This document shows positions 1 to 60,000 of a stretch of DNA of 60,000 bases, one piece after another; the first letter of the stretch is position 1; every line of letters begins with the position of its first letter. The position numbers and the translations under genes are program-made. The notes beneath the pieces were generated by a model. It did no database searches, was not told the DNA's origin, and saw nothing but the letters and a program-made list of their open reading frames with translations. The stretch is taken from contig NC_087074.1 of NCBI RefSeq assembly GCF_026151205.1, forward strand, positions 18,739,240 through 18,799,239. The letters are read 5' to 3'. The stretch is from Bolinopsis microptera (Eukaryota; Ctenophora; Tentaculata; Lobata; Bolinopsidae).

Positions 1-2
1 TC

Positions 3-1013
3 TTGGATGTTAAGGTCAGGATAACAGATCCAGAACACGACACACCAGTAACTCTGGCTACCTCTCTGTTCAAGAAACCTACTGATAACAGATCTTTTCT
101 ACAGAGGAACAGTCACCATCCTCCTCATGTCTTCAAAAGCGTTCCTTACTCACAACTTCTAAGAACAAAAACCATATGCTCAGATGAGGACACTTTTATG
201 GAAGCAGCACAAGAGATTATGGGAGACTTCAAGAAAAGCGGATACAGGGATGCAGAACTTAAGGCAGCATTAACCAAAGCTAGTCTGGTTAACCGAGATC
301 AACGCCTTACACCGAGGGAGAATACCAATGAGTCTATGCCAAATAGTGAACACTGCAACTTGATCCTCTCAACACAGTACTGCAAGGAACTCAACGAAAT
401 CAGGAGCTTCCTTGAAGATAAGAAACAAACTATTGAGCATATCATTGGTAAGCAGGTATCCATAACAATAGCTCACAGAAGGGACAACAACATCGCAGAT
501 GAAATGTTCAAGAGGCGGAGATTTGCGACAACACCTGCTGACTCAGCACCCAACTCCATCAATACGGCGGACATAACATCACAAGCTTGCAATAGACCTC
601 GCTGTCTTACATGCAAGCTAACTAGTGGAACAGCAAATGGTACTTTGACAGTTAACAAACAGATTATCAGAATTGACATGCGGCTTAACTGTAGTAATGA
701 AAACGTGATTTATGTAGCCCAATGTAAACTGTGCGATAGTGGCTTTTATTTCGGCCAAACCTGGTTGACTTTAAGCACACGAATGAACAGCCACAGGGCA
801 GCTTTTAAACCAGGTTGTTACACTAAATCGGCCCTTTCCATGCACATATCTGAAATGCACCAAGACAAACTTTCTGAGAAATTAAGCAATTTTAATTTGG
901 GTATTATTAAACAATGTAGTAGAGAGGAACTTAACATGTTTGAAGATATTTATATCGAGAAATTTAAAGCGAGGATTATTGGGTTAAATAGGAGCAAAGT
1001 TACCGGGAATTAG
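3..1013 (+). CDS. Penelope-like retroelement, C-terminal RT thumb and GIY-YIG endonuclease (5' part outside window)
   Basis: The 336-residue frame is open from the window edge, so the reverse-transcriptase fingers and palm lie outside. Residues ~20-90 match the region after the RT palm of Penelope-like elements (KPTD, a HHPP turn, P-Y-S-Q-L-L-R, then ICS and a GY-containing helix). A basic patch (FKRRR, ~169-173) and a Cys-rich linker (C196, C201, C204, C230) precede the nuclease. The GIY-YIG domain runs ~233-330: VIY at 235-237, YFG at 249-251, R260, the probable catalytic glutamate E314 and a late Asn (N329). The linker and nuclease are typical of endonuclease-bearing Penelope elements. It lies antisense to mib1, to the left of its last visible exon. 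I see no frameshift, but the 5' half cannot be judged. Confidence 0.85.
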   Translation: MDVKVRITDPEHDTPVTLATSLFKKPTDNRSFLQRNSHHPPHVFKSVPYSQLLRTKTICSDEDTFMEAAQEIMGDFKKSGYRDAELKAALTKASLVNRDQRLTPRENTNESMPNSEHCNLILSTQYCKELNEIRSFLEDKKQTIEHIIGKQVSITIAHRRDNNIADEMFKRRRFATTPADSAPNSINTADITSQACNRPRCLTCKLTSGTANGTLTVNKQIIRIDMRLNCSNENVIYVAQCKLCDSGFYFGQTWLTLSTRMNSHRAAFKPGCYTKSALSMHISEMHQDKLSEKLSNFNLGIIKQCSREELNMFEDIYIEKFKARIIGLNRSKVTGN

Positions 1014-1514
1014 GTCCGATGTTTGGCGTTTTTTACCCTTTACACTTACACACACTCTCTCTTAGGTTATTAGCAGTAAAGTGTACTTTTTGCTTGCGAA
1101 CGTGTTTCCTCCTTTTAACTTCCTATCTCAGTTCAGTCTTACTCTGCACGTTTTGTAGTTGTTTTGGCCCACTCCATGCTTTCACAGTAGTTACCTTATT
1201 TACATTACCTACTTCGTACATTTTCCTACTGACTTTTTCTTTTGAATTTTACTTTTATACTTTCGGAATGTTGTTTATTGATAATTGATTTCAAATTTCC
1301 CGCTAGATGATTCATCGATCCTGTTGATGGCGGTAAGCCGAAACTAGTCGAGACTCTGCGGATCATCCCGAGATACGTTGTATCACTGCTTATGCTCAAT
1401 GATATCTAAAAAATTTCAATACGTCAACAGAAAACTGGGTTCAAAGACTTAATTAATTATACAATACCATTTAAAATCACACACACAGAGTCAGGCTGAC
1501 AGACGGGTTTTTAC
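1014..1514. other. Penelope 3' tail and rest of the mib1 intron
   Basis: No coding exon is visible. The Penelope 3' untranslated tail runs to about 1370 and includes the hammerhead-like motif. The remaining ~145 bp to the mib1 splice donor at 1514 shows nothing recognisable. The next mib1 exon (further ankyrin repeats) is not here, so it must lie beyond the left edge if the gene is complete. Confidence 0.6.
1306..1367 (+). ncRNA. Degenerate hammerhead-ribozyme-like motif in Penelope element tail
   Basis: About 300 bp after the Penelope stop codon the order of hammerhead parts appears: CTGTTGA (1321-1327; consensus CUGANGA), a GGC/GCC helix II with a GGTAA loop (1329-1339), then GAAACTAGTC (1340-1349). 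The last gives GAA, a two-base-pair helix III and the cleavage-site C at 1349. GATGAT (1306-1311) can pair with ATCATC (1362-1367) to close helix I. Penelope-like elements are known to carry minimal hammerheads with very short helix III. Here the conserved A6 position reads T and one extra T precedes helix II, so this copy is probably inactive. Confidence 0.45.
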
Positions 1515-4500
1515 CTTTAAGTTGAGGTCAGCACTGCCCTCAATGAGACAAGCGACCATGTCCTTGTGACCCTTGTTAGCAGCCACGTGAAGTGAAGTAC
1601 AGCCGTTACCATTGCTCGCGTTTATATCCGCTCCGTTACGGATCAGCAAGGAGGCTGCTCCAGGCTCATTCCTGCGGTTTGTTGTTGTTAGGAACAAAGT
1701 AGCGGCGAAACATAACCCATAATTCTAACAATGAGAAATGTAAATTTGGATCGCAAGAGGTGATTGATAGACTATCGCGCAGTTAGAATATACAGCCAGC
1801 TGTCAGTCTAAATGCACTTTCAGTAAACTTAGTTGCAGATATTCTAACTACACTTCAGATACGTTAGCTGCTAGTGGTCTAATTATATTGCATTAGATGC
1901 AAGTCTTACTACACTGCAGGTTAATTAGCTGCAGATAGTATAATGTGACCACTGGGCATCGTTAATATTTTCTGAATGAAAAACGTTTGAAAAATGTGGA
2001 TGTGCAGGTTGAATTGCTCTGTGCAGGTAAACAATAAACATATAATATAATATGTTCATCTAAGAAATAAAAGAAAGTACATTATTAAGTATATTTAATA
2101 AAGTTACCCGAAAGCAGCATAATGAAGAGCGTTATCACCATCATCATCCTTTATCTCTAGGTTAGCACCGGCCTTTATCAGCTCCTCCACAACCATCTGG
2201 AAGCCTTGATGAGATGCTACTTGGAGGGCTGTCTTACCTTGCACTTTTATATCGATCTGAGAAGAAAAGGCTAGAGGGGGATATTTTGACGGTAACTACA
2301 GGTCCTATCATCTATCTTTTGACAATTACAGATAACTACTGACACTTGACAGTTACTGGACACTGGTGACAGTATTCATGCTATCAAGACTACAGATGGG
2401 CCACAGTGGACAGAGTAAGGCTGATCTACAAGAGCAACTAACAATACGCTGCTCACTTCCCAGTAAACTCACAATCTGAGGTTGTGCTGCTAGAATGTCC
2501 CGGACGCGCTCGTCTCGGCCCTGTGCGGCCTCCTGTACCAACTGGAACTGACTGCCCTCAGTCTCACCTCCCTCGTTAAGGAGTTGTGGGACGCGTGCCA
2601 GGATCTCCGCTAACTCCGCGTCTGAACCGATCTTAACGTCTGAGTCGTTACTGTTCTCGTTGTTACTGTTCTCGTTGTTGTTGGAGGACTCGCCTCCTCT
2701 GTCTGCTGCCATCTCTCTCATCGGTGTTTGGTCTGGTAGGAAAGAGTTGTGTTAATTCACTTTCACTTTCACTTTTACAATTCACTTTCACTTTTACAAT
2801 TCACTTTCACAATTCACTTTCACAATTCACTTTCACTTTTACAATTCACTTTCACTTTTACAATTCACTTTAATTAGTTCTGGGAGACAGTGAATGTTTG
2901 TTTTTAGAGTAACAAATGTGCGCTGTTTTCAGGTGTTGTAGTTTAACTAGTCAATCTATTAACAGGACAGACGTACATACTACATGTTATTTGTTAAATG
3001 TCTATACTATTAAAGTTTTGGTTTATATATACAGTCTAATCAGATATTTGTCTTATTTGTTTTGACATGCGGTGCAAGCTTTTTTTAACACGTGACTTAA
3101 TAGTGATGTTTATACTATTACAATTCTAGTTCAGTGTACCAGGATCAGATATTGGAGTTTCAGCCTTATTTGTTTTGACAAGCTCTTTTTGACTTGCAGC
3201 ATTGACCAATCATATCCCGGTATCGCAACGCACCCAGAAAATTTGTGTGATGAGACTATACAGTTTACATTACTAATGTACCAGCTGTTCTACGTGATAC
3301 GGTTATTAGTTACTGTTACCTAATATATCTGTGTACACTGTACAGCGACTGTAACTGTTATCTAATATTTAACATTCATAATTATCCACATTTTGTCAGG
3401 TCTGTCAACGAGCCGATGATTATAAAAGTTATGAAAATAATGTAAATTCACATAACGTGTGTAATGTGTATTATATATATATATAATACATATGTTGTAT
3501 TAATTCACTTTCACTTTCACATAACGTGTGGCAAGGAAAATTACTCAGAGAATTTGTTAGACAATATTTGGACTAAATCCGTACTTCACTGATAGTGACA
3601 GTAAATATTCAAGCTTAAGGTTTAGTATCACATGATCGTCTGATTTCAATATCAAGTCTTTTCTGCACGATAAACAGTAAAGATAAACAAGTAACGATAC
3701 TTAAACAACTTAGTAAATATTCCAAGGATCGGATAATATCCGGTAGTAGAGACTAGGTATGACAAGTGAAACTACTGTTTACTCCTAAACAGTCCTACCT
3801 AGTCTCTACTACCGGATATTATCCCTGGAATCATTATCTTATCATGAGACTGATAAACAGCGAACCTCTCCAGGTTGGTATGGGAAAATGCTGTCAAGCA
3901 CCAGAGTAACTATTGAGGCGTTACACGAGAACATGGTTACGCGGTAACGAGCATGCAAGCTAACAAGCTCGCCTTGACCCGAACTTAAAATCTTGCCATT
4001 GGTCCTGTATTATACATTTAAATACAAGCACTACTGTAGGAAATCACGTGTCATTAATTCAATGTATACATCATACCTGAAGAAGGAGGCTGAACAGACT
4101 CGCCTTGACCACTACATCCGGTACGGGAAGGTCTGTGGACACGACAAGAAGATACCATGAAGTAATTCATGTCTCTAGGATACTTTTACCAAACAATCAG
4201 AGAAACAACTGTACGATGACTTTATCAAACTTAGTATCTTTAATTACTAATTACCCAGCTTGTATCAAATTTCGTAATTCAAACCTACACTCAGTTCAGC
4301 ATTTTTTGATTGAATTGAAAAATCCCTCCTAGCAAGCCAGGAGGGTACGACCCCTAATAAGCATAGATGAAGGGGCTGTACACTCAGCTCAGGGGATGTC
4401 GGTCTGCGCATAATCCTCTAAGAGAATTGTAAACATTTTGGGATAAGTTTAAGTATAGGAGTGGTACCTACCACAAGCAATGCGATAGCCTAACTAAAAC

Positions 4501-7500
4501 TTTACTGCCGGAGAGACCTACTATAGATAGCCTAACTAAAGCTTTACTGCCGGAGAGACCTACTAAAAAGTGAGGATATTTGAAGATTTTTGAAAAAAGA
4601 CAGGATATTTGAAAAACACTCACTATTTTGCATGTTGTTGCCATCCATGGGTTGTAGCGGTTGAACACACCTAGGATTGTAGGTCCACACACTGTTCTTA
4701 ACATGTATACGTAGATCCATGTCTTGGTAGACTCGTACTACTTTACCTACCTGTGCAAACATATTACCTTATATGGTAGTGTTATCATAGCAGTATTACC
4801 TTGTACATATTATTATGGTAATATGGTAAACATGCCAGATTTAATCTGCAGCTATCACTACAATTTAAAATAATTGTTTTAACTTTCTTCAGCTCCTACA
4901 GTAATTAATTAATTAATTAATCAATTATAGACTAATCACGAACCTCTCCTAAAGTGGCTGCCATAGCCTCGGTCCACTCGCCGTGTCCTATTTGAAGTCT
5001 CTGAACTGCCTCCATATCGTCTATAATCCTAACTAACTGCCCTGCGTGGTACGTCTCTATTCTTTTCAGTGCTGCTGGGTGAAAAGTCCACCTCTGTTTT
5101 GCCTGAAGACACCATATTATTATAGTTTCAATATTCAACATAACTTTATTAATCTATTTCAAGACAGGGAAGATATCGTTTTTAATTATAATTGCAATAT
5201 TTCTCATCTGTATTTAATGTACTAGTCAGAGATACTCGATTAAAAAACTAACAGTGTCAAATAGGTAACCTGACATGATATTAGATATTATACTAATGAT
5301 CCACAAAAAGCATCCTAGCTCCTTTTTTATATCAACAATGCCACAAAAAACGATCTAAACAGAATTAAACTCCTCCTCAAATTACCTCTTCAAAGCTGAC
5401 TCTGACGTCGTTCTTCTCAGTGACTCTGTGAACCACTCCAATCATGCCAATAACAAGAGCCATCTTAGGGTTCCAGCCCCCGTGCCCTTCTTGTAAAGCT
5501 TTCAGTATCTCCAGATCCAACTCTACTCTGACATAGTCCCCAGGTTTAAACTGACAGATGGGCCGATCTGTTAACTGTTGTACTGCTGACGGGATGGTCA
5601 CTGGGGGAGACGGGATTAGGAAACTTAGGATTTCAAATATAAGGGAAAACTGAACAACTTCAAACTACTAAGAATATTCTAGTAATTCCAATACTTATAC
5701 TACGTTGATAGAATACTGATCAAGCTTTCAAAAGTTTAATTTGAGTAATTAACAAGTAAAAGTAGTAAAAAACATACTTCTCTGAAGAGAATACTCCTTG
5801 CCGAGGACAGGAAGATGTTTAGGATAGTAATTACCGTATATCCCCTCCTGGACACACTTCAGATCTACTTTACCCTTGTGTCCCACTCTGTATACGTTAG
5901 TCTGACCTGTCCTCATCCACTTAACACAGGCTACACTCATCTGAAATATTATATACCTTTAGTAATAATTGACAACATGATAGCTCTACAATCATCTCTT
6001 TCTAGCTCTACAACTATATTTGTCTCAAATTATAGCTTTAACCTCTATAGTTTACAATTATAGGTCTATAATCCCACAATATAGCTTTAAAATTATAGGT
6101 ATCTAATTACGGCTGGATAATAATAGGTCTACAATCCCACAATATAGCTTTAAAATCATAGGTATCTAATTACAGCTGGATAATAATAGGTCTACAATCC
6201 CACAATATAGCTTTAAAATTATAGGTATCTAATTACAGCTGGATAATAATAGGTCTACAATCCCACAATATAGCTTTAAAATTATAGGTATCTAATTACA
6301 GCTGGATAATAATAGGTCTACAATCCCACAATATAGCTTTAAAATTATAGGTATCTAATTACAGCTGGATAATAATAGGTCTACAATCCCACAATATAAC
6401 TTTACAATTATAGGTGTCTAATTACAGCTGGATAATAATAGGTCTACAATCCCACAATATAACTTTAAAATTATAGGTATCTAATTACAGCTGGATAATA
6501 ATAGGTCTACAATCCCACAATATAGCTTTAAAATTATAGGTATCTAATTACAGCTGGATAATAATAGGTCTACAATCCCACAATATAGCTTTAAAATTAT
6601 AGGTATCTAATTACAGCTGGATAATAATAGGTCTAAAGAGAGGTAGGTACTAACAGCGGACTCCTGGTCCCAGCCTCTAATACAGGTAACAGTTCCAGTA
6701 GCAGTGGAGCCTTCCTCTCCTCCATCCTGGTTATCCCAATCCCAGTCCGGCCCTCTCTTAACAACTGCACCAACGTATATCCCTGTAATTGTTAACTGAG
6801 TAGCTGGTAAGTAGACGATATTGTATTTCTACTACGTGGATACATCATGTTTAGTGTTTACTGTGTTTGTCTTAGTGTAGAGAGGAGTATTGAGTCAGTG
6901 CATTTGCAGTGTAGTGCCTACCTTTAGCGACGTGTTTAACAGATGCCTCGCGCGGAGGAACACTCACACCCGGGAGTCCATCTGAAGTGATCCTGGTGAA
7001 CGCGTGTGTCAGGTCGTGTTTACCACTCATGTAACAATTAGTACACAGGTCAAAGTCTTCACACTGCAAACAAGTCCAACAGAAGCCAGGGAAAGCTCGG
7101 GTTTGACAGGAATCGCACTGTCGCGTACGAAACACAACACCTAGCGAAGAAATAAGATGTAAGACAAATCATCTAAACTTGTTTGTCTTCACTGGAAATA
7201 ATCCTATAAATGTCTTCCAAAATGTTTAAATTGTATGCAAATCTTGATTAAAAAGTCACGACTCTTCACAAGAATAACATTTCCTTGATTGAACGAAAAA
7301 CATATTATAGATTTTACACTTGTTACAACTGTCACTGGATCATAGATTGTAGATTGATCCAACAACTTACCCACAGTAGCATTGTCGAACACATGTAAAT
7401 CATACGCATCTAAATATCCAGTTCTGTAGTTAGTCCTGCAAGCATTCTTATATTTATACACTGTAGCTTTTAAAATTAAACATTTAAAAAGTCATTTTGG

Positions 7501-7757
7501 CCGACTAACAATCGCACCAACAACAATTGCAAGAGAAGAGATAATCTGAGTACACAAGGTTTAAGTGGAAAAGAATAAGTTTGAACTGACCTGTTGCCGC
7601 CATCCCACTGAACCACAACAGTCTTATCAGGTGATGTGGGGCTGCCATGTTTACCTACTTCCACCACAGTTCCAACAAACCCCTCACCACCATCTTGTTC
7701 AGCCCACTTCCAATCTGGTCCTCTCACGACTCGTAATCCAACTATGTGTCCAGACAT
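1515..7757 (-). CDS. mib1: Mind bomb E3 ubiquitin ligase, N-terminal 11 exons (3' part outside window)
   Basis: Mind bomb ubiquitinates Delta/Serrate ligands so that they are endocytosed and can activate Notch. Exons, in transcript order: 7591-7757, 7371-7435, 6922-7140, 6655-6782, 5778-5940, 5386-5600, 4944-5102, 4624-4750, 2473-2732, 2108-2256, 1515-1671. All joins keep one open frame (1809 bp, 603 codons) with GT-AG borders. Domains in order: MIB/HERC2 domain 1 (~6-77, with VVRGPDWKW and QDGGEG), ZZ zinc finger (~84-130, CDSC...CLQC...CTNC plus two His), MIB/HERC2 domain 2 (~152-240), two MIB-specific repeats (~255-414, including GHGGW and GHGEW), a Ser/Asn-rich linker, then ankyrin repeats (~470-603). 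The order matches animal MIB1. The start is the ATG at 7757, eight residues before the VVRGPDW motif. The remaining ankyrins and RING fingers are missing from the window. A Penelope element lies antisense beyond the last visible exon. Confidence 0.93.
2755..2875. repeat. ACTTTCAC/ACTTTTAC-type microsatellite in mib1 intron 8
   Basis: Repeats of TTCACTTTCAC alternate with TTCACTTTTACAA for about 120 bp just upstream of mib1 exon 9 (in transcript terms). A short related run recurs near 3503-3520. It is simple-sequence DNA with no coding potential. Confidence 0.85.
3731..3824. repeat. Long perfect hairpin (foldback) in mib1 intron 8
   Basis: A 29-bp arm (3731-3759, starting GGATAATATCCGG) is matched perfectly by its reverse complement at 3796-3824. 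Between them a second 8-bp stem (ACTGTTTA 3774-3781 with TAAACAGT 3786-3793, loop CTCC) makes a two-tier hairpin with one lopsided internal loop. It could be a tiny foldback transposon or a small-RNA precursor; no target duplication was clear. Confidence 0.8.
6061..6636. repeat. 63-bp minisatellite in mib1 intron 4
   Basis: Around nine head-to-tail copies of a 63-bp unit (core AATAGGTCTACAATCCCAC, then TAGCTTTAAAATTATAGG and CTAATTACAGCTGG). Copies differ by only one or two bases, so it expanded recently. It fills most of the intron between the exons at 6655-6782 and 5778-5940. Confidence 0.93.
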
Positions 7758-8862
7758 ACTCAGTTCTACAGTTACATATTACTACCGCTAAGCCTTTTGA
7801 AGCAGATATTAAATCGTGTGGTCATTAAGAGATGAAACGTTAAAATTATATTTATATTGAAGATTGATTATATTATCACTATGAAACTATTGCAATTAAA
7901 CAAAATGTCACCTTCTATCTTCTTCCGATTATAAGTTATCAATTATTAAATCGTCTTGCTAAATTTAAATTTCTTTTTTTCACCTTGATAGCTTGATCGC
8001 ATGCTAATCCCTCTAATCTAAAAATCGAATCATATTAGCGCAACTGAATACACCACAACTAGAGATGGTGCTTAATCAGGGGAAAGATTGACTTGAAAGC
8101 AAGAAAACTGTGTTAAACTGAGAAATTATAAAGTAGAGTTAATATAATATAAGTAAAAATCATGACAGCACATTATCACACATATCTACAAACAAAGTAT
8201 CATCAAACTGTATGAAAAAATATTTCATCACCAACATTATTAATTTATCAAATACAATTATTATTAAATATTATCAAATCTCTATTTTATTTTAAACTTG
8301 ACGAAATCCTCTGGCAGCTCCAGAAGAAACAAATTTTGAAGATCCTTTATCTTAGTCACACTCTTACTACATCTGTTGCTTAAAGCTAGGGTAAGACCAG
8401 ATCTACTCATTCCAAATACACCCAGGCCTAGTTCCAGCTCCAAGACAATTACCCAACTCTTATGAACACAATTGGGCACAATACTCATGATGAGGCCTTA
8501 TTGAAGCTTTATAGATAGCAATCATAACAACCTTTTCATTAATAATAACTAAATTCCTTGCAATCCAATTAATCATACGATTTGCCTTAGAAATGCATGC
8601 TTTGAAATTGAACTGTTCATTCCATAATTAAATAAAAGAATGAATGGATTTGAGACAGAGTAGCAACTCTTAACATCAAAGACCGCACTCAATTTTGGCG
8701 GAAATACAAATATTATGTAGACTATCTTTAAATTCTTTAAATGGTGTATGGGTGCAGGAAAATAGCTGTTGTGTGTTCAAATCTTTTGATGTAACATTCT
8801 TAATAAGGAAAGGAAGAAAATCAAACTACATGTCACCGGGTGCTGATAGACTTATCTCATCC
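7758..8862. other. Gene-free stretch upstream of mib1
   Basis: This lies between the mib1 start codon and the first LINE sequence. It must contain the mib1 promoter or first intron, but I recognise no exon, TATA context or RNA gene. Short open frames here (for example 8282-8488 on the minus strand) have no protein-like features. Confidence 0.5.
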
Positions 8863-9657
8863 TATTTTGGAAAGATTTGCGAAAGAGTTATATTCAACAG
8901 ATTATATAGCTTCTTTCATTCACAGAATTCCTTGTATGAAAACCAGTACGGATTCCGTAAAAATCATTCGACTAGTTATGCTTTAAATTACTCAGTTAAC
9001 CACATAGAATCACGTCTCAAGAAAAAACAACACGTACTTGGAATATTTATTGATCTTAGCAAAGCTTTTGATACAATCTCACATGAAAAGTTACTGCATA
9101 AGTTAGAAAATTATGGGATCCGTGGAAATGCAAACAACCTTATAGCAAGTTACCTGTCGAATAGATACCAGTATGTCTCAGTATTAGGTGAAGACTCTGA
9201 GAAACTGCCCGTTGTCTACGGAGTGCCCCAAGGGTCCTGTTTAGGTCCCTTGCTGTTTATCATCTACATAAATGACATCCGAAACTCATCAATTATAGGA
9301 ACGTTTATACTATTTGCCGATGACACTAACATATTTATTGAAGAAACATGTGTCAGAAGACTGTACGAAAAGGGAAATGAAGTTTTAGCATCTGTTTATA
9401 AGTATATGAAACTAAACTTATTACATATTAACATTAAGAAATGCTGTTTTATCCACTTTAGACCGTCACGTGCCAAAGAGGAAGTAGAAAATGACGAGAA
9501 CATATTAACTTTGAACAATGTGGTCATTAAAAAAGTCCAAGAAGCTAAATTTCTAGGTGTCATTATCGATGATCAACTTAATTGGAAAACTCACACACGG
9601 TCACTTAACTCAAAACTTAAATGTGAAGTAGGTAAGTTATGCAGAATACGACACATT
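8863..9657 (+). pseudogene. CR1 reverse transcriptase fragment (fingers and palm) of the split host copy
   Basis: The frame carries the RT palm motifs FIDLSKAFD, VPQGSCLGPLLF and FADD and is nearly identical to residues ~670-905 of the full-length copy at 11306-14707. It starts abruptly after unrelated sequence (5' truncation) and ends where the minus-strand LINE was inserted at 9658. The open frame that covers it (8695-9762) uses non-LINE sequence at both ends, so it is not a genuine gene. Confidence 0.9.
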
Positions 9658-11305
9658 AGTGAAACAAATTTTAGTGAAACAAATTTAAAATTTTATCCTT
9701 TATTTTACAATCATAATATAATAATATTTATAAGCCTCCGTTTTGAAAGTTTTAAATTTTAATATATTCACATTTCTATTTAAAATCCAATTTAATGTAT
9801 AAGTCAATAACTGGCCGCCAAAGCCGCGCATTTTTGAAAACAGGATTAAATTGTTTATGATTATACGACAAATAGAAATAAATTTAAACTATCCGTGGTT
9901 TTTTTAAAATGAATTATAATCTTACCTAAATCCAAAGCCAGCTTTGTAAAATTTACTATTAGATCATAATATATCGTCAATTCTCAATATTTACAATGCA
10001 ACATTTGTATTCGGCGGCGCGCGCTTCGCGCGCGAAAAGTGGCATGCAACGTCTGTCAACATTTCATTAATCTACATACAAGCGTACTCCAGCCCCTGCA
10101 CGCATCCGTTCCTATGCGGCGCGGCTCAAGCCGCGCACGCACGTATTATTTTATACTTTTTGCTTTCTAATAAATATCGTGTCAATGTGTACGTCTAAAT
10201 GTTCATGTTTTGTGTAAACCGAATCCAATTGAGATTAGTGACAAGGATAAGGACCCAAGTGCCTGTACGGCTTTTTCGGACCCCTGTGGACCACTACTCT
10301 TGAAATCGCTCTACAACTATTGAACATTTATAACTGTTATATAATATATAACGTCATTTGACAATTATTATCATTAATCTACAATCTAACTGTCTTGCTG
10401 AGGGGGAGGAGTAAACGCTTCACAAACTAAAATATAATACTTACAACATACAAAATTTAAAACCATCAACACTGTTATAGTTAATATCAAGGGCCGATTT
10501 TGTATACCGCTATTTCGTTGTAATATCTAGTATATCTTTACATTTTAATACAATAATGAAATACAATAGGATACATGTTTCGAGAAAGAAAGGTTGATCC
10601 GATTATTAACAAAAGTAAACAAAAGTCCATCAGGAACTCCACGGAGTCGAAAAAGGTACACGGCTGCTGTCTGGTGCTGCTAGGCATTTATTGATCAAGA
10701 TGTTTTATTGTATTGGTTTTTGATGATTCTATTGTTCGTGACTAATCAAGTTCTAAGTGGGGGGTATAAAGTGCTGCTTAAGATACTTCGTCATCTCATG
10801 TCCAGTATAATGAATAAGATAGTAAACAATACAGTTTCAGTAGTTGACCCATACAGTTAAGTCCGTCATAACTCACAATTGTTTAATCGTCTGTCAATTG
10901 TCAAAGTCGTTGTGTGTTTAGTCGCTGAGTTAGCAGTAATATAAGTTGTTACGCGCGCGCGCGTTTAATCCCGTCGACGTGAGATGTGACAATGAAAACG
11001 CTACAGAATTATTGTTTTCGCGCGTTACGTAGAATTTACTAGTGTGTAATACTGGTTAATACTGGGTGTACACTGAGTGTAAGTCGCTAAGTTTCATATA
11101 CGAGCCGTTGAATATTTCAAATTTTGAGTGTATCGTGAGCATGTTTTGCAGTGCAATTGTTCGGTACTAGTGTGTTTGTGTGTATATATATATATATCAT
11201 CTGTGGAGTATGGTGTGTGGACTGTGGTAAATAATGTGTTTAGTTGGAGTGCAGTGGTTGCATGTATGAGGAAATATAAGTGGTTATTTTAGTAAATCAC
11301 ATTAA
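9658..11305 (-). other. 1.65-kb 3' UTR of the CR1-like LINE
   Basis: Non-coding but conserved among all copies here (9658-11305, 17653-18113 with 18760-19249 and 21817-22461, and 18114-18759). It carries a GC-rich hairpin, GCGCGGC-TCAA-GCCGCGC at about 10119-10136, in an otherwise AT-rich setting, a CG run near 10951-10964, and a conserved AATAAA before the terminal 15-bp repeats. The hairpin recurs in every copy that covers this part, so it may be the 3' structure recognised by the reverse transcriptase. Confidence 0.7.
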
Positions 11306-14300
11306 TCAAAACTTGAGCTCATTTGTGGCAAAATTAAGCTCACACCAATCAAGTGTATCATGCTTGAATTGCAATTCTTGTAAAGCAATTTTCAATGTAT
11401 TCTTAAACCCGTTTGTCGGAGTATTAAAACTTATCTTACTTGATGTTTGTCGACAGCTGTTCCACATGTAGGATGATTGGTAGATGAACTGTGAGGATGG
11501 TTGTGATGTGATGAAATAATTCTCTCGTCGTGGTGACCTGCTGAATGATGAGTACAGTGATAATGGTTCCTCTAACTTATTGATTTTGAATAGTTCTAAG
11601 AGACAAGTGTACTTATACAGGTTGTGAACAGTTAACAATTTCTGATTCTTAAACAAGGGCTTTGAGTGTTCTTTTTTGTAAAAGTCCACACCTAGTTTTT
11701 GCTCACCAAATGGTCGTGTCCGGGCACAAGTTCTAAATTTTTCTAAGTAAGCTTCTTTATCCCCAAATAGAATTCTTATACACTTTTTCTGTGTTTTAAA
11801 GAGAGGTTCGAGTCGGTTGTTGCTAATACCACCCCATACAGATATTCCAAATCCCAAATGTGATTCGAATAAAGTATGATATAAATCCTTATAATACTGT
11901 TTAGGGACAATGTGCCGTATTCTGCATAACTTACCTACTTCACATTTAAGTTTTGAGTTAAGTGACCGTGTGTGAGTTTTCCAATTAAGTTGATCATCGA
12001 TAATGACACCTAGAAATTTAGCTTCTCGGACTTTTTTAATGACAACATTGTTCAAAGTTAATATGTTCTCGTCATTTTCTACTTCCTCTTTGGCACGTGA
12101 CGGTCTAAAGTGGATAAAACAGCATTTCTTAATGTTAATATGTAATAAGTTTAGTTTCATATACTTATAAACAGATGCTAAAACTTCATTTCCCTTTTCG
12201 TACAGTCTTCTGACACATGTTTCTTCAATAAATATGTTAGTGTCATCGGCAAATAGTATAAACGTTCCTAAAATTGATGAGTTTCGGATGTCATTTATAT
12301 AGATGATAAACAGCAAGGGACCTAAACAGGACCCTTGGGGCACTCCGTAGACAACGGGCAGTTTCTCAGAGTCTTCACCTAATACTGAGACATACTGGTA
12401 TCTATTCGACAGGTAACTTGCTATAAGGTTGTTTGCATTTCCACGGATCCCATAATTTTCTAACTTATGCAGTAACTTTTCATGTGAGATTGTATCAAAA
12501 GCTTTGCTAAGATCAATAAATATTCCAAGTACGTGTTGTTTTTTCTTGAGACGTGATTCTATGTGGTTAACTGAGTAATTTAAAGCATAACTAGTCGAAT
12601 GATTTTTACGGAATCCGTACTGGTTTTCATACAAGGAATTCTGTGAATGAAAGAAGCTATATAATCTGTTGAATATAATTTTTTCAAATATTTTACCAAA
12701 TACTGCAAGTGTCGACACAGGTCTATAATTTTCAAGGAGTTCCTGGTTATCTTTCTTGTAAATTGGACTAATCCTTCCAATCTTAAGGTCATCTGGGAAT
12801 ATGCCATCTTTCATACATTCATTGTACAGTACAGTAAGTAGAGGAGTGACTATTTTTGAAGACTGTTTTACAACATGAATTGGTATATCACTTGCCTTAC
12901 CGTTCTTAAGTTCAGATATGATTTTGCTAACCTCGTCTGTTGTGCAGTCATGCATGTAAATGCTGGAGGTGTTTGAGAGCGGTAAATAGTCATAGAAACT
13001 AGGTAGACTGTTTATGTTCATTTGACCAAGTTCATTGTAAGCAGTATTTAGGTCAGAGGCCAATGATACGAAATACTTATTGAATTCGTTTGCTATGATC
13101 CTCCTGTTTGTTATCTTAACGTTGTCTATGGTGAACAGCGGCTTTATTTCACGCCGCCGTTTTCCTCTTATACTATTTATTAGTTCCCAGGTCTTTTTAC
13201 TATTCCCGCTATTTTCTGCAAATTTACCAGAGAAGTAATCTGTTTTCACAGTTTGACGTGTTTTCTTTAGGACTTTTCTGTATTCTTTGTAGATAAGGTA
13301 GCGACTACGTTTTAGTGAGCATTCGGGGCACTGGCAAATCCCGCCCTTGTTATCAGTTTCACCGAGTTTACATTTTCTATTTCTTATCTCAACCCAATTT
13401 TCGTACAGTTTATGCTGATTATTAATTGAGCAAATGAGACCGGGAGTTATCCAAGGGTTAACCTTAACAGTTCTCTTAGAGGTTTTCGGGGTTTCTAGTT
13501 TAAACGATTTTTCGATGCAGTTTTTGTAAGTGTCATGGAATTCAGTAAAGTTATGGATTATTTTAGTTTTAAGCTCATCTTCAAGATCCACTAGGAAGCC
13601 GTTAACATTTGATTGACAGAAATCGTAATACTGTTTAATAGGAGTTTTTCCAGAGTTGACTTCAACATTCCAGTTAAATGTGTTAAAAATAGGCGAGTGG
13701 TGAGTTATTCGTTCTTTTAGGGTGCCTGAAGTAATAACATTCTCAATGTCGTTGGTAATTATGTTGTCTATGCAAGATGCTTTACAGCCTGGTTTTTCGT
13801 GAGTAGCAATAGATATTAACGGACAAAATCCTTTACTGAACAATATTTCTTCATATTTTTGTACATTTTTGTTATCTTTATCATGAAGATCGATATTAAA
13901 GTCTCCAGCTAGATAACTGAACTTCGGCATGTGATCAAGAAGGTTAGAAAGTTCAACTAGAGCTTGGGAAATACAGCCACTTGGTGGACGATACAAAACA
14001 CCTACATTAACAGGTTGATCTTCGTTACTTAATGATAAGACAAGTATTTCTAAATGTTCTGTGACTTGTGATATATTTTCAATTACTGTAGCATTTAATC
14101 TATCGTCAACATAAAGGGCTACTCCAGTGCCCTTTTGTTTGTTGGGTGCTGTGTCCTGATAGTAACTATTATAACCGTCGAGCTGAAATAGATTGCTTAA
14201 TTCTTTCCCAGTGTTGGTTTCAGCTAGGGCTATTACGGAGAATTTTGTTTTGTACCTACAGGTTTCAATGGCAAGGTTGTCAAAATTTGATTTATTTCCA

Positions 14301-14707
14301 TCAATATTTTGAAAGAGAATAGATGATTGTTTCTTTACTTGGTTGCAGAGAATATTGGTAAGGTCAGATGCAGTGTATGAGTTACAATTATTTAAAGTAT
14401 TCGAGATTTTGGTTGTGTATTCGTCTAGGTTGTTGTCGTCGTCGTCATTGTCAGTGAGTAGTTTAAATGGGTTATATTTAACCTTGTCTAAATGGATACA
14501 ACGAGTACAGTAAAACTCATTAGATTGGCTATTTGTATTGGATTTGCGATAGCATTTATGGTGCATTATGCAGTCACAGTGGAAACATTCAACTATTGTT
14601 TGGCCGATGACTATGTTCTTAGAACAGACAAGACATACCTCCTTAATGAGGGGAGTCATGTGGTTGGTAGCCATCCACGTGACCCTGACTAGCAGCAGCA
14701 GGAACAA
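11306..14707 (-). CDS. CR1 LINE ORF2: zinc finger, AP endonuclease, reverse transcriptase
   Basis: ORF2 nicks target DNA and reverse-transcribes the LINE RNA. The frame is 1133 residues. It opens with a second PHD-like finger (C25, C28, C41, C44, H49, C52, C67, C70). The AP-type endonuclease follows (~128-345) with AET (E163), GDFN (268-271), SCIDN (D314) and HHSP (336-339). Reverse transcriptase spans ~600-880 with FIDLSKAFD (D732), VPQGSCLGP and FADD (819-822). A thumb and C-terminal domain complete it, with no stop or frameshift. The frame overlaps the end of ORF1 by 65 bp. The likely start is one of the Met codons at residues 12 or 17, the latter only a few codons before the ORF1 stop, which fits translation by termination and reinitiation. 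Confidence 0.93.
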   Translation of the reverse strand: MFLLLLVRVTWMATNHMTPLIKEVCLVCSKNIVIGQTIVECFHCDCIMHHKCYRKSNTNSQSNEFYCTRCIHLDKVKYNPFKLLTDNDDDDNNLDEYTTKISNTLNNCNSYTASDLTNILCNQVKKQSSILFQNIDGNKSNFDNLAIETCRYKTKFSVIALAETNTGKELSNLFQLDGYNSYYQDTAPNKQKGTGVALYVDDRLNATVIENISQVTEHLEILVLSLSNEDQPVNVGVLYRPPSGCISQALVELSNLLDHMPKFSYLAGDFNIDLHDKDNKNVQKYEEILFSKGFCPLISIATHEKPGCKASCIDNIITNDIENVITSGTLKERITHHSPIFNTFNWNVEVNSGKTPIKQYYDFCQSNVNGFLVDLEDELKTKIIHNFTEFHDTYKNCIEKSFKLETPKTSKRTVKVNPWITPGLICSINNQHKLYENWVEIRNRKCKLGETDNKGGICQCPECSLKRSRYLIYKEYRKVLKKTRQTVKTDYFSGKFAENSGNSKKTWELINSIRGKRRREIKPLFTIDNVKITNRRIIANEFNKYFVSLASDLNTAYNELGQMNINSLPSFYDYLPLSNTSSIYMHDCTTDEVSKIISELKNGKASDIPIHVVKQSSKIVTPLLTVLYNECMKDGIFPDDLKIGRISPIYKKDNQELLENYRPVSTLAVFGKIFEKIIFNRLYSFFHSQNSLYENQYGFRKNHSTSYALNYSVNHIESRLKKKQHVLGIFIDLSKAFDTISHEKLLHKLENYGIRGNANNLIASYLSNRYQYVSVLGEDSEKLPVVYGVPQGSCLGPLLFIIYINDIRNSSILGTFILFADDTNIFIEETCVRRLYEKGNEVLASVYKYMKLNLLHINIKKCCFIHFRPSRAKEEVENDENILTLNNVVIKKVREAKFLGVIIDDQLNWKTHTRSLNSKLKCEVGKLCRIRHIVPKQYYKDLYHTLFESHLGFGISVWGGISNNRLEPLFKTQKKCIRILFGDKEAYLEKFRTCARTRPFGEQKLGVDFYKKEHSKPLFKNQKLLTVHNLYKYTCLLELFKINKLEEPLSLYSSFSRSPRRENYFITSQPSSQFIYQSSYMWNSCRQTSSKISFNTPTNGFKNTLKIALQELQFKHDTLDWCELNFATNELKF

Positions 14708-16814
14708 CAGGACCAGTTTCTCTTCCAGCAGTCACATCCCTGAAGGATCTACTGTCTACCCTTGTGGACCTCCTCTTCCTTTTGTCGATACCACCGTTAA
14801 TCCTGAGAAGAACAGTGTTACGAATAAATTGACCTAACTTTGCTAGTCCCCTCCAGTTGAGGTGAAGGAAGTCTGGTTTTTGGTGTTTGTTGAGGTCGCG
14901 AGAGAGAGAGCGGTCAAGTAGACCATCTCTATCACAGAACTCATCAAATCCATCCACATAACTGACACCAAAATTGGACGGGAGCAGCCTACGTCGAATC
15001 AAACTGTTAAAATATATAAGTTTTCTATTTAAGTCAGCACGTTTAGAGGGAATTGCTGGACAAACAAAAACATGTACACACGGATTGACAGATTGTATCT
15101 GTGCAATCTTTGAAGCTAATGCATTATAAATAATTTCAATGTCATGTTGGTTCTTGACCTCTTCGTTTTTGAGGTCGTTGACCCCGCACAATATTACACA
15201 GTTTCTATACCCCAACGTGACATAAGGATCTATACTATCAATGACCGGAGCGAAGATGCGTTTGCCAGGTAACCACTTGCCGAATGACTTAGCAGGATCA
15301 GTACCAAATTTCAAGCCTCCAGTGTTTGAATCCCCGATGATGCATGTGGCATTTCTGTTCAACGAATTCACGGATCTAAGTGTGATGCTGTAACGTAGCC
15401 CTTCTATATCACCTGCATCAATACGATGGTTGAACAGTTCTTGGCTACGACGTGTCATAACATACAAGGAACGTGGGTCACATTGCTGCTTGTGCTTATC
15501 AGTGCCTGTGTGAGAGTCAGAGAAAGAAACCTGACATGCAGAACCAAGCGAAACAGTGAATATTTGAGACTCTGGATGGATGGTTGGCTCATCATCAGAG
15601 TGTCTAGGTAGCTTGCTGTCTGTTCCTTCAAACCGATTTACTAAGCAGCTGTTGATCTGAGGTAGATCACCCTGGCAGAACTCATTATTGATTTTGTCAA
15701 TGAGTTCCTTGAGAACCGATGGTATTGCCTGTGGCTTTTCAGATGACTTGGAACCTGGGTAATCATACCTTTCCCCATATGTTAGGCAGGAGCGGTCGTT
15801 CTCAACTTTGAAGTGACCACTGTCCTTAACAAAAAGTTCTCCTAAATCATTTGCTGTTTGCTGATCAATGTAGTCATTTTTGAACATTTCCACAGGTTTC
15901 TGCTCATGATTGGGTAGCTGCACAGGGACTGTAGGCACTGGAGACCGAAGGTGCTGAGTAGGAGGTCCTGGTTGCAATGAGGTGGGAGGAATGCAGGGGC
16001 CAGGATTATGCAATGGCTGTAATGAGTCTAAGGATTGTTTCAAATCACTTATGCCTGCAGCTGCAGTGTGCTCATTGGCACAGAGTACAGTGAGCTGTTC
16101 AGAGATGTCCTTCAGAAACTGCTCAGATGAAGCTGAGGGTGAGGAGGGTTCTGTAGATGGTCTGGATGACAGAAGTTTGAGGTCCTTCTGAAGTTCGGCA
16201 ATATTAGTTTTGATTGATTCTAATGATTTATCATGAAGCTTTATTTCATTATTTAGCCCATTAAGGGAGTTCTCTTTAAGAAGCAGGTGTTGAAGGTGAA
16301 CGTCGAACTGGGAGAGAGTGTCAAGGTTCTTAGAGAACTGTTCGAAGTCAAATTTTTCAAGAGCTGAGCCTGCTGAGCTTGCTGATGCCACGAGTGCACT
16401 GACAGTTTCAAGATTCTTAACAGCTGTAGATGCTTCAAAATCTGAGTTGGCCTGTTGCAAAGCCCTTGTGTTCCTGCAGCTGTAACAAAATTCAACTCTC
16501 TGTTTTTTCAGTGTTGATACTGGTGCCACGAAGCAGTATGGGCACAGCCATTCTACCATGGAGTTGATAGCTGACCTCGCTATACCTTTCATAGACAAGC
16601 AGTCCACATGCCACTCTTGATGACACTTAGAACAGTCAATGAGGTAAACTTTACCGTTAAAAGAGCGTTGACATGGACATTTCTTCTTGTCCCTATGTTT
16701 CCTGTTTTCCTGATCTTCATTGTCCACTGTAGAGTCGACTAAAATGTTGCGAGACAAGCTATTAGATGTTTTAGGAGTACCTGAGTTCTTCCTAGTATTT
16801 GATGCCATTCTCAA
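14643..16814 (-). CDS. CR1 LINE ORF1: PHD finger, coiled coil, AlkB-like oxygenase, SGNH esterase
   Basis: The 723-residue product has four parts. (1) A PHD finger at ~44-96 with Cys4-His-Cys3 ligands C46, C48, C61, C64, H69, C72, C91, C94. (2) A predicted coiled coil at ~150-265, then a Pro-rich linker. (3) A region at ~305-482 with the AlkB-type 2-oxoglutarate/Fe(II) oxygenase signature: NSCLVNRF at 388-395, H405-x-D407, distal H463 and RYSITLR at 474-480, whose two arginines fit the 2OG- and substrate-binding positions. (4) An SGNH/GDSL esterase at ~490-672 with GDS (S496), GVND (544-547) and D648-x-x-H651. PHD and esterase domains are known from CR1 ORF1 proteins; the oxygenase assignment is mine from motif order. 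ORF1 proteins bind LINE RNA; the enzymatic roles are uncertain. MRMASN offers two possible start codons. Confidence 0.9.
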   Translation of the reverse strand: MRMASNTRKNSGTPKTSNSLSRNILVDSTVDNEDQENRKHRDKKKCPCQRSFNGKVYLIDCSKCHQEWHVDCLSMKGIARSAINSMVEWLCPYCFVAPVSTLKKQRVEFCYSCRNTRALQQANSDFEASTAVKNLETVSALVASASSAGSALEKFDFEQFSKNLDTLSQFDVHLQHLLLKENSLNGLNNEIKLHDKSLESIKTNIAELQKDLKLLSSRPSTEPSSPSASSEQFLKDISEQLTVLCANEHTAAAGISDLKQSLDSLQPLHNPGPCIPPTSLQPGPPTQHLRSPVPTVPVQLPNHEQKPVEMFKNDYIDQQTANDLGELFVKDSGHFKVENDRSCLTYGERYDYPGSKSSEKPQAIPSVLKELIDKINNEFCQGDLPQINSCLVNRFEGTDSKLPRHSDDEPTIHPESQIFTVSLGSACQVSFSDSHTGTDKHKQQCDPRSLYVMTRRSQELFNHRIDAGDIEGLRYSITLRSVNSLNRNATCIIGDSNTGGLKFGTDPAKSFGKWLPGKRIFAPVIDSIDPYVTLGYRNCVILCGVNDLKNEEVKNQHDIEIIYNALASKIAQIQSVNPCVHVFVCPAIPSKRADLNRKLIYFNSLIRRRLLPSNFGVSYVDGFDEFCDRDGLLDRSLSRDLNKHQKPDFLHLNWRGLAKLGQFIRNTVLLRINGGIDKRKRRSTRVDSRSFRDVTAGRETGPVVPAAASQGHVDGYQPHDSPH

Positions 16815-17046
16815 ATCGAATATAAGTAATACTGACCAAATAGATCCGACTTGGGGTCGGCTCCCGTTAAGTGTTTTGTTTTGGAGGGGATTAGGACTTC
16901 AGAGTTGATGACCCTAGTAAAGTGTAGATGACCCTAATAGAGTGTAGATGACCCTTAGCTTAGTACGCCCCTTCGGGGGAGTTGTAACATACCATTCCTC
17001 AAATTATTTGTTATATAGTAGTGTTGAAAGTATTAAAATTGTCCCT
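16815..17046 (-). other. 5' UTR / internal promoter region of the CR1-like LINE
   Basis: This is the only non-coding sequence between the ORF1 start and the element's 5' junction. It holds three close direct repeats of GATGACCCT-type sequence (near 16906-16957) and a GC-rich stretch (GCCCCTTCGGGGG near 16967-16979). LINEs usually carry their promoter here, but no specific promoter motif is recognisable. Confidence 0.5.
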
Positions 17047-17652
17047 ATTGTCCCTAAACAGTATTATAAGGATTTATACCATACTTTATTCGAATCACAT
17101 TTGGGATTTGGAATATCTGTATGGGGTGGTATTAGCAACAACCGACTCGAACCTCTCTTTAAAACACAGAAAAAGTGTATAAGAATTCTATTTGGGGATA
17201 AAGAAGCTTACTTAGAAAAATTTAGAACTTGTGCCCGGACACGACCATTTGGTGAGCAAAGACTAGGTGTGGACTTTTACAAAAAAGAACACTCTAAGCC
17301 CTTGTTTAAGAATCAGAAATTGTTAACTGTTCACAACCTGTATAAGTACACTTGTCTCTTAGAACTATTCAAAATTAATAAGTTAGAGGAACCATTATCA
17401 CTGTACTCATCATTTAACAGGTCACCACGACGAGAGGATTATTTCATCACATCACAACCATCCTCACAATTCATCTACCAATCATCCTACATGTGGAACA
17501 GCTGTCGACAAACATCAAGTAAGATAAGTTTTAATACTCCGACAAACGGGTTTAAGAATACATTGAAAATTGCTTTACAAGAATTGCAATTCAAGCATGA
17601 TACACTTGATTGGTGTGAGCTTAATTTTGCCACGAATAAGCTCAAGTTTTGA
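17047..17652 (+). pseudogene. CR1 reverse transcriptase C-terminus of the split host copy
   Basis: Starting at VPKQYYKDLY the frame matches the last ~200 residues of the intact ORF2, with only a few changes, and ends at the equivalent stop. It is the direct continuation of the fragment ending at 9657. The open frame starts earlier (16948), but that part is 5' UTR of the inserted minus-strand copy read backwards. Confidence 0.9.
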
Positions 17653-18113
17653 TTAATGTGAGTTACTAAAATAACCACTTATCTTTCCTCATACATGCAA
17701 CCACTGCACTCCAACTAAACACATTATTTACCACAGTCCACACACCATACTCCACAGATGATATATTTATATATATACACACAAACACACTAGTACCGAA
17801 CAATTGCACTGTAAAACATGCTCACGATACACTCAAAATTAGAAATATTCGGCTCGTATATGAAACTTAGCGACTTACACTCAGTGTACACCCAGTGTTA
17901 ACCAGTATTACACACTAGTAAATTCTACGTAACGCGCGAAAACAATAATTCTGTAGCGTTTTCATTGTCTCATCTCACGTCGACGGGATTAAACGCGCGC
18001 GCGCGTAACAACTTATCTTACTGCTAACTCAGCGACTAAACACACAACGACTTTGACAATTGACAGATGATTAAACAATTGTGAGTTATGACGGACTTAA
18101 CTGTATGGGTCAA

Positions 18114-18759
18114 AATGCCAAATGACGTAGTAGATATAGATGTTCAATGTTGTAGAGTGATTTCAAGAGTAGTGGTCCACAGGGGTCCGAAAAAGCCGTA
18201 CAGGCACTTGGGTCCTTATCCTTGTCACAAGTCCCAATTGGATTCACTTTACACAAAACATGAACGTTTACAATTTAGACGTACACATTGGCACGATATT
18301 TATTAGAGAGCAAACAGTATAAAATAATACGTGCGTGCGCGGCTTGAGCCGCGCCGCATAACAATTTATGCGTTTAGGGGCTGGAGTACTCGTGTTTACA
18401 GATTAATGAATTGTTGCATTGTAAATATTTAAAGTTGACGATATATTACGATTTAATAGTAAATTTTTCAAAGCTGGCTTTGGACTTAGGTAAAATTATA
18501 ACTTATTTATTTAAAAGAAAAAACCACGGATAGTTTTAAATTTACATAGTCGTATAACTATAATCAAGTTAATCCTGTTTTCAAAAATGCGCGGCTTTGG
18601 CGGCCAGTTATTGACTTGTACATAAAATTGAATTTTAAATAGAAATGTGAATGTATTAAAATTTAAAACTTTCAAAACGGAGGCTTATAAATATTATTAT
18701 ATTATGATTGTAAAATAAAGGATAAAATTTTAAATTTGTTTCAAAAAAAAAAAAAAAAA
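18114..18759 (+). mobile_element. 3'-UTR-only CR1 copy with poly(A) tail
   Basis: About 630 bp of terminal LINE 3' UTR, including the GC-rich hairpin (near 18336-18355) and AATAAA (18714-18719), ends in 17 A residues (18743-18759) and interrupts another LINE 3' UTR. It is strongly 5'-truncated. The other two copies end in the 15-bp ATTTGTTTCACTAAA repeat; this one breaks off after the first GTTTC and carries oligo(A). Confidence 0.8.
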
Positions 18760-19315
18760 CTACTGAAACTATATTTTTTACTATCTTATTCATTATACTG
18801 GACATGAGATGACGAAGTATCTTAAGCAGCACTTTATACCCCCACTTAGAACTTGATTAGTCACGAACAATAGAATCATCAAAAACCAATACAATAAAAC
18901 ATCTTGATCAATAAATGCCTAGCAGCACCAGACAGCAGCCGTGTACCTTTTTCGACTCCGTGGAGTCCCTGATGGACTTTTGTTTACTTTTGTTAATAAT
19001 CGGACCAACCTTTCTTTCTCGAAACATGTATCCTATTGTATTTCATTATAGTATTAAGATGTGAAGATATACTAGATATTACAACGAAATAGAGGTATAC
19101 CAAATTGGCCCTTGATATGAACTATAACCGTGTTGATGGTTTTAAATTTTGTATGTTGTAAGTACTTTAGTTTGTGAAGCGTTTACTCCTCCCCCTCAGC
19201 AAGACAGCTAGATTATAGATTAATGATAATAATTGTCAAATGTCGTTATGGACACGTTCATTGAAGTTTGAGGATATTGGTAAATATTAGTGACCCTACT
19301 AAATGGCACGATGAT

Positions 19316-21634
19316 GTAAAATGTGTCACACTATAAAACTATATAAACCCTCAATGGTTAGGATAATCGTTTCATCCTCTAGATAAACTTTGTCGCATAA
19401 CGATATCTTTATCAGACGATAATATATCGCTTAAATCCGGCCGGCAGTGAGTTGTAAACTTTGTCACACTATAAAAATGTGACAGAGTTTATATGGACCC
19501 CTTGTTGCCGTGTTTGACCAAATTTTCGAATTTCAAATTTATAGGATAGTTGCATATGACTATTATCTACATATTTAGCGACTTTTTTCGTTAAATGGTA
19601 GCACCATGTAAACTCCGTCACACATTTAAGAAATTTATATGAGGGATGTTTATGACATCCTGACAAGAAATGCCGAAGAGTCTAGCATTATTTTGTGAGC
19701 TGAATGTGTTTGGAATTGTTCACATATTTCATTGTTATAGGCAAATACAAATACAGAAGGCAGAAATAGGTAAATTTAGTCACATAAATTTGTATGAAAT
19801 CTCAACATGTGTGAAATTGAGTAAATATTAGTATACCAACTTAAACACCCTATATTACGTACTATGGATCAATTAACAATATTTTAACCATACGCCGGTC
19901 ATATAAATTATTATATGGCAGTGATATGTTAACATTGGCAAAATTTCAACACCTGAACAGGGTAAAAATTTGTAAATTTCGTCACAAAAAAAATATTATA
20001 ACTTTATTTGCTCCGTGTTGGCAAAATAACTAATTTATCGACATAGTGATGGTGATAAAGTAACATTATATACTAATTGAGGTATGATTCTTCAAAATAG
20101 GGGCAAGAAATGTAAATTTTGTCACATCAGCCATAGCATTAGTTAGATAGATTTTCTTTCATATCAACTGATCTTATTATAGCTAGAATGGATTTATACA
20201 GGAAATATAGAAACCCATGCCCATTTTTCATCACATTGAAATTATACTGTTGGGGCAGGAAAAGTAAATTTCGTCACATTTCGGTAAATTAGTGATATCA
20301 AACTCAGTATTGTTAAACTTGGGTTCTGATTTGCTGAAAAATAACCAACCAATAATTCCTGGAAGAAAATTGAATTTTAACTGAGGTATGGTTCTTTAAA
20401 ATAGGGGCAAGAAATGTAAATTTCGTCACATACGTAATTTTAAAATTTAGATAGATTTTATTTCCTACCAATAGTCCTTATTATAGTCGGAATGGATTTA
20501 TACAAGAAATGTAGAAACCCATGCCAATTTTTCATCACATTGAAACTATACTGTTGGGGCAGGAAAAAGCGAATTTCGTCACATTTCAGTAACTTAGTAA
20601 AATTAAACTCAGCATTGTTAAACTTGAGTTCTAATTTGCTGAACAATAACCAACCAATAATTCCTGGAAGAAAATTGAATTTTAACCGAGGTATGGTTCT
20701 TCAAAATAGGGGCAAGAAATGTAAATTTCGTCACATACGAGTACGTCATTGTAAAATTTAGATACAATTTCTTTCACGTGAACAGTCCTAATTACAGTCC
20801 GAAATGATTAATACAGAGATACAGGAAATATAAAAACCCCTGCCCATTTTATAATGTATGTAATATGTTAATCACAGACTATTTCATTCTATAATCATTG
20901 TTTCCAAATTCAACCTATTTACGATGTCATTTTGTGACGATGTTTACATCAACTGCCCTATACTTGAATCAACTGTATCCGTGTATCGTCCTTATATAGA
21001 CTTATAGAGTTTCCCCGCAAAATGTAACCTATTTACGATGTCTTATCATTTTGTGACGATGTTTACATCAACTGCCCTATACTTGAATCAACTGTATCCG
21101 TGTATCGTCCTTATATAGAGTTTTCCCGCAAAATTTAACTTATTTACGATGTCGTATCATTTTGTGACGATGTTTACATCAACTGCCCTATACTTGAATC
21201 AACTGTATCCGTGTATCGTCCTTATATAGAGTTTTCCCGCCTTCCAAACCAAAATCAGATATAAATGATTTCGGAAATTCACCCAGGATTTCAAATTCCA
21301 TATAATGTGACAGAATTTACATCATTTCCCAATATAACCAAGTGCATGTATTTGCTAACTTTTCAAAACAACATATTTTAGGGCTATGATTGGCAGAAGA
21401 ACCATCAAATAATGAGTTGAAAGGGTTTTGAGGACACCTCACAGTAGAAAAGAGGTCTCGTATTCTGAGTGTGACAAAGTTTACGAAATATTGCCTTAAC
21501 GCCGTTCGATCCGTGCCCTTTAACCAATGTTGTATCATAATTGTTAGATTGACCTAATCTACTATATTTCAGACCAAGGAATGATAATTGGGCAGCTATG
21601 GTAAACAATGTCACAAAAATGTGACATTTTTTAC
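19316..21634. repeat. Eighteen copies of GTAAA-N4-GTCACA, orientation mirrored about the centre
   Basis: Forward copies start at 19316, 19454, 19608, 19770, 19972, 20112, 20264, 20416, 20569 (first triplet GCG), 20721 and 21601. Reverse copies (TGTGAC-N4-TTTAC) start at 19478 (ends TTTAT), 20933, 21052, 21163, 21306, 21470 and 21620. Thus the left half is almost all forward and the right half almost all reverse. A head-to-head pair lies ~200 bp from each end. Most neighbours are 110-165 bp apart. The fixed 15-bp length with a variable middle looks like a dimeric protein-binding site. Confidence 0.9.
20083..21245. repeat. Tandem blocks inside the TTAT transposon
   Basis: From 20083 to ~20835 there are about 2.5 copies of a ~305-bp unit (each with GGGGCAAGAAATGTAAATTT and CCAACCAATAATTCCTGGAA). 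From ~20905 to ~21245 there are three copies of a ~115-bp unit (TTACGATGTC...GTGTATCGTCCTTATATAG). Both blocks repeat the 15-bp motif, so motif number grew by tandem duplication. Confidence 0.88.
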
Positions 21635-22461
21635 ATTATAGTGCCTAAAAGCAATACATTTTATTTCTGAGCAGTGCATATGGGAGTATGGGTCACGTGG
21701 CTAATGTTCAGAACTTATGAACACGCTAGATTAATAGATGCTAAAATAAAGCCACTATCGTCGAAAACGCTATTTTAGAAATTTACCAATATCCTCAAAC
21801 TTCAATGAACGTGTCCTTATATATTATATAACAGTTATAAATGTTCAATAGTTGTAGAGCGATTTCAAGAGTAGTGGTCCACATGGGTCCGAAAAAGCCG
21901 TACAGGCACTTGGGTCCTTATCCTTGTCACTAATCTCAATTGGATTCGGTTTACACAAAGCATGAACATTTAGACGTACACATTGACACGATATTTATTA
22001 GAAAGCAAAAAGTATAAAATAATACGTGCGTGCGCGGCTTGAGCCGCGCCGCATAAGAACGGATGCGTGCAGGGGCTGGAGTACGCTTGTATGTAAATTA
22101 ATAAAATGTTGCATTGTAAATATTTAGAATTGACGATATATTTTGATCTAATAGTAAATTTTACAAAGCTGGCTTTGGATTTAGGTAAGATTATCAATTA
22201 TAATTTATTTTTTTTTAAACCACGGATAATTTTAAATTTATTTCTATTTGTCGTATAATCATAAACAATTTAATCATGTTTTTAAGAATGCGCGGCTTTG
22301 GCGGCCAGTTATTGACTTATACATTAAATTGAATTTTAAATAGAAATGTGAATATATTAAAATTTAAAACTTTCAAAACGGAGGCTTATAAATATTATTA
22401 TATTATGATTGTAAAATAAAGGATAAAATTTTAAATTTGTTTCACTAAAATTTGTTTCACT

Positions 22462-22727
22462 AGTTCTAAATAAAAGATTAAAACTCTTTAGACACCCTCA
22501 AAAAATATAGTTTCATTAATTAATAAAATTGTAAGAATCTGAGTAAAAATCAAAAAATAATGCTTTGAAAATTTTATAAACAGGCTCTTTTTGTAATTTA
22601 CATTTGGGCTATCGACTCAGTGGGAGCGCTAGCAGTATTTTGCTGCTCGGTGTGGCCCAGTGGTGCATTGCCGATCTATAAACGAAACATTGCGAGAAAC
22701 ATTATTTGATGTGCTGTGCACCTTTCC
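22462..22727. other. Spacer between LINE pile and foldback element
   Basis: AT-rich sequence with no recognisable gene, RNA or repeat; no open frame of note. Confidence 0.5.
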
Positions 22728-23481
22728 CACAGGAAGAGCAAAGTGCAAAGAAACTGCCACAAACTGCTACAAACTGCCACTAACTGCTACAAACTGGCAC
22801 TAACTGCCACAAACTGCTACTAACTGCTACAAACTGGCACTAACTGCCACAAACTGCTACTAACTGCTGCAATCTAATCGCGCCCACGCATTCGCGCGCC
22901 GTTTGCAGCAGTTAGTAGCAGTTTGTAGCAGTCAGTGCCAGTTTGTAGCAGTTAGTGCCAGTTTGTAGCAGTTTGTAGCAGTTGCGCGCAGCGTGCGTTG
23001 CGCAGTAAAGACACGCGCGCAACTGCTACTAACTGCTACAAACTGGCACTAACTGCTACAAACTGGCACTAACTGCTACAAACTGCTACAGAAAAGACAA
23101 TTTTTTGAGAAAAGACAATTTTATTATTTATCACCAATTCAATACATAATCAATAAATATATATCCGAATAAATTTGATTTAAAATTAAATGATACAAGT
23201 ATGCTAGCAGCTAGCGCGCTTGTATTTAATAAATATTCACGCTGTTAAAATGGGTTTTACCACACCGCCACTCACATTAGCACAGTTGGTGAACAAACAA
23301 ACTGCTGTAAACGGCGCGCGAATGCGTGGGCGCGATTGCAGCAGTTAGTAGCATGGTTTGTGGCAGTTAGTGCCAGTTTGTAGCAGTTAGTAGCAGTTTG
23401 TGGCAGTTAGTGCCAGTTGTAGCAGTTAGTAGCAGTTTGTAGCAGTTTGTGGCAGTTTCTTTGCACTTTGCTCCTCCTGTG
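22728..23481. mobile_element. 754-bp foldback element with AACTGCTAC-type repeats and TTCC duplication
   Basis: The ends (CACAGGAAGAGCAAAG and its inverted near-copy) continue into ~170-bp inverted arms made of alternating 10-bp words such as AACTGCTACA, AACTGGCACT and AACTGCCACA. A second inverted block lies inside (22890-23090). A ~200-bp AT-rich centre has no coding frame. TTCC flanks both ends (22724-22727 and 23482-23485), a plausible 4-bp target duplication. Both arms share a GC-rich word (GCGCCCACGCATTCGCGCGC) near their inner ends. Confidence 0.8.
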
Positions 23482-23489
23482 TTCCACAT

Positions 23490-26400
23490 TTCTTGCGGTA
23501 TCGGGTTGAAATTTTGCTCGCCGTCTATTTACATTTATTTCAAGGTGTGTGTAAAATCTTGATATCGTATCTTAAAAGGCTGGTGTGTTATAAATTTTTA
23601 AAGTTAAAAAAAGTCAAAAAGTTGAAATTGTCCTTTTCAGACTTATTTTTTATCTGCAAAGCCAAAAAATCACATTTTCTCCCATAACTTCAAAGGGAAA
23701 CATTTTAGGTTGTTTTGTTGTTCATAACTCATATATAAATGTGCTAGTTGCAGTTATTTTGCGCCCTTCAAAAAGTCACTAGCACATTCCTATCAACATT
23801 TTAGAAAAATCAGTAAATATAATCCTGGACCAGGCAAAAGTCCTGCTCACATTGGGACACTGGCTAAGTTTCTCGATGTAATCCGACTTATATGACCCTA
23901 AATAACACAATTGACTCGGGTACACTTTTTCACCAGTGGGGCATTTCTCGGAATCACGCCCTTTTTGACCGCACCCATATCGCGTCCCCCACTATAAATT
24001 ATCTCGGCTTCTGATTGAGATACAGACCTCAGCCATGAACCAAAATGTGCCTAAGATGCATGTTTATATTAGTGCTATGAAGAGACTTAAGGCCTAAGAG
24101 ACTTAGTTTTTGAGAAATCGCCAAAAATCCGATTTTACTATACTATCATGATCAGTCTCAAGAGTAACAATTATCACACTTATTTCAAGATATCTCCGCT
24201 TCTGATTGGAGCTAAGCGCTCATCTTGGGCATTAAAATGGTCAGAATCATCATATTGAGTGGGGTAGAGCATGGTTTCAAAGTCTTCAGACTTCAGGTTG
24301 TTGAGTTATTAGGTCAGATCCAATTTTTACGCTCTCGCGAATAGCGATTGATGCACTTATTTCAAGATATCTCAGCTTCTGATTGGAGTTTAACGCTCAT
24401 GTTGGGCATTGAAATGATCAGAATCATCATATTGAGTGGGGTAGAGCATGGTTTCAAAGTCTTCAGACTTCAGGTTGTTGAGTTATTAGGTCAGATCCAA
24501 TTTTTACGCTCTCGCGAATAGCGATTGATGCACTTATTTCAAGATATCTCAGCTTCTGATTGGAGTTTAACGCTCATGTTGGGCATTGAAATGATCAGAA
24601 TCATCATATTGAGTGGGGTAGAGCATGGTTTTAAAGTCTTCAGACTTCATGTTGTTGAGTTATTAGGTCAGATCCCATTTTTACGCTCTCGCGAGTAGCA
24701 ATTGATGCACTTATTTCAAGATATCTCAGCTTCTGATTGGAGTTTAACGCTCATCTTGGGCATTAAAATGATCAGAATCATCATATTAAGTGGGGTAGAG
24801 CATGGTTTCAAAGTCTTCAGACTTCAGGTTGTTGAGTTATTAGGTCAGATCCCATTTTTATGCTCTCGCGAATAACGATTGATGCACTTATTTCAAGATA
24901 TCTCAGCTTCTGAGTGGAGCTGTGGAGATAAACGTTCATCATGGGCATTAAAATAGTAAAAGTTATCAAATTAAGTAGCATCGAGCATGGTTTTAAAGTC
25001 TTTAGACTTCAGGTTATTAAATTATTAGGTTAAACCCTATTTTTATGCTCTCGCAAGAATGGTCACTGCAATGGTGAAAATATTTATTAAATGAACTGTA
25101 ATTAATCGCCAGGGAAAAGTTGTTTGCCAAGAAATATCAGTAAAATGTCACTAAAACCTCTAGCACTAGGAACATGCTTTACCCCACTTAATATGATCAT
25201 ACTGACCATTTCAATGCCCATGATAAGCACTTAGCTTCAATCAGAAGCTGCGATATCTTGTAATAAGTGTGTCAATCGCTACTCGCAAGAGTGTAAAAAT
25301 ATGTTTTAACCTAATAATTCAACAACCTGAAGTCTGAAGACTTTGAAACCATGCTCTACCCCACTCAATGTGATGATTCTGACCATTTCAATGCCCAAGA
25401 TGAACGCTTAGCTCCAATCAGAAGCTGATATATCTTGAAATGAGTGCATCAATCACTACTCGCGAGAGCGTAAAACTAAAAATGGGATTTAACCTAATAA
25501 TTCAACAACCTGAAGTCTGAAGACTTTGAAACCATGCTCTACCCCACTCAATATGATGATTCTGATCATTTCAATGCCCAAGATGAACGCTTAGCTCCAC
25601 TCAGAAGCTGAGATATCTTTAAATAAGTGCATCTATCGCTATTCGCGAGAGCGTAAAAATGGGATCTGACCTAATAGCTCAACAACCTGAAGTCTGAAGA
25701 CTTTGAAACCAGGCTCTACCCCACTTAATATGATGATTCTGATCATTTCAATGCCCAAGATGAACGCTTAGCTCCACTCAGAAGCTGAGATATCTTTAAA
25801 TAAGTGCATCTATCGCTATTCGCGAGAGCGTAAAAATTGGATCTGACCTAATAACTCAACAACCTGAAGTCTGAAGACTTTGAAACCATGCTCTACCCCA
25901 CTCAATATGATGATTCTGACCATTTTAATGCCCAAGATGAGCGCTTAGCTCCAATCAGAAGCGGAGATATCTTGAAATAAGTGTGATAATTGTTACTCTT
26001 GAGACTGATCATGATAGTATTATAGTAAAATCGGATTTTTGGCGATTTCTCAAAAACTAAGTCTCTTAGGCCTTAAGTCTCTTCATAGCACTAATATAAA
26101 CATGCATCTTAGGCACATTTTGGTTCATGGCTGAGGTCTGTATCTCAATTAGAAGCCGAGATAATTTATAGTGGGGGACGCGATATGGGTGCGGTCAAAA
26201 AGGGCGTGATTCCGAGAAATGCCCCACTGGTGAAAAAGTGTACCCGAGTCAATTGTGTTATTTAGGGTCATATAAGTCGGATTACATCGAGAAACTTAGC
26301 CAGTGTCCCAATGTGAGCAGGACTTTTGCCTGGTCCAGGATTAATATGAAAAACAAAAAATGTGCCTAAATTCAAAATTTGTTGTTTGGCATTGAAGTCC

Positions 26401-26812
26401 AATAGATCTGAAGATAAATGAGTAAAAACATATTTGAGGGCATAAAAAACTGCGCCAGAATCCAGAGAACAAGTTTATGTCAACCATCAAATCAATCCAA
26501 TCTTCCCTGACTGACTTATTGGTTAAAATAAGTCTGAAAAGGACAATTTCAACTTTTTGACTTTTTTTAATTTTTTAATTTTTTATTTATATCATAATAA
26601 ATATAAGTAGACATCCGATAATAAACTTGTTACATCCAGTACAACCCAAGATGTCAGCCGACTAACAAAAATAAAGAAAAACTTTTTGTAACTTTAAAAA
26701 ATTTATAACACACCAGCCTTTTTAGATACGATATCAAATTTTACACACACCTTGAAATAGATGTGAATAGACGGCAAGCAAAATTTCAACCCGATACCGC
26801 AAGAAATGATTA
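23490..26812. mobile_element. Giant palindrome (long foldback) with inverted arrays of ~177-bp tandem units
   Basis: Outer arms match inverted (about 23490-23640 with 26535-26812; both tips read TTTCTTGCGGTATCGGG). Inner arms match over about 1.2 kb (~23825-25070 with ~25150-26345). Each inner arm has about five tandem copies of a ~177-bp unit (landmarks GATATCTCAGCTTCTGATTG, GGGGTAGAGCATGG, GTCTTCAGACTTCAGGTTG). The centre (~25070-25150) is unique. A non-matching ~190-bp segment lies between outer and inner arms on each side. No transposase frame exists. No target duplication is evident at the chosen ends. Long-armed foldback transposons with internal tandem repeats are the nearest known type. 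Confidence 0.85.
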
Positions 26813-27125
26813 ACTTATAGCCTCTTCACGAAACAAATTGTGTTTTTCGGAAATTCCACTCTAACCAGGAAATGCTCGATTACAAAAATGGGTATTCTCA
26901 AGATAATTTTTTTGATGTGGAAACGGTGCGCTAGATAGTCACTGAACTGCCTATGAGGTCATTTGGGTTGGACGGCACAAACCACTGTTTAGTTTTGGTG
27001 CAGTGTATGCCCCCTTAAACCACCTGAAAATGTTCCAAATACCCCGAAACATAAATCCCCTACGTACAGGGGTAAGGATTCTCAGTCTTGTGTCCTGATT
27101 TGACCTGGATTTCAGTAATTTTGGG
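26813..27125. other. Spacer between palindrome and hAT element
   Basis: No gene or repeat is recognised. The last 8 bases (27118-27125) are the left target duplication of the hAT element, so this sequence continues at 30541. Confidence 0.6.
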
Positions 27126-28362
27126 CAGTGGCGTAATGTTACTTTTTGGCGCCCCCCCGCTCAACTCAAAAAGCGCCCCCCTTTCTGGAGCGCGCTCGCT
27201 TCGCTCGCTAGATTTGTCCGAGGGCCGTTGCCATCACAATTTTTAAATTTTAAAACGGAATATAAATGTGAGCCAATAAAATTTAAATTTGGAAAGTGAG
27301 AAGCCGCGCGCAAATAATTTTACATGTAAGCCGCGCGATTTTGTAATTAAATCGCCAGTAATTTGCGCATGATTGTTTTCGCGTTGGATAAAATATTATC
27401 TCGTGATACCTGTTAACGGTTGTGATTGGACTATGCAGAGGGACGACGCGTTATGGTAATAATAAATGTATCATGTACGGGACACTAATGATAAGTCGGT
27501 TACACAATGTCAGAATCTTGTTCGCGTTTCATAATTCATTGTCGTTTGACATTAGACATTACATTCGAAACAGCCGCTAGGTAATTTGTCATTTGTCTGA
27601 TTAGTGGTGTTACTGTTAATTTGTGATAAACAATGAAACAATTTTGTGAATTGTGTGTTTCATATTGTTAGTCTAACGAGGAGAACTGTTTTAAGCTGCT
27701 GTATATGTTACAAAAATTTATATTATATTAAGGTTACCGGTTGTTCATGTAAATTGTAATCATCAATGGGGTAAAATATCAAATATGCTGTACTTAGTTT
27801 ACGCGAACATTATGCGAATGTATGTTATTATAAATATCCTCACAGCTGGTCGAATATGAAGAACTGCATTGGGAGTCTGGGCGGTGTACAATCAATATTT
27901 ACTACTGAGTTGTTTTAGCAGTTTCTACTTTTAGCTCAGTCTTTATTACGAGGAACTGATTCAGTGGAGATAAGTCAATTTTGTAGGACTCATTTTAGTC
28001 GAAGTTTAGGCAACGATGCCGTTTCTTACTTGTCCGTTGTCGCAGGTTAATATTATTCATATGTTATTGATAATGACAATGAGGAGTGTTGGTTGGTGTC
28101 TTCTAGATGTGTGTAGTCTGTACTTCTGTAGATGAGTACATCGATAGAATAATACTGAATATTATAGGTACTGATCATGATTGGTATTACTCTTAAACTT
28201 GGTAGTACTCTTAAACTGTTTGCGTTTCAGTGTTGAGAAACACTGAGAAATTATGTAATGTTGGTTGTTAGTTAATTTCGTTCTGCATTGAAGGTAAGTT
28301 TGTCAGAAACATAATGTAGCTATAATAGGATATAATAGAACGTTACTCGTTTTATTAAGAAA

Positions 28363-28990
28363 ATCGTCGAGGAAACAAATATTACACACTGAGTGTAACA
28401 GTAAACTAATGTATGGGACACACCTTAGAAACACTTAATAACCGATTTTTAACCGATCATATCCTTGACGCTCCGTTGGGACAGTTACCATGGCAACATA
28501 CGGGGGATTCGGGGAATGGTTAAAGAATTCTACTGACAAGCTTGATCAGTAAAACATTACTGCCGCTAGATTACAAGTATGCCACGTCATTTCAAGGCAA
28601 TGAGATAGATCAGTGCACTTTATACGCATTCAATTATAGCATTACTTGGTTAGCAAATCACGTGATATCTCTGGAATTATCACCATGGTAACTGGGTAGG
28701 TGTTCAGACTCCACAGATGTAATATATCAACTGACCTCTTCGTTTTAACATCCATGTTCAAGGGATAAAAGGCGCTTAAATAGTTGGTATGATCAAATGT
28801 AATCTTTACACAAATGGTTTCGTGTTATTAAGCAAATCGTCGAGGAAACAAATATTACAATTTACACACTGAGTGTAACAGTAAACTAATGTAAGGGACA
28901 CACCTTAGAAACACTTAATAACCGATTTATAACCGATCATATCCTTGACGCTCCGTTGGGACAGTTACCATGGCAACATACGGGGGAATG
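28363..28990. repeat. Direct ~145-bp repeat inside the hAT element
   Basis: The sequence from AATCGTCGAGGAAACAAATA through ACGCTCCGTTGGGACAG to CGGGGGA at 28363-28510 recurs in the same orientation at about 28837-28988, with a few changes and one small insertion. It is non-coding and of unknown role. Confidence 0.85.
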
Positions 28991-29820
28991 GTGATCTTAT
29001 ATATTATACAATTGAAAAGTGCGTGTGTGAGCTGTACTCACTGTACTGATTGTCCATTATCTAATGCTGTTAGCGAGTTTTTATGGTAGTATGGTTGTTA
29101 CCAGATGATGATGTTAAACATTTAAATGTATACTTTTCTATTTATTGGTAGTTGTTCGAATGATTATTGTTATTTGTTAGAACTTGCAGTTGTAGCCGAC
29201 TTTGTTTTGCTGCCAGAAGTAGTAATGATTTGAAATGGCTGTTGTACTATGGTGTCACAACTAGTAACTACAAAGAGTGACCTTTTTTTGTAGGAATTGT
29301 TTCCGTACGTTAAAAAAATGTATTAATGAACAAACCTTTACATTAATGAAATTCCAGGATATAGCATGTGTTTATATGAACTACATGCCGAATGCCAATA
29401 TGTGTGGAGTGTGGTTGCTCACTGTATATGCAGAGTTGGGATGTGACTGGAAACATTGAAGTAAGTATTGAGGTTTATTTTGAATCATGTAAATAGCTTT
29501 AATATTGTGGCATCTGTGGAGTTATGTTAGGTATTATGCCATGTGGTGAAATTTGTAGAAGGAAGTGGTTTACAGATTTATTTGTAAATTAACATCAAAT
29601 TTCCCAAATCAGGTTTCGTTACCGTTGGAAGATTTCATGTACATAGTACATACTATGCAAAATGTGGAGTCAATTGTACGCTGACGAAAGCTGCAAAACA
29701 ACTGAGCCAGCTCCACAAGCACGACCTGACTGAAGAATTAAATCTTATTTGTCTGTGAATATTTCGCTACGTAGCTTGTCAGCCTTCAAGTTGATTTTGG
29801 TGCCAATCTGAATAACTGTA

Positions 29821-30030
29821 CAGCCAGTGCAGTGCTGAAAAATCCTTTAGCAAACTGAAGCTATTTAAAAAATTCCGAAGCACAATGGGTAACTAAACGA
29901 TAGATTAAGCAGTTTACATTTTAGCCATCATCTCAATCGAGAACTTAACAGCAAGACAACTTGACAAGAAAGAGCTGGCCAAATTTGATGCTGTTTCCAA
30001 ACCTAAGAGAGTTGCTTGGAATATGAACTG
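29821..30030 (+). pseudogene. hAT transposase C-terminal (dimerisation) remnant
   Basis: Reading plus-strand frames with stops gives SAEKSFSKLKLFKKFRSTM followed, after a frame change, by LAIISIENLTARQLDKKEL. These are the two parts of the well-known hAT dimerisation region (SAERSFSxLKxIKxxxRSTM then LxxLSIE). At least one stop and one frame shift separate them, and no catalytic region is recognisable upstream, so it is dead. Confidence 0.8.
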
Positions 30031-30720
30031 TACGCTAATATAAATATTATGTAGTATTGAAAAATGTAAATTGTTTTTTATTTCCAGTTTTTTATCTGTT
30101 ATTGCTACCTGTTAGATGTTGGTGTTTTATTTGTATAGGATCATTAAAACTACAATAAGTGACTGCCGATGAAATTGGGATCTAAGTTAAAAGTAAACAT
30201 TGATATCTAAAATTGCCACAAAATCAAAACATTCTCACGCGCGAATTTTGTATACCACGTTTGTATAACAATTGCAATATCGTTATCACTTACCACGTGT
30301 TTTTAGCGCGCGCTGGCTGCTTGCTTTGCACTATATTTAATTTTAGAATTTTACAAATCTTAAAACAGTAGCACGATATTTAACAACTTTTGTACCTTAT
30401 ATACCAAGTATTTTATTACCAGGGGCGCCATATTTCTAGGGGGCGCCAAATTATGAGGAGGGGCGGCAGAATTTTGGCGCCCCCCTCTCACGGCGCCCCC
30501 CCGCATAGCGGGGTCTGCGGGGCCTTACGTTACGCCACTGATTTTGGGATGGGCGTGGCCCCTGGGAGTGGCCTGAGTGCGATTTTCAATCGCGCGCCCT
30601 GAAAATCGAGTCTAAAAATCTATCTTCTCCTACAGTTTTTGAGCAATCACCTTGAAACTTTCAGGATATGTTCTAAAGACCATTTAGAAGATTTCACTCT
30701 TTTTAGAATTTCGAGATAGG

Positions 30721-32230
30721 TCCTTTCTTAGGAAGCTAAATGAAGCTATTGAAGAGGGTCATATTCTTGACTGGAAAAAATTTAAAAGTCATCTACCCTC
30801 TCAGTTAATTCTGGTGTCCCCCAGGGCTCTATTCTTGGTCCCTTACTTTTTGTATTGTTTATCAATGATATTCCTCTTGGCCTTTCGGATAATACTGATA
30901 TTGTTTTGTATGCCGATGATACAAAAATCTGGCGTAAAATACATTCATCTTCTGATAATACTAATTTACAAATGGATATAGACTATCTCTCTGACTGGGC
31001 ACTAAGAAACAAAATGCGATTCCATCCAGCAAAATGTAAAGTGCTTATTGTTTCAGGAAAACCATCTTTATCTCCTCCATTCGCATATAATCTTGATGGC
31101 TCTCCTCTTGTGTATGTAGAGTTAGAAAAAGATCTTGGAGTCGATGTTACTCCTAAGCTAAGTTGGAATAGTCAGTGCGACAGAATTTATACTAAGGCCT
31201 GCCAACAACTTGGTATGGTCAGAAGAGATGGCCATATTGTCATTGATCAGAAACGTCGCCGGGCGCTTTACCTCTCCCTGGTTCGTAGCCAATTCGAAAA
31301 TTGTTCCATAATCTGGCGCCCTTGTAATAAATCACTTAGTGATAAATTAGAAAGTCTCCAAAAGAGAGCTATTAAATGGATTCTGTCTGAAGAGGGCTGC
31401 AGTTATCCACCTGAGCAATATGTCAAAAAGTGCAAGCTTGTCGACATTCTCCCTTTGTCTCAAAAGTTTGACTTGAATGATCTTATTTTTTTCCACAAAG
31501 TTCTTAACAATTTAATTCCTGTATCGCTGCCTCACTATCTCTCTTTATATCAGGGCACTTCTCGACTAAGACGTTGCCACCTCGACAGTCTGTCTATTGT
31601 GTCATCAATTTTACCTAAGTTAAGTCAGAATTCACACACCACATGTACCTCAAATAGCCCACTGGCAAAATCATTTTTCTACAGAACCCATATACTGTGG
31701 AATGGACTCCCTTTACAGGTAAGACAGATTGTGTCTACTAGTCTTTTCAAAGCTGAGGTAACTAAGCATCTATGGAAATGTTTATTGGATAGTGAAACAA
31801 CAGTCTAGCCTAGTGTCTTTGCTCCCCATATTATTATTATTTTTGTTTTATTAATTTTTTTATCTACCTTCCTATACTTTCAACATCATATCACACTTCA
31901 CCCGCACACCTTCTCACACATTAATGACCATTTCAGACCTGTATCTAATGTATCTGGAATTTGACGTATTGAAATACCAATTTTGACTCTATATCCACAG
32001 TTATTCACCATGGATTTGTTTGTTATTAAATAGTTTTTCATAAATTTTTGGATTTAGATTAATTCGATGTAATGGGTCCAAGTTACTGCGGACATAGTTC
32101 ACTATGTGTTTACCGTGTTTGGGTGCCCATCATATTTTACAGATGGGGGCGATATTTTGAACGATTCTATTTTATATTCATCTATTGCTGTACTCTGTAA
32201 AATTTGAAAAGTATTTAATAAAAAAAAACA
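30721..32230 (+). pseudogene. 5'-truncated LINE, reverse transcriptase C-terminal half
   Basis: The open part (to 31808, 317 residues from 30855) has VNSGVPQGSILGPLLF just upstream, then LYADDTKIW, LSDWALRNKM and a ~200-residue C-terminal domain. It belongs to the broad jockey/CR1/L2-like LINE group, distinct from the CR1 family at 9658-17046. There is no endonuclease or upstream RT. A 400-bp 3' UTR ends in an A-rich tail (32217-32230) that abuts the next LINE. Confidence 0.85.
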
Positions 32231-34617
32231 AGAACATGACACTAGTCCCTTACTAGACAAATTCGATCTGGCTAGCTTTCATGATTTCTTTGCTTCCCTC
32301 TATAATAAACCAGACCAGGAACCAGATCTCACTCACCACAATCACAGACATTACCCTGAACCACCAGATCTGGACATCCTAAACAAGCCCATATCTGATT
32401 CTGAACTTACTTCCGCAATCAAAAAGCTCAAAAAGGGTAAAAGTTGCTCAAATGACTTGATCTCAAACGAGATGCTCCAGAGCCTAACTCCGCTTTGTTT
32501 CCAAGTCATCCTCAAAACATTCAACCACTCTCTGGTCTCAGGCTACTATCCATGGCATACCAGTATTATCACTCCTATCTATAAATCAGGCAACCCCTTC
32601 AGCCCAGACAATTACAGAGCAATAGCAGTTGGCAGTTGTATGGGTAAGCTGTTCTCTAGCATCTTACTTGAATGTCTGTTACACTTCAAAAAGCTCTACT
32701 GTCCTGACCCAAAGGAACAGCTTGGATTTTCGAAAGGTGCCCAAACTAACGATCACGTTTTCACCCTCAAGACAGTAATTGACAAATACACAAAAGCTAA
32801 AAAGGCTCGTCTTTATGCATGCTTTGTTGATCTAAGAAAGGCCTTTGACACTGTATGTAGGGACCTCCTTCTGCACAAAATTACATGCCTTGGAATAACC
32901 GGTAACTTCTTCAACTGCCTAAGTGATATGTACAAAAACTCTATTGCCCATATAAAAATTTCCAAACTCTTGTCGCCTAAAATTGATATTGGCAAAGGAA
33001 CGGAGCAAGGACACCCCCTATCGCCAGACCTCTTTAAAATCTACATTAATGACTTTTCATCTCTCCTGAAATCTGTTGGTGACTATCCAGTTCTTGCTGA
33101 CGTTCTGATATCACATCTGCTGTGGGCTGACGATCTTGTCCTTCTTGCTCTAAGTCCCGAGGCCTTGCAAGTCAATATCAACATTCTATTTGATTTCTGT
33201 AACTCCATGGGCCTTGAAGTAAATATTAAGAAAACTAAGATTGTAATATTCAGCCCTCCCAAACGAAAGCAGTCCTATGAAACATTCACATTGGGAGGTC
33301 AGCCCATCCAGCACACGGATAAATACTGCTATCTTGGCATAATATTCCACAGAAATGGATCGTTTACAGCAGCAAATACTGAGCTGAGGGCCAAGGCTCT
33401 CCGTGCTCTCTATGGCCTCAAAGGCAAAATAGTTAAGGATGCTCTCTCACACCGTGCCCTTAATATTCTATTTGACTCCTTAATAAAACCAATCCTGCTT
33501 TATGGCTGTCAAGTCTTATGCCCCCACTCAAAAACCATGAGATACCTTTCAAAAATAGATGACAAAGCCAACCCCCAGCATACCTTGAAGTACATTGCAC
33601 AAGACCACTATGAAAAATTCCACCTAAAGTTTATCAAGTGGTCTTTGTCTGTACATTCAAAAGCATCAAATATAGGTTGCTGGGGCGAAAGCGGGCGCCA
33701 CCCCCTATTCTTTGAAGCCTGCAAACTTGCAATAGATTACTATAGTCGCCTTGAAAACACTGAAAACGAACTACTCTGTGCTGCATTTCACGAACAAATC
33801 ATGTTGGGACTTCCTTGGTATACCAACATCTCAAAGCTTCTCACCAAATACAACGTCACCCCCTCATCTTCCTCAAAATCTAAGCTCTCCACACAAATCA
33901 GTCATAACATGAGGGAAGAATTCGTGAATACCTGGAAAGCTGCCAAGGCCTCCTCGCCAAAACTAGAATTCTATAACTTAATTAAACATGATTTCGAACC
34001 AGAGGCATATTTACGAATTATCAAAATACCTGATGTTCGAAAAAGTCTGACAAGGTTTCGTATCAGCTGCCACAACCTCTACATCGAAAGGGGCAGATAC
34101 GAAACCCCCCTTGTACCAAGAGAAGAACGTTGGTGCACCTACTGCTTTTTCAGCAAAGGGCTCAAGCCTATTGAGGACGAAAGTCACGTATTGATTGACT
34201 GTTTGCTATATTCCTCAGTTAGGGAAAAATTCAATTTCCATCCCCTAAACATTACTGACCTAGTCGGTTTGCTCTCCAACAAAACTCTAGATCCTACCAC
34301 ACTCACTGCCACAGCAAGAGCAATCCATTCAATTCTCTCTGTGAACGAAAATTATACAGCCTATTATAAGAGCCCAGATTTCCACTCAAATACTGGCAAG
34401 TGCATAATGCTATAGGACCTTAAAATAAGATTGAACCATACAAACTCGATTTATCTATTTTTCTAAAACTAGCATTATATAACATTTCTAAATTATCCCT
34501 ACACACTTGTAAATAATTAGAATTGTGTAACTTAAATTATTTCAGAATTACAACTATTGTGTACTCAATAAAGTAATTATCACTTTTGTATCCTTGTATC
34601 CTTGTATCCTTGTATCC
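32231..34617 (+). pseudogene. 5'-truncated RTE-like LINE, reverse transcriptase and C-terminal zinc-binding region
   Basis: The frame is open from 32232 to 34415, beyond the first possible start. RT motifs: FVDLRKAFD, GTEQGHPLSPDLF and LWADDLVLL. A C-terminal cluster (WCTYC, then ESHVLIDC) matches the Cys/His element of several RTE/RTEX-like LINEs. The endonuclease half is missing. The 3' UTR has AATAAA (34567-34572) and ends in four TTGTATCC units. No stop or frameshift in the remaining frame, so the insertion is young. Confidence 0.85.
34586..34617 (+). repeat. (TTGTATCC)4 LINE 3' terminal microsatellite
   Basis: Four tandem TTGTATCC units end the RTE-like LINE directly at the TAGG target duplication. 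Short tandem repeats rather than poly(A) are a usual 3' end of RTE-type LINEs. Confidence 0.88.
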
Positions 34618-34862
34618 TAGGCCTTTAAACATTTTTTATTCCATTTTGAAAATCTTGGACCTGGAAAAATCGTCAAAAAAAGAGGTCCAAGATTTTCCAA
34701 ATCGAATAAAAAATGTTTAAAGGCCTATCTCGAAATTCTAAAAAGAGTGAAATCTTCTAAATGGTCCTTAGAACATATCCTGAAAGTTTCAAAGTGATTG
34801 CTCAAAAAATGTAGGAGAAGATAGATTTTTAGACTCGATTTTCAGGGCGCGCGATTGAAAAT

Positions 34863-35534
34863 TGCTCGCGCAATACAATTACACATGAGCGCTGACCGTT
34901 GACCAGCAATAATTTCGTCTAGGAACAATATTTTTCCATGGGACCAAAAGTAGCAGATAGATATCACTCCCCTCTATTTACTATAAAATCAATTTCGAGA
35001 GAAATTTCATAAAGACCCCCCCCCCTGCCCCCTTAACAACTATGATTGGAATTAATTGTCGAGAATTCAGCTAGTAATTAGCCACGTAACTAATTACTTA
35101 ATTAACCAATACTTAAATTAATAAAATGGTGGCCTGGTGCCCCCATTTATGGCCTGCTTGCTCCCAACTGTATCTAGAACTTTTGTGATGTGAATTTATG
35201 GAATTTCATTTTTAGTTGACCATTTTATAAGTTACAGAGGGTTTTATTTTCTACCCTGGTTTTAAAAAATTTCATACCGTTTTTATTTAGTAATTTATTG
35301 ACAGAAGTTTACTTTTAGGTGTTTAACCTTATAGTTAGACAATTACCATTGCTGAATTTATTTGTATATGTTGTTCGAATAATTTTTTTATTCCATACAT
35401 TTGCATTCAATAGGAGCTTCTGGGACTACCATGATATAACCAAGTATTGCACTTAAATTCATATAATAGTAAGTAAATGTCATTCAATTTCATATTAAAA
35501 TTGTCTTTTCTTGTAGTAAGAAACATTGCAGATA
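34863..35534. other. Gene-free stretch before the methyltransferase gene
   Basis: It has a C-run (35017-35028) and AT-rich sequence. TTTTCTTGTAG (35508-35518) and CATTGCAG (35524-35531) could be splice acceptors of a 5'-UTR intron just before the start codon at 35535. No promoter element is recognisable. Confidence 0.5.
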
Positions 35535-36605
35535 ATGAAAGGGAGGTTTGTTTCTGCATTAGGAGCACGGTTAATAAATCAACAGAAGGCTCCTTGCTTG
35601 ATTCTTGATGGAGGTATGGGGACTTCAATGAATAACTTGGGTTTGAATGAGTATGATTCTTGGAGTGCACCGCGCAGGTTGAATGAAGTGTATATTCGTG
35701 ACAGTGTAAAGAAAGTACACACAATGTTTTTAGAAAGTGGAGTTGATATTCTTACAACGAATACATATGATTCAGAATTGGATGGCGGTAGTCAAAATTA
35801 CATGAAAAGTCAGTGGGTCCTTGAAAATATAAATGTAGCTAAAGAAGCTATTGATGAGTTTATGGCAAGGACATCGAAAAGTGTTGATTTTCCCAGACCA
35901 CTATTGGCCATGTCTGTTGGTACTGTTGCTACAACAATCAACTTTAGAGCTGAAAATTCAAACAGAGAACATGATGATGGCGCTGATTGTTTAAGGGTTG
36001 AAGGTTATGGCTTTGAAGCTTCATATATCCAATCTTACTTTAATGCCAGGTTGGCTGATGATATTTTGCATCATGGTGCTGTGTGCGGTGTCGCTGTTTT
36101 GGCCTTTGAAACTGTGGGTGATTTGTTAGAAGTACAAGTTATTTGTGATGTTCTGAAAGCTAAGGCTGATCTGCTAACTGAAACTGCAATGTCTACATGG
36201 GTTACATTGACTTGTCTCGATGAAGAAACAGTGGATACAGGTGGCAGTGTGACGTCTTGTATTGAGCTGCTGGCTAAGTGTCCTCAGGTAACTGGTGTTG
36301 GTATTAACTGCTCCCAGCCTCATCTCGTTACACCTATCATTGGGAAAATAAAACAAATACTTAAAGAATGCAATGCAGAAGATAAGCTTATTGTTGTTTA
36401 TCCAAACAGTGGTGAAACTTACCTCAACAGAGAATTGAAAGATGGTGAAACAGATCATTGGAAAACAAATTTGGCATTTAAGAATTGGAAATTTGCTGAT
36501 GCTGCCATGGAGTGGATCGATAATGGTGCACACATAGTAGGGGGCTGCTGCAGAATAACTGCTGAGAACATTGCTGAACTAGTACAGAAAGTAGGCAAAC
36601 TTTAG
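35535..36605 (+). CDS. Homocysteine S-methyltransferase (single coding exon)
   Basis: The 356-residue product matches the Hcy-binding/betaine-homocysteine methyltransferase fold, which moves a methyl group from S-methylmethionine, AdoMet or betaine to homocysteine to make methionine. ILDGGMGT at 23-30 is the N-terminal substrate motif, and the zinc ligands are present: C259 (GINC) and the C338-C339 pair in GGCCRIT. Length suits a full-length enzyme, cytosolic with no signal peptide. I chose ATG 35535 because the upstream in-frame TTG follows an acceptor-like CAG. It has no coding intron, unlike its many-exon neighbours, which could reflect an old retrocopy, transfer or an intron-poor gene. 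No poly(A) tract or flanking duplication was seen. Methyl donor cannot be told from sequence. Confidence 0.93.
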   Translation: MKGRFVSALGARLINQQKAPCLILDGGMGTSMNNLGLNEYDSWSAPRRLNEVYIRDSVKKVHTMFLESGVDILTTNTYDSELDGGSQNYMKSQWVLENINVAKEAIDEFMARTSKSVDFPRPLLAMSVGTVATTINFRAENSNREHDDGADCLRVEGYGFEASYIQSYFNARLADDILHHGAVCGVAVLAFETVGDLLEVQVICDVLKAKADLLTETAMSTWVTLTCLDEETVDTGGSVTSCIELLAKCPQVTGVGINCSQPHLVTPIIGKIKQILKECNAEDKLIVVYPNSGETYLNRELKDGETDHWKTNLAFKNWKFADAAMEWIDNGAHIVGGCCRITAENIAELVQKVGKL

Positions 36606-37387
36606 CTGCTGAGAACATGTAAATAAGTGAATGAAGTCTAATTTTATGCAGCACTTTATCAGTAAATATGTGAATACAATTTTTTTAAATGTATGATTCA
36701 TTTCATTTTACTTTTCACATGGGTTAGTGTATTTCTGTGGTCACACAGCATTTTCAGTCTTCAGATTATCACAGAAGGTATCTTGAGTGCAGTAGTGCAT
36801 TGCATTTTATATTTTAGGTATGATTAGCATTAAATTATGATATTAGGCCAGTGAGATATGATGCATTTGATTGATAGTTCTTCTTTGTATTACATCAGTA
36901 GAAATAACCTTAACCTGGTTACCTTGTTGCACAGAGCAATTCTACCTGCACATTCACATTTTTCAATGAGATCATAACTTAGAGACTTTTTATTGAATTG
37001 TCAATGGGGTTTTTAGTCATATTTTTACCATCATAATTTGTTAATTGCCTTATATAGTAAAATCCTGATTTACCGTACCCCAATTTACTGTACCTCTTCC
37101 CTTCCCCAAAACGTTTGGAAATTTAACATTTCTAGTTGCATATCATATATGATTCTTAGAACAGTTGAAGTTATTTAGAGTACAACTTGTGCTTTTTATT
37201 TGTTTTTATTTTTAATATTCGGTTAAAATTGTTTAACAATAATTTTGAATATAATGTATTTTGAAATAGCAATTACAAAGATTATCCCTTAGAAAAATGA
37301 AAAGTAAGCCATCAAGATAAATGGTAATTCAGGGCATGTAATCATTGTGTAGCTTGACGATGAGGCTTTATCTTCTCTTAAAGAAAC
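36606..37387. other. Gene-free stretch between methyltransferase and intersectin-like gene
   Basis: AT-rich. No convincing exon. The earliest part of the first EH domain of the next gene (the usual W-x-I helix) should be upstream of 37388, but I could not find it here. Confidence 0.5.
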
Positions 37388-40300
37388 ATGCAGAATCAAC
37401 AACAAGTGGCACAACTGTTTAACTCCCTCGGGCCAGTCAATGGAAAACTTAGTGGTACGTTGTAAGATTGATCCTCCTTCTCTTCCTTTGTACATCAAGT
37501 CATATTTGAAAAGTCCCATTTAAATATTTAAAGTTATAATTTTTGTTGTATTAATGAACATCACTCAATCTTAATTAGATATTATTCATTATTTTAATTT
37601 CCATCCACAGGAAAAGCTGCACATGCTTTTCTGCTGACATCAAATCTTCCTACCCACTCTTTAAAAGATATATGGTAAATATTAACTGAAGTTTTACTGC
37701 TGTACCTCTTATTTTGCTATGATGTATAGGAATCAAATATTCTCCAAAAACTATTCAATATTTGATAACCTTTCAAATTAATTAGTTTCCTTACATTTAA
37801 TATCATATTAAGGTATCTGAATATAAATACATATTAAACAAAACCAACTCTCTAGGACTAGATCTGACAGAGACAGGGATGGTTTCCTCACCCTCGAGGA
37901 ATTCTCAACAGCGCTCAGTCTCATTAAAAACTTCAAGAGGGGCCTTAACTCTGCTGCAGCTAACAGTATGCACGCCATACCGATGGCTAATTCTCCCCAG
38001 CAATGGTCCACAGCCTCCTTAAGCAAGACTAAACTCTCAGCCGCTGCCGCTAACTGGTCCTCCTTCTCCTCCGACCAAGGTATTGGCATTTAGTTGTAAA
38101 TTAATATAGTGTTGGCTGGCAAGGGCTTAATTTGGCTCTATCTGTTTGGCGAAACAGCGATTCTTTAAACGGATAAATCATGTTATTACTTGAAATGAGT
38201 AACATGATAGTTGAATTGTCAATTGACAATATATTGATAATATCAAGACAATTTGCATACAATACAAACTATTCAAAAATTAACTTGATCATAATATACT
38301 CTGAAACTTATAATAAAAGTTTGTTTGTTTGCAGGCAGGAACATGTCCCCTATGAAAGCTGGAGCAAGCAGCTTATCCTCTGTACCTGCCTCGATAAGCT
38401 CGGAGGTGTGGGTAGTTGATCTGAACTCCAAGAAACGGTACCTTTCTCTTTTTAACAGACTGGACAACCGCAGAACGGGATCTGTAGTAGGTGAGTTCCT
38501 GTGGCATGGTCACTGTGTGTTCATTGTTTTCACGTCCTAGGGGAGGTGTTTAATAGGTATCTAGAAGATAGAGCGGTTTATGTAAGAGGACAATTGATAC
38601 TTTGGTGTGGTTTTCGTATCACTTATAATGACAGTACTGCTTGAGTTTCAGTGTTCATATTACCAGATTTACTATCAGTATCATGAAATATTACTCTCGG
38701 TTTCACTTTAAATTACGTTCGGTTTCATTATCAGGATCTTTGGTAAGAGGAGAGTTCATGCAAACAGGGCTGTCTGCTCCAATACTCAGTCAGATCTGGA
38801 ACTTGTCAGATATTACCAATACGGGGTCCCTCTCGGCGGACGAGTTCTGTCTTGCCATGTACCTGGTTAGTTTGTCAATCCTGTTATTTTAACTTCGTGG
38901 TGATTAATACCACTTTATACACACTTATACACTTATACACACTTTATACCACTTTATACACAGTTAATACGAGGATTAGTTAGCTACTAGGCTTCTAGAC
39001 TGTTAAGTTGTTAGCTATAACTTAACCTTCAAATTGCGATGAACCGAAATACAAGCTCGGAAGATAGCGAAGTAAAAACCAGTGATCATTTGTGTAGGTT
39101 GAGAGCGCACAGAGAGGAAGGATCCACCTCCGTCTCTTACTCCAGCCCTGGTTCCTCCACAATACCGTCACTATCTCCTTAAAGACCAGACAGCTTCTCC
39201 CCCTAAACCTGACTCCATCTTTACCAAAGGTATGTTATATTATAATATGCTACTAGTGATTACTGCGCGGTGAAGTCGAAATTTTATCGAATGTAGATTA
39301 GTGTAATTGTATTAAAAGTAATTTAAAAACCAAATTTCGAGCTTTTTATACTGCAGTAATTTGAGCTGGGACCTTTAAAATCATTACATCATGTGCGATG
39401 TGTCAGCAGTTTAAACTTCTCATCTGAAAGTATAAGAGTAACTCATTCTTGTCATGTTTATCACAGCTTCGCTCGAGAAAAAGAAGCAGGAAAACTTCAA
39501 CAAGGGTGAAGCAGAATTGGAGAGAAGACGACTCGAAATCAAAGAGCGGGAAAGGAAAGAGATCGTAAGTAAACTTTGTATTTCGAATTATCCACTATCG
39601 AAGTGATCGAACATGTTCCATTACGATAATTGGAGACGCCTGATTTCTTACAAATGTGAAATTAACCTACCAACCACATTGAAACCAGCCACCAATGTCT
39701 CAGATTCATGTGTCTCGTGTAACGTTGTGTCACGTGTAACGTTGTGTCACGTGTAACATTGTGTCACGTGTAACGTTGTGTCACGTGTAACGTTGTGTCA
39801 CGTACTCACTTTTTCTGTAAACTCAGGAAGACAAGGAAGCGATGGTAGCAGCTGCTCAGGAACTAGATAGACAGAAAGCAGAGCTACAAGCCCGGAGACA
39901 GCTCGAGTTTCAGAAACAGAAGACAAAGAGTCTGGAAGTGGCTGCTCAGAGGAGACAACAGGAGGAAGAGGTAATATCTGGGGTAATATCTGGGGTAATG
40001 TCTGGGGTGAAATCTGGGGTGAAATCTGGGGTGAAGGTAATATCTGGGGAAATATCTGGGGTAGAGATAATATCTGGGGTAATATCTGGGGTAGAGGTAA
40101 TATCTGGGGTAATATCTGGGGTAGAGGTAATATCTGGGGTGAAGGTAATATCTGGGGTAATATCTGGGGTAGAGATAATATCTGGGGTAATATCTGGGGT
40201 AGAGATAATATCTGGGGTAATATCTGGGGTAGAGGTAATATCTGGGGTAATATCTGGGGTAATATCTGGGGTAGAGGTAATATCTGGGGTAATATCTGGG

Positions 40301-43300
40301 GTAGAGGTAATATCTGGGGTAATATCTGGGGTAATATCTGGGGTAGAGGTAATATATGGGGTAATATCTGGGGCAATATTTGGGTTAATATATGGGGTAT
40401 TTTTTTCATACCATTTAAGCATTTGAACCAGTCAAAAAAGTTGAAGTTGTATATCTTTTACGGTTTTTGCGGAAAGTCGTGTTAAAGTTGATGCCGTGGT
40501 GTCAGTAAAATGGTACGGATATAGGGCACTGAGGATTGGTATTGTTTTCTACATAATATCATGAAACGGATCGTTTGCCCGCCAATTTGAGTGTTTCTCT
40601 TTGTTTGTGATACAATATATAATATATATATTATATATATAATATCGTCTCGCTTTATATTAATTAAGATGCTTTATACACAGATGACGAATAATATGAC
40701 TTGATTTTAAATACGAATGTTGTGTAAGCTTCTTTTTAGTTCTGCTAGGAATGTAGATAATCTAGATTAAGACTGTTTAGCTACAATTATAAAATTAAAT
40801 GAATCTCCCCTGGGAGATGGGATTATTTACTCAACCTAACATTGTATGTACTATGTATGTAATTATCTATATTAAATGGCTCAAGCCGAAATGTGATCTT
40901 TACTGTAAGATTTGTAAATGTACGCGTTATAAAGTTATAATATAATAATGCCTTCGGCTCTTCGGGCTCCGCTTGATAATTCCCGACAGCTTGCTGGAGG
41001 GAATTTGCGGCCCGAAGAACCGGAGGTATTATGTATTATAATATTTTCCGGTTCCGAATTGGAAGGAGTGTAATCCGATACGTGCGCATGATACAATATA
41101 GTGTCTAATATATAGAACGCCAGTGTTATTTGTTTTACAACTTGCCGCCAGCCAGTCTGAGGTCTATGCTGATAATACCTTGGCTTCCCTTGCGGGATAT
41201 ATCGGCAAATTATCAGCTCTCAGTGTCCGAGACTTTTAGTGGATATAATTCCCGGAAGGTATTATAAGAATTTATAAGAGGCATACAGCATTACGGTACT
41301 GCCACGTTGACTACCACTAAAAGTAAACTGCCTTATTTACAAATCTCAACACACGGCTGCAATTGGGCAATAACCGAGGCCACATCACCGGACATGGATA
41401 ACATGACGTCACAATATTATATTATGACGTCACAAAATAACGTCACAACTTCAGGTACAACAGACCCTGTACCGTAACAAGATGGAGACCTGGGCTGAGT
41501 CACGAAAACAGCAGCTAGAAGGGCAGTTATCAAGACTTAGGGAACTAACCACAGGACTTAGGACCAGGAAGTTTCTACTTGACAAGGAGTTGTCTGATAT
41601 GGTGAGATAAATTTATATCTTGATTTGAAATTTAGTAATCCCTTACTTTCTAATGTCTTGTTTAATTTTTTTTCTGTTATTTTAGAATACTGATTTTTGA
41701 AAGTAAATGTGTAATACTGATTGCTGAAGATTACTTAAATCATAAATGTGTAATTATCTATATATTACAAAACGGCATATTGTGTAGGTTTCAATTTAAA
41801 CTGCCATCAATCATTGAATAACAGCTGTGCAAATACATGAAATACATTGTTTACGAGCGCTAACTCGTTATGTGCATTGTGCCCCCCCCCCCCCCCCCCC
41901 TATAGCTATGAGCAGTGTTCATCAGACACTGCAGGAATGTGTTAAGTTGTCGACTATTATAATAGAAGGGTTTGATTACTGAGCAGAGGCTCACGTTACC
42001 AAAATAGATCATTTCAAACAGTAAATTCTTAAATTACTCGGCTGTTACCACCATCATGTAGGTCGGTGATACTTGATCCGTTTAAAATTTCAAACGAGTG
42101 TTCACTGTTCATTAAACACTGGTAATTAAAGACTGGTAATTTTATTAGCTAAATTTCACGAAGAACTTTTCCTAGTCCCTAACATAAACACTCAAGTCTC
42201 AAGGGGCCGGGAAAGGAAAATAAGGAAATGTGACAATTTGTATTATGGTCACCTTTAATTTGCTCCTTCATGTTCGACATACCTTTAACTTTGAGTTTTA
42301 GACTTGGATTTATATTATGAACTCCGGTTGTTAAGTCTCAGACTATTTACTTTAGGTAGAGGCATGTTCGATTGCTGATAAGAAATAAGATTTATTCTGA
42401 ATAACAAATAAAAATGAATAGAAATTATGGCCTGGAGGTTGTATTTATCAGTTCTATTCCGTAGATTTTATTGTATTATATCCGACTCCGTATTGAATAG
42501 CTGTAGTCAATTTCTTTACATAATGTATACTGTTTAATGTATATAATGCGTGTAGATTATAGCGTAAAGGCTTGTAGAATGAATTGCAAGCCTACGAAAT
42601 GCTCAATACACAACATTATATACATTACATACTTTACACAACATTATATTATACTATACATTATACATACTAGTGTAACCTGTGCCTACGGCCGGGACTT
42701 GACTATCGCAGTTGAAATTCAAAAGTATAAACCCGCCTATTATATTCTTATATTCGAAAACACGCATTACATTTTCGTATTCGTATTTAAAACGGTGCGA
42801 AAGTATGAACTCGCTCTGTCCAAACACACCGCAATTTAATTCTGAGCGCCCCTCACGTATCTTATAGTAATACTTTGACATACGTTGTATACCTCTTTTC
42901 GCGCGCGAAGCAAGTAATACTTGGACAATCTTGAGGTCCCCTGCCAAATTACCTAATTATATAGCAAATCTGTTATGAGGGGAGAGAGAGAGCGAGAGAG
43001 GGAGAGTACTGAGACACTTTATAGTATCACATTTGGGTCACAAAATGATCAATTAAACCACTTACCACCGACCAATTTGAAAAACCTTATTCATTTGGCT
43101 TCGTCAGAGTTTTGTTGGGACTATACCGGGAAAAACCAGTCCCATATCTCTTACCGTTTTCTTGATTCAGCCGTTCGGAAATTACACGCGAACACACACA
43201 TCTTGAGATTATTAGTATAGATATTATAAAAAATACATTATAACACAGTTATAATCTGTAGGGGGGGGGGGGGTCCAAGGGGAACTTTGGGGAACTTTGG

Positions 43301-46300
43301 TAAAGTCCCCCAAGATTTCTGAAGTTCCCCAAAAAACAGTTCCCCAAAACTCCCCAAAGTTCCCCAAAATTCCCCAAAATTATTCAAAATTATTCAAAAT
43401 TATTCAAAATTATTCAAAATTATTCAAAATTATTCAAAATTATTCAAAATTATTCAAAATTATTCAAAATTTCTCTAATATACATTAATACCCATTAATG
43501 TTAACATGTATGTTATTATAAAGTATAATCTTAACTTACTTGTTGATACTTGCAGCATGATAATTTTTTTGGCATGATAATTTTTTTGGGGAACTTTGGG
43601 GAATTTTGGGGAATTTTGGGGAATTTTGGGGAACTTTCTGAAGTTCCCCAAAAAAAAGTTCCCCAAAATTCCCCAAAATTATTTGTTTCATTGATAATTT
43701 TTTGGGGAACTTTGGGAAAGTCCCCCAGGTTTCCTGAAGTTCCCCAAAAAAAAGTTCCCCAAAACTCCCCAAAGTTCCCCTTGGACCCCCCCCTCTGTAA
43801 ACTTGATGAGGTATTTATAACTCAGACATCTACACGTGTGTGAGATACCACATAAACTTCCACCACATTCCACACACACACACACACACACACAGTGCAC
43901 ACATCTAATCTCTCCGTGTAGGCTCTAGTACAACTTTCACAGTCGAGTATTGAGTAGTCCTCATTAATCAAACGCAGTAGAAATGTAATAAATGTAATGT
44001 AAAGTGTGACACTAAGAATGTGCCAGATGGGGAGACGCGACAAAGCTAAAGCTACGTTGAACGCTTTTGTTGAGGAGAAATCTAACATCTACCAGGATAT
44101 CGAGAAGCTGAACCGACATAGGCAGGAGATACTAAAGGAGGTTGGGAACTTTATTTCTCGTTACATTTCGGCCAGAATAAGGTCCTAGACGACTATAAAT
44201 TATTTAATTGATTCATTAATTATTAATAATTGATTAAATAATTTATTAATTAATTGATCACGACAGGTTGGTTCAGCTCGTATGGCAGTGCAATCGTCTC
44301 AGCACGAGCTCGCAACTGTAACTAATGATAAACTAAGACTATCCCAGCAACTCCGTGCGAGACGCAATCCTGGTCAGTGCACTATTTCTTCCTCTTCCTT
44401 CGTTTCATACCTTTGAGATATGGATCATATAACAAATGTTACATCTTAATTTCATTGACTCGCAGGAATTTAAGCTATTTGTAAGATCAGTAGCTCATTA
44501 GTCGTTATCTCATATAGCTTGTCATATAATGTCCTTAGACAGCCTAGCACTTAGGGTTGAGCACTTATAGTTTAAATGTTATCAGCTGTAATTATCATTT
44601 AAATGTTATCAGCTGTAATGTTATCATTACTGTACCTCGAAGTAAAATGTTTAAGATCTGTTACATGTTCAAAGTAAATGAGTGCATTGTCTTCCGCCAC
44701 TCGTCATTTTCATAAAACTATTTTACTATAAAACATAATATACATTATTGTGCAACTTCATAACAAGATCATGGAAAATATTTCTCGATTGTTAAATTGT
44801 ATAATCGATACCGTCAACAGTTCAGTATTTACTGTTCGGTATGCTGTATACCTTACCTACCAGTTCTCCCTACCTATTCAGAATTTGCAAGTAACATTCC
44901 ATTCTCCTTCCACCAGATGAAATGATGATCAGTATCTTGGAAGAACAAGAAAAGGGAAAACAAAGTGTGATATCTCTGCAGTCTACCCGATCTGGCATAG
45001 TCAGTAAAACTAACCAGTATCAGAGTCAGATTGAGCTGCTTCAGACTGGTTTCACGGTAAGATAATCATGTTTCCGGAATCCGGAGAACATGAGTGGAGG
45101 ACTGAAAACAGTCCTGACCTACCTGTTCATTTCGCTAATTGTCATGTCAAAAACCCACTGTTTATTCTCACCGTGTGAACATAGGTGACCAATGATTACA
45201 GTGTCTGACGTCTGTAGAAAGTAATAGTCCACTCAATAATACTATAATAATAATCTGCTAGGTATCCTAAATGAAATACTTAATTGTCATTTGTCAGGAC
45301 GTCCAAGAGCGAGTATTGGAGAAGGAGAAGGAGCTGGAGGGTAAAGAGAACCTACTCCGGGAACTGCTGTGGTGTAAGGAGCAGCAGGAGGAGGTGGAGC
45401 GTACCCAGAGGGAGGCGGAGAAACAGCGCCAGGTGGAGGAGACACAGAAACGCAATGAGGAGATTAAGAAGTAGGAAACAAATTTTTTATTGAGTTTAGT
45501 TTTTTTTTAACTTTCAAACCTCGATCTAATTAAAATCTATCAAAGATCGTAGATGTTTTCCAAATAGCGTTATTTCAAGATGGAACATAATTATGGACAA
45601 GAATTTATCAAGAGAATAATTAATGTCTAAATTTCAGGATTGAGCTGTCATTAAAGAAGAGCGAAGAAAAAGACCCCGAACTCGACTCCTTTGAACGAAT
45701 CCGGCTCCAATCGGTCAAATTCAATGAATTCCTCTCTGAAAAATCGGACGAAGCAAACAAGAACCTAAAGGAAGCAGCTGTTGCCCAGATGTTAGCCAGT
45801 GAAGCGGTGGACGAGCAGCGTGGCAGGTTAAAACAACTGGTGGAAAAAGAGAGGAAACGTCATGATTCAGAACGGGAACAGTTCCAAGCTCGAGCCTCTA
45901 ATACCCCAAAGAAAATGAACATGAACAACATGCTCAATACCAGACCTCCTAACACTACCAGACCTGCTGTGAAGCCAGGACACCTCCCTGCACAAGTGAA
46001 GGCTGTTGTTGAAGATAATCTGATATGTCTTGATACTCCACCTCGACCCAACCCCAAACCTAGGATAGACTTCCTCGCTGATCTGACTGAGATCCTCTCC
46101 TCCCCACCTCCTCCTACTAATCTGGCAGTTTATTCTACCCAGTCAAATACTACTCCGGATAATATGTCACATTACTCTACCAACAATACTAACGGACAGA
46201 ATCCTCCTAAATCACCTGCAGCAGAGCTCAACCTGAACAACGCACAACTCCTAAACTTGTTTCCAACCACGGAGCAGCTACAGAAAGTTGGAGAGAAGAG

Positions 46301-46790
46301 TATGGAGTTGGAGTCAGACGAACAAGCTGATCAGCCTGAGATTATCTACCAGGCGCCGGGTGGGGAGGTGGTTGATGATGAGTGGAATGATGAAGATTAT
46401 CAAGAACCTGAGAGGTAATTATATAATTAGGTAATTACATTTAATGAACATGATTACGTAATATGATATTATGTTCTATGATCAATCATTTTTAACGGAT
46501 AACGACTTTCATTATAATGCCACTTATCCTACACATCCTACACACTTATCCTACACACTTATTCTACACACTTATCCTACTTACCCTACAGTATCTACAT
46601 GAATGTTGACCCGTCTGGTTTATTGAGTTCCCGATCCCCCGACCCTGGGCCAACAGAGAACAGGGCACAACCACCATCGGATTATAGTACAACAAACGCC
46701 GGTCATTACAGTGCAACGAACTGCGATCAGATCGGCCCGTTGGTGGATGATTCAGATAGCAACATTGTGACTTCAAGTAACATTGAGGAG
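37388..46790 (+). CDS. ITSN: Intersectin-type endocytic scaffold: two EH domains and coiled coil
   Basis: Intersectins recruit clathrin-coat and actin factors; EH domains bind NPF peptides. Exons: 37388-37454, 37611-37674, 37856-38079, 38335-38490, 38735-38865, 39106-39229, 39467-39564, 39827-39970, 41455-41601, 44027-44140, 44267-44372, 44917-45056, 45298-45470, 45638-46414, 46592-46790. Every join keeps frame (888 codons). EH1 is ~7-62 (LSGKAAHAFLLTSNLP, DIW, DRDRDGFLTLEEF), EH2 ~112-212 (KKRYLSLFNRLD, QIWNLSD, LSADEFCLAMYL). The Glu/Lys/Arg-rich coiled coil spans ~250-620 and begins like intersectin's (KKKQENFNKGEAELERRR). A Pro/Asn-rich tail follows. The first exon may instead start at 37394 after CAG, with more exons upstream, since the EH1 N-terminus is missing. 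The sixth exon's acceptor is the least certain. EPS15 is less likely: only two EH domains and no DPF motifs seen. If GTACAA at 46791 is not used, the frame ends at a stop near 46843. Confidence 0.85.
39717..39805. repeat. 17-bp tandem repeat (GTGTAACGTTGTGTCAC)
   Basis: Five near-identical 17-bp units lie in the intron just before the exon at 39827. Simple tandem DNA. Confidence 0.9.
39971..40395. repeat. Minisatellite of GTAATATCTGGG units at a splice donor
   Basis: About 35 units of GTAATATCTGGG or GTAGAG-interspersed versions start exactly at the donor of the exon ending 39970. The first repeat supplies that donor, and the array offers dozens of similar GTAATA donor-like words. The array is free of stops in several frames on both strands, which explains the long spurious frames there. 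Confidence 0.92.
40417..40520 (+). repeat. Dispersed repeat, copy 1 (inverted partner at 50470-50578)
   Basis: About 100 bp from GCATTTGAACCAGTCAAAAA to AAATGGTACGGAT match the reverse complement of 50470-50578 with few changes. After a gap, an AT-palindrome and ATCGTCTCGCTTTATAT (40646-40662) also match the partner's flank (50433-50452). Probably two copies of one short interspersed element. Confidence 0.85.
40941..41038. repeat. GC-rich imperfect hairpin in an AT-rich intron
   Basis: CCTTCGGCTCTTCGGGCTCCGC (two overlapping pieces, 40951-40972) pairs with its imperfect reverse complement at 41007-41030. Inside, AATTCCC/GGGAATT adds a second stem. It lies in the intron before 41455. No target duplication or known RNA class was recognised. 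Confidence 0.7.
41881..41900. repeat. C homopolymer run
   Basis: About 20 C residues in the intron after the exon ending 41601. The rest of this 2.4-kb intron (41602-44026) holds the element at 43261-43793 and a CA microsatellite near 43872-43894. Confidence 0.95.
43261..43793. mobile_element. G/C-tipped miniature inverted-repeat element with TCTGTA duplication
   Basis: It starts with 13 G then TCCAAGGGGAACTTTGGGG and ends with the inverted form and eight C. TCTGTA lies on each side (43255-43260, 43794-43799). The interior is built of GGGGAACTTT/GGGGAATTTT words in both orientations, plus a run of nine or ten ATTATTCAAA decamers (43379-43470). No coding potential. Superfamily unknown. Confidence 0.85.
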
Positions 46791-46843
46791 GTACAAACAA
46801 TAAACGGTTATTTAAAACAATTCCCACGACTCTCACGGCTATA

Positions 46844-48465
46844 AAGCTATAATATGATGTAATGTTTTCACAATCGGTCGATTGTGAAGAGCTCCGTGTA
46901 GTCTCATTCACCGAATGTACTAATGTCAATCATTGTTATATTATCAATACAACACGTACAGTCGTGAAATATACTATCAAGATCTCTACGTTGCACACTA
47001 CACAACCTAGATTTACTTACTTTGTCGTTTGGTCCGTTTTGAAATGTGTCTTGGCTGCTTCTTTCTTATTAAAAATGTATTGCAGACGGAAGATCATATC
47101 TACGCATTAGCCAGCAGCTGCCTGAAGAAACCAACAGGTAAACCCCCCTGATTCCACCAAATCAATCTTGTAATGACCATATTTCATTAAATTAGTTAAT
47201 TGTAAGTGTAATAAGTCTGTGCGTATTTTTCTGTACATCCGTTTGTGTGGTCCAATTATGTAAGTATATCGAGTATACGGCGTGGGTTGAATGTTATAAT
47301 AATTCAAAATGAACATCGATATTATATAATATATCTAGTCGAAATACTAAAAAGCCCGAGATAACAGGGAGGAAGCTAGTAGTATTCTTTGAGAAAAGTT
47401 TTAATCGTATCAAAAAATATCCATCCTAACTGAAGATACTGCCGGTTATAATGCAATCGACATTCGACACTCTAAACACAACGTAATTACCACAAAACCG
47501 ATCAAAATTCCGTCCAACAATCATTGCACGTGCTCATTCAAACACCATTGCTATGCAACCTTTTGATTTTTTACCTAACTTTATATTTCTCATCTAATTT
47601 GCACGTGGGCGGTCGTACAAACAGAAATAATCTTCAGAATTATAGTATAGACTAGAAAGTAGAAAGCCCGTGGTCACAGGGAGGAAGCTAATAGTATTCT
47701 TTGGTCAGTTTATATCGCATCGTGGGCGGTCGTACATATATACAGGGCACAGGCAGACAAAGATAATCTTTCGAATTATAATTAAGATATAGTCGAAACA
47801 GATTTAAGGATTATTTGCATAACAGTTAACAATGCCTAGAATCAGTACTCATATTCATAAGATGAAGAGGGGCTTAAGAAATGTTATGATAATAATTTAT
47901 CAAACTGATAATAGTGCCGGCACTATTTTTGTCAGTTATCAAATTAAATAAATATCTACAGAAAATTAATATAAACGGATCCCTTGTAGACTCGAATCCT
48001 CTTAGAAACGGATCCCTTCAATAGTTTCTATTTTTTATATGTAATATAGTTTTTTATAGAAACTATATACTTCTGCGCCAGATTAGACAGGAATTCCTGG
48101 TAATCTTCCTGGTTATCTTCCTGGTAATCTTCCTGGTTATCTTCCTGGTAATCTTCCTGGTAATATTCCTGGTAATATTCCTGGTAATCTTCCTGGTAAT
48201 CTTCCTGGTAATATTCCTGGTAATATTCCTGGTAATCTTCCTGGTATAGTAATATTCCTGGTAATATTCCTGGTAATCTTCCTGGTAATCTTCCTGGTAA
48301 TATTCCTGGTAATATTCCTGGTAATCTTCCTGGTAATATTCCTGGTAATATTCCTGGTAATATTCCTGGTAATATTCCTGGTAATCTTCCTGGTAATCTT
48401 CCTGGTAATCTTCCTGGTAATCTTCCTGGTAGTCTTCATTAAATTAAATCGCTGTCGTCCTCCAG
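46844..48465. other. Repeat-bearing stretch after the coiled-coil exons
   Basis: A weak exon candidate is at 47086-47137. Two copies of a ~60-bp block (AAAGCCCG, CAGGGAGGAAGCTA, TAGTATTCTTTG) lie at 47345-47400 and 47655-47705; each is near a copy of GTGGGCGGTCGTACA. The minisatellite at 48094-48432 fills the right end. Nothing else is recognised. Confidence 0.5.
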
Positions 48466-48553
48466 TGATCTCACGTACCCAGCACACACCAGCCAGTTAC
48501 AGGCGGATCAAGGATCTGAGACCTTTCCAATCATTTCACTTCCGCCTGCATCA
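47086..48553 (+). CDS. Two possible bridging exons of the intersectin-type locus
   Basis: 47086-47137 (after TATTGCAG, before GTAAAC) would add TEDHIYALASSCLKKPT in phase with the exon ending 46790. 48466-48553 (after GTCCTCCAG, before GTGCGT) would continue in frame with YRRIKDLRPFQSFHF-type sequence. Its end phase also fits a join to 53250 in front of the Ser-rich exon. They have no recognisable domain; only splice-signal and phase agreement supports them. Confidence 0.3.
48094..48432. repeat. 12-bp minisatellite (TTCCTGGTAATC/TTCCTGGTAATA)
   Basis: About 28 copies of a 12-bp unit that alternates two versions, with one small insertion near 48245. It ends ~35 bp before a possible splice acceptor (48457-48465). 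The 116-codon minus-strand frame over it is an artefact of the 12-bp period. Confidence 0.93.
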
Positions 48554-51500
48554 GTGCGTGACTCTTTGTATGCGATATTCAATGTTATTAGTTATAGTTA
48601 TTGTGTTATAGTGCCTGATTAGTTTATAGCTGCTTCTTCTGAACTGCTCATTCTATGTCGAACATAGTTTTGTTTTGTTTCTATCGGATTACTGCAAATT
48701 GCGGAGGAGTTTTTTGGGGGTTTTTTCTAGTTTTTCGCTGAAACATTATATTTTCTCTGAAACATTATATTTCTCTGAAACATTATATTCATGATATTGA
48801 TTCCATCTTAAACAAGGTACTCCCAATTCTTTTCTTTTTTCCGTTAAGTTAATTATATCACTGCGATTGCAAATATAATGACTAGCTCACTGTAACACTA
48901 AAATCTATTTCCATCTAATTTCCGGATTTCTGCAAGAATTCGGAAAATAGAGGTGTTAATTTTAATAACAGAACATTTCCCTGGAATTAGGGTTGTGAAC
49001 CTTCCCACCTTCTTAGCAGTGATTGGCGGGGTATGTGCCATATTTGACCTAATTTTGGCTACTTTGACTTGTTTGATATCGTAAGGATACTAGTAGGTTT
49101 TTGTCCAAGGATAGCTGCTTTTGTTCGAGGATAAACTAATCTGATGGTTTATCTTATAGACTAGGTGTCTTGCCCTAAGCATATTACTGGGGATTGAGCA
49201 TAATAATAAAATATGAAAATAATGCTCGGTCACGTGACATATCACTAGGTTATATCCATTGTCCAGAGAGCTTGGTGCTCCGAGATTGGTGCTCCTAGAT
49301 GGCTTATGTGGTATTTAATGTGATAAGTTGAATATTCAGTACTTAGCGATGTGTAAATCATTAACATTACAATCATAATCAAATGAGAAAATGTTGTGAG
49401 TTTGTTGCGTATTTTTTGCTTAGCTTTAAATCATATGTTTTGAAAAGAAGCTTTTAGAATGTTGTATTTGTGTGAATATTTATAGAAATATTAATTTGAT
49501 CTCTCCCGAATATTGAGTGGTGTGAATATACTTAACTGTAAAAATTAGCAGTTCATTAGCCGGAGTTTATTCACTAGATTAAATATAATTTCTTGTCGTC
49601 ACTTCAATGCGGGTCCCTTTCTCTACAATGTTTAAAGCTCACACATTTTATCTTCTGGCTCAGCCGGTTTTCTTAGTGTGAATGAACCGTTGTGTGCATT
49701 TTGTGTATTTTCCTATTTTTATTGCTTTAAAGACTGGAGATGGAGAATAGCAATGATTAGTTTTGAGAGTGCACCTGAATGTAACAGGAGATCTGACAAC
49801 CAGTTCAAGTAAATCATTTTCGTTTTAGTCCCTAAAAATCTAGATTCTAAATCAATGAAATTACTTGCACTGGCCGTCTTCTTTATTGCTAGCTGACTTT
49901 TCGTATAATTTCATATTCTCCCAATTCATTTAACGTTTATAAACGTATAAATACGTATAAAACACTGAATTTTATTCAAGTTAACGGGTTATTCATTAAA
50001 TTCAAGACAATTTATTAGGAGACGAGATAAACAATAAAAACCCGTAATGTTTTTCATTGCTATAACCCCGTCTAGTCATTGACTACTGATTATAGTAATC
50101 ATAATTCATTACCATATAATATAGTGATAATATCCAATATTCATAGTGTAAATCCTGCTTATCCATAAGAAAGACAGTTTACAATTTACATGCGCTGCAG
50201 TTAAGTTTATTACAAAATATATTGATGAGGCCTGATAATGAAATTATAATTTGTAATGAAGTTGTTTTGCCCAAGTAATCAAGTTGTCCGGTACCCTTCC
50301 TCTTCCCACCTACTACCAGGTCCTCTACCCAGGTCCTCTACACAGGTCCTCTACCTAGGCCCCTGTCCCCTGATTCATTTAATCGGTTATAGTTTACTGC
50401 TTCTTTGTTTTCACGCTCGTCAATCTTACTATATATAAAGCGAGACGATATATTATATGGATGTGTTTATCCGTACCATTTTACTGACACCACGGCATCA
50501 ACTTTAATGCGACTTTCCGCAAAAACCGTAAAAGATATACAATTGAAACTTTTTTGACTGGGTCAAATGCTTTAATGGCCTCCAAATCAGCATGAAAAAA
50601 TAAAAAATTGGCCAAGGAATAGGAGTTTTAGAGCCCAAAATTTGCACCCCCAAGTGGTGTCAAAAACGCGAATTAAATAGGTAATAGTTATTTTAGTCTC
50701 TTGAGTCTTGACACCAATTTAGGGTTATACGGGTTCCTGCTAGTATAATGAACGTGTTGTACAGCTGTTTGTGTGATGTTGTGTAATTGATTCAGGGGTT
50801 TTATTCGCTGTCGAGTTTTCAACTTATAGTTGCTTAATTTCACTTAAAGCGAGCAGCACCCGATTCCCGCTGCCCTCTGAGGATGGTGGAGTTCCATTAT
50901 ATACTATAGTACGGACTACTTGTGACGTATAATCGAAACTCTCTGTCAGGCGATTTTAGTCTCTGTTAATTAACGGCCGGTGGCTTGATCCTACAGTCTA
51001 GGGCCCGAAACAACGATCTGGTGTTCTTGATACTTTGATACCACTGAGGCCAAAACAATGATCTGGTATGCATCATGTCCTTCCTCCAACATTTCGCAAC
51101 CTTCTCGTCCTGCTTCATGTGGTCCACTATTTTCTAAACTGTCTGTGATTGGTGACCCGTGACCGTTCCATTTATCGTCTGTATGATACATGTTTTCTCT
51201 CTCCTTCTCGTATTTTTCTCTTCGGTGTACCCACCATAAAAACAGTGGTATTGAGGGTGCAGGTGCAGTGCCATGTGGTGACTGGTAATTACAGGGGCCT
51301 CACCCCCTGGATCCTCGGGTCACGTGTCCTGACTCTCACAATTGTGATGTAGATTCCTCGCACCCATCATTATCATGAATCATGATCTAGTGTTGGTACA
51401 GTTATCCTGGTTTAGTTAGATGCTTGAAATTAGCTTACGAACAAAGTTAAAGGGGTGTTTTCTTCAAAGATTTATAATTTTCAAGTTCTGATGTTCGAAA

Positions 51501-53241
51501 GAACGATAATCAGTCCTTGTATAATTGTCTATTTAAAGACTTGATATATGGGTGGGTGGTGACGTTGGCGGGGCTTTAACTCTCTAAAAACTACAACTGT
51601 ATTTACTGCTCTACTATATAAAAGTTCTCTTTAACGCACCTTGATTGTTGGATCTGATGTACAGGTATTCAATGTGTTATACCACCTGATTATAGAGTGG
51701 GGGTTAACATTAAAAACACCAATGCTGCTTCGCTGTGTGTCCATTAAGTCACGTTATTTACATTGAAGTCACGTTGTGAATATTTTTGTGTGTTTTCGCA
51801 TTGGAGCAGTTTTCTTTTGTTGCTGTAAATTATAACTTATATAACTTACATAAATTATAACATATATAACCTACTCAAGGGACTCTTTTTGATTGATACA
51901 TAACATAATCTATTGCCTTTGTGATCAATAGATTTTGAGGTGCGGGTTTGCTGTATTTCTTTTGATGCGTGGAAATGAATTTGATTGGTAAACCTCTCCC
52001 CTAGTATGCTATTGCGATCGTGGTCCATATATAGTCCAAACCCTCCTGGCTGTATTTGATTTTTGATAAAGCAGCTCGACTCCAAGTCATCACAATTTTG
52101 CCGGTTTATAGATGGTACAGTTGTTGATAGTTCTTTGCTCTGAAAGGCTCCCATCACCATTTATCGTTCACCGCTGATGACCATTGTGCAACAGTATTGT
52201 TAAGATGCACTCGCACTATCTCTTCCGGTATAGGGTATTGTTCTTCGTTATTTCGACCACAATGAACGAGGTCAATCCAAGGACTGATACTGAACCTGCT
52301 ATTTTAAAAAGGGGCTGATTTGAAATACTGCACTCTGTAGCTGATGCTTGTGTTCGTACTAATGTGTCGCACTTGCCCCAAAAAGGTCTTATTGCTGTAC
52401 ACTACCCACCTCATTCGCGGGCATCTTACCATTTCTTTTGGCGAACTGTTTTCTTTTCCTTTGGCCTGAGCTCAGTGTCATAAGTGAGTAAGTGGTGTTC
52501 CAGCGATTTGTACTCAGATTGTTGACATCTGGTTATTTTATTTTGTTCGCGTTTCATGGAACTCACGACCAATTGTTAATTTGTTATGGCTGTGGATTCT
52601 ATGTTGCCTTGTTTCTTTTAGTATTGAGCAGATTCAGATATCTGATTCCTCAAAGTCATCCAAAGATTCTCAAACGTGACTTTTACTACTCAAGGCCTTT
52701 CATTCTACATTTTGATCGCATTAAGCATTTCAATTTAATTAAAACTATCATCTTTGTCTTGTCAAACTTATTTATAATTGTATTGAAACAATGTTGGTCG
52801 TATATCTAGGCAGTAGAATGATTCTCAGGGTTGACTGAGTTGTTTCCAATACCCTTAGTTTTACACACCTAACCTAATCTTTTCTGACTCCCTTTAAAAC
52901 ATTTCCTGGTCGATCTGTCCTTCTCATATCGAGAGATGATATCTGTAATATAATAGGTGTGAATATAATAACGACTAGTGCAATATGGTATTATAGTACA
53001 AGCCACTAACTCTGGCCCAGTGTTTTACCTCAGATAGTTAAGGTATCCTAATCTGCAGGCCTCACCAGGAAAATGATCTGGCATAATATTCAGAGGAATC
53101 ACAGAGGTGTATGTGTATATTCATACGGTATAATTGTTAATGAGATTTAGAGTACCCGATTTCTTAGATCATCATCTTTTCTTTCGCGACGCAGTTTTTA
53201 TTTGTCACGTTTTTTTACTCGTAACCTTATGTTACTCGTAA
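48554..53241. other. 4.7-kb stretch without a recognisable gene
   Basis: Holds the second copy of the dispersed repeat (50470-50578) and scattered short frames, none with domain motifs or consistent splice signals. If the EH and SH3 parts are one gene, this is its largest intron; if not, it contains the promoter of the SH3 gene. I saw no intact transposon. Confidence 0.5.
50433..50578 (-). repeat. Dispersed repeat, copy 2 (inverted partner of 40417-40520)
   Basis: The reverse complement matches 40417-40520 over ~100 bp, and its flank ATATAAAGCGAGACGATAT matches 40643-40662 inverted. The segment joining the two parts is shorter here (an AT run at 50452-50470). Confidence 0.85.
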
Positions 53242-53295
53242 TGTGCGAGTCTTGAGTATTTATTGATCGTTCAATTCACCCACAATCCTCCCTAC

Positions 53296-56200
53296 ATGAG
53301 AAATAGAAGGAATCCTACACTTGATGAAATCAAGAAATCTGACTCAATAAACATGACTGCTTCAAACACAGAAGAAATCAACCGGAGGAAGTCTGCCGCT
53401 TGCGACTCTGGACTTCCTGCTTCCTGTATGAAGTTAACAGAATTGCTTGTTGGAGTAAAGGATAGTGATGCACTGAGCTCGCTGATCTGTGCAATGGGTC
53501 ACGTGCTCCTAGAAGTCTACTCGGAGGTCAAGTCCGTGAATCACAAGAAAAGTAACAGAGACTCAGTGGTCAATAAGTTGCTGTATGAACGCCGTATTAG
53601 CAATGAACAATCTGAATCCAAGATACCAGAAGAACCCATTCCACCCAATAGTCCTAAGATTACTACAACTAAAGATCGTATGCGTGCACTTATAAAGCGG
53701 CCAGTTTCACGAACTCCACTTGACCGTGATTCTTCATTCGAATACCTCTCTGCAAGAGATTCTGTGACAAAAGACATCGTCATAAACCCACCAAAACCCG
53801 ACGAACCAAGGTCGAGGTCAAAAGGGGCAAGAAGAGGGAGTATTGAGACAACTTTAGAGCACTTGGCAGACTGTAAATCAATCATAGATACTATACTGGA
53901 TACTGATAAAAAGGATCCTACAAAAGAAGAGGGGATGTTCTCAGACTCAGATGTATTCTCAGACCGGGATATTAAACCACCTGCGGAGAAGCACCCTAAG
54001 AATACTCTACAAGTACCTAAAGATATTCTGTCCAGCGATTCAGAGACTCCTAAACCCCAGCAGTCTCTATCACGTCAGAGCTCTTTCAAGAGACAGAAAT
54101 CCTTCCGGAAGAAGAAAACAAGATCGAGAAATCTCTCGTCCGCATCAGCTTCAGATATGGAGTCATCAACTGAATCAAAAGTACCCAGAAAACAACTCTC
54201 AATGAGGTCAAAAACCTCAACCTACCTAGATGTTACAAGTAAATCCAAACTCAATTTGCAAGTCAGGGATCGGAAAAGCTCCCTCGGGTTTTCCGATAAT
54301 GGTGCCTCCTCAGACGAACGTGCAAGGTCGGTGTTCTCGTCTGATGGAGAGAGCTACGCGTCCGACAGCTCCAGGAAAAGTAGAATCAAGGACAGATTTA
54401 CTATGAACCGAAACCGGATCCCCACCCATTTCTCAGATATAGAATCTGATGTTATTATAGAACCAGTCAAGCCGGTACTTGTCCCCGAGCCGGTTGTTGA
54501 GCATCCTAAAACAGCCGAACGAAGTATCAAAATAGTTAGATCGGGTACACAATGCTACGTCGCTCCCAACAATCCCCCTGTCACCCCAACTCGGAGTGGT
54601 GGTAAATCCAACAAACGAACTCCAAAAGTCCCCAAAAGACACCACAATCGTATCCTGGACACCACCTCGCTTAGTGTGCCTGTCAGTAAACAGACCTCCG
54701 CCCAAAAGAGGCTCTCAACACCGCCCGACGGTGAGAAGTTGAAACCTGGCGGGTTGAAGAGGTACTCAGAAAACAAGAATAAGAACTTGGATAACAGTCG
54801 TAATCCGCAGCAGAGGATGCTGACTTCTGCGCTGAAGAGTGTTCTTGCTTTCGCTCAAATCACCAATGACAGTAAGTTTTAAATCCTTAGTTAAAGGTTA
54901 TATTTCTTCTCGGTAAATTTAGGTCGTAAATAAATGTGTATAGTAATTGGTTAGTCTATGTGTATAGTTAATCTATGTGTATTGTGTAAGTATATTAATT
55001 ATTATGTGTAAATGTAATTTAAATATACGGAATGTATCGTATATTTAGCACGGAATGTATTTTGTATTTGCAGTTCGCAGTTGTGGGCTTCTGAGGACAG
55101 CTACAGGATAAAGAGCAATTAGTGCTGTCCCAATTAGTGCTGTCTACTTAGTGCTGTTCCAATTAGCGTGCAGAACTGCAGAAGTGCAGAAGTGAACTGT
55201 CTGCTTGCATGCGGTCTGCGTCTAACCAATTAGTAGTGTTTCTATTGTGATGAGAAATACATGTCACAAAGTTAATTGTTTTCTTGTAAACTTTTATGTA
55301 ATCATTTGAGTCCAAACACTATAGATCTCACTGTTTCCCACCACATCCCACTTGGTGAGGAATACACAAAATCACGTACAGGCTACTTAAGTTTTAGATT
55401 TACATAAAACTTGGACAGACATAAAAGTATAAAACTTGGACAGACATAAAACTTGGATACACATAAATGATAAAAGTATAAAACTTGGATAGAAATGTTT
55501 ATATATCCCTCACAATTCTAACTGTCGAATTTAAAAAATCTAGTTATCCGATCTCTCTCGAAACATGCTCTCCAGAAAATTGCTAAATTTGGCTTAAATT
55601 CTTCTAAATATTTCATTTCTCACTTATAACCTATTTTCAGAGATCTTGTTCGAAGTGGAGACTCTGGTTGATTACATTGGAGCTACGGTAGATGAATTAT
55701 CATTCTCCAAAGGAATCAGAATATCGGTAAATATTTATAGAAATATATATAATATTGAATGTTTTCATTACATTAGCATTGTATTAGCATTGTTTTGTAA
55801 TTCTATTCGCCGATATTTATGAGAAATTTGAGTGCCGATTGCGATAAATTTAGATTTTTCTTCGCGGAAGAGCATATTATTCTTTACATTGGTCATCACA
55901 ATGCGCAGTGTTCAATCGCACTTTGCAAACTTTGAACATCTATCGAATAATTAAATTATTAATTAATTAATGTTTTAATTTTCGTTCAGGTGTATGAAGT
56001 TAGAGGAAGTTATTATTACGGAGAACTAGCGGGAAGAACTGGCCTCGTTGCTCTCAATCACGTGGAAAAATGTGAATGGATATACGGGGACGTTAACATT
56101 GACAAAGGTTTGACAACAAAAGGTCTCAAATGTGATTAGGATCAACGATAATGCGATCAGTTCACAGTTTGTACAGTGGCAAATGGTCATTTTCAGTTAC

Positions 56201-58586
56201 TTATTATGGAGCGCGCGGATAAGAAATTTGCAGTAAAAGTTGACGGCTTTGCAATTGCTCGCATTTGCACATACTGATATTCGCTCGGCGCCAAATTTAT
56301 TTGCCAACAACAACAACATACCGATGAGTAGAGTGAATGACCGGAAATTGCAGTTCGATACGCGAATAAGCTTGTTTATAATGTACACCAGACATACACT
56401 TATTAGTATTAAATCATTGAAATTCAAACAATGATTCAGACTTAAGTAATACACTTAAGGCATGTCACCACAGGGTACGGAATCTTTGAAAGGTCCGGTC
56501 TAAAAAATGTTTTGGCCCATATTCAAAATCTTGTTAATTCTATTAACTTCCCAGCTTAATGAAGTTCATGAAAGTATTCATCTAAAATTATTTCTAAAAC
56601 GAAGGTATTTCAGAAGTTATAGCAATGTACGATTACCACTCCGACGTCGAAGGAGACTTGAGTTTTTCAGCTGGCGATGTTGTCAAAGTCACTGAAGAGC
56701 TTGGAGAGTGGTTCCGTGGGAACATCGGCGAGAAAACGGGAATCTTCCCTGGGAACTACATTCAGATTCTAGACGAGGAGATTAAGGTACAGTTCCTGCT
56801 TAAAGATTTTGAAAATATAATTTGTGCTGGAATAAGGCCGCGAATTTGAGATCTCTTGACATGATCCAGGGTCTAAAGTCTAGTTTATGTTAATAAAATA
56901 TCTCCAAAAGTAGTTTGATTCAGTACACATTCCTTATACTGTGCTAGTTACAATAATATTTTCAGGAAGTCAGTGGTTCAGCGCCTCCCCCAAGCTCAGC
57001 ACTTCCTACTGTAGACCCCAAACCTCTTTGTAAGTAGACCTTGTCTGTTCGTTCAATACCTGACTAATGTACTGATTACCTGTTAACAGCTATTAGCCTA
57101 TTAACATGACGCCACACCCGTACTGACGAAACATATTATCTAGTGCATGGTTCTATTATACAGATATAGCCTGACATCATAATATAATATGTATCATCAT
57201 AACATCCTCTTCTTCTCAATCATTTTTGCTCCGTTTACATAATGTAAATTCGCACTTTTTATCATTTGCGTTTACTTTTTTACAAATCACTCGTTTCCTC
57301 ATACAACAGCTTGGGCCTGGAACACAGCACAGCTATAATCATCAACTGCTGTTAACAAACCAAACCCCTCTAGGCACGGGTGTAATGGTAGCAGGATACG
57401 TAACCGAGGACGTAGAACTGGACCAGGGCGAGTTGGTCTCCATCCTAGCTCAACCGGACCTGCTCAACGTTTATATCGAGGACGTGAGTTTTACCTGCGC
57501 TTCAGGCCCCCACTTCTGGATTGGGTTTCTAGAGGAGCTAATTAATTAGTAATTGTTTTCAGTGAGCTGCCTGCTTTACAACTACTATATAGTGTTGAGG
57601 CCTATCTACTCGGCTGGTACTTGAGTATTTGTATTTGATAACCGGCCAGTTATCCTGTTTTTTCGTCCTCGTACTTTTAAATACGTTAAAAATGTCATCT
57701 TTACTTTTACTAAGGCTTTTTAAATTACTTATTTGACAGAATTAACGTCAAATATGTTGTCCCGTTGGTTTGTTCTGCTTGTTGCCAGCTTCAAAACAAC
57801 CATTATTATTCACTTCCTAGTGAAGAACACAGCATATTACACATAGTTTGCATATCCGGAACAGTATTTACCATACTGTAAAGCAGGATATTATAATCGT
57901 GTATAATATTGTGGTTTGTGGGGCAGTATTAGTCACTAGTCACTAGTTACTAGTTGTAGATACTAGTTGTTTGACTCCTCATTATGTGTGCAGTGTTAGT
58001 AGCTTGGAGCCATGATCCGTCCTCGAGACAGACTGAGCAAGATTAGACAGAGACCAAAGTCAATGTCCATGATTGAACACGATTTGTCTTTTTACCCGCC
58101 CGTTTTCCCGCTAAAAACTTCAAGTGTACGTTATGTTTAAGATCCTCGACGACTTTCAATGTTAATTTTACGTTTTTAAGGCTGTGATAATTCGAATTAT
58201 TATAATAATGATAATAGTTGGTTCAAAAAAACTTAATCTTGTTCTACTCTCAAAACAGAATAATTGACAGGTTTTGGATAGGAAGGGTGTTTTTTCCACT
58301 GGAAAACGTTTTGCCATTATCGAATAATGGCTAATAAGTTGTCGTGTTTAAATATTATGGACTGATTTATGACGAAAGGTTTCTCGGAAAAAAACCAAAC
58401 CTTAACATACCGTCATTTTGGGTAAAGTTTTTAAAGGATTTTAAAGGTTTTTTTTTGGGTTGCAACCCCCTTTTAATAAACCAACTAACCACATGCTCCC
58501 CTCAGAGTGGCGGGCGAAGAACCTGGATCAAGACAGAGTTGTTAAGGATCAACCAGGATCTCGAGGCTCCTTCTAATGGTCCTATT
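53296..58586 (+). CDS. Ser/Arg-rich region followed by at least three SH3 domains (intersectin C-terminal half or separate SH3 protein)
   Basis: Exons 53296-54871, 55641-55726, 55990-56107, 56614-56786, 56966-57029, 57374-57483, 58506-58586; all joins keep frame (736 codons). The first exon (525 residues) is low-complexity, rich in Ser, Lys, Arg and Pro, with a short hydrophobic helix early (MKLTELLVGV). SH3-1 is ~527-580 (VDYIGATVDELSFSKG, YYYGELAGRTGLVALNHV), SH3-2 ~595-648 (IAMYDYHSDVEGDLSFSAGD, GEWFRG, GIFPGNYIQIL), SH3-3 ~672-725 (VAGYVTEDVELDQGELVSIL, RRTWIKTELLRI). SH3-1 and SH3-3 lack the usual WW pair, so ligand binding may differ. SH3-2 and SH3-3 best resemble intersectin SH3 C and D. 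ATG 53296 is the first Met in the frame, which is open from 53242; a splice at 53250 is also possible. The gene probably continues beyond 58586. Confidence 0.8.
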
Positions 58587-59636
58587 GTGAGTTAACATAC
58601 TACTATGAGACTCTGGATGGGAGGGGGCGACATTCTTTAATTATATGCTTTGGGGGGGGGGGGGGGGGGGGTCTCTGAATATTTTCAGCCGCGTTGCGAA
58701 ACCTCCTTATCAAATTTAGTATAGCGATCAGTCAAATTTATATATAAATTTACGTACGTACTTATAAATGCTAATACGCAGAAATATCCGTTAAAAGAGA
58801 AGGCTTTTGCTGATTCACTCGCCAGCGCGCTGTCACGTGACGATACACTGATGAATTATCACGAGACTAATGACAAATTATTAAACAACAACTTTTGTTG
58901 GTTTGCGAATCTGTACATAATCCGTGAAATTTATGTGAAACCTTGTCCGGTTTCTCTCTCTCCCGGATCTCGCTAATCTGTTCTGCGTGATAAACTGTAG
59001 CATTACATATTTAGTGGACGTTGTGAGATATAATGGTATCTCTGGTGCTGTAGCGGACTGTGTGTAAGTCTGATTATTCACATTATAGATATGTTCTTGT
59101 TACGACATTCACAAGCAATATCATGATTAATCAAAGAATGGGCTGCCCAGCCTTTTAATGAACCCAACTTTTCATTTGCATTTGTTCACGATTCGGCCTA
59201 TCTTCAGATCGACCGCAGCGAATTTTTGGTTTCGGGCCTTGAAAACACAACAGGAGGTCACCTGTTGAGCGGGTATATCTGGTATCCCGCCTGAAACAGA
59301 TTGACACACGTCACACATCTCCTAATTGTGTCAGCCTCAAGTGTTCACTGTTCATCATCAGGATTGACCGTGTAACCTGATCTATTCCACTAACTGTGAT
59401 GGTTCAAACAACACGTTACCTGCCCCTCCTAGTGTCTTTAGTGCGTGTTGTCTACGTTTTCTGGTGTTCGTTGTAATAAGAGCGCTACTTTGTTGATCCG
59501 GGGAGTATTTGTCGTTTTGTTTGACGGCCAATTTTAAAATAATTATTAAACTGACTTTGTTGAAGGTTCGACGCATTTCTTGCCTGTTCTTGATTACTAA
59601 GGTGTGCATTGACCAGCAAGTAGGCTAGAAGCTGTC
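58587..59636. other. Gene-free stretch at the right edge
   Basis: A run of 20 G lies at 58652-58671. No further SH3 exon was recognised, although an SH3 E domain or stop exon would be expected downstream. The rest is AT-rich without recognisable features. Confidence 0.5.
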
Positions 59637-60000
59637 TGTTGTAACTCAAGCATTTGGGAACTGAGTGCTTTGTCCTGTAACTCAAGCATTTGGGAACTGT
59701 GTGCTTTGTCCTGTATCTTAAGCATTTGGGAACCGTGTGTTTTGTCCTGTAACTCAAGCATTTGGGAACTGTGTGCTTTGTCCTATAACTCAAGCATTTG
59801 GGAACTGTGTGCTTTGTCCTGTAACTCAAGCATTTGGGAACTGTGTGCTTTGTCCTGTAACTCAAGCATTTGGGAACTGTGTGCTTTGTCCTGTAACTCA
59901 AGCATTTGGGAACTGTGTGCTTTGTCCTGTAACTCAAGCATTTGGGAACTGTGTGCTTTGTCCTGTAACTCAAGCATTTGGGAACTGTGTGCTTTGTCCT
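59637..60000. repeat. 36-bp satellite array, running off the window
   Basis: Ten copies of a 36-bp unit (GTAACTCAAGCATTTGGG then AACTGTGTGCTTTGTCCT) with only one or two differences each; it continues past 60000. Because 36 is a multiple of three, it leaves open frames on the minus strand, which should not be taken as genes. Confidence 0.95.

Follow-up and report, generated by a model that had tools for sequence, protein, structure and literature searches.

The window, by which we mean the whole 60,000-nucleotide stretch of Bolinopsis microptera DNA analysed here, contains on its minus strand a LINE with two overlapping open reading frames. ORF1 (14643..16814, minus strand), whose product in LINEs usually packages the element's RNA, encodes 723 amino acids in a frame opened by TTG, with ATG not appearing until codon 3 (16808). 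ORF2 (11306..14707, minus strand; 1133 amino acids) has a zinc-finger-like start, an endonuclease and a reverse transcriptase (RT), and its first 65 bases are shared, in a different frame, with the end of ORF1. The ORF2 protein matches the Pfam family RVT_1 at E=2e-37; its matches to Exo_endo_phos (3e-4) and Prok-RING (2e-3) fail to reach the cut-offs. Endonuclease and RT are thus both present as in the CR1 clade, the endonuclease by a match below cut-off. Downstream lies a 3' UTR (10842..11305, minus strand), whose end was set by eye where the match to a second copy stops, and upstream lies a probable 5' UTR (16815..16985, minus strand). The element is a LINE, of the CR1/L2 kind as judged from its layout.

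ORF1 has three domains, all coordinates being on the minus strand. A PHD-type zinc finger at residues 46-94 (16533..16679; PF00628, E=1e-3, below cut-off) precedes a linker, delimited from the sequence, at residues 100-304 (15903..16517). An AlkB-type 2-oxoglutarate (2OG)-Fe(II) oxygenase domain occupies residues 305-484 (15363..15902), as identified by Pfam family PF13532, a profile match to ALKBH2 and a structural model, and is followed by an SGNH esterase domain at residues 485-690 (14745..15362; GDSL family PF13472, E=5e-6, below cut-off) that includes S496, N546, D648 and H651. Within the AlkB domain, H405-x-D407 (15594..15602) and H463 (15426..15428) are the predicted iron ligands, H463 being the third, and R474-YSITL-R480 (15375..15395) forms the AlkB RxxxxxR motif. 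A sequence-only reading of this DNA had proposed the order PHD, AlkB-like oxygenase, SGNH esterase, and our analysis bears it out, with the metal, 2OG and esterase positions kept in diverged relatives. Its numbering of all these catalytic residues was also right, and the NSCLVNRF block that it named lies at residues 388-395.

Residues 339-480 of ORF1 match PF13532 at E=5e-15 (56.7 bits, where the cut-off is 31.2), far enough over the cut-off that chance is excluded as the source of the AlkB match. When searched against the PDB, the lone ORF1 sequence reached ALKBH6 and ALKBH2 at merely 0.04-0.06; a profile of 13 AlkB domains from its relatives recovered ALKBH2 at 2.3e-16, ALKBH3 at 2.4e-13, ALKBH8 at 7e-12 and E. 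coli AlkB at 9e-5. The double-stranded beta-helix anticipated by the earlier reading was found in an alignment-based model of the domain (pLDDT 85.8, pTM 0.84), which superposes on ALKBH2 and ALKBH3 over 172-173 residues (rmsd 2.1 over 172 residues of ALKBH2, 3bty). Foldseek placed ALKBH2 and ALKBH3 entries at the top with this model (1.6e-10 and 1.7e-10), and VIA-align gave Z scores of 21.5 for ALKBH2 (3bty), 21.3 for ALKBH3, 19.2 for AlkB and 18.9 for FTO. The alignment behind the model included 72 additional AlkB rows, 3 from viruses and 69 from bacteria, and the model therefore partly takes the fold for granted; the 13-domain profile search is independent of that alignment. The grouping of the H, D, H and R residues in space was judged through alignments and not from coordinates, and a single-sequence model of the AlkB and esterase domains together was of no use (pLDDT 34). 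From these data, we conclude that ORF1 contains a genuine AlkB-family 2OG-Fe(II) oxygenase domain.

Among all scanned frames, GDSL passes the Pfam cut-off only in two Helitron-type loci, L012 and L021. An esterase profile built from 13 LINE ORF1s matched 12 PDB sequences at E<=0.01, the best being a DUF459 protein at 2e-7; among them was the solved LINE esterase of ZfL2-1 ORF1p (4c1b), at 4.5e-4. ZfL2-1 ORF1p (PDB 4c1a/4c1b, PMC3905857) resembles the window ORF1 in having a C-terminal SGNH esterase that conserves the residues S, N, D and H.

We assessed conservation of the active sites in an alignment of 17 ORF1s, in which identity to the window protein ranges from 26 to 84% for the remaining 16. 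Residues H405, D407, H463, R474 and R480 are unchanged in all 17, as are the esterase residues S496, N546, D648 and H651, so that the earlier claim of intact metal, 2OG and esterase positions holds in these diverged relatives too. The HxD/H iron triad and both arginines are likewise unchanged in 23/23 aligned AlkB domains, comprising 20 rows borne by transposable elements (TEs) and 3 non-TE rows of the same genome, host ALKBH2 among them; identity of the TE rows to the window AlkB domain drops to 21% with the active site still invariant. The second arginine of RxxxxxR is described as characteristic of AlkB homologues (PMC544882). Two residues past the first arginine of this motif, a serine is present in all 20 TE-borne rows and an asparagine in all 3 non-TE rows, a difference which suggests that the specificity or 2OG handling of the TE-borne AlkB domains may differ from that of ALKBH2/3.

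The AlkB domain is under purifying selection. Using NG86, we tried 17 pairs for the AlkB part, of which 15 were measurable, the distant pairs window/L032 and L022/L027 being saturated. The dN/dS was 0.04-0.25 in 13 of the 15: window/L030 (0.127), L034/L041 (0.155), L037/L040 (0.069), L039/L042 (0.16), L045/L046 (0.204), L026/L029 (0.192) and L018/L023 (0.123), Helitron pairs (0.171, 0.166, 0.159 and 0.251) and pairs of the L019 type (0.038 and 0.049). The remaining two are very close pairs, window/L005 (0.263) and window/L002 (0.817), with few changes behind either value. Between the window and L030, dS was 0.06 in the PHD part and 1.26 in the AlkB part, and by this comparison the two ORF1s look like mosaics.

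Searching the 182-residue AlkB part against its own genome (264.65 Mb) yielded 150 scored matches out of 779 candidates, which cluster at about 96-100, 74, 54-43 and 41-38% identity and often lie in open frames of 640-750 amino acids; the AlkB-bearing ORF1 is thus a widespread family. A genome search with PF13532 gave 151 matches from 588 candidates, 150 of them scored, again with recurring frame sizes. From this search we fetched 20 loci and scanned 16 with Pfam, leaving out L013, L017, L028 and L029. The scan showed AlkB with a weak PHD match in L022, L024 and L027 (with GDSL also matched in L024), AlkB followed by GDSL without PHD in L018, L023, L025 and L026, and AlkB in a longer frame without a scored esterase in L019 and L020. 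At E 0.01, Pfam found no PHD in six scanned AlkB-bearing frames (L018, L019, L023, L025, L026 and L045). Pfam missed the esterase of L022 and L027, but the 17-ORF1 alignment shows the S, N, D and H residues of both; profile matches of these two esterases arise by construction. In the AlkB-first type (L019, L020 and L028), an esterase-like stretch is discernible by eye only, unscored by the esterase profile and, in L019 and L020, by Pfam. Three loci (L014, L015 and L016) have AlkB alone in shorter frames and were taken as host genes; L014 is a separate ALKBH2-like gene, matching ALKBH2 at 4e-60. An ionotropic glutamate receptor frame that we also examined is of animal-like character.

A further arrangement, GDSL then AlkB, was found in L012 and L021, and in L010 and L011 it is accompanied downstream by DUF6570 and Helitron_like_N. 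The piece downstream in L010 contains a PIF1 helicase (3e-22), which identifies this locus as a Helitron. Read from the overlapping pieces L010 and L144, its frame (listed at 3388 amino acids) encodes SGNH, AlkB, Rep (Helitron_like_N) and PIF1 in succession, and it is by this content of Rep and PIF1 that we know L010 to be a Helitron. Behind six AlkB-bearing ORF1s, an RT was found at 1e-27 or better in five; the sixth stretch (L139, behind L018) lacks a long ORF2 frame in that orientation, and L018 may for this reason be a broken copy. The five RTs and that of the window are 24-56% identical to each other in pairwise comparison. AlkB is carried by several LINE ORF1 layouts and a Helitron, so the window ORF1 is no isolated fusion.

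The association of AlkB with its neighbours is also seen in counts across the genome, for which we chose by eye 74 of 150 esterase rows (frames of at least 640 amino acids) and 59 of 130 RT rows (frames of at least 1100). A listed AlkB lies directly upstream in 72/74 esterase matches and 2.4-3.7 kb upstream in 42/59 RT matches; the input held 125 of the 150 AlkB rows, and omission of the other 25, mostly low-scoring, can only lower the number linked. In the other 17 RT rows the region 1-4.5 kb upstream is without a listed AlkB, likely through 5' truncation. As for the two esterase rows without a listed AlkB, L146 retains an end piece of the domain and L147 has none.

A 41-row tree separates all 27 TE rows from the 14 rows of host, viral and bacterial origin by a branch with support 94/92, a level at which the program does not count the branch as shown. 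The sampled non-TE AlkBs (L014, L015 and L016) are not near the TE rows. In the free tree, the LINE and Helitron rows, minus the L019 type, group together with support 99/96. When the 19 LINE rows were set by themselves and the Helitron rows opposite, the resulting tree scored 2.4 log-likelihood units above the free tree (p-AU 0.62); a rerun of this split, defined by its other side, was likewise not rejected (p-AU 0.24). As a lone-LINE split scores above the free tree, the 99/96 grouping of LINEs with Helitrons is not to be trusted, and the tree does not choose among a Helitron AlkB derived from a LINE, a LINE AlkB derived from a Helitron, and separate captures. Searches of viral_contigs found no viral relatives with LINE alignment A3 or host ALKBH2 as query; alignment A4 gave four loci, and A5 the same four contigs.

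We propose, with a probability of about 0.6, that the ORF1 AlkB domain is a catalytically competent nucleic-acid dealkylase, and that it possibly also serves as the single-strand binding module of ORF1p. By this proposal, the AlkB domain would let ORF1p bind single-stranded nucleic acid of the element and would strip small alkyl groups (of the m1A, m3C or m6A type) off the bases. Dealkylation could keep the template readable for the RT, erase marks that the host uses to recognise or store element RNA, or both. Helitrons move as DNA, and AlkB in such an element points to a substrate that RNA- and DNA-based elements share, for instance alkylated single strands or an adenine mark of the host; the same AlkB-esterase pair in other element families of this genome suggests that the enzyme, acting on nucleic acid, serves the elements' own spread. 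With regard to such marks, seven exon matches to the m6A-writer family MT-A70 occur in the host genome, three of which contain a stop. We also considered 5mC as the AlkB target; relevant here are a genome with one 424-amino-acid DNA-methylase frame plus a fragment, and a CpG observed/expected ratio of 0.73 in the window. In mammals, the m6A eraser ALKBH5 is reported to suppress L1 and METTL3 to help it (PMC7873242), and suppression by an eraser counts against a simple benefit from m6A evasion.

The esterase-type ORF1ps in RepBase are described as lacking an RRM or any other structured domain for RNA binding, and how such proteins join stable RNPs is a question asked in the same source (PMC3905857). 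AlkB may supply this otherwise absent binding module, which would offer an answer to that question. The same observation favours a reading in which the domain is retained merely for nucleic-acid binding or structure, with catalysis incidental or lost. A mere binding role would not need the iron and 2OG residues, which are invariant in every aligned ORF1 and AlkB domain, with TE rows as little as 21% identical to the window domain, and we regard this reading as improbable. We give similarly little credence to a role on chromatin, in which, at the site of insertion, the PHD finger would read histone tails and AlkB would edit DNA adenine marks or a protein. In its favour, PHD and AlkB sit together in a single protein, ALKBH2 and ALKBH3 as the nearest solved relatives were solved with DNA, and LINE ORF1 PHD fingers are suggested as possible guides of integration (PMC4120745); against it stand the six AlkB-bearing frames without a Pfam PHD match. 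TEs occasionally acquire domains, in what is described as a cryptic flow of mostly rejected acquisitions (PMC9289625), and a captured host ALKBH gene could in principle be a passenger of no benefit. This is very improbable given purifying selection across wide divergence and the distance in the tree between TE rows and the sampled host AlkBs; on the low dN/dS between subfamilies and the invariant active sites, we rejected a passenger or degenerate domain.

Beyond the dealkylase function itself, we tentatively entertain a broader scenario, which we hold as possible rather than probable. In one animal lineage, LINEs and Helitrons would share AlkB and SGNH as a transposon module, made up of a nucleic-acid dealkylase and a lipid esterase, that was either exchanged between them or retained in both. 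The module would counter the same host mark or damage in RNA- and DNA-based transposition and would let esterase-type ORF1ps hold nucleic acid. That a DNA transposon of this genome also has both domains hints at a selective pressure common to both classes.

PHD and esterase domains in the ORF1 of CR1-like LINEs were reportedly described by Kapitonov and Jurka in 2003, in a title that shares these two domains with the window ORF1 and does not name AlkB. Unlike the esterase ORF1ps of RepBase, including the ZfL2-1 type, as presented in the available text of PMC3905857, the window ORF1 has an AlkB domain before its esterase. None of the ORF1 domains tabulated in the accessible part of an analysis of 448 Jockey-superfamily elements is AlkB (PMC4120745), and searches of the open PMC literature, judged by titles and abstract beginnings, turned up no recognisable AlkB in a LINE or Helitron. 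If the proposed function is true, this would be the first LINE-encoded nucleic-acid demethylase recognisable in that literature, and with this element one can test directly whether transposons remove chemical marks or damage from their own nucleic acid.

AlkB domains are already known from other mobile genomes, namely orchid Ty3/gypsy elements (PMC9289625) and plant positive-strand RNA viruses (PMC544882). The Phalaenopsis enzyme is likewise an AlkB-type demethylase of a retroelement, reported active on m6A RNA in vitro, but it is named ALKBH5-like and lies in a separate ORF of a plant LTR element (PMC9289625), whereas the window domain is fused into a LINE ORF1 and by profile is nearest to ALKBH2/3. 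The viral domains likewise keep HxD, H and RxxxxxR in a mobile RNA genome; unlike the window ORF1, they lie in a polyprotein context, for which the excerpted text mentions neither esterase nor PHD (PMC544882). The fish Helitron gene Texim likewise encodes a Helitron-associated SGNH hydrolase related to the CR1 esterase (PMC4021074). Whereas Texim is a separate, intron-bearing gene, described in the accessible portion of that source without mention of AlkB, SGNH and AlkB are here encoded together within the Helitron frame.

Comparison of the ORF1 of the window with that of L030, a locus in the genome of the same animal (G000) that also carries a LINE ORF1 with an AlkB-type domain, showed that the PHD part is nearly identical between the two (dS 0.06), whereas the AlkB part is strongly diverged (dS 1.26). 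Given this disparity between the two parts, ORF1 segments seem to have been exchanged between LINE subfamilies. In an alignment of 20 TE-borne and 3 non-TE AlkB domains from G000 (A2), ORF1 residue 476, which is located in the RxNxTxR stretch, is serine in all 20 TE-borne rows and asparagine in all 3 non-TE rows. A serine at this position is possibly a mark of TE-borne AlkB domains.

ORF1 and ORF2 of the window LINE share 65 bases (14643-14707), read in a different frame by each, and the two open frames likewise overlap at L022, another G000 locus with an AlkB-bearing ORF1. In the window an ATG of ORF2 is found shortly before the ORF1 stop codon, a position that resembles a stop-restart translation arrangement. 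At its start, ORF2 contains a second zinc-finger-like stretch (14537-14644; Pfam matches below the cut-off), followed by the endonuclease; by eye, the ORF2s of L022 and L140, a G000 stretch with a LINE ORF2, also have Cys/His-rich starts. A second, 5'-truncated copy of the same LINE, comprising the ORF2 end and 3' UTR, lies on the plus strand at 17015-18110 (limits set by eye), near the probable 5' end of the full copy; the two are oriented head to head.

SGNH and AlkB domains also occur together in a Helitron of G000 (C10:16874382-16884545; L010 3383-9499 and L144 1-4146, two overlapping pieces), whose frame, listed as 3388 aa, begins with these domains, followed by DUF6570, Rep and PIF1 helicase. 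Among the matches listed for G000, five further AlkB matches lie in frames of 2225-3366 aa, one being L011.

Elsewhere in G000, uninterrupted frames of 400-990 aa hold 22 of the 32 glutamate-receptor ligand domain matches (for example, L007-L009), and on this basis introns seem to be absent from that part of many of the receptor genes.
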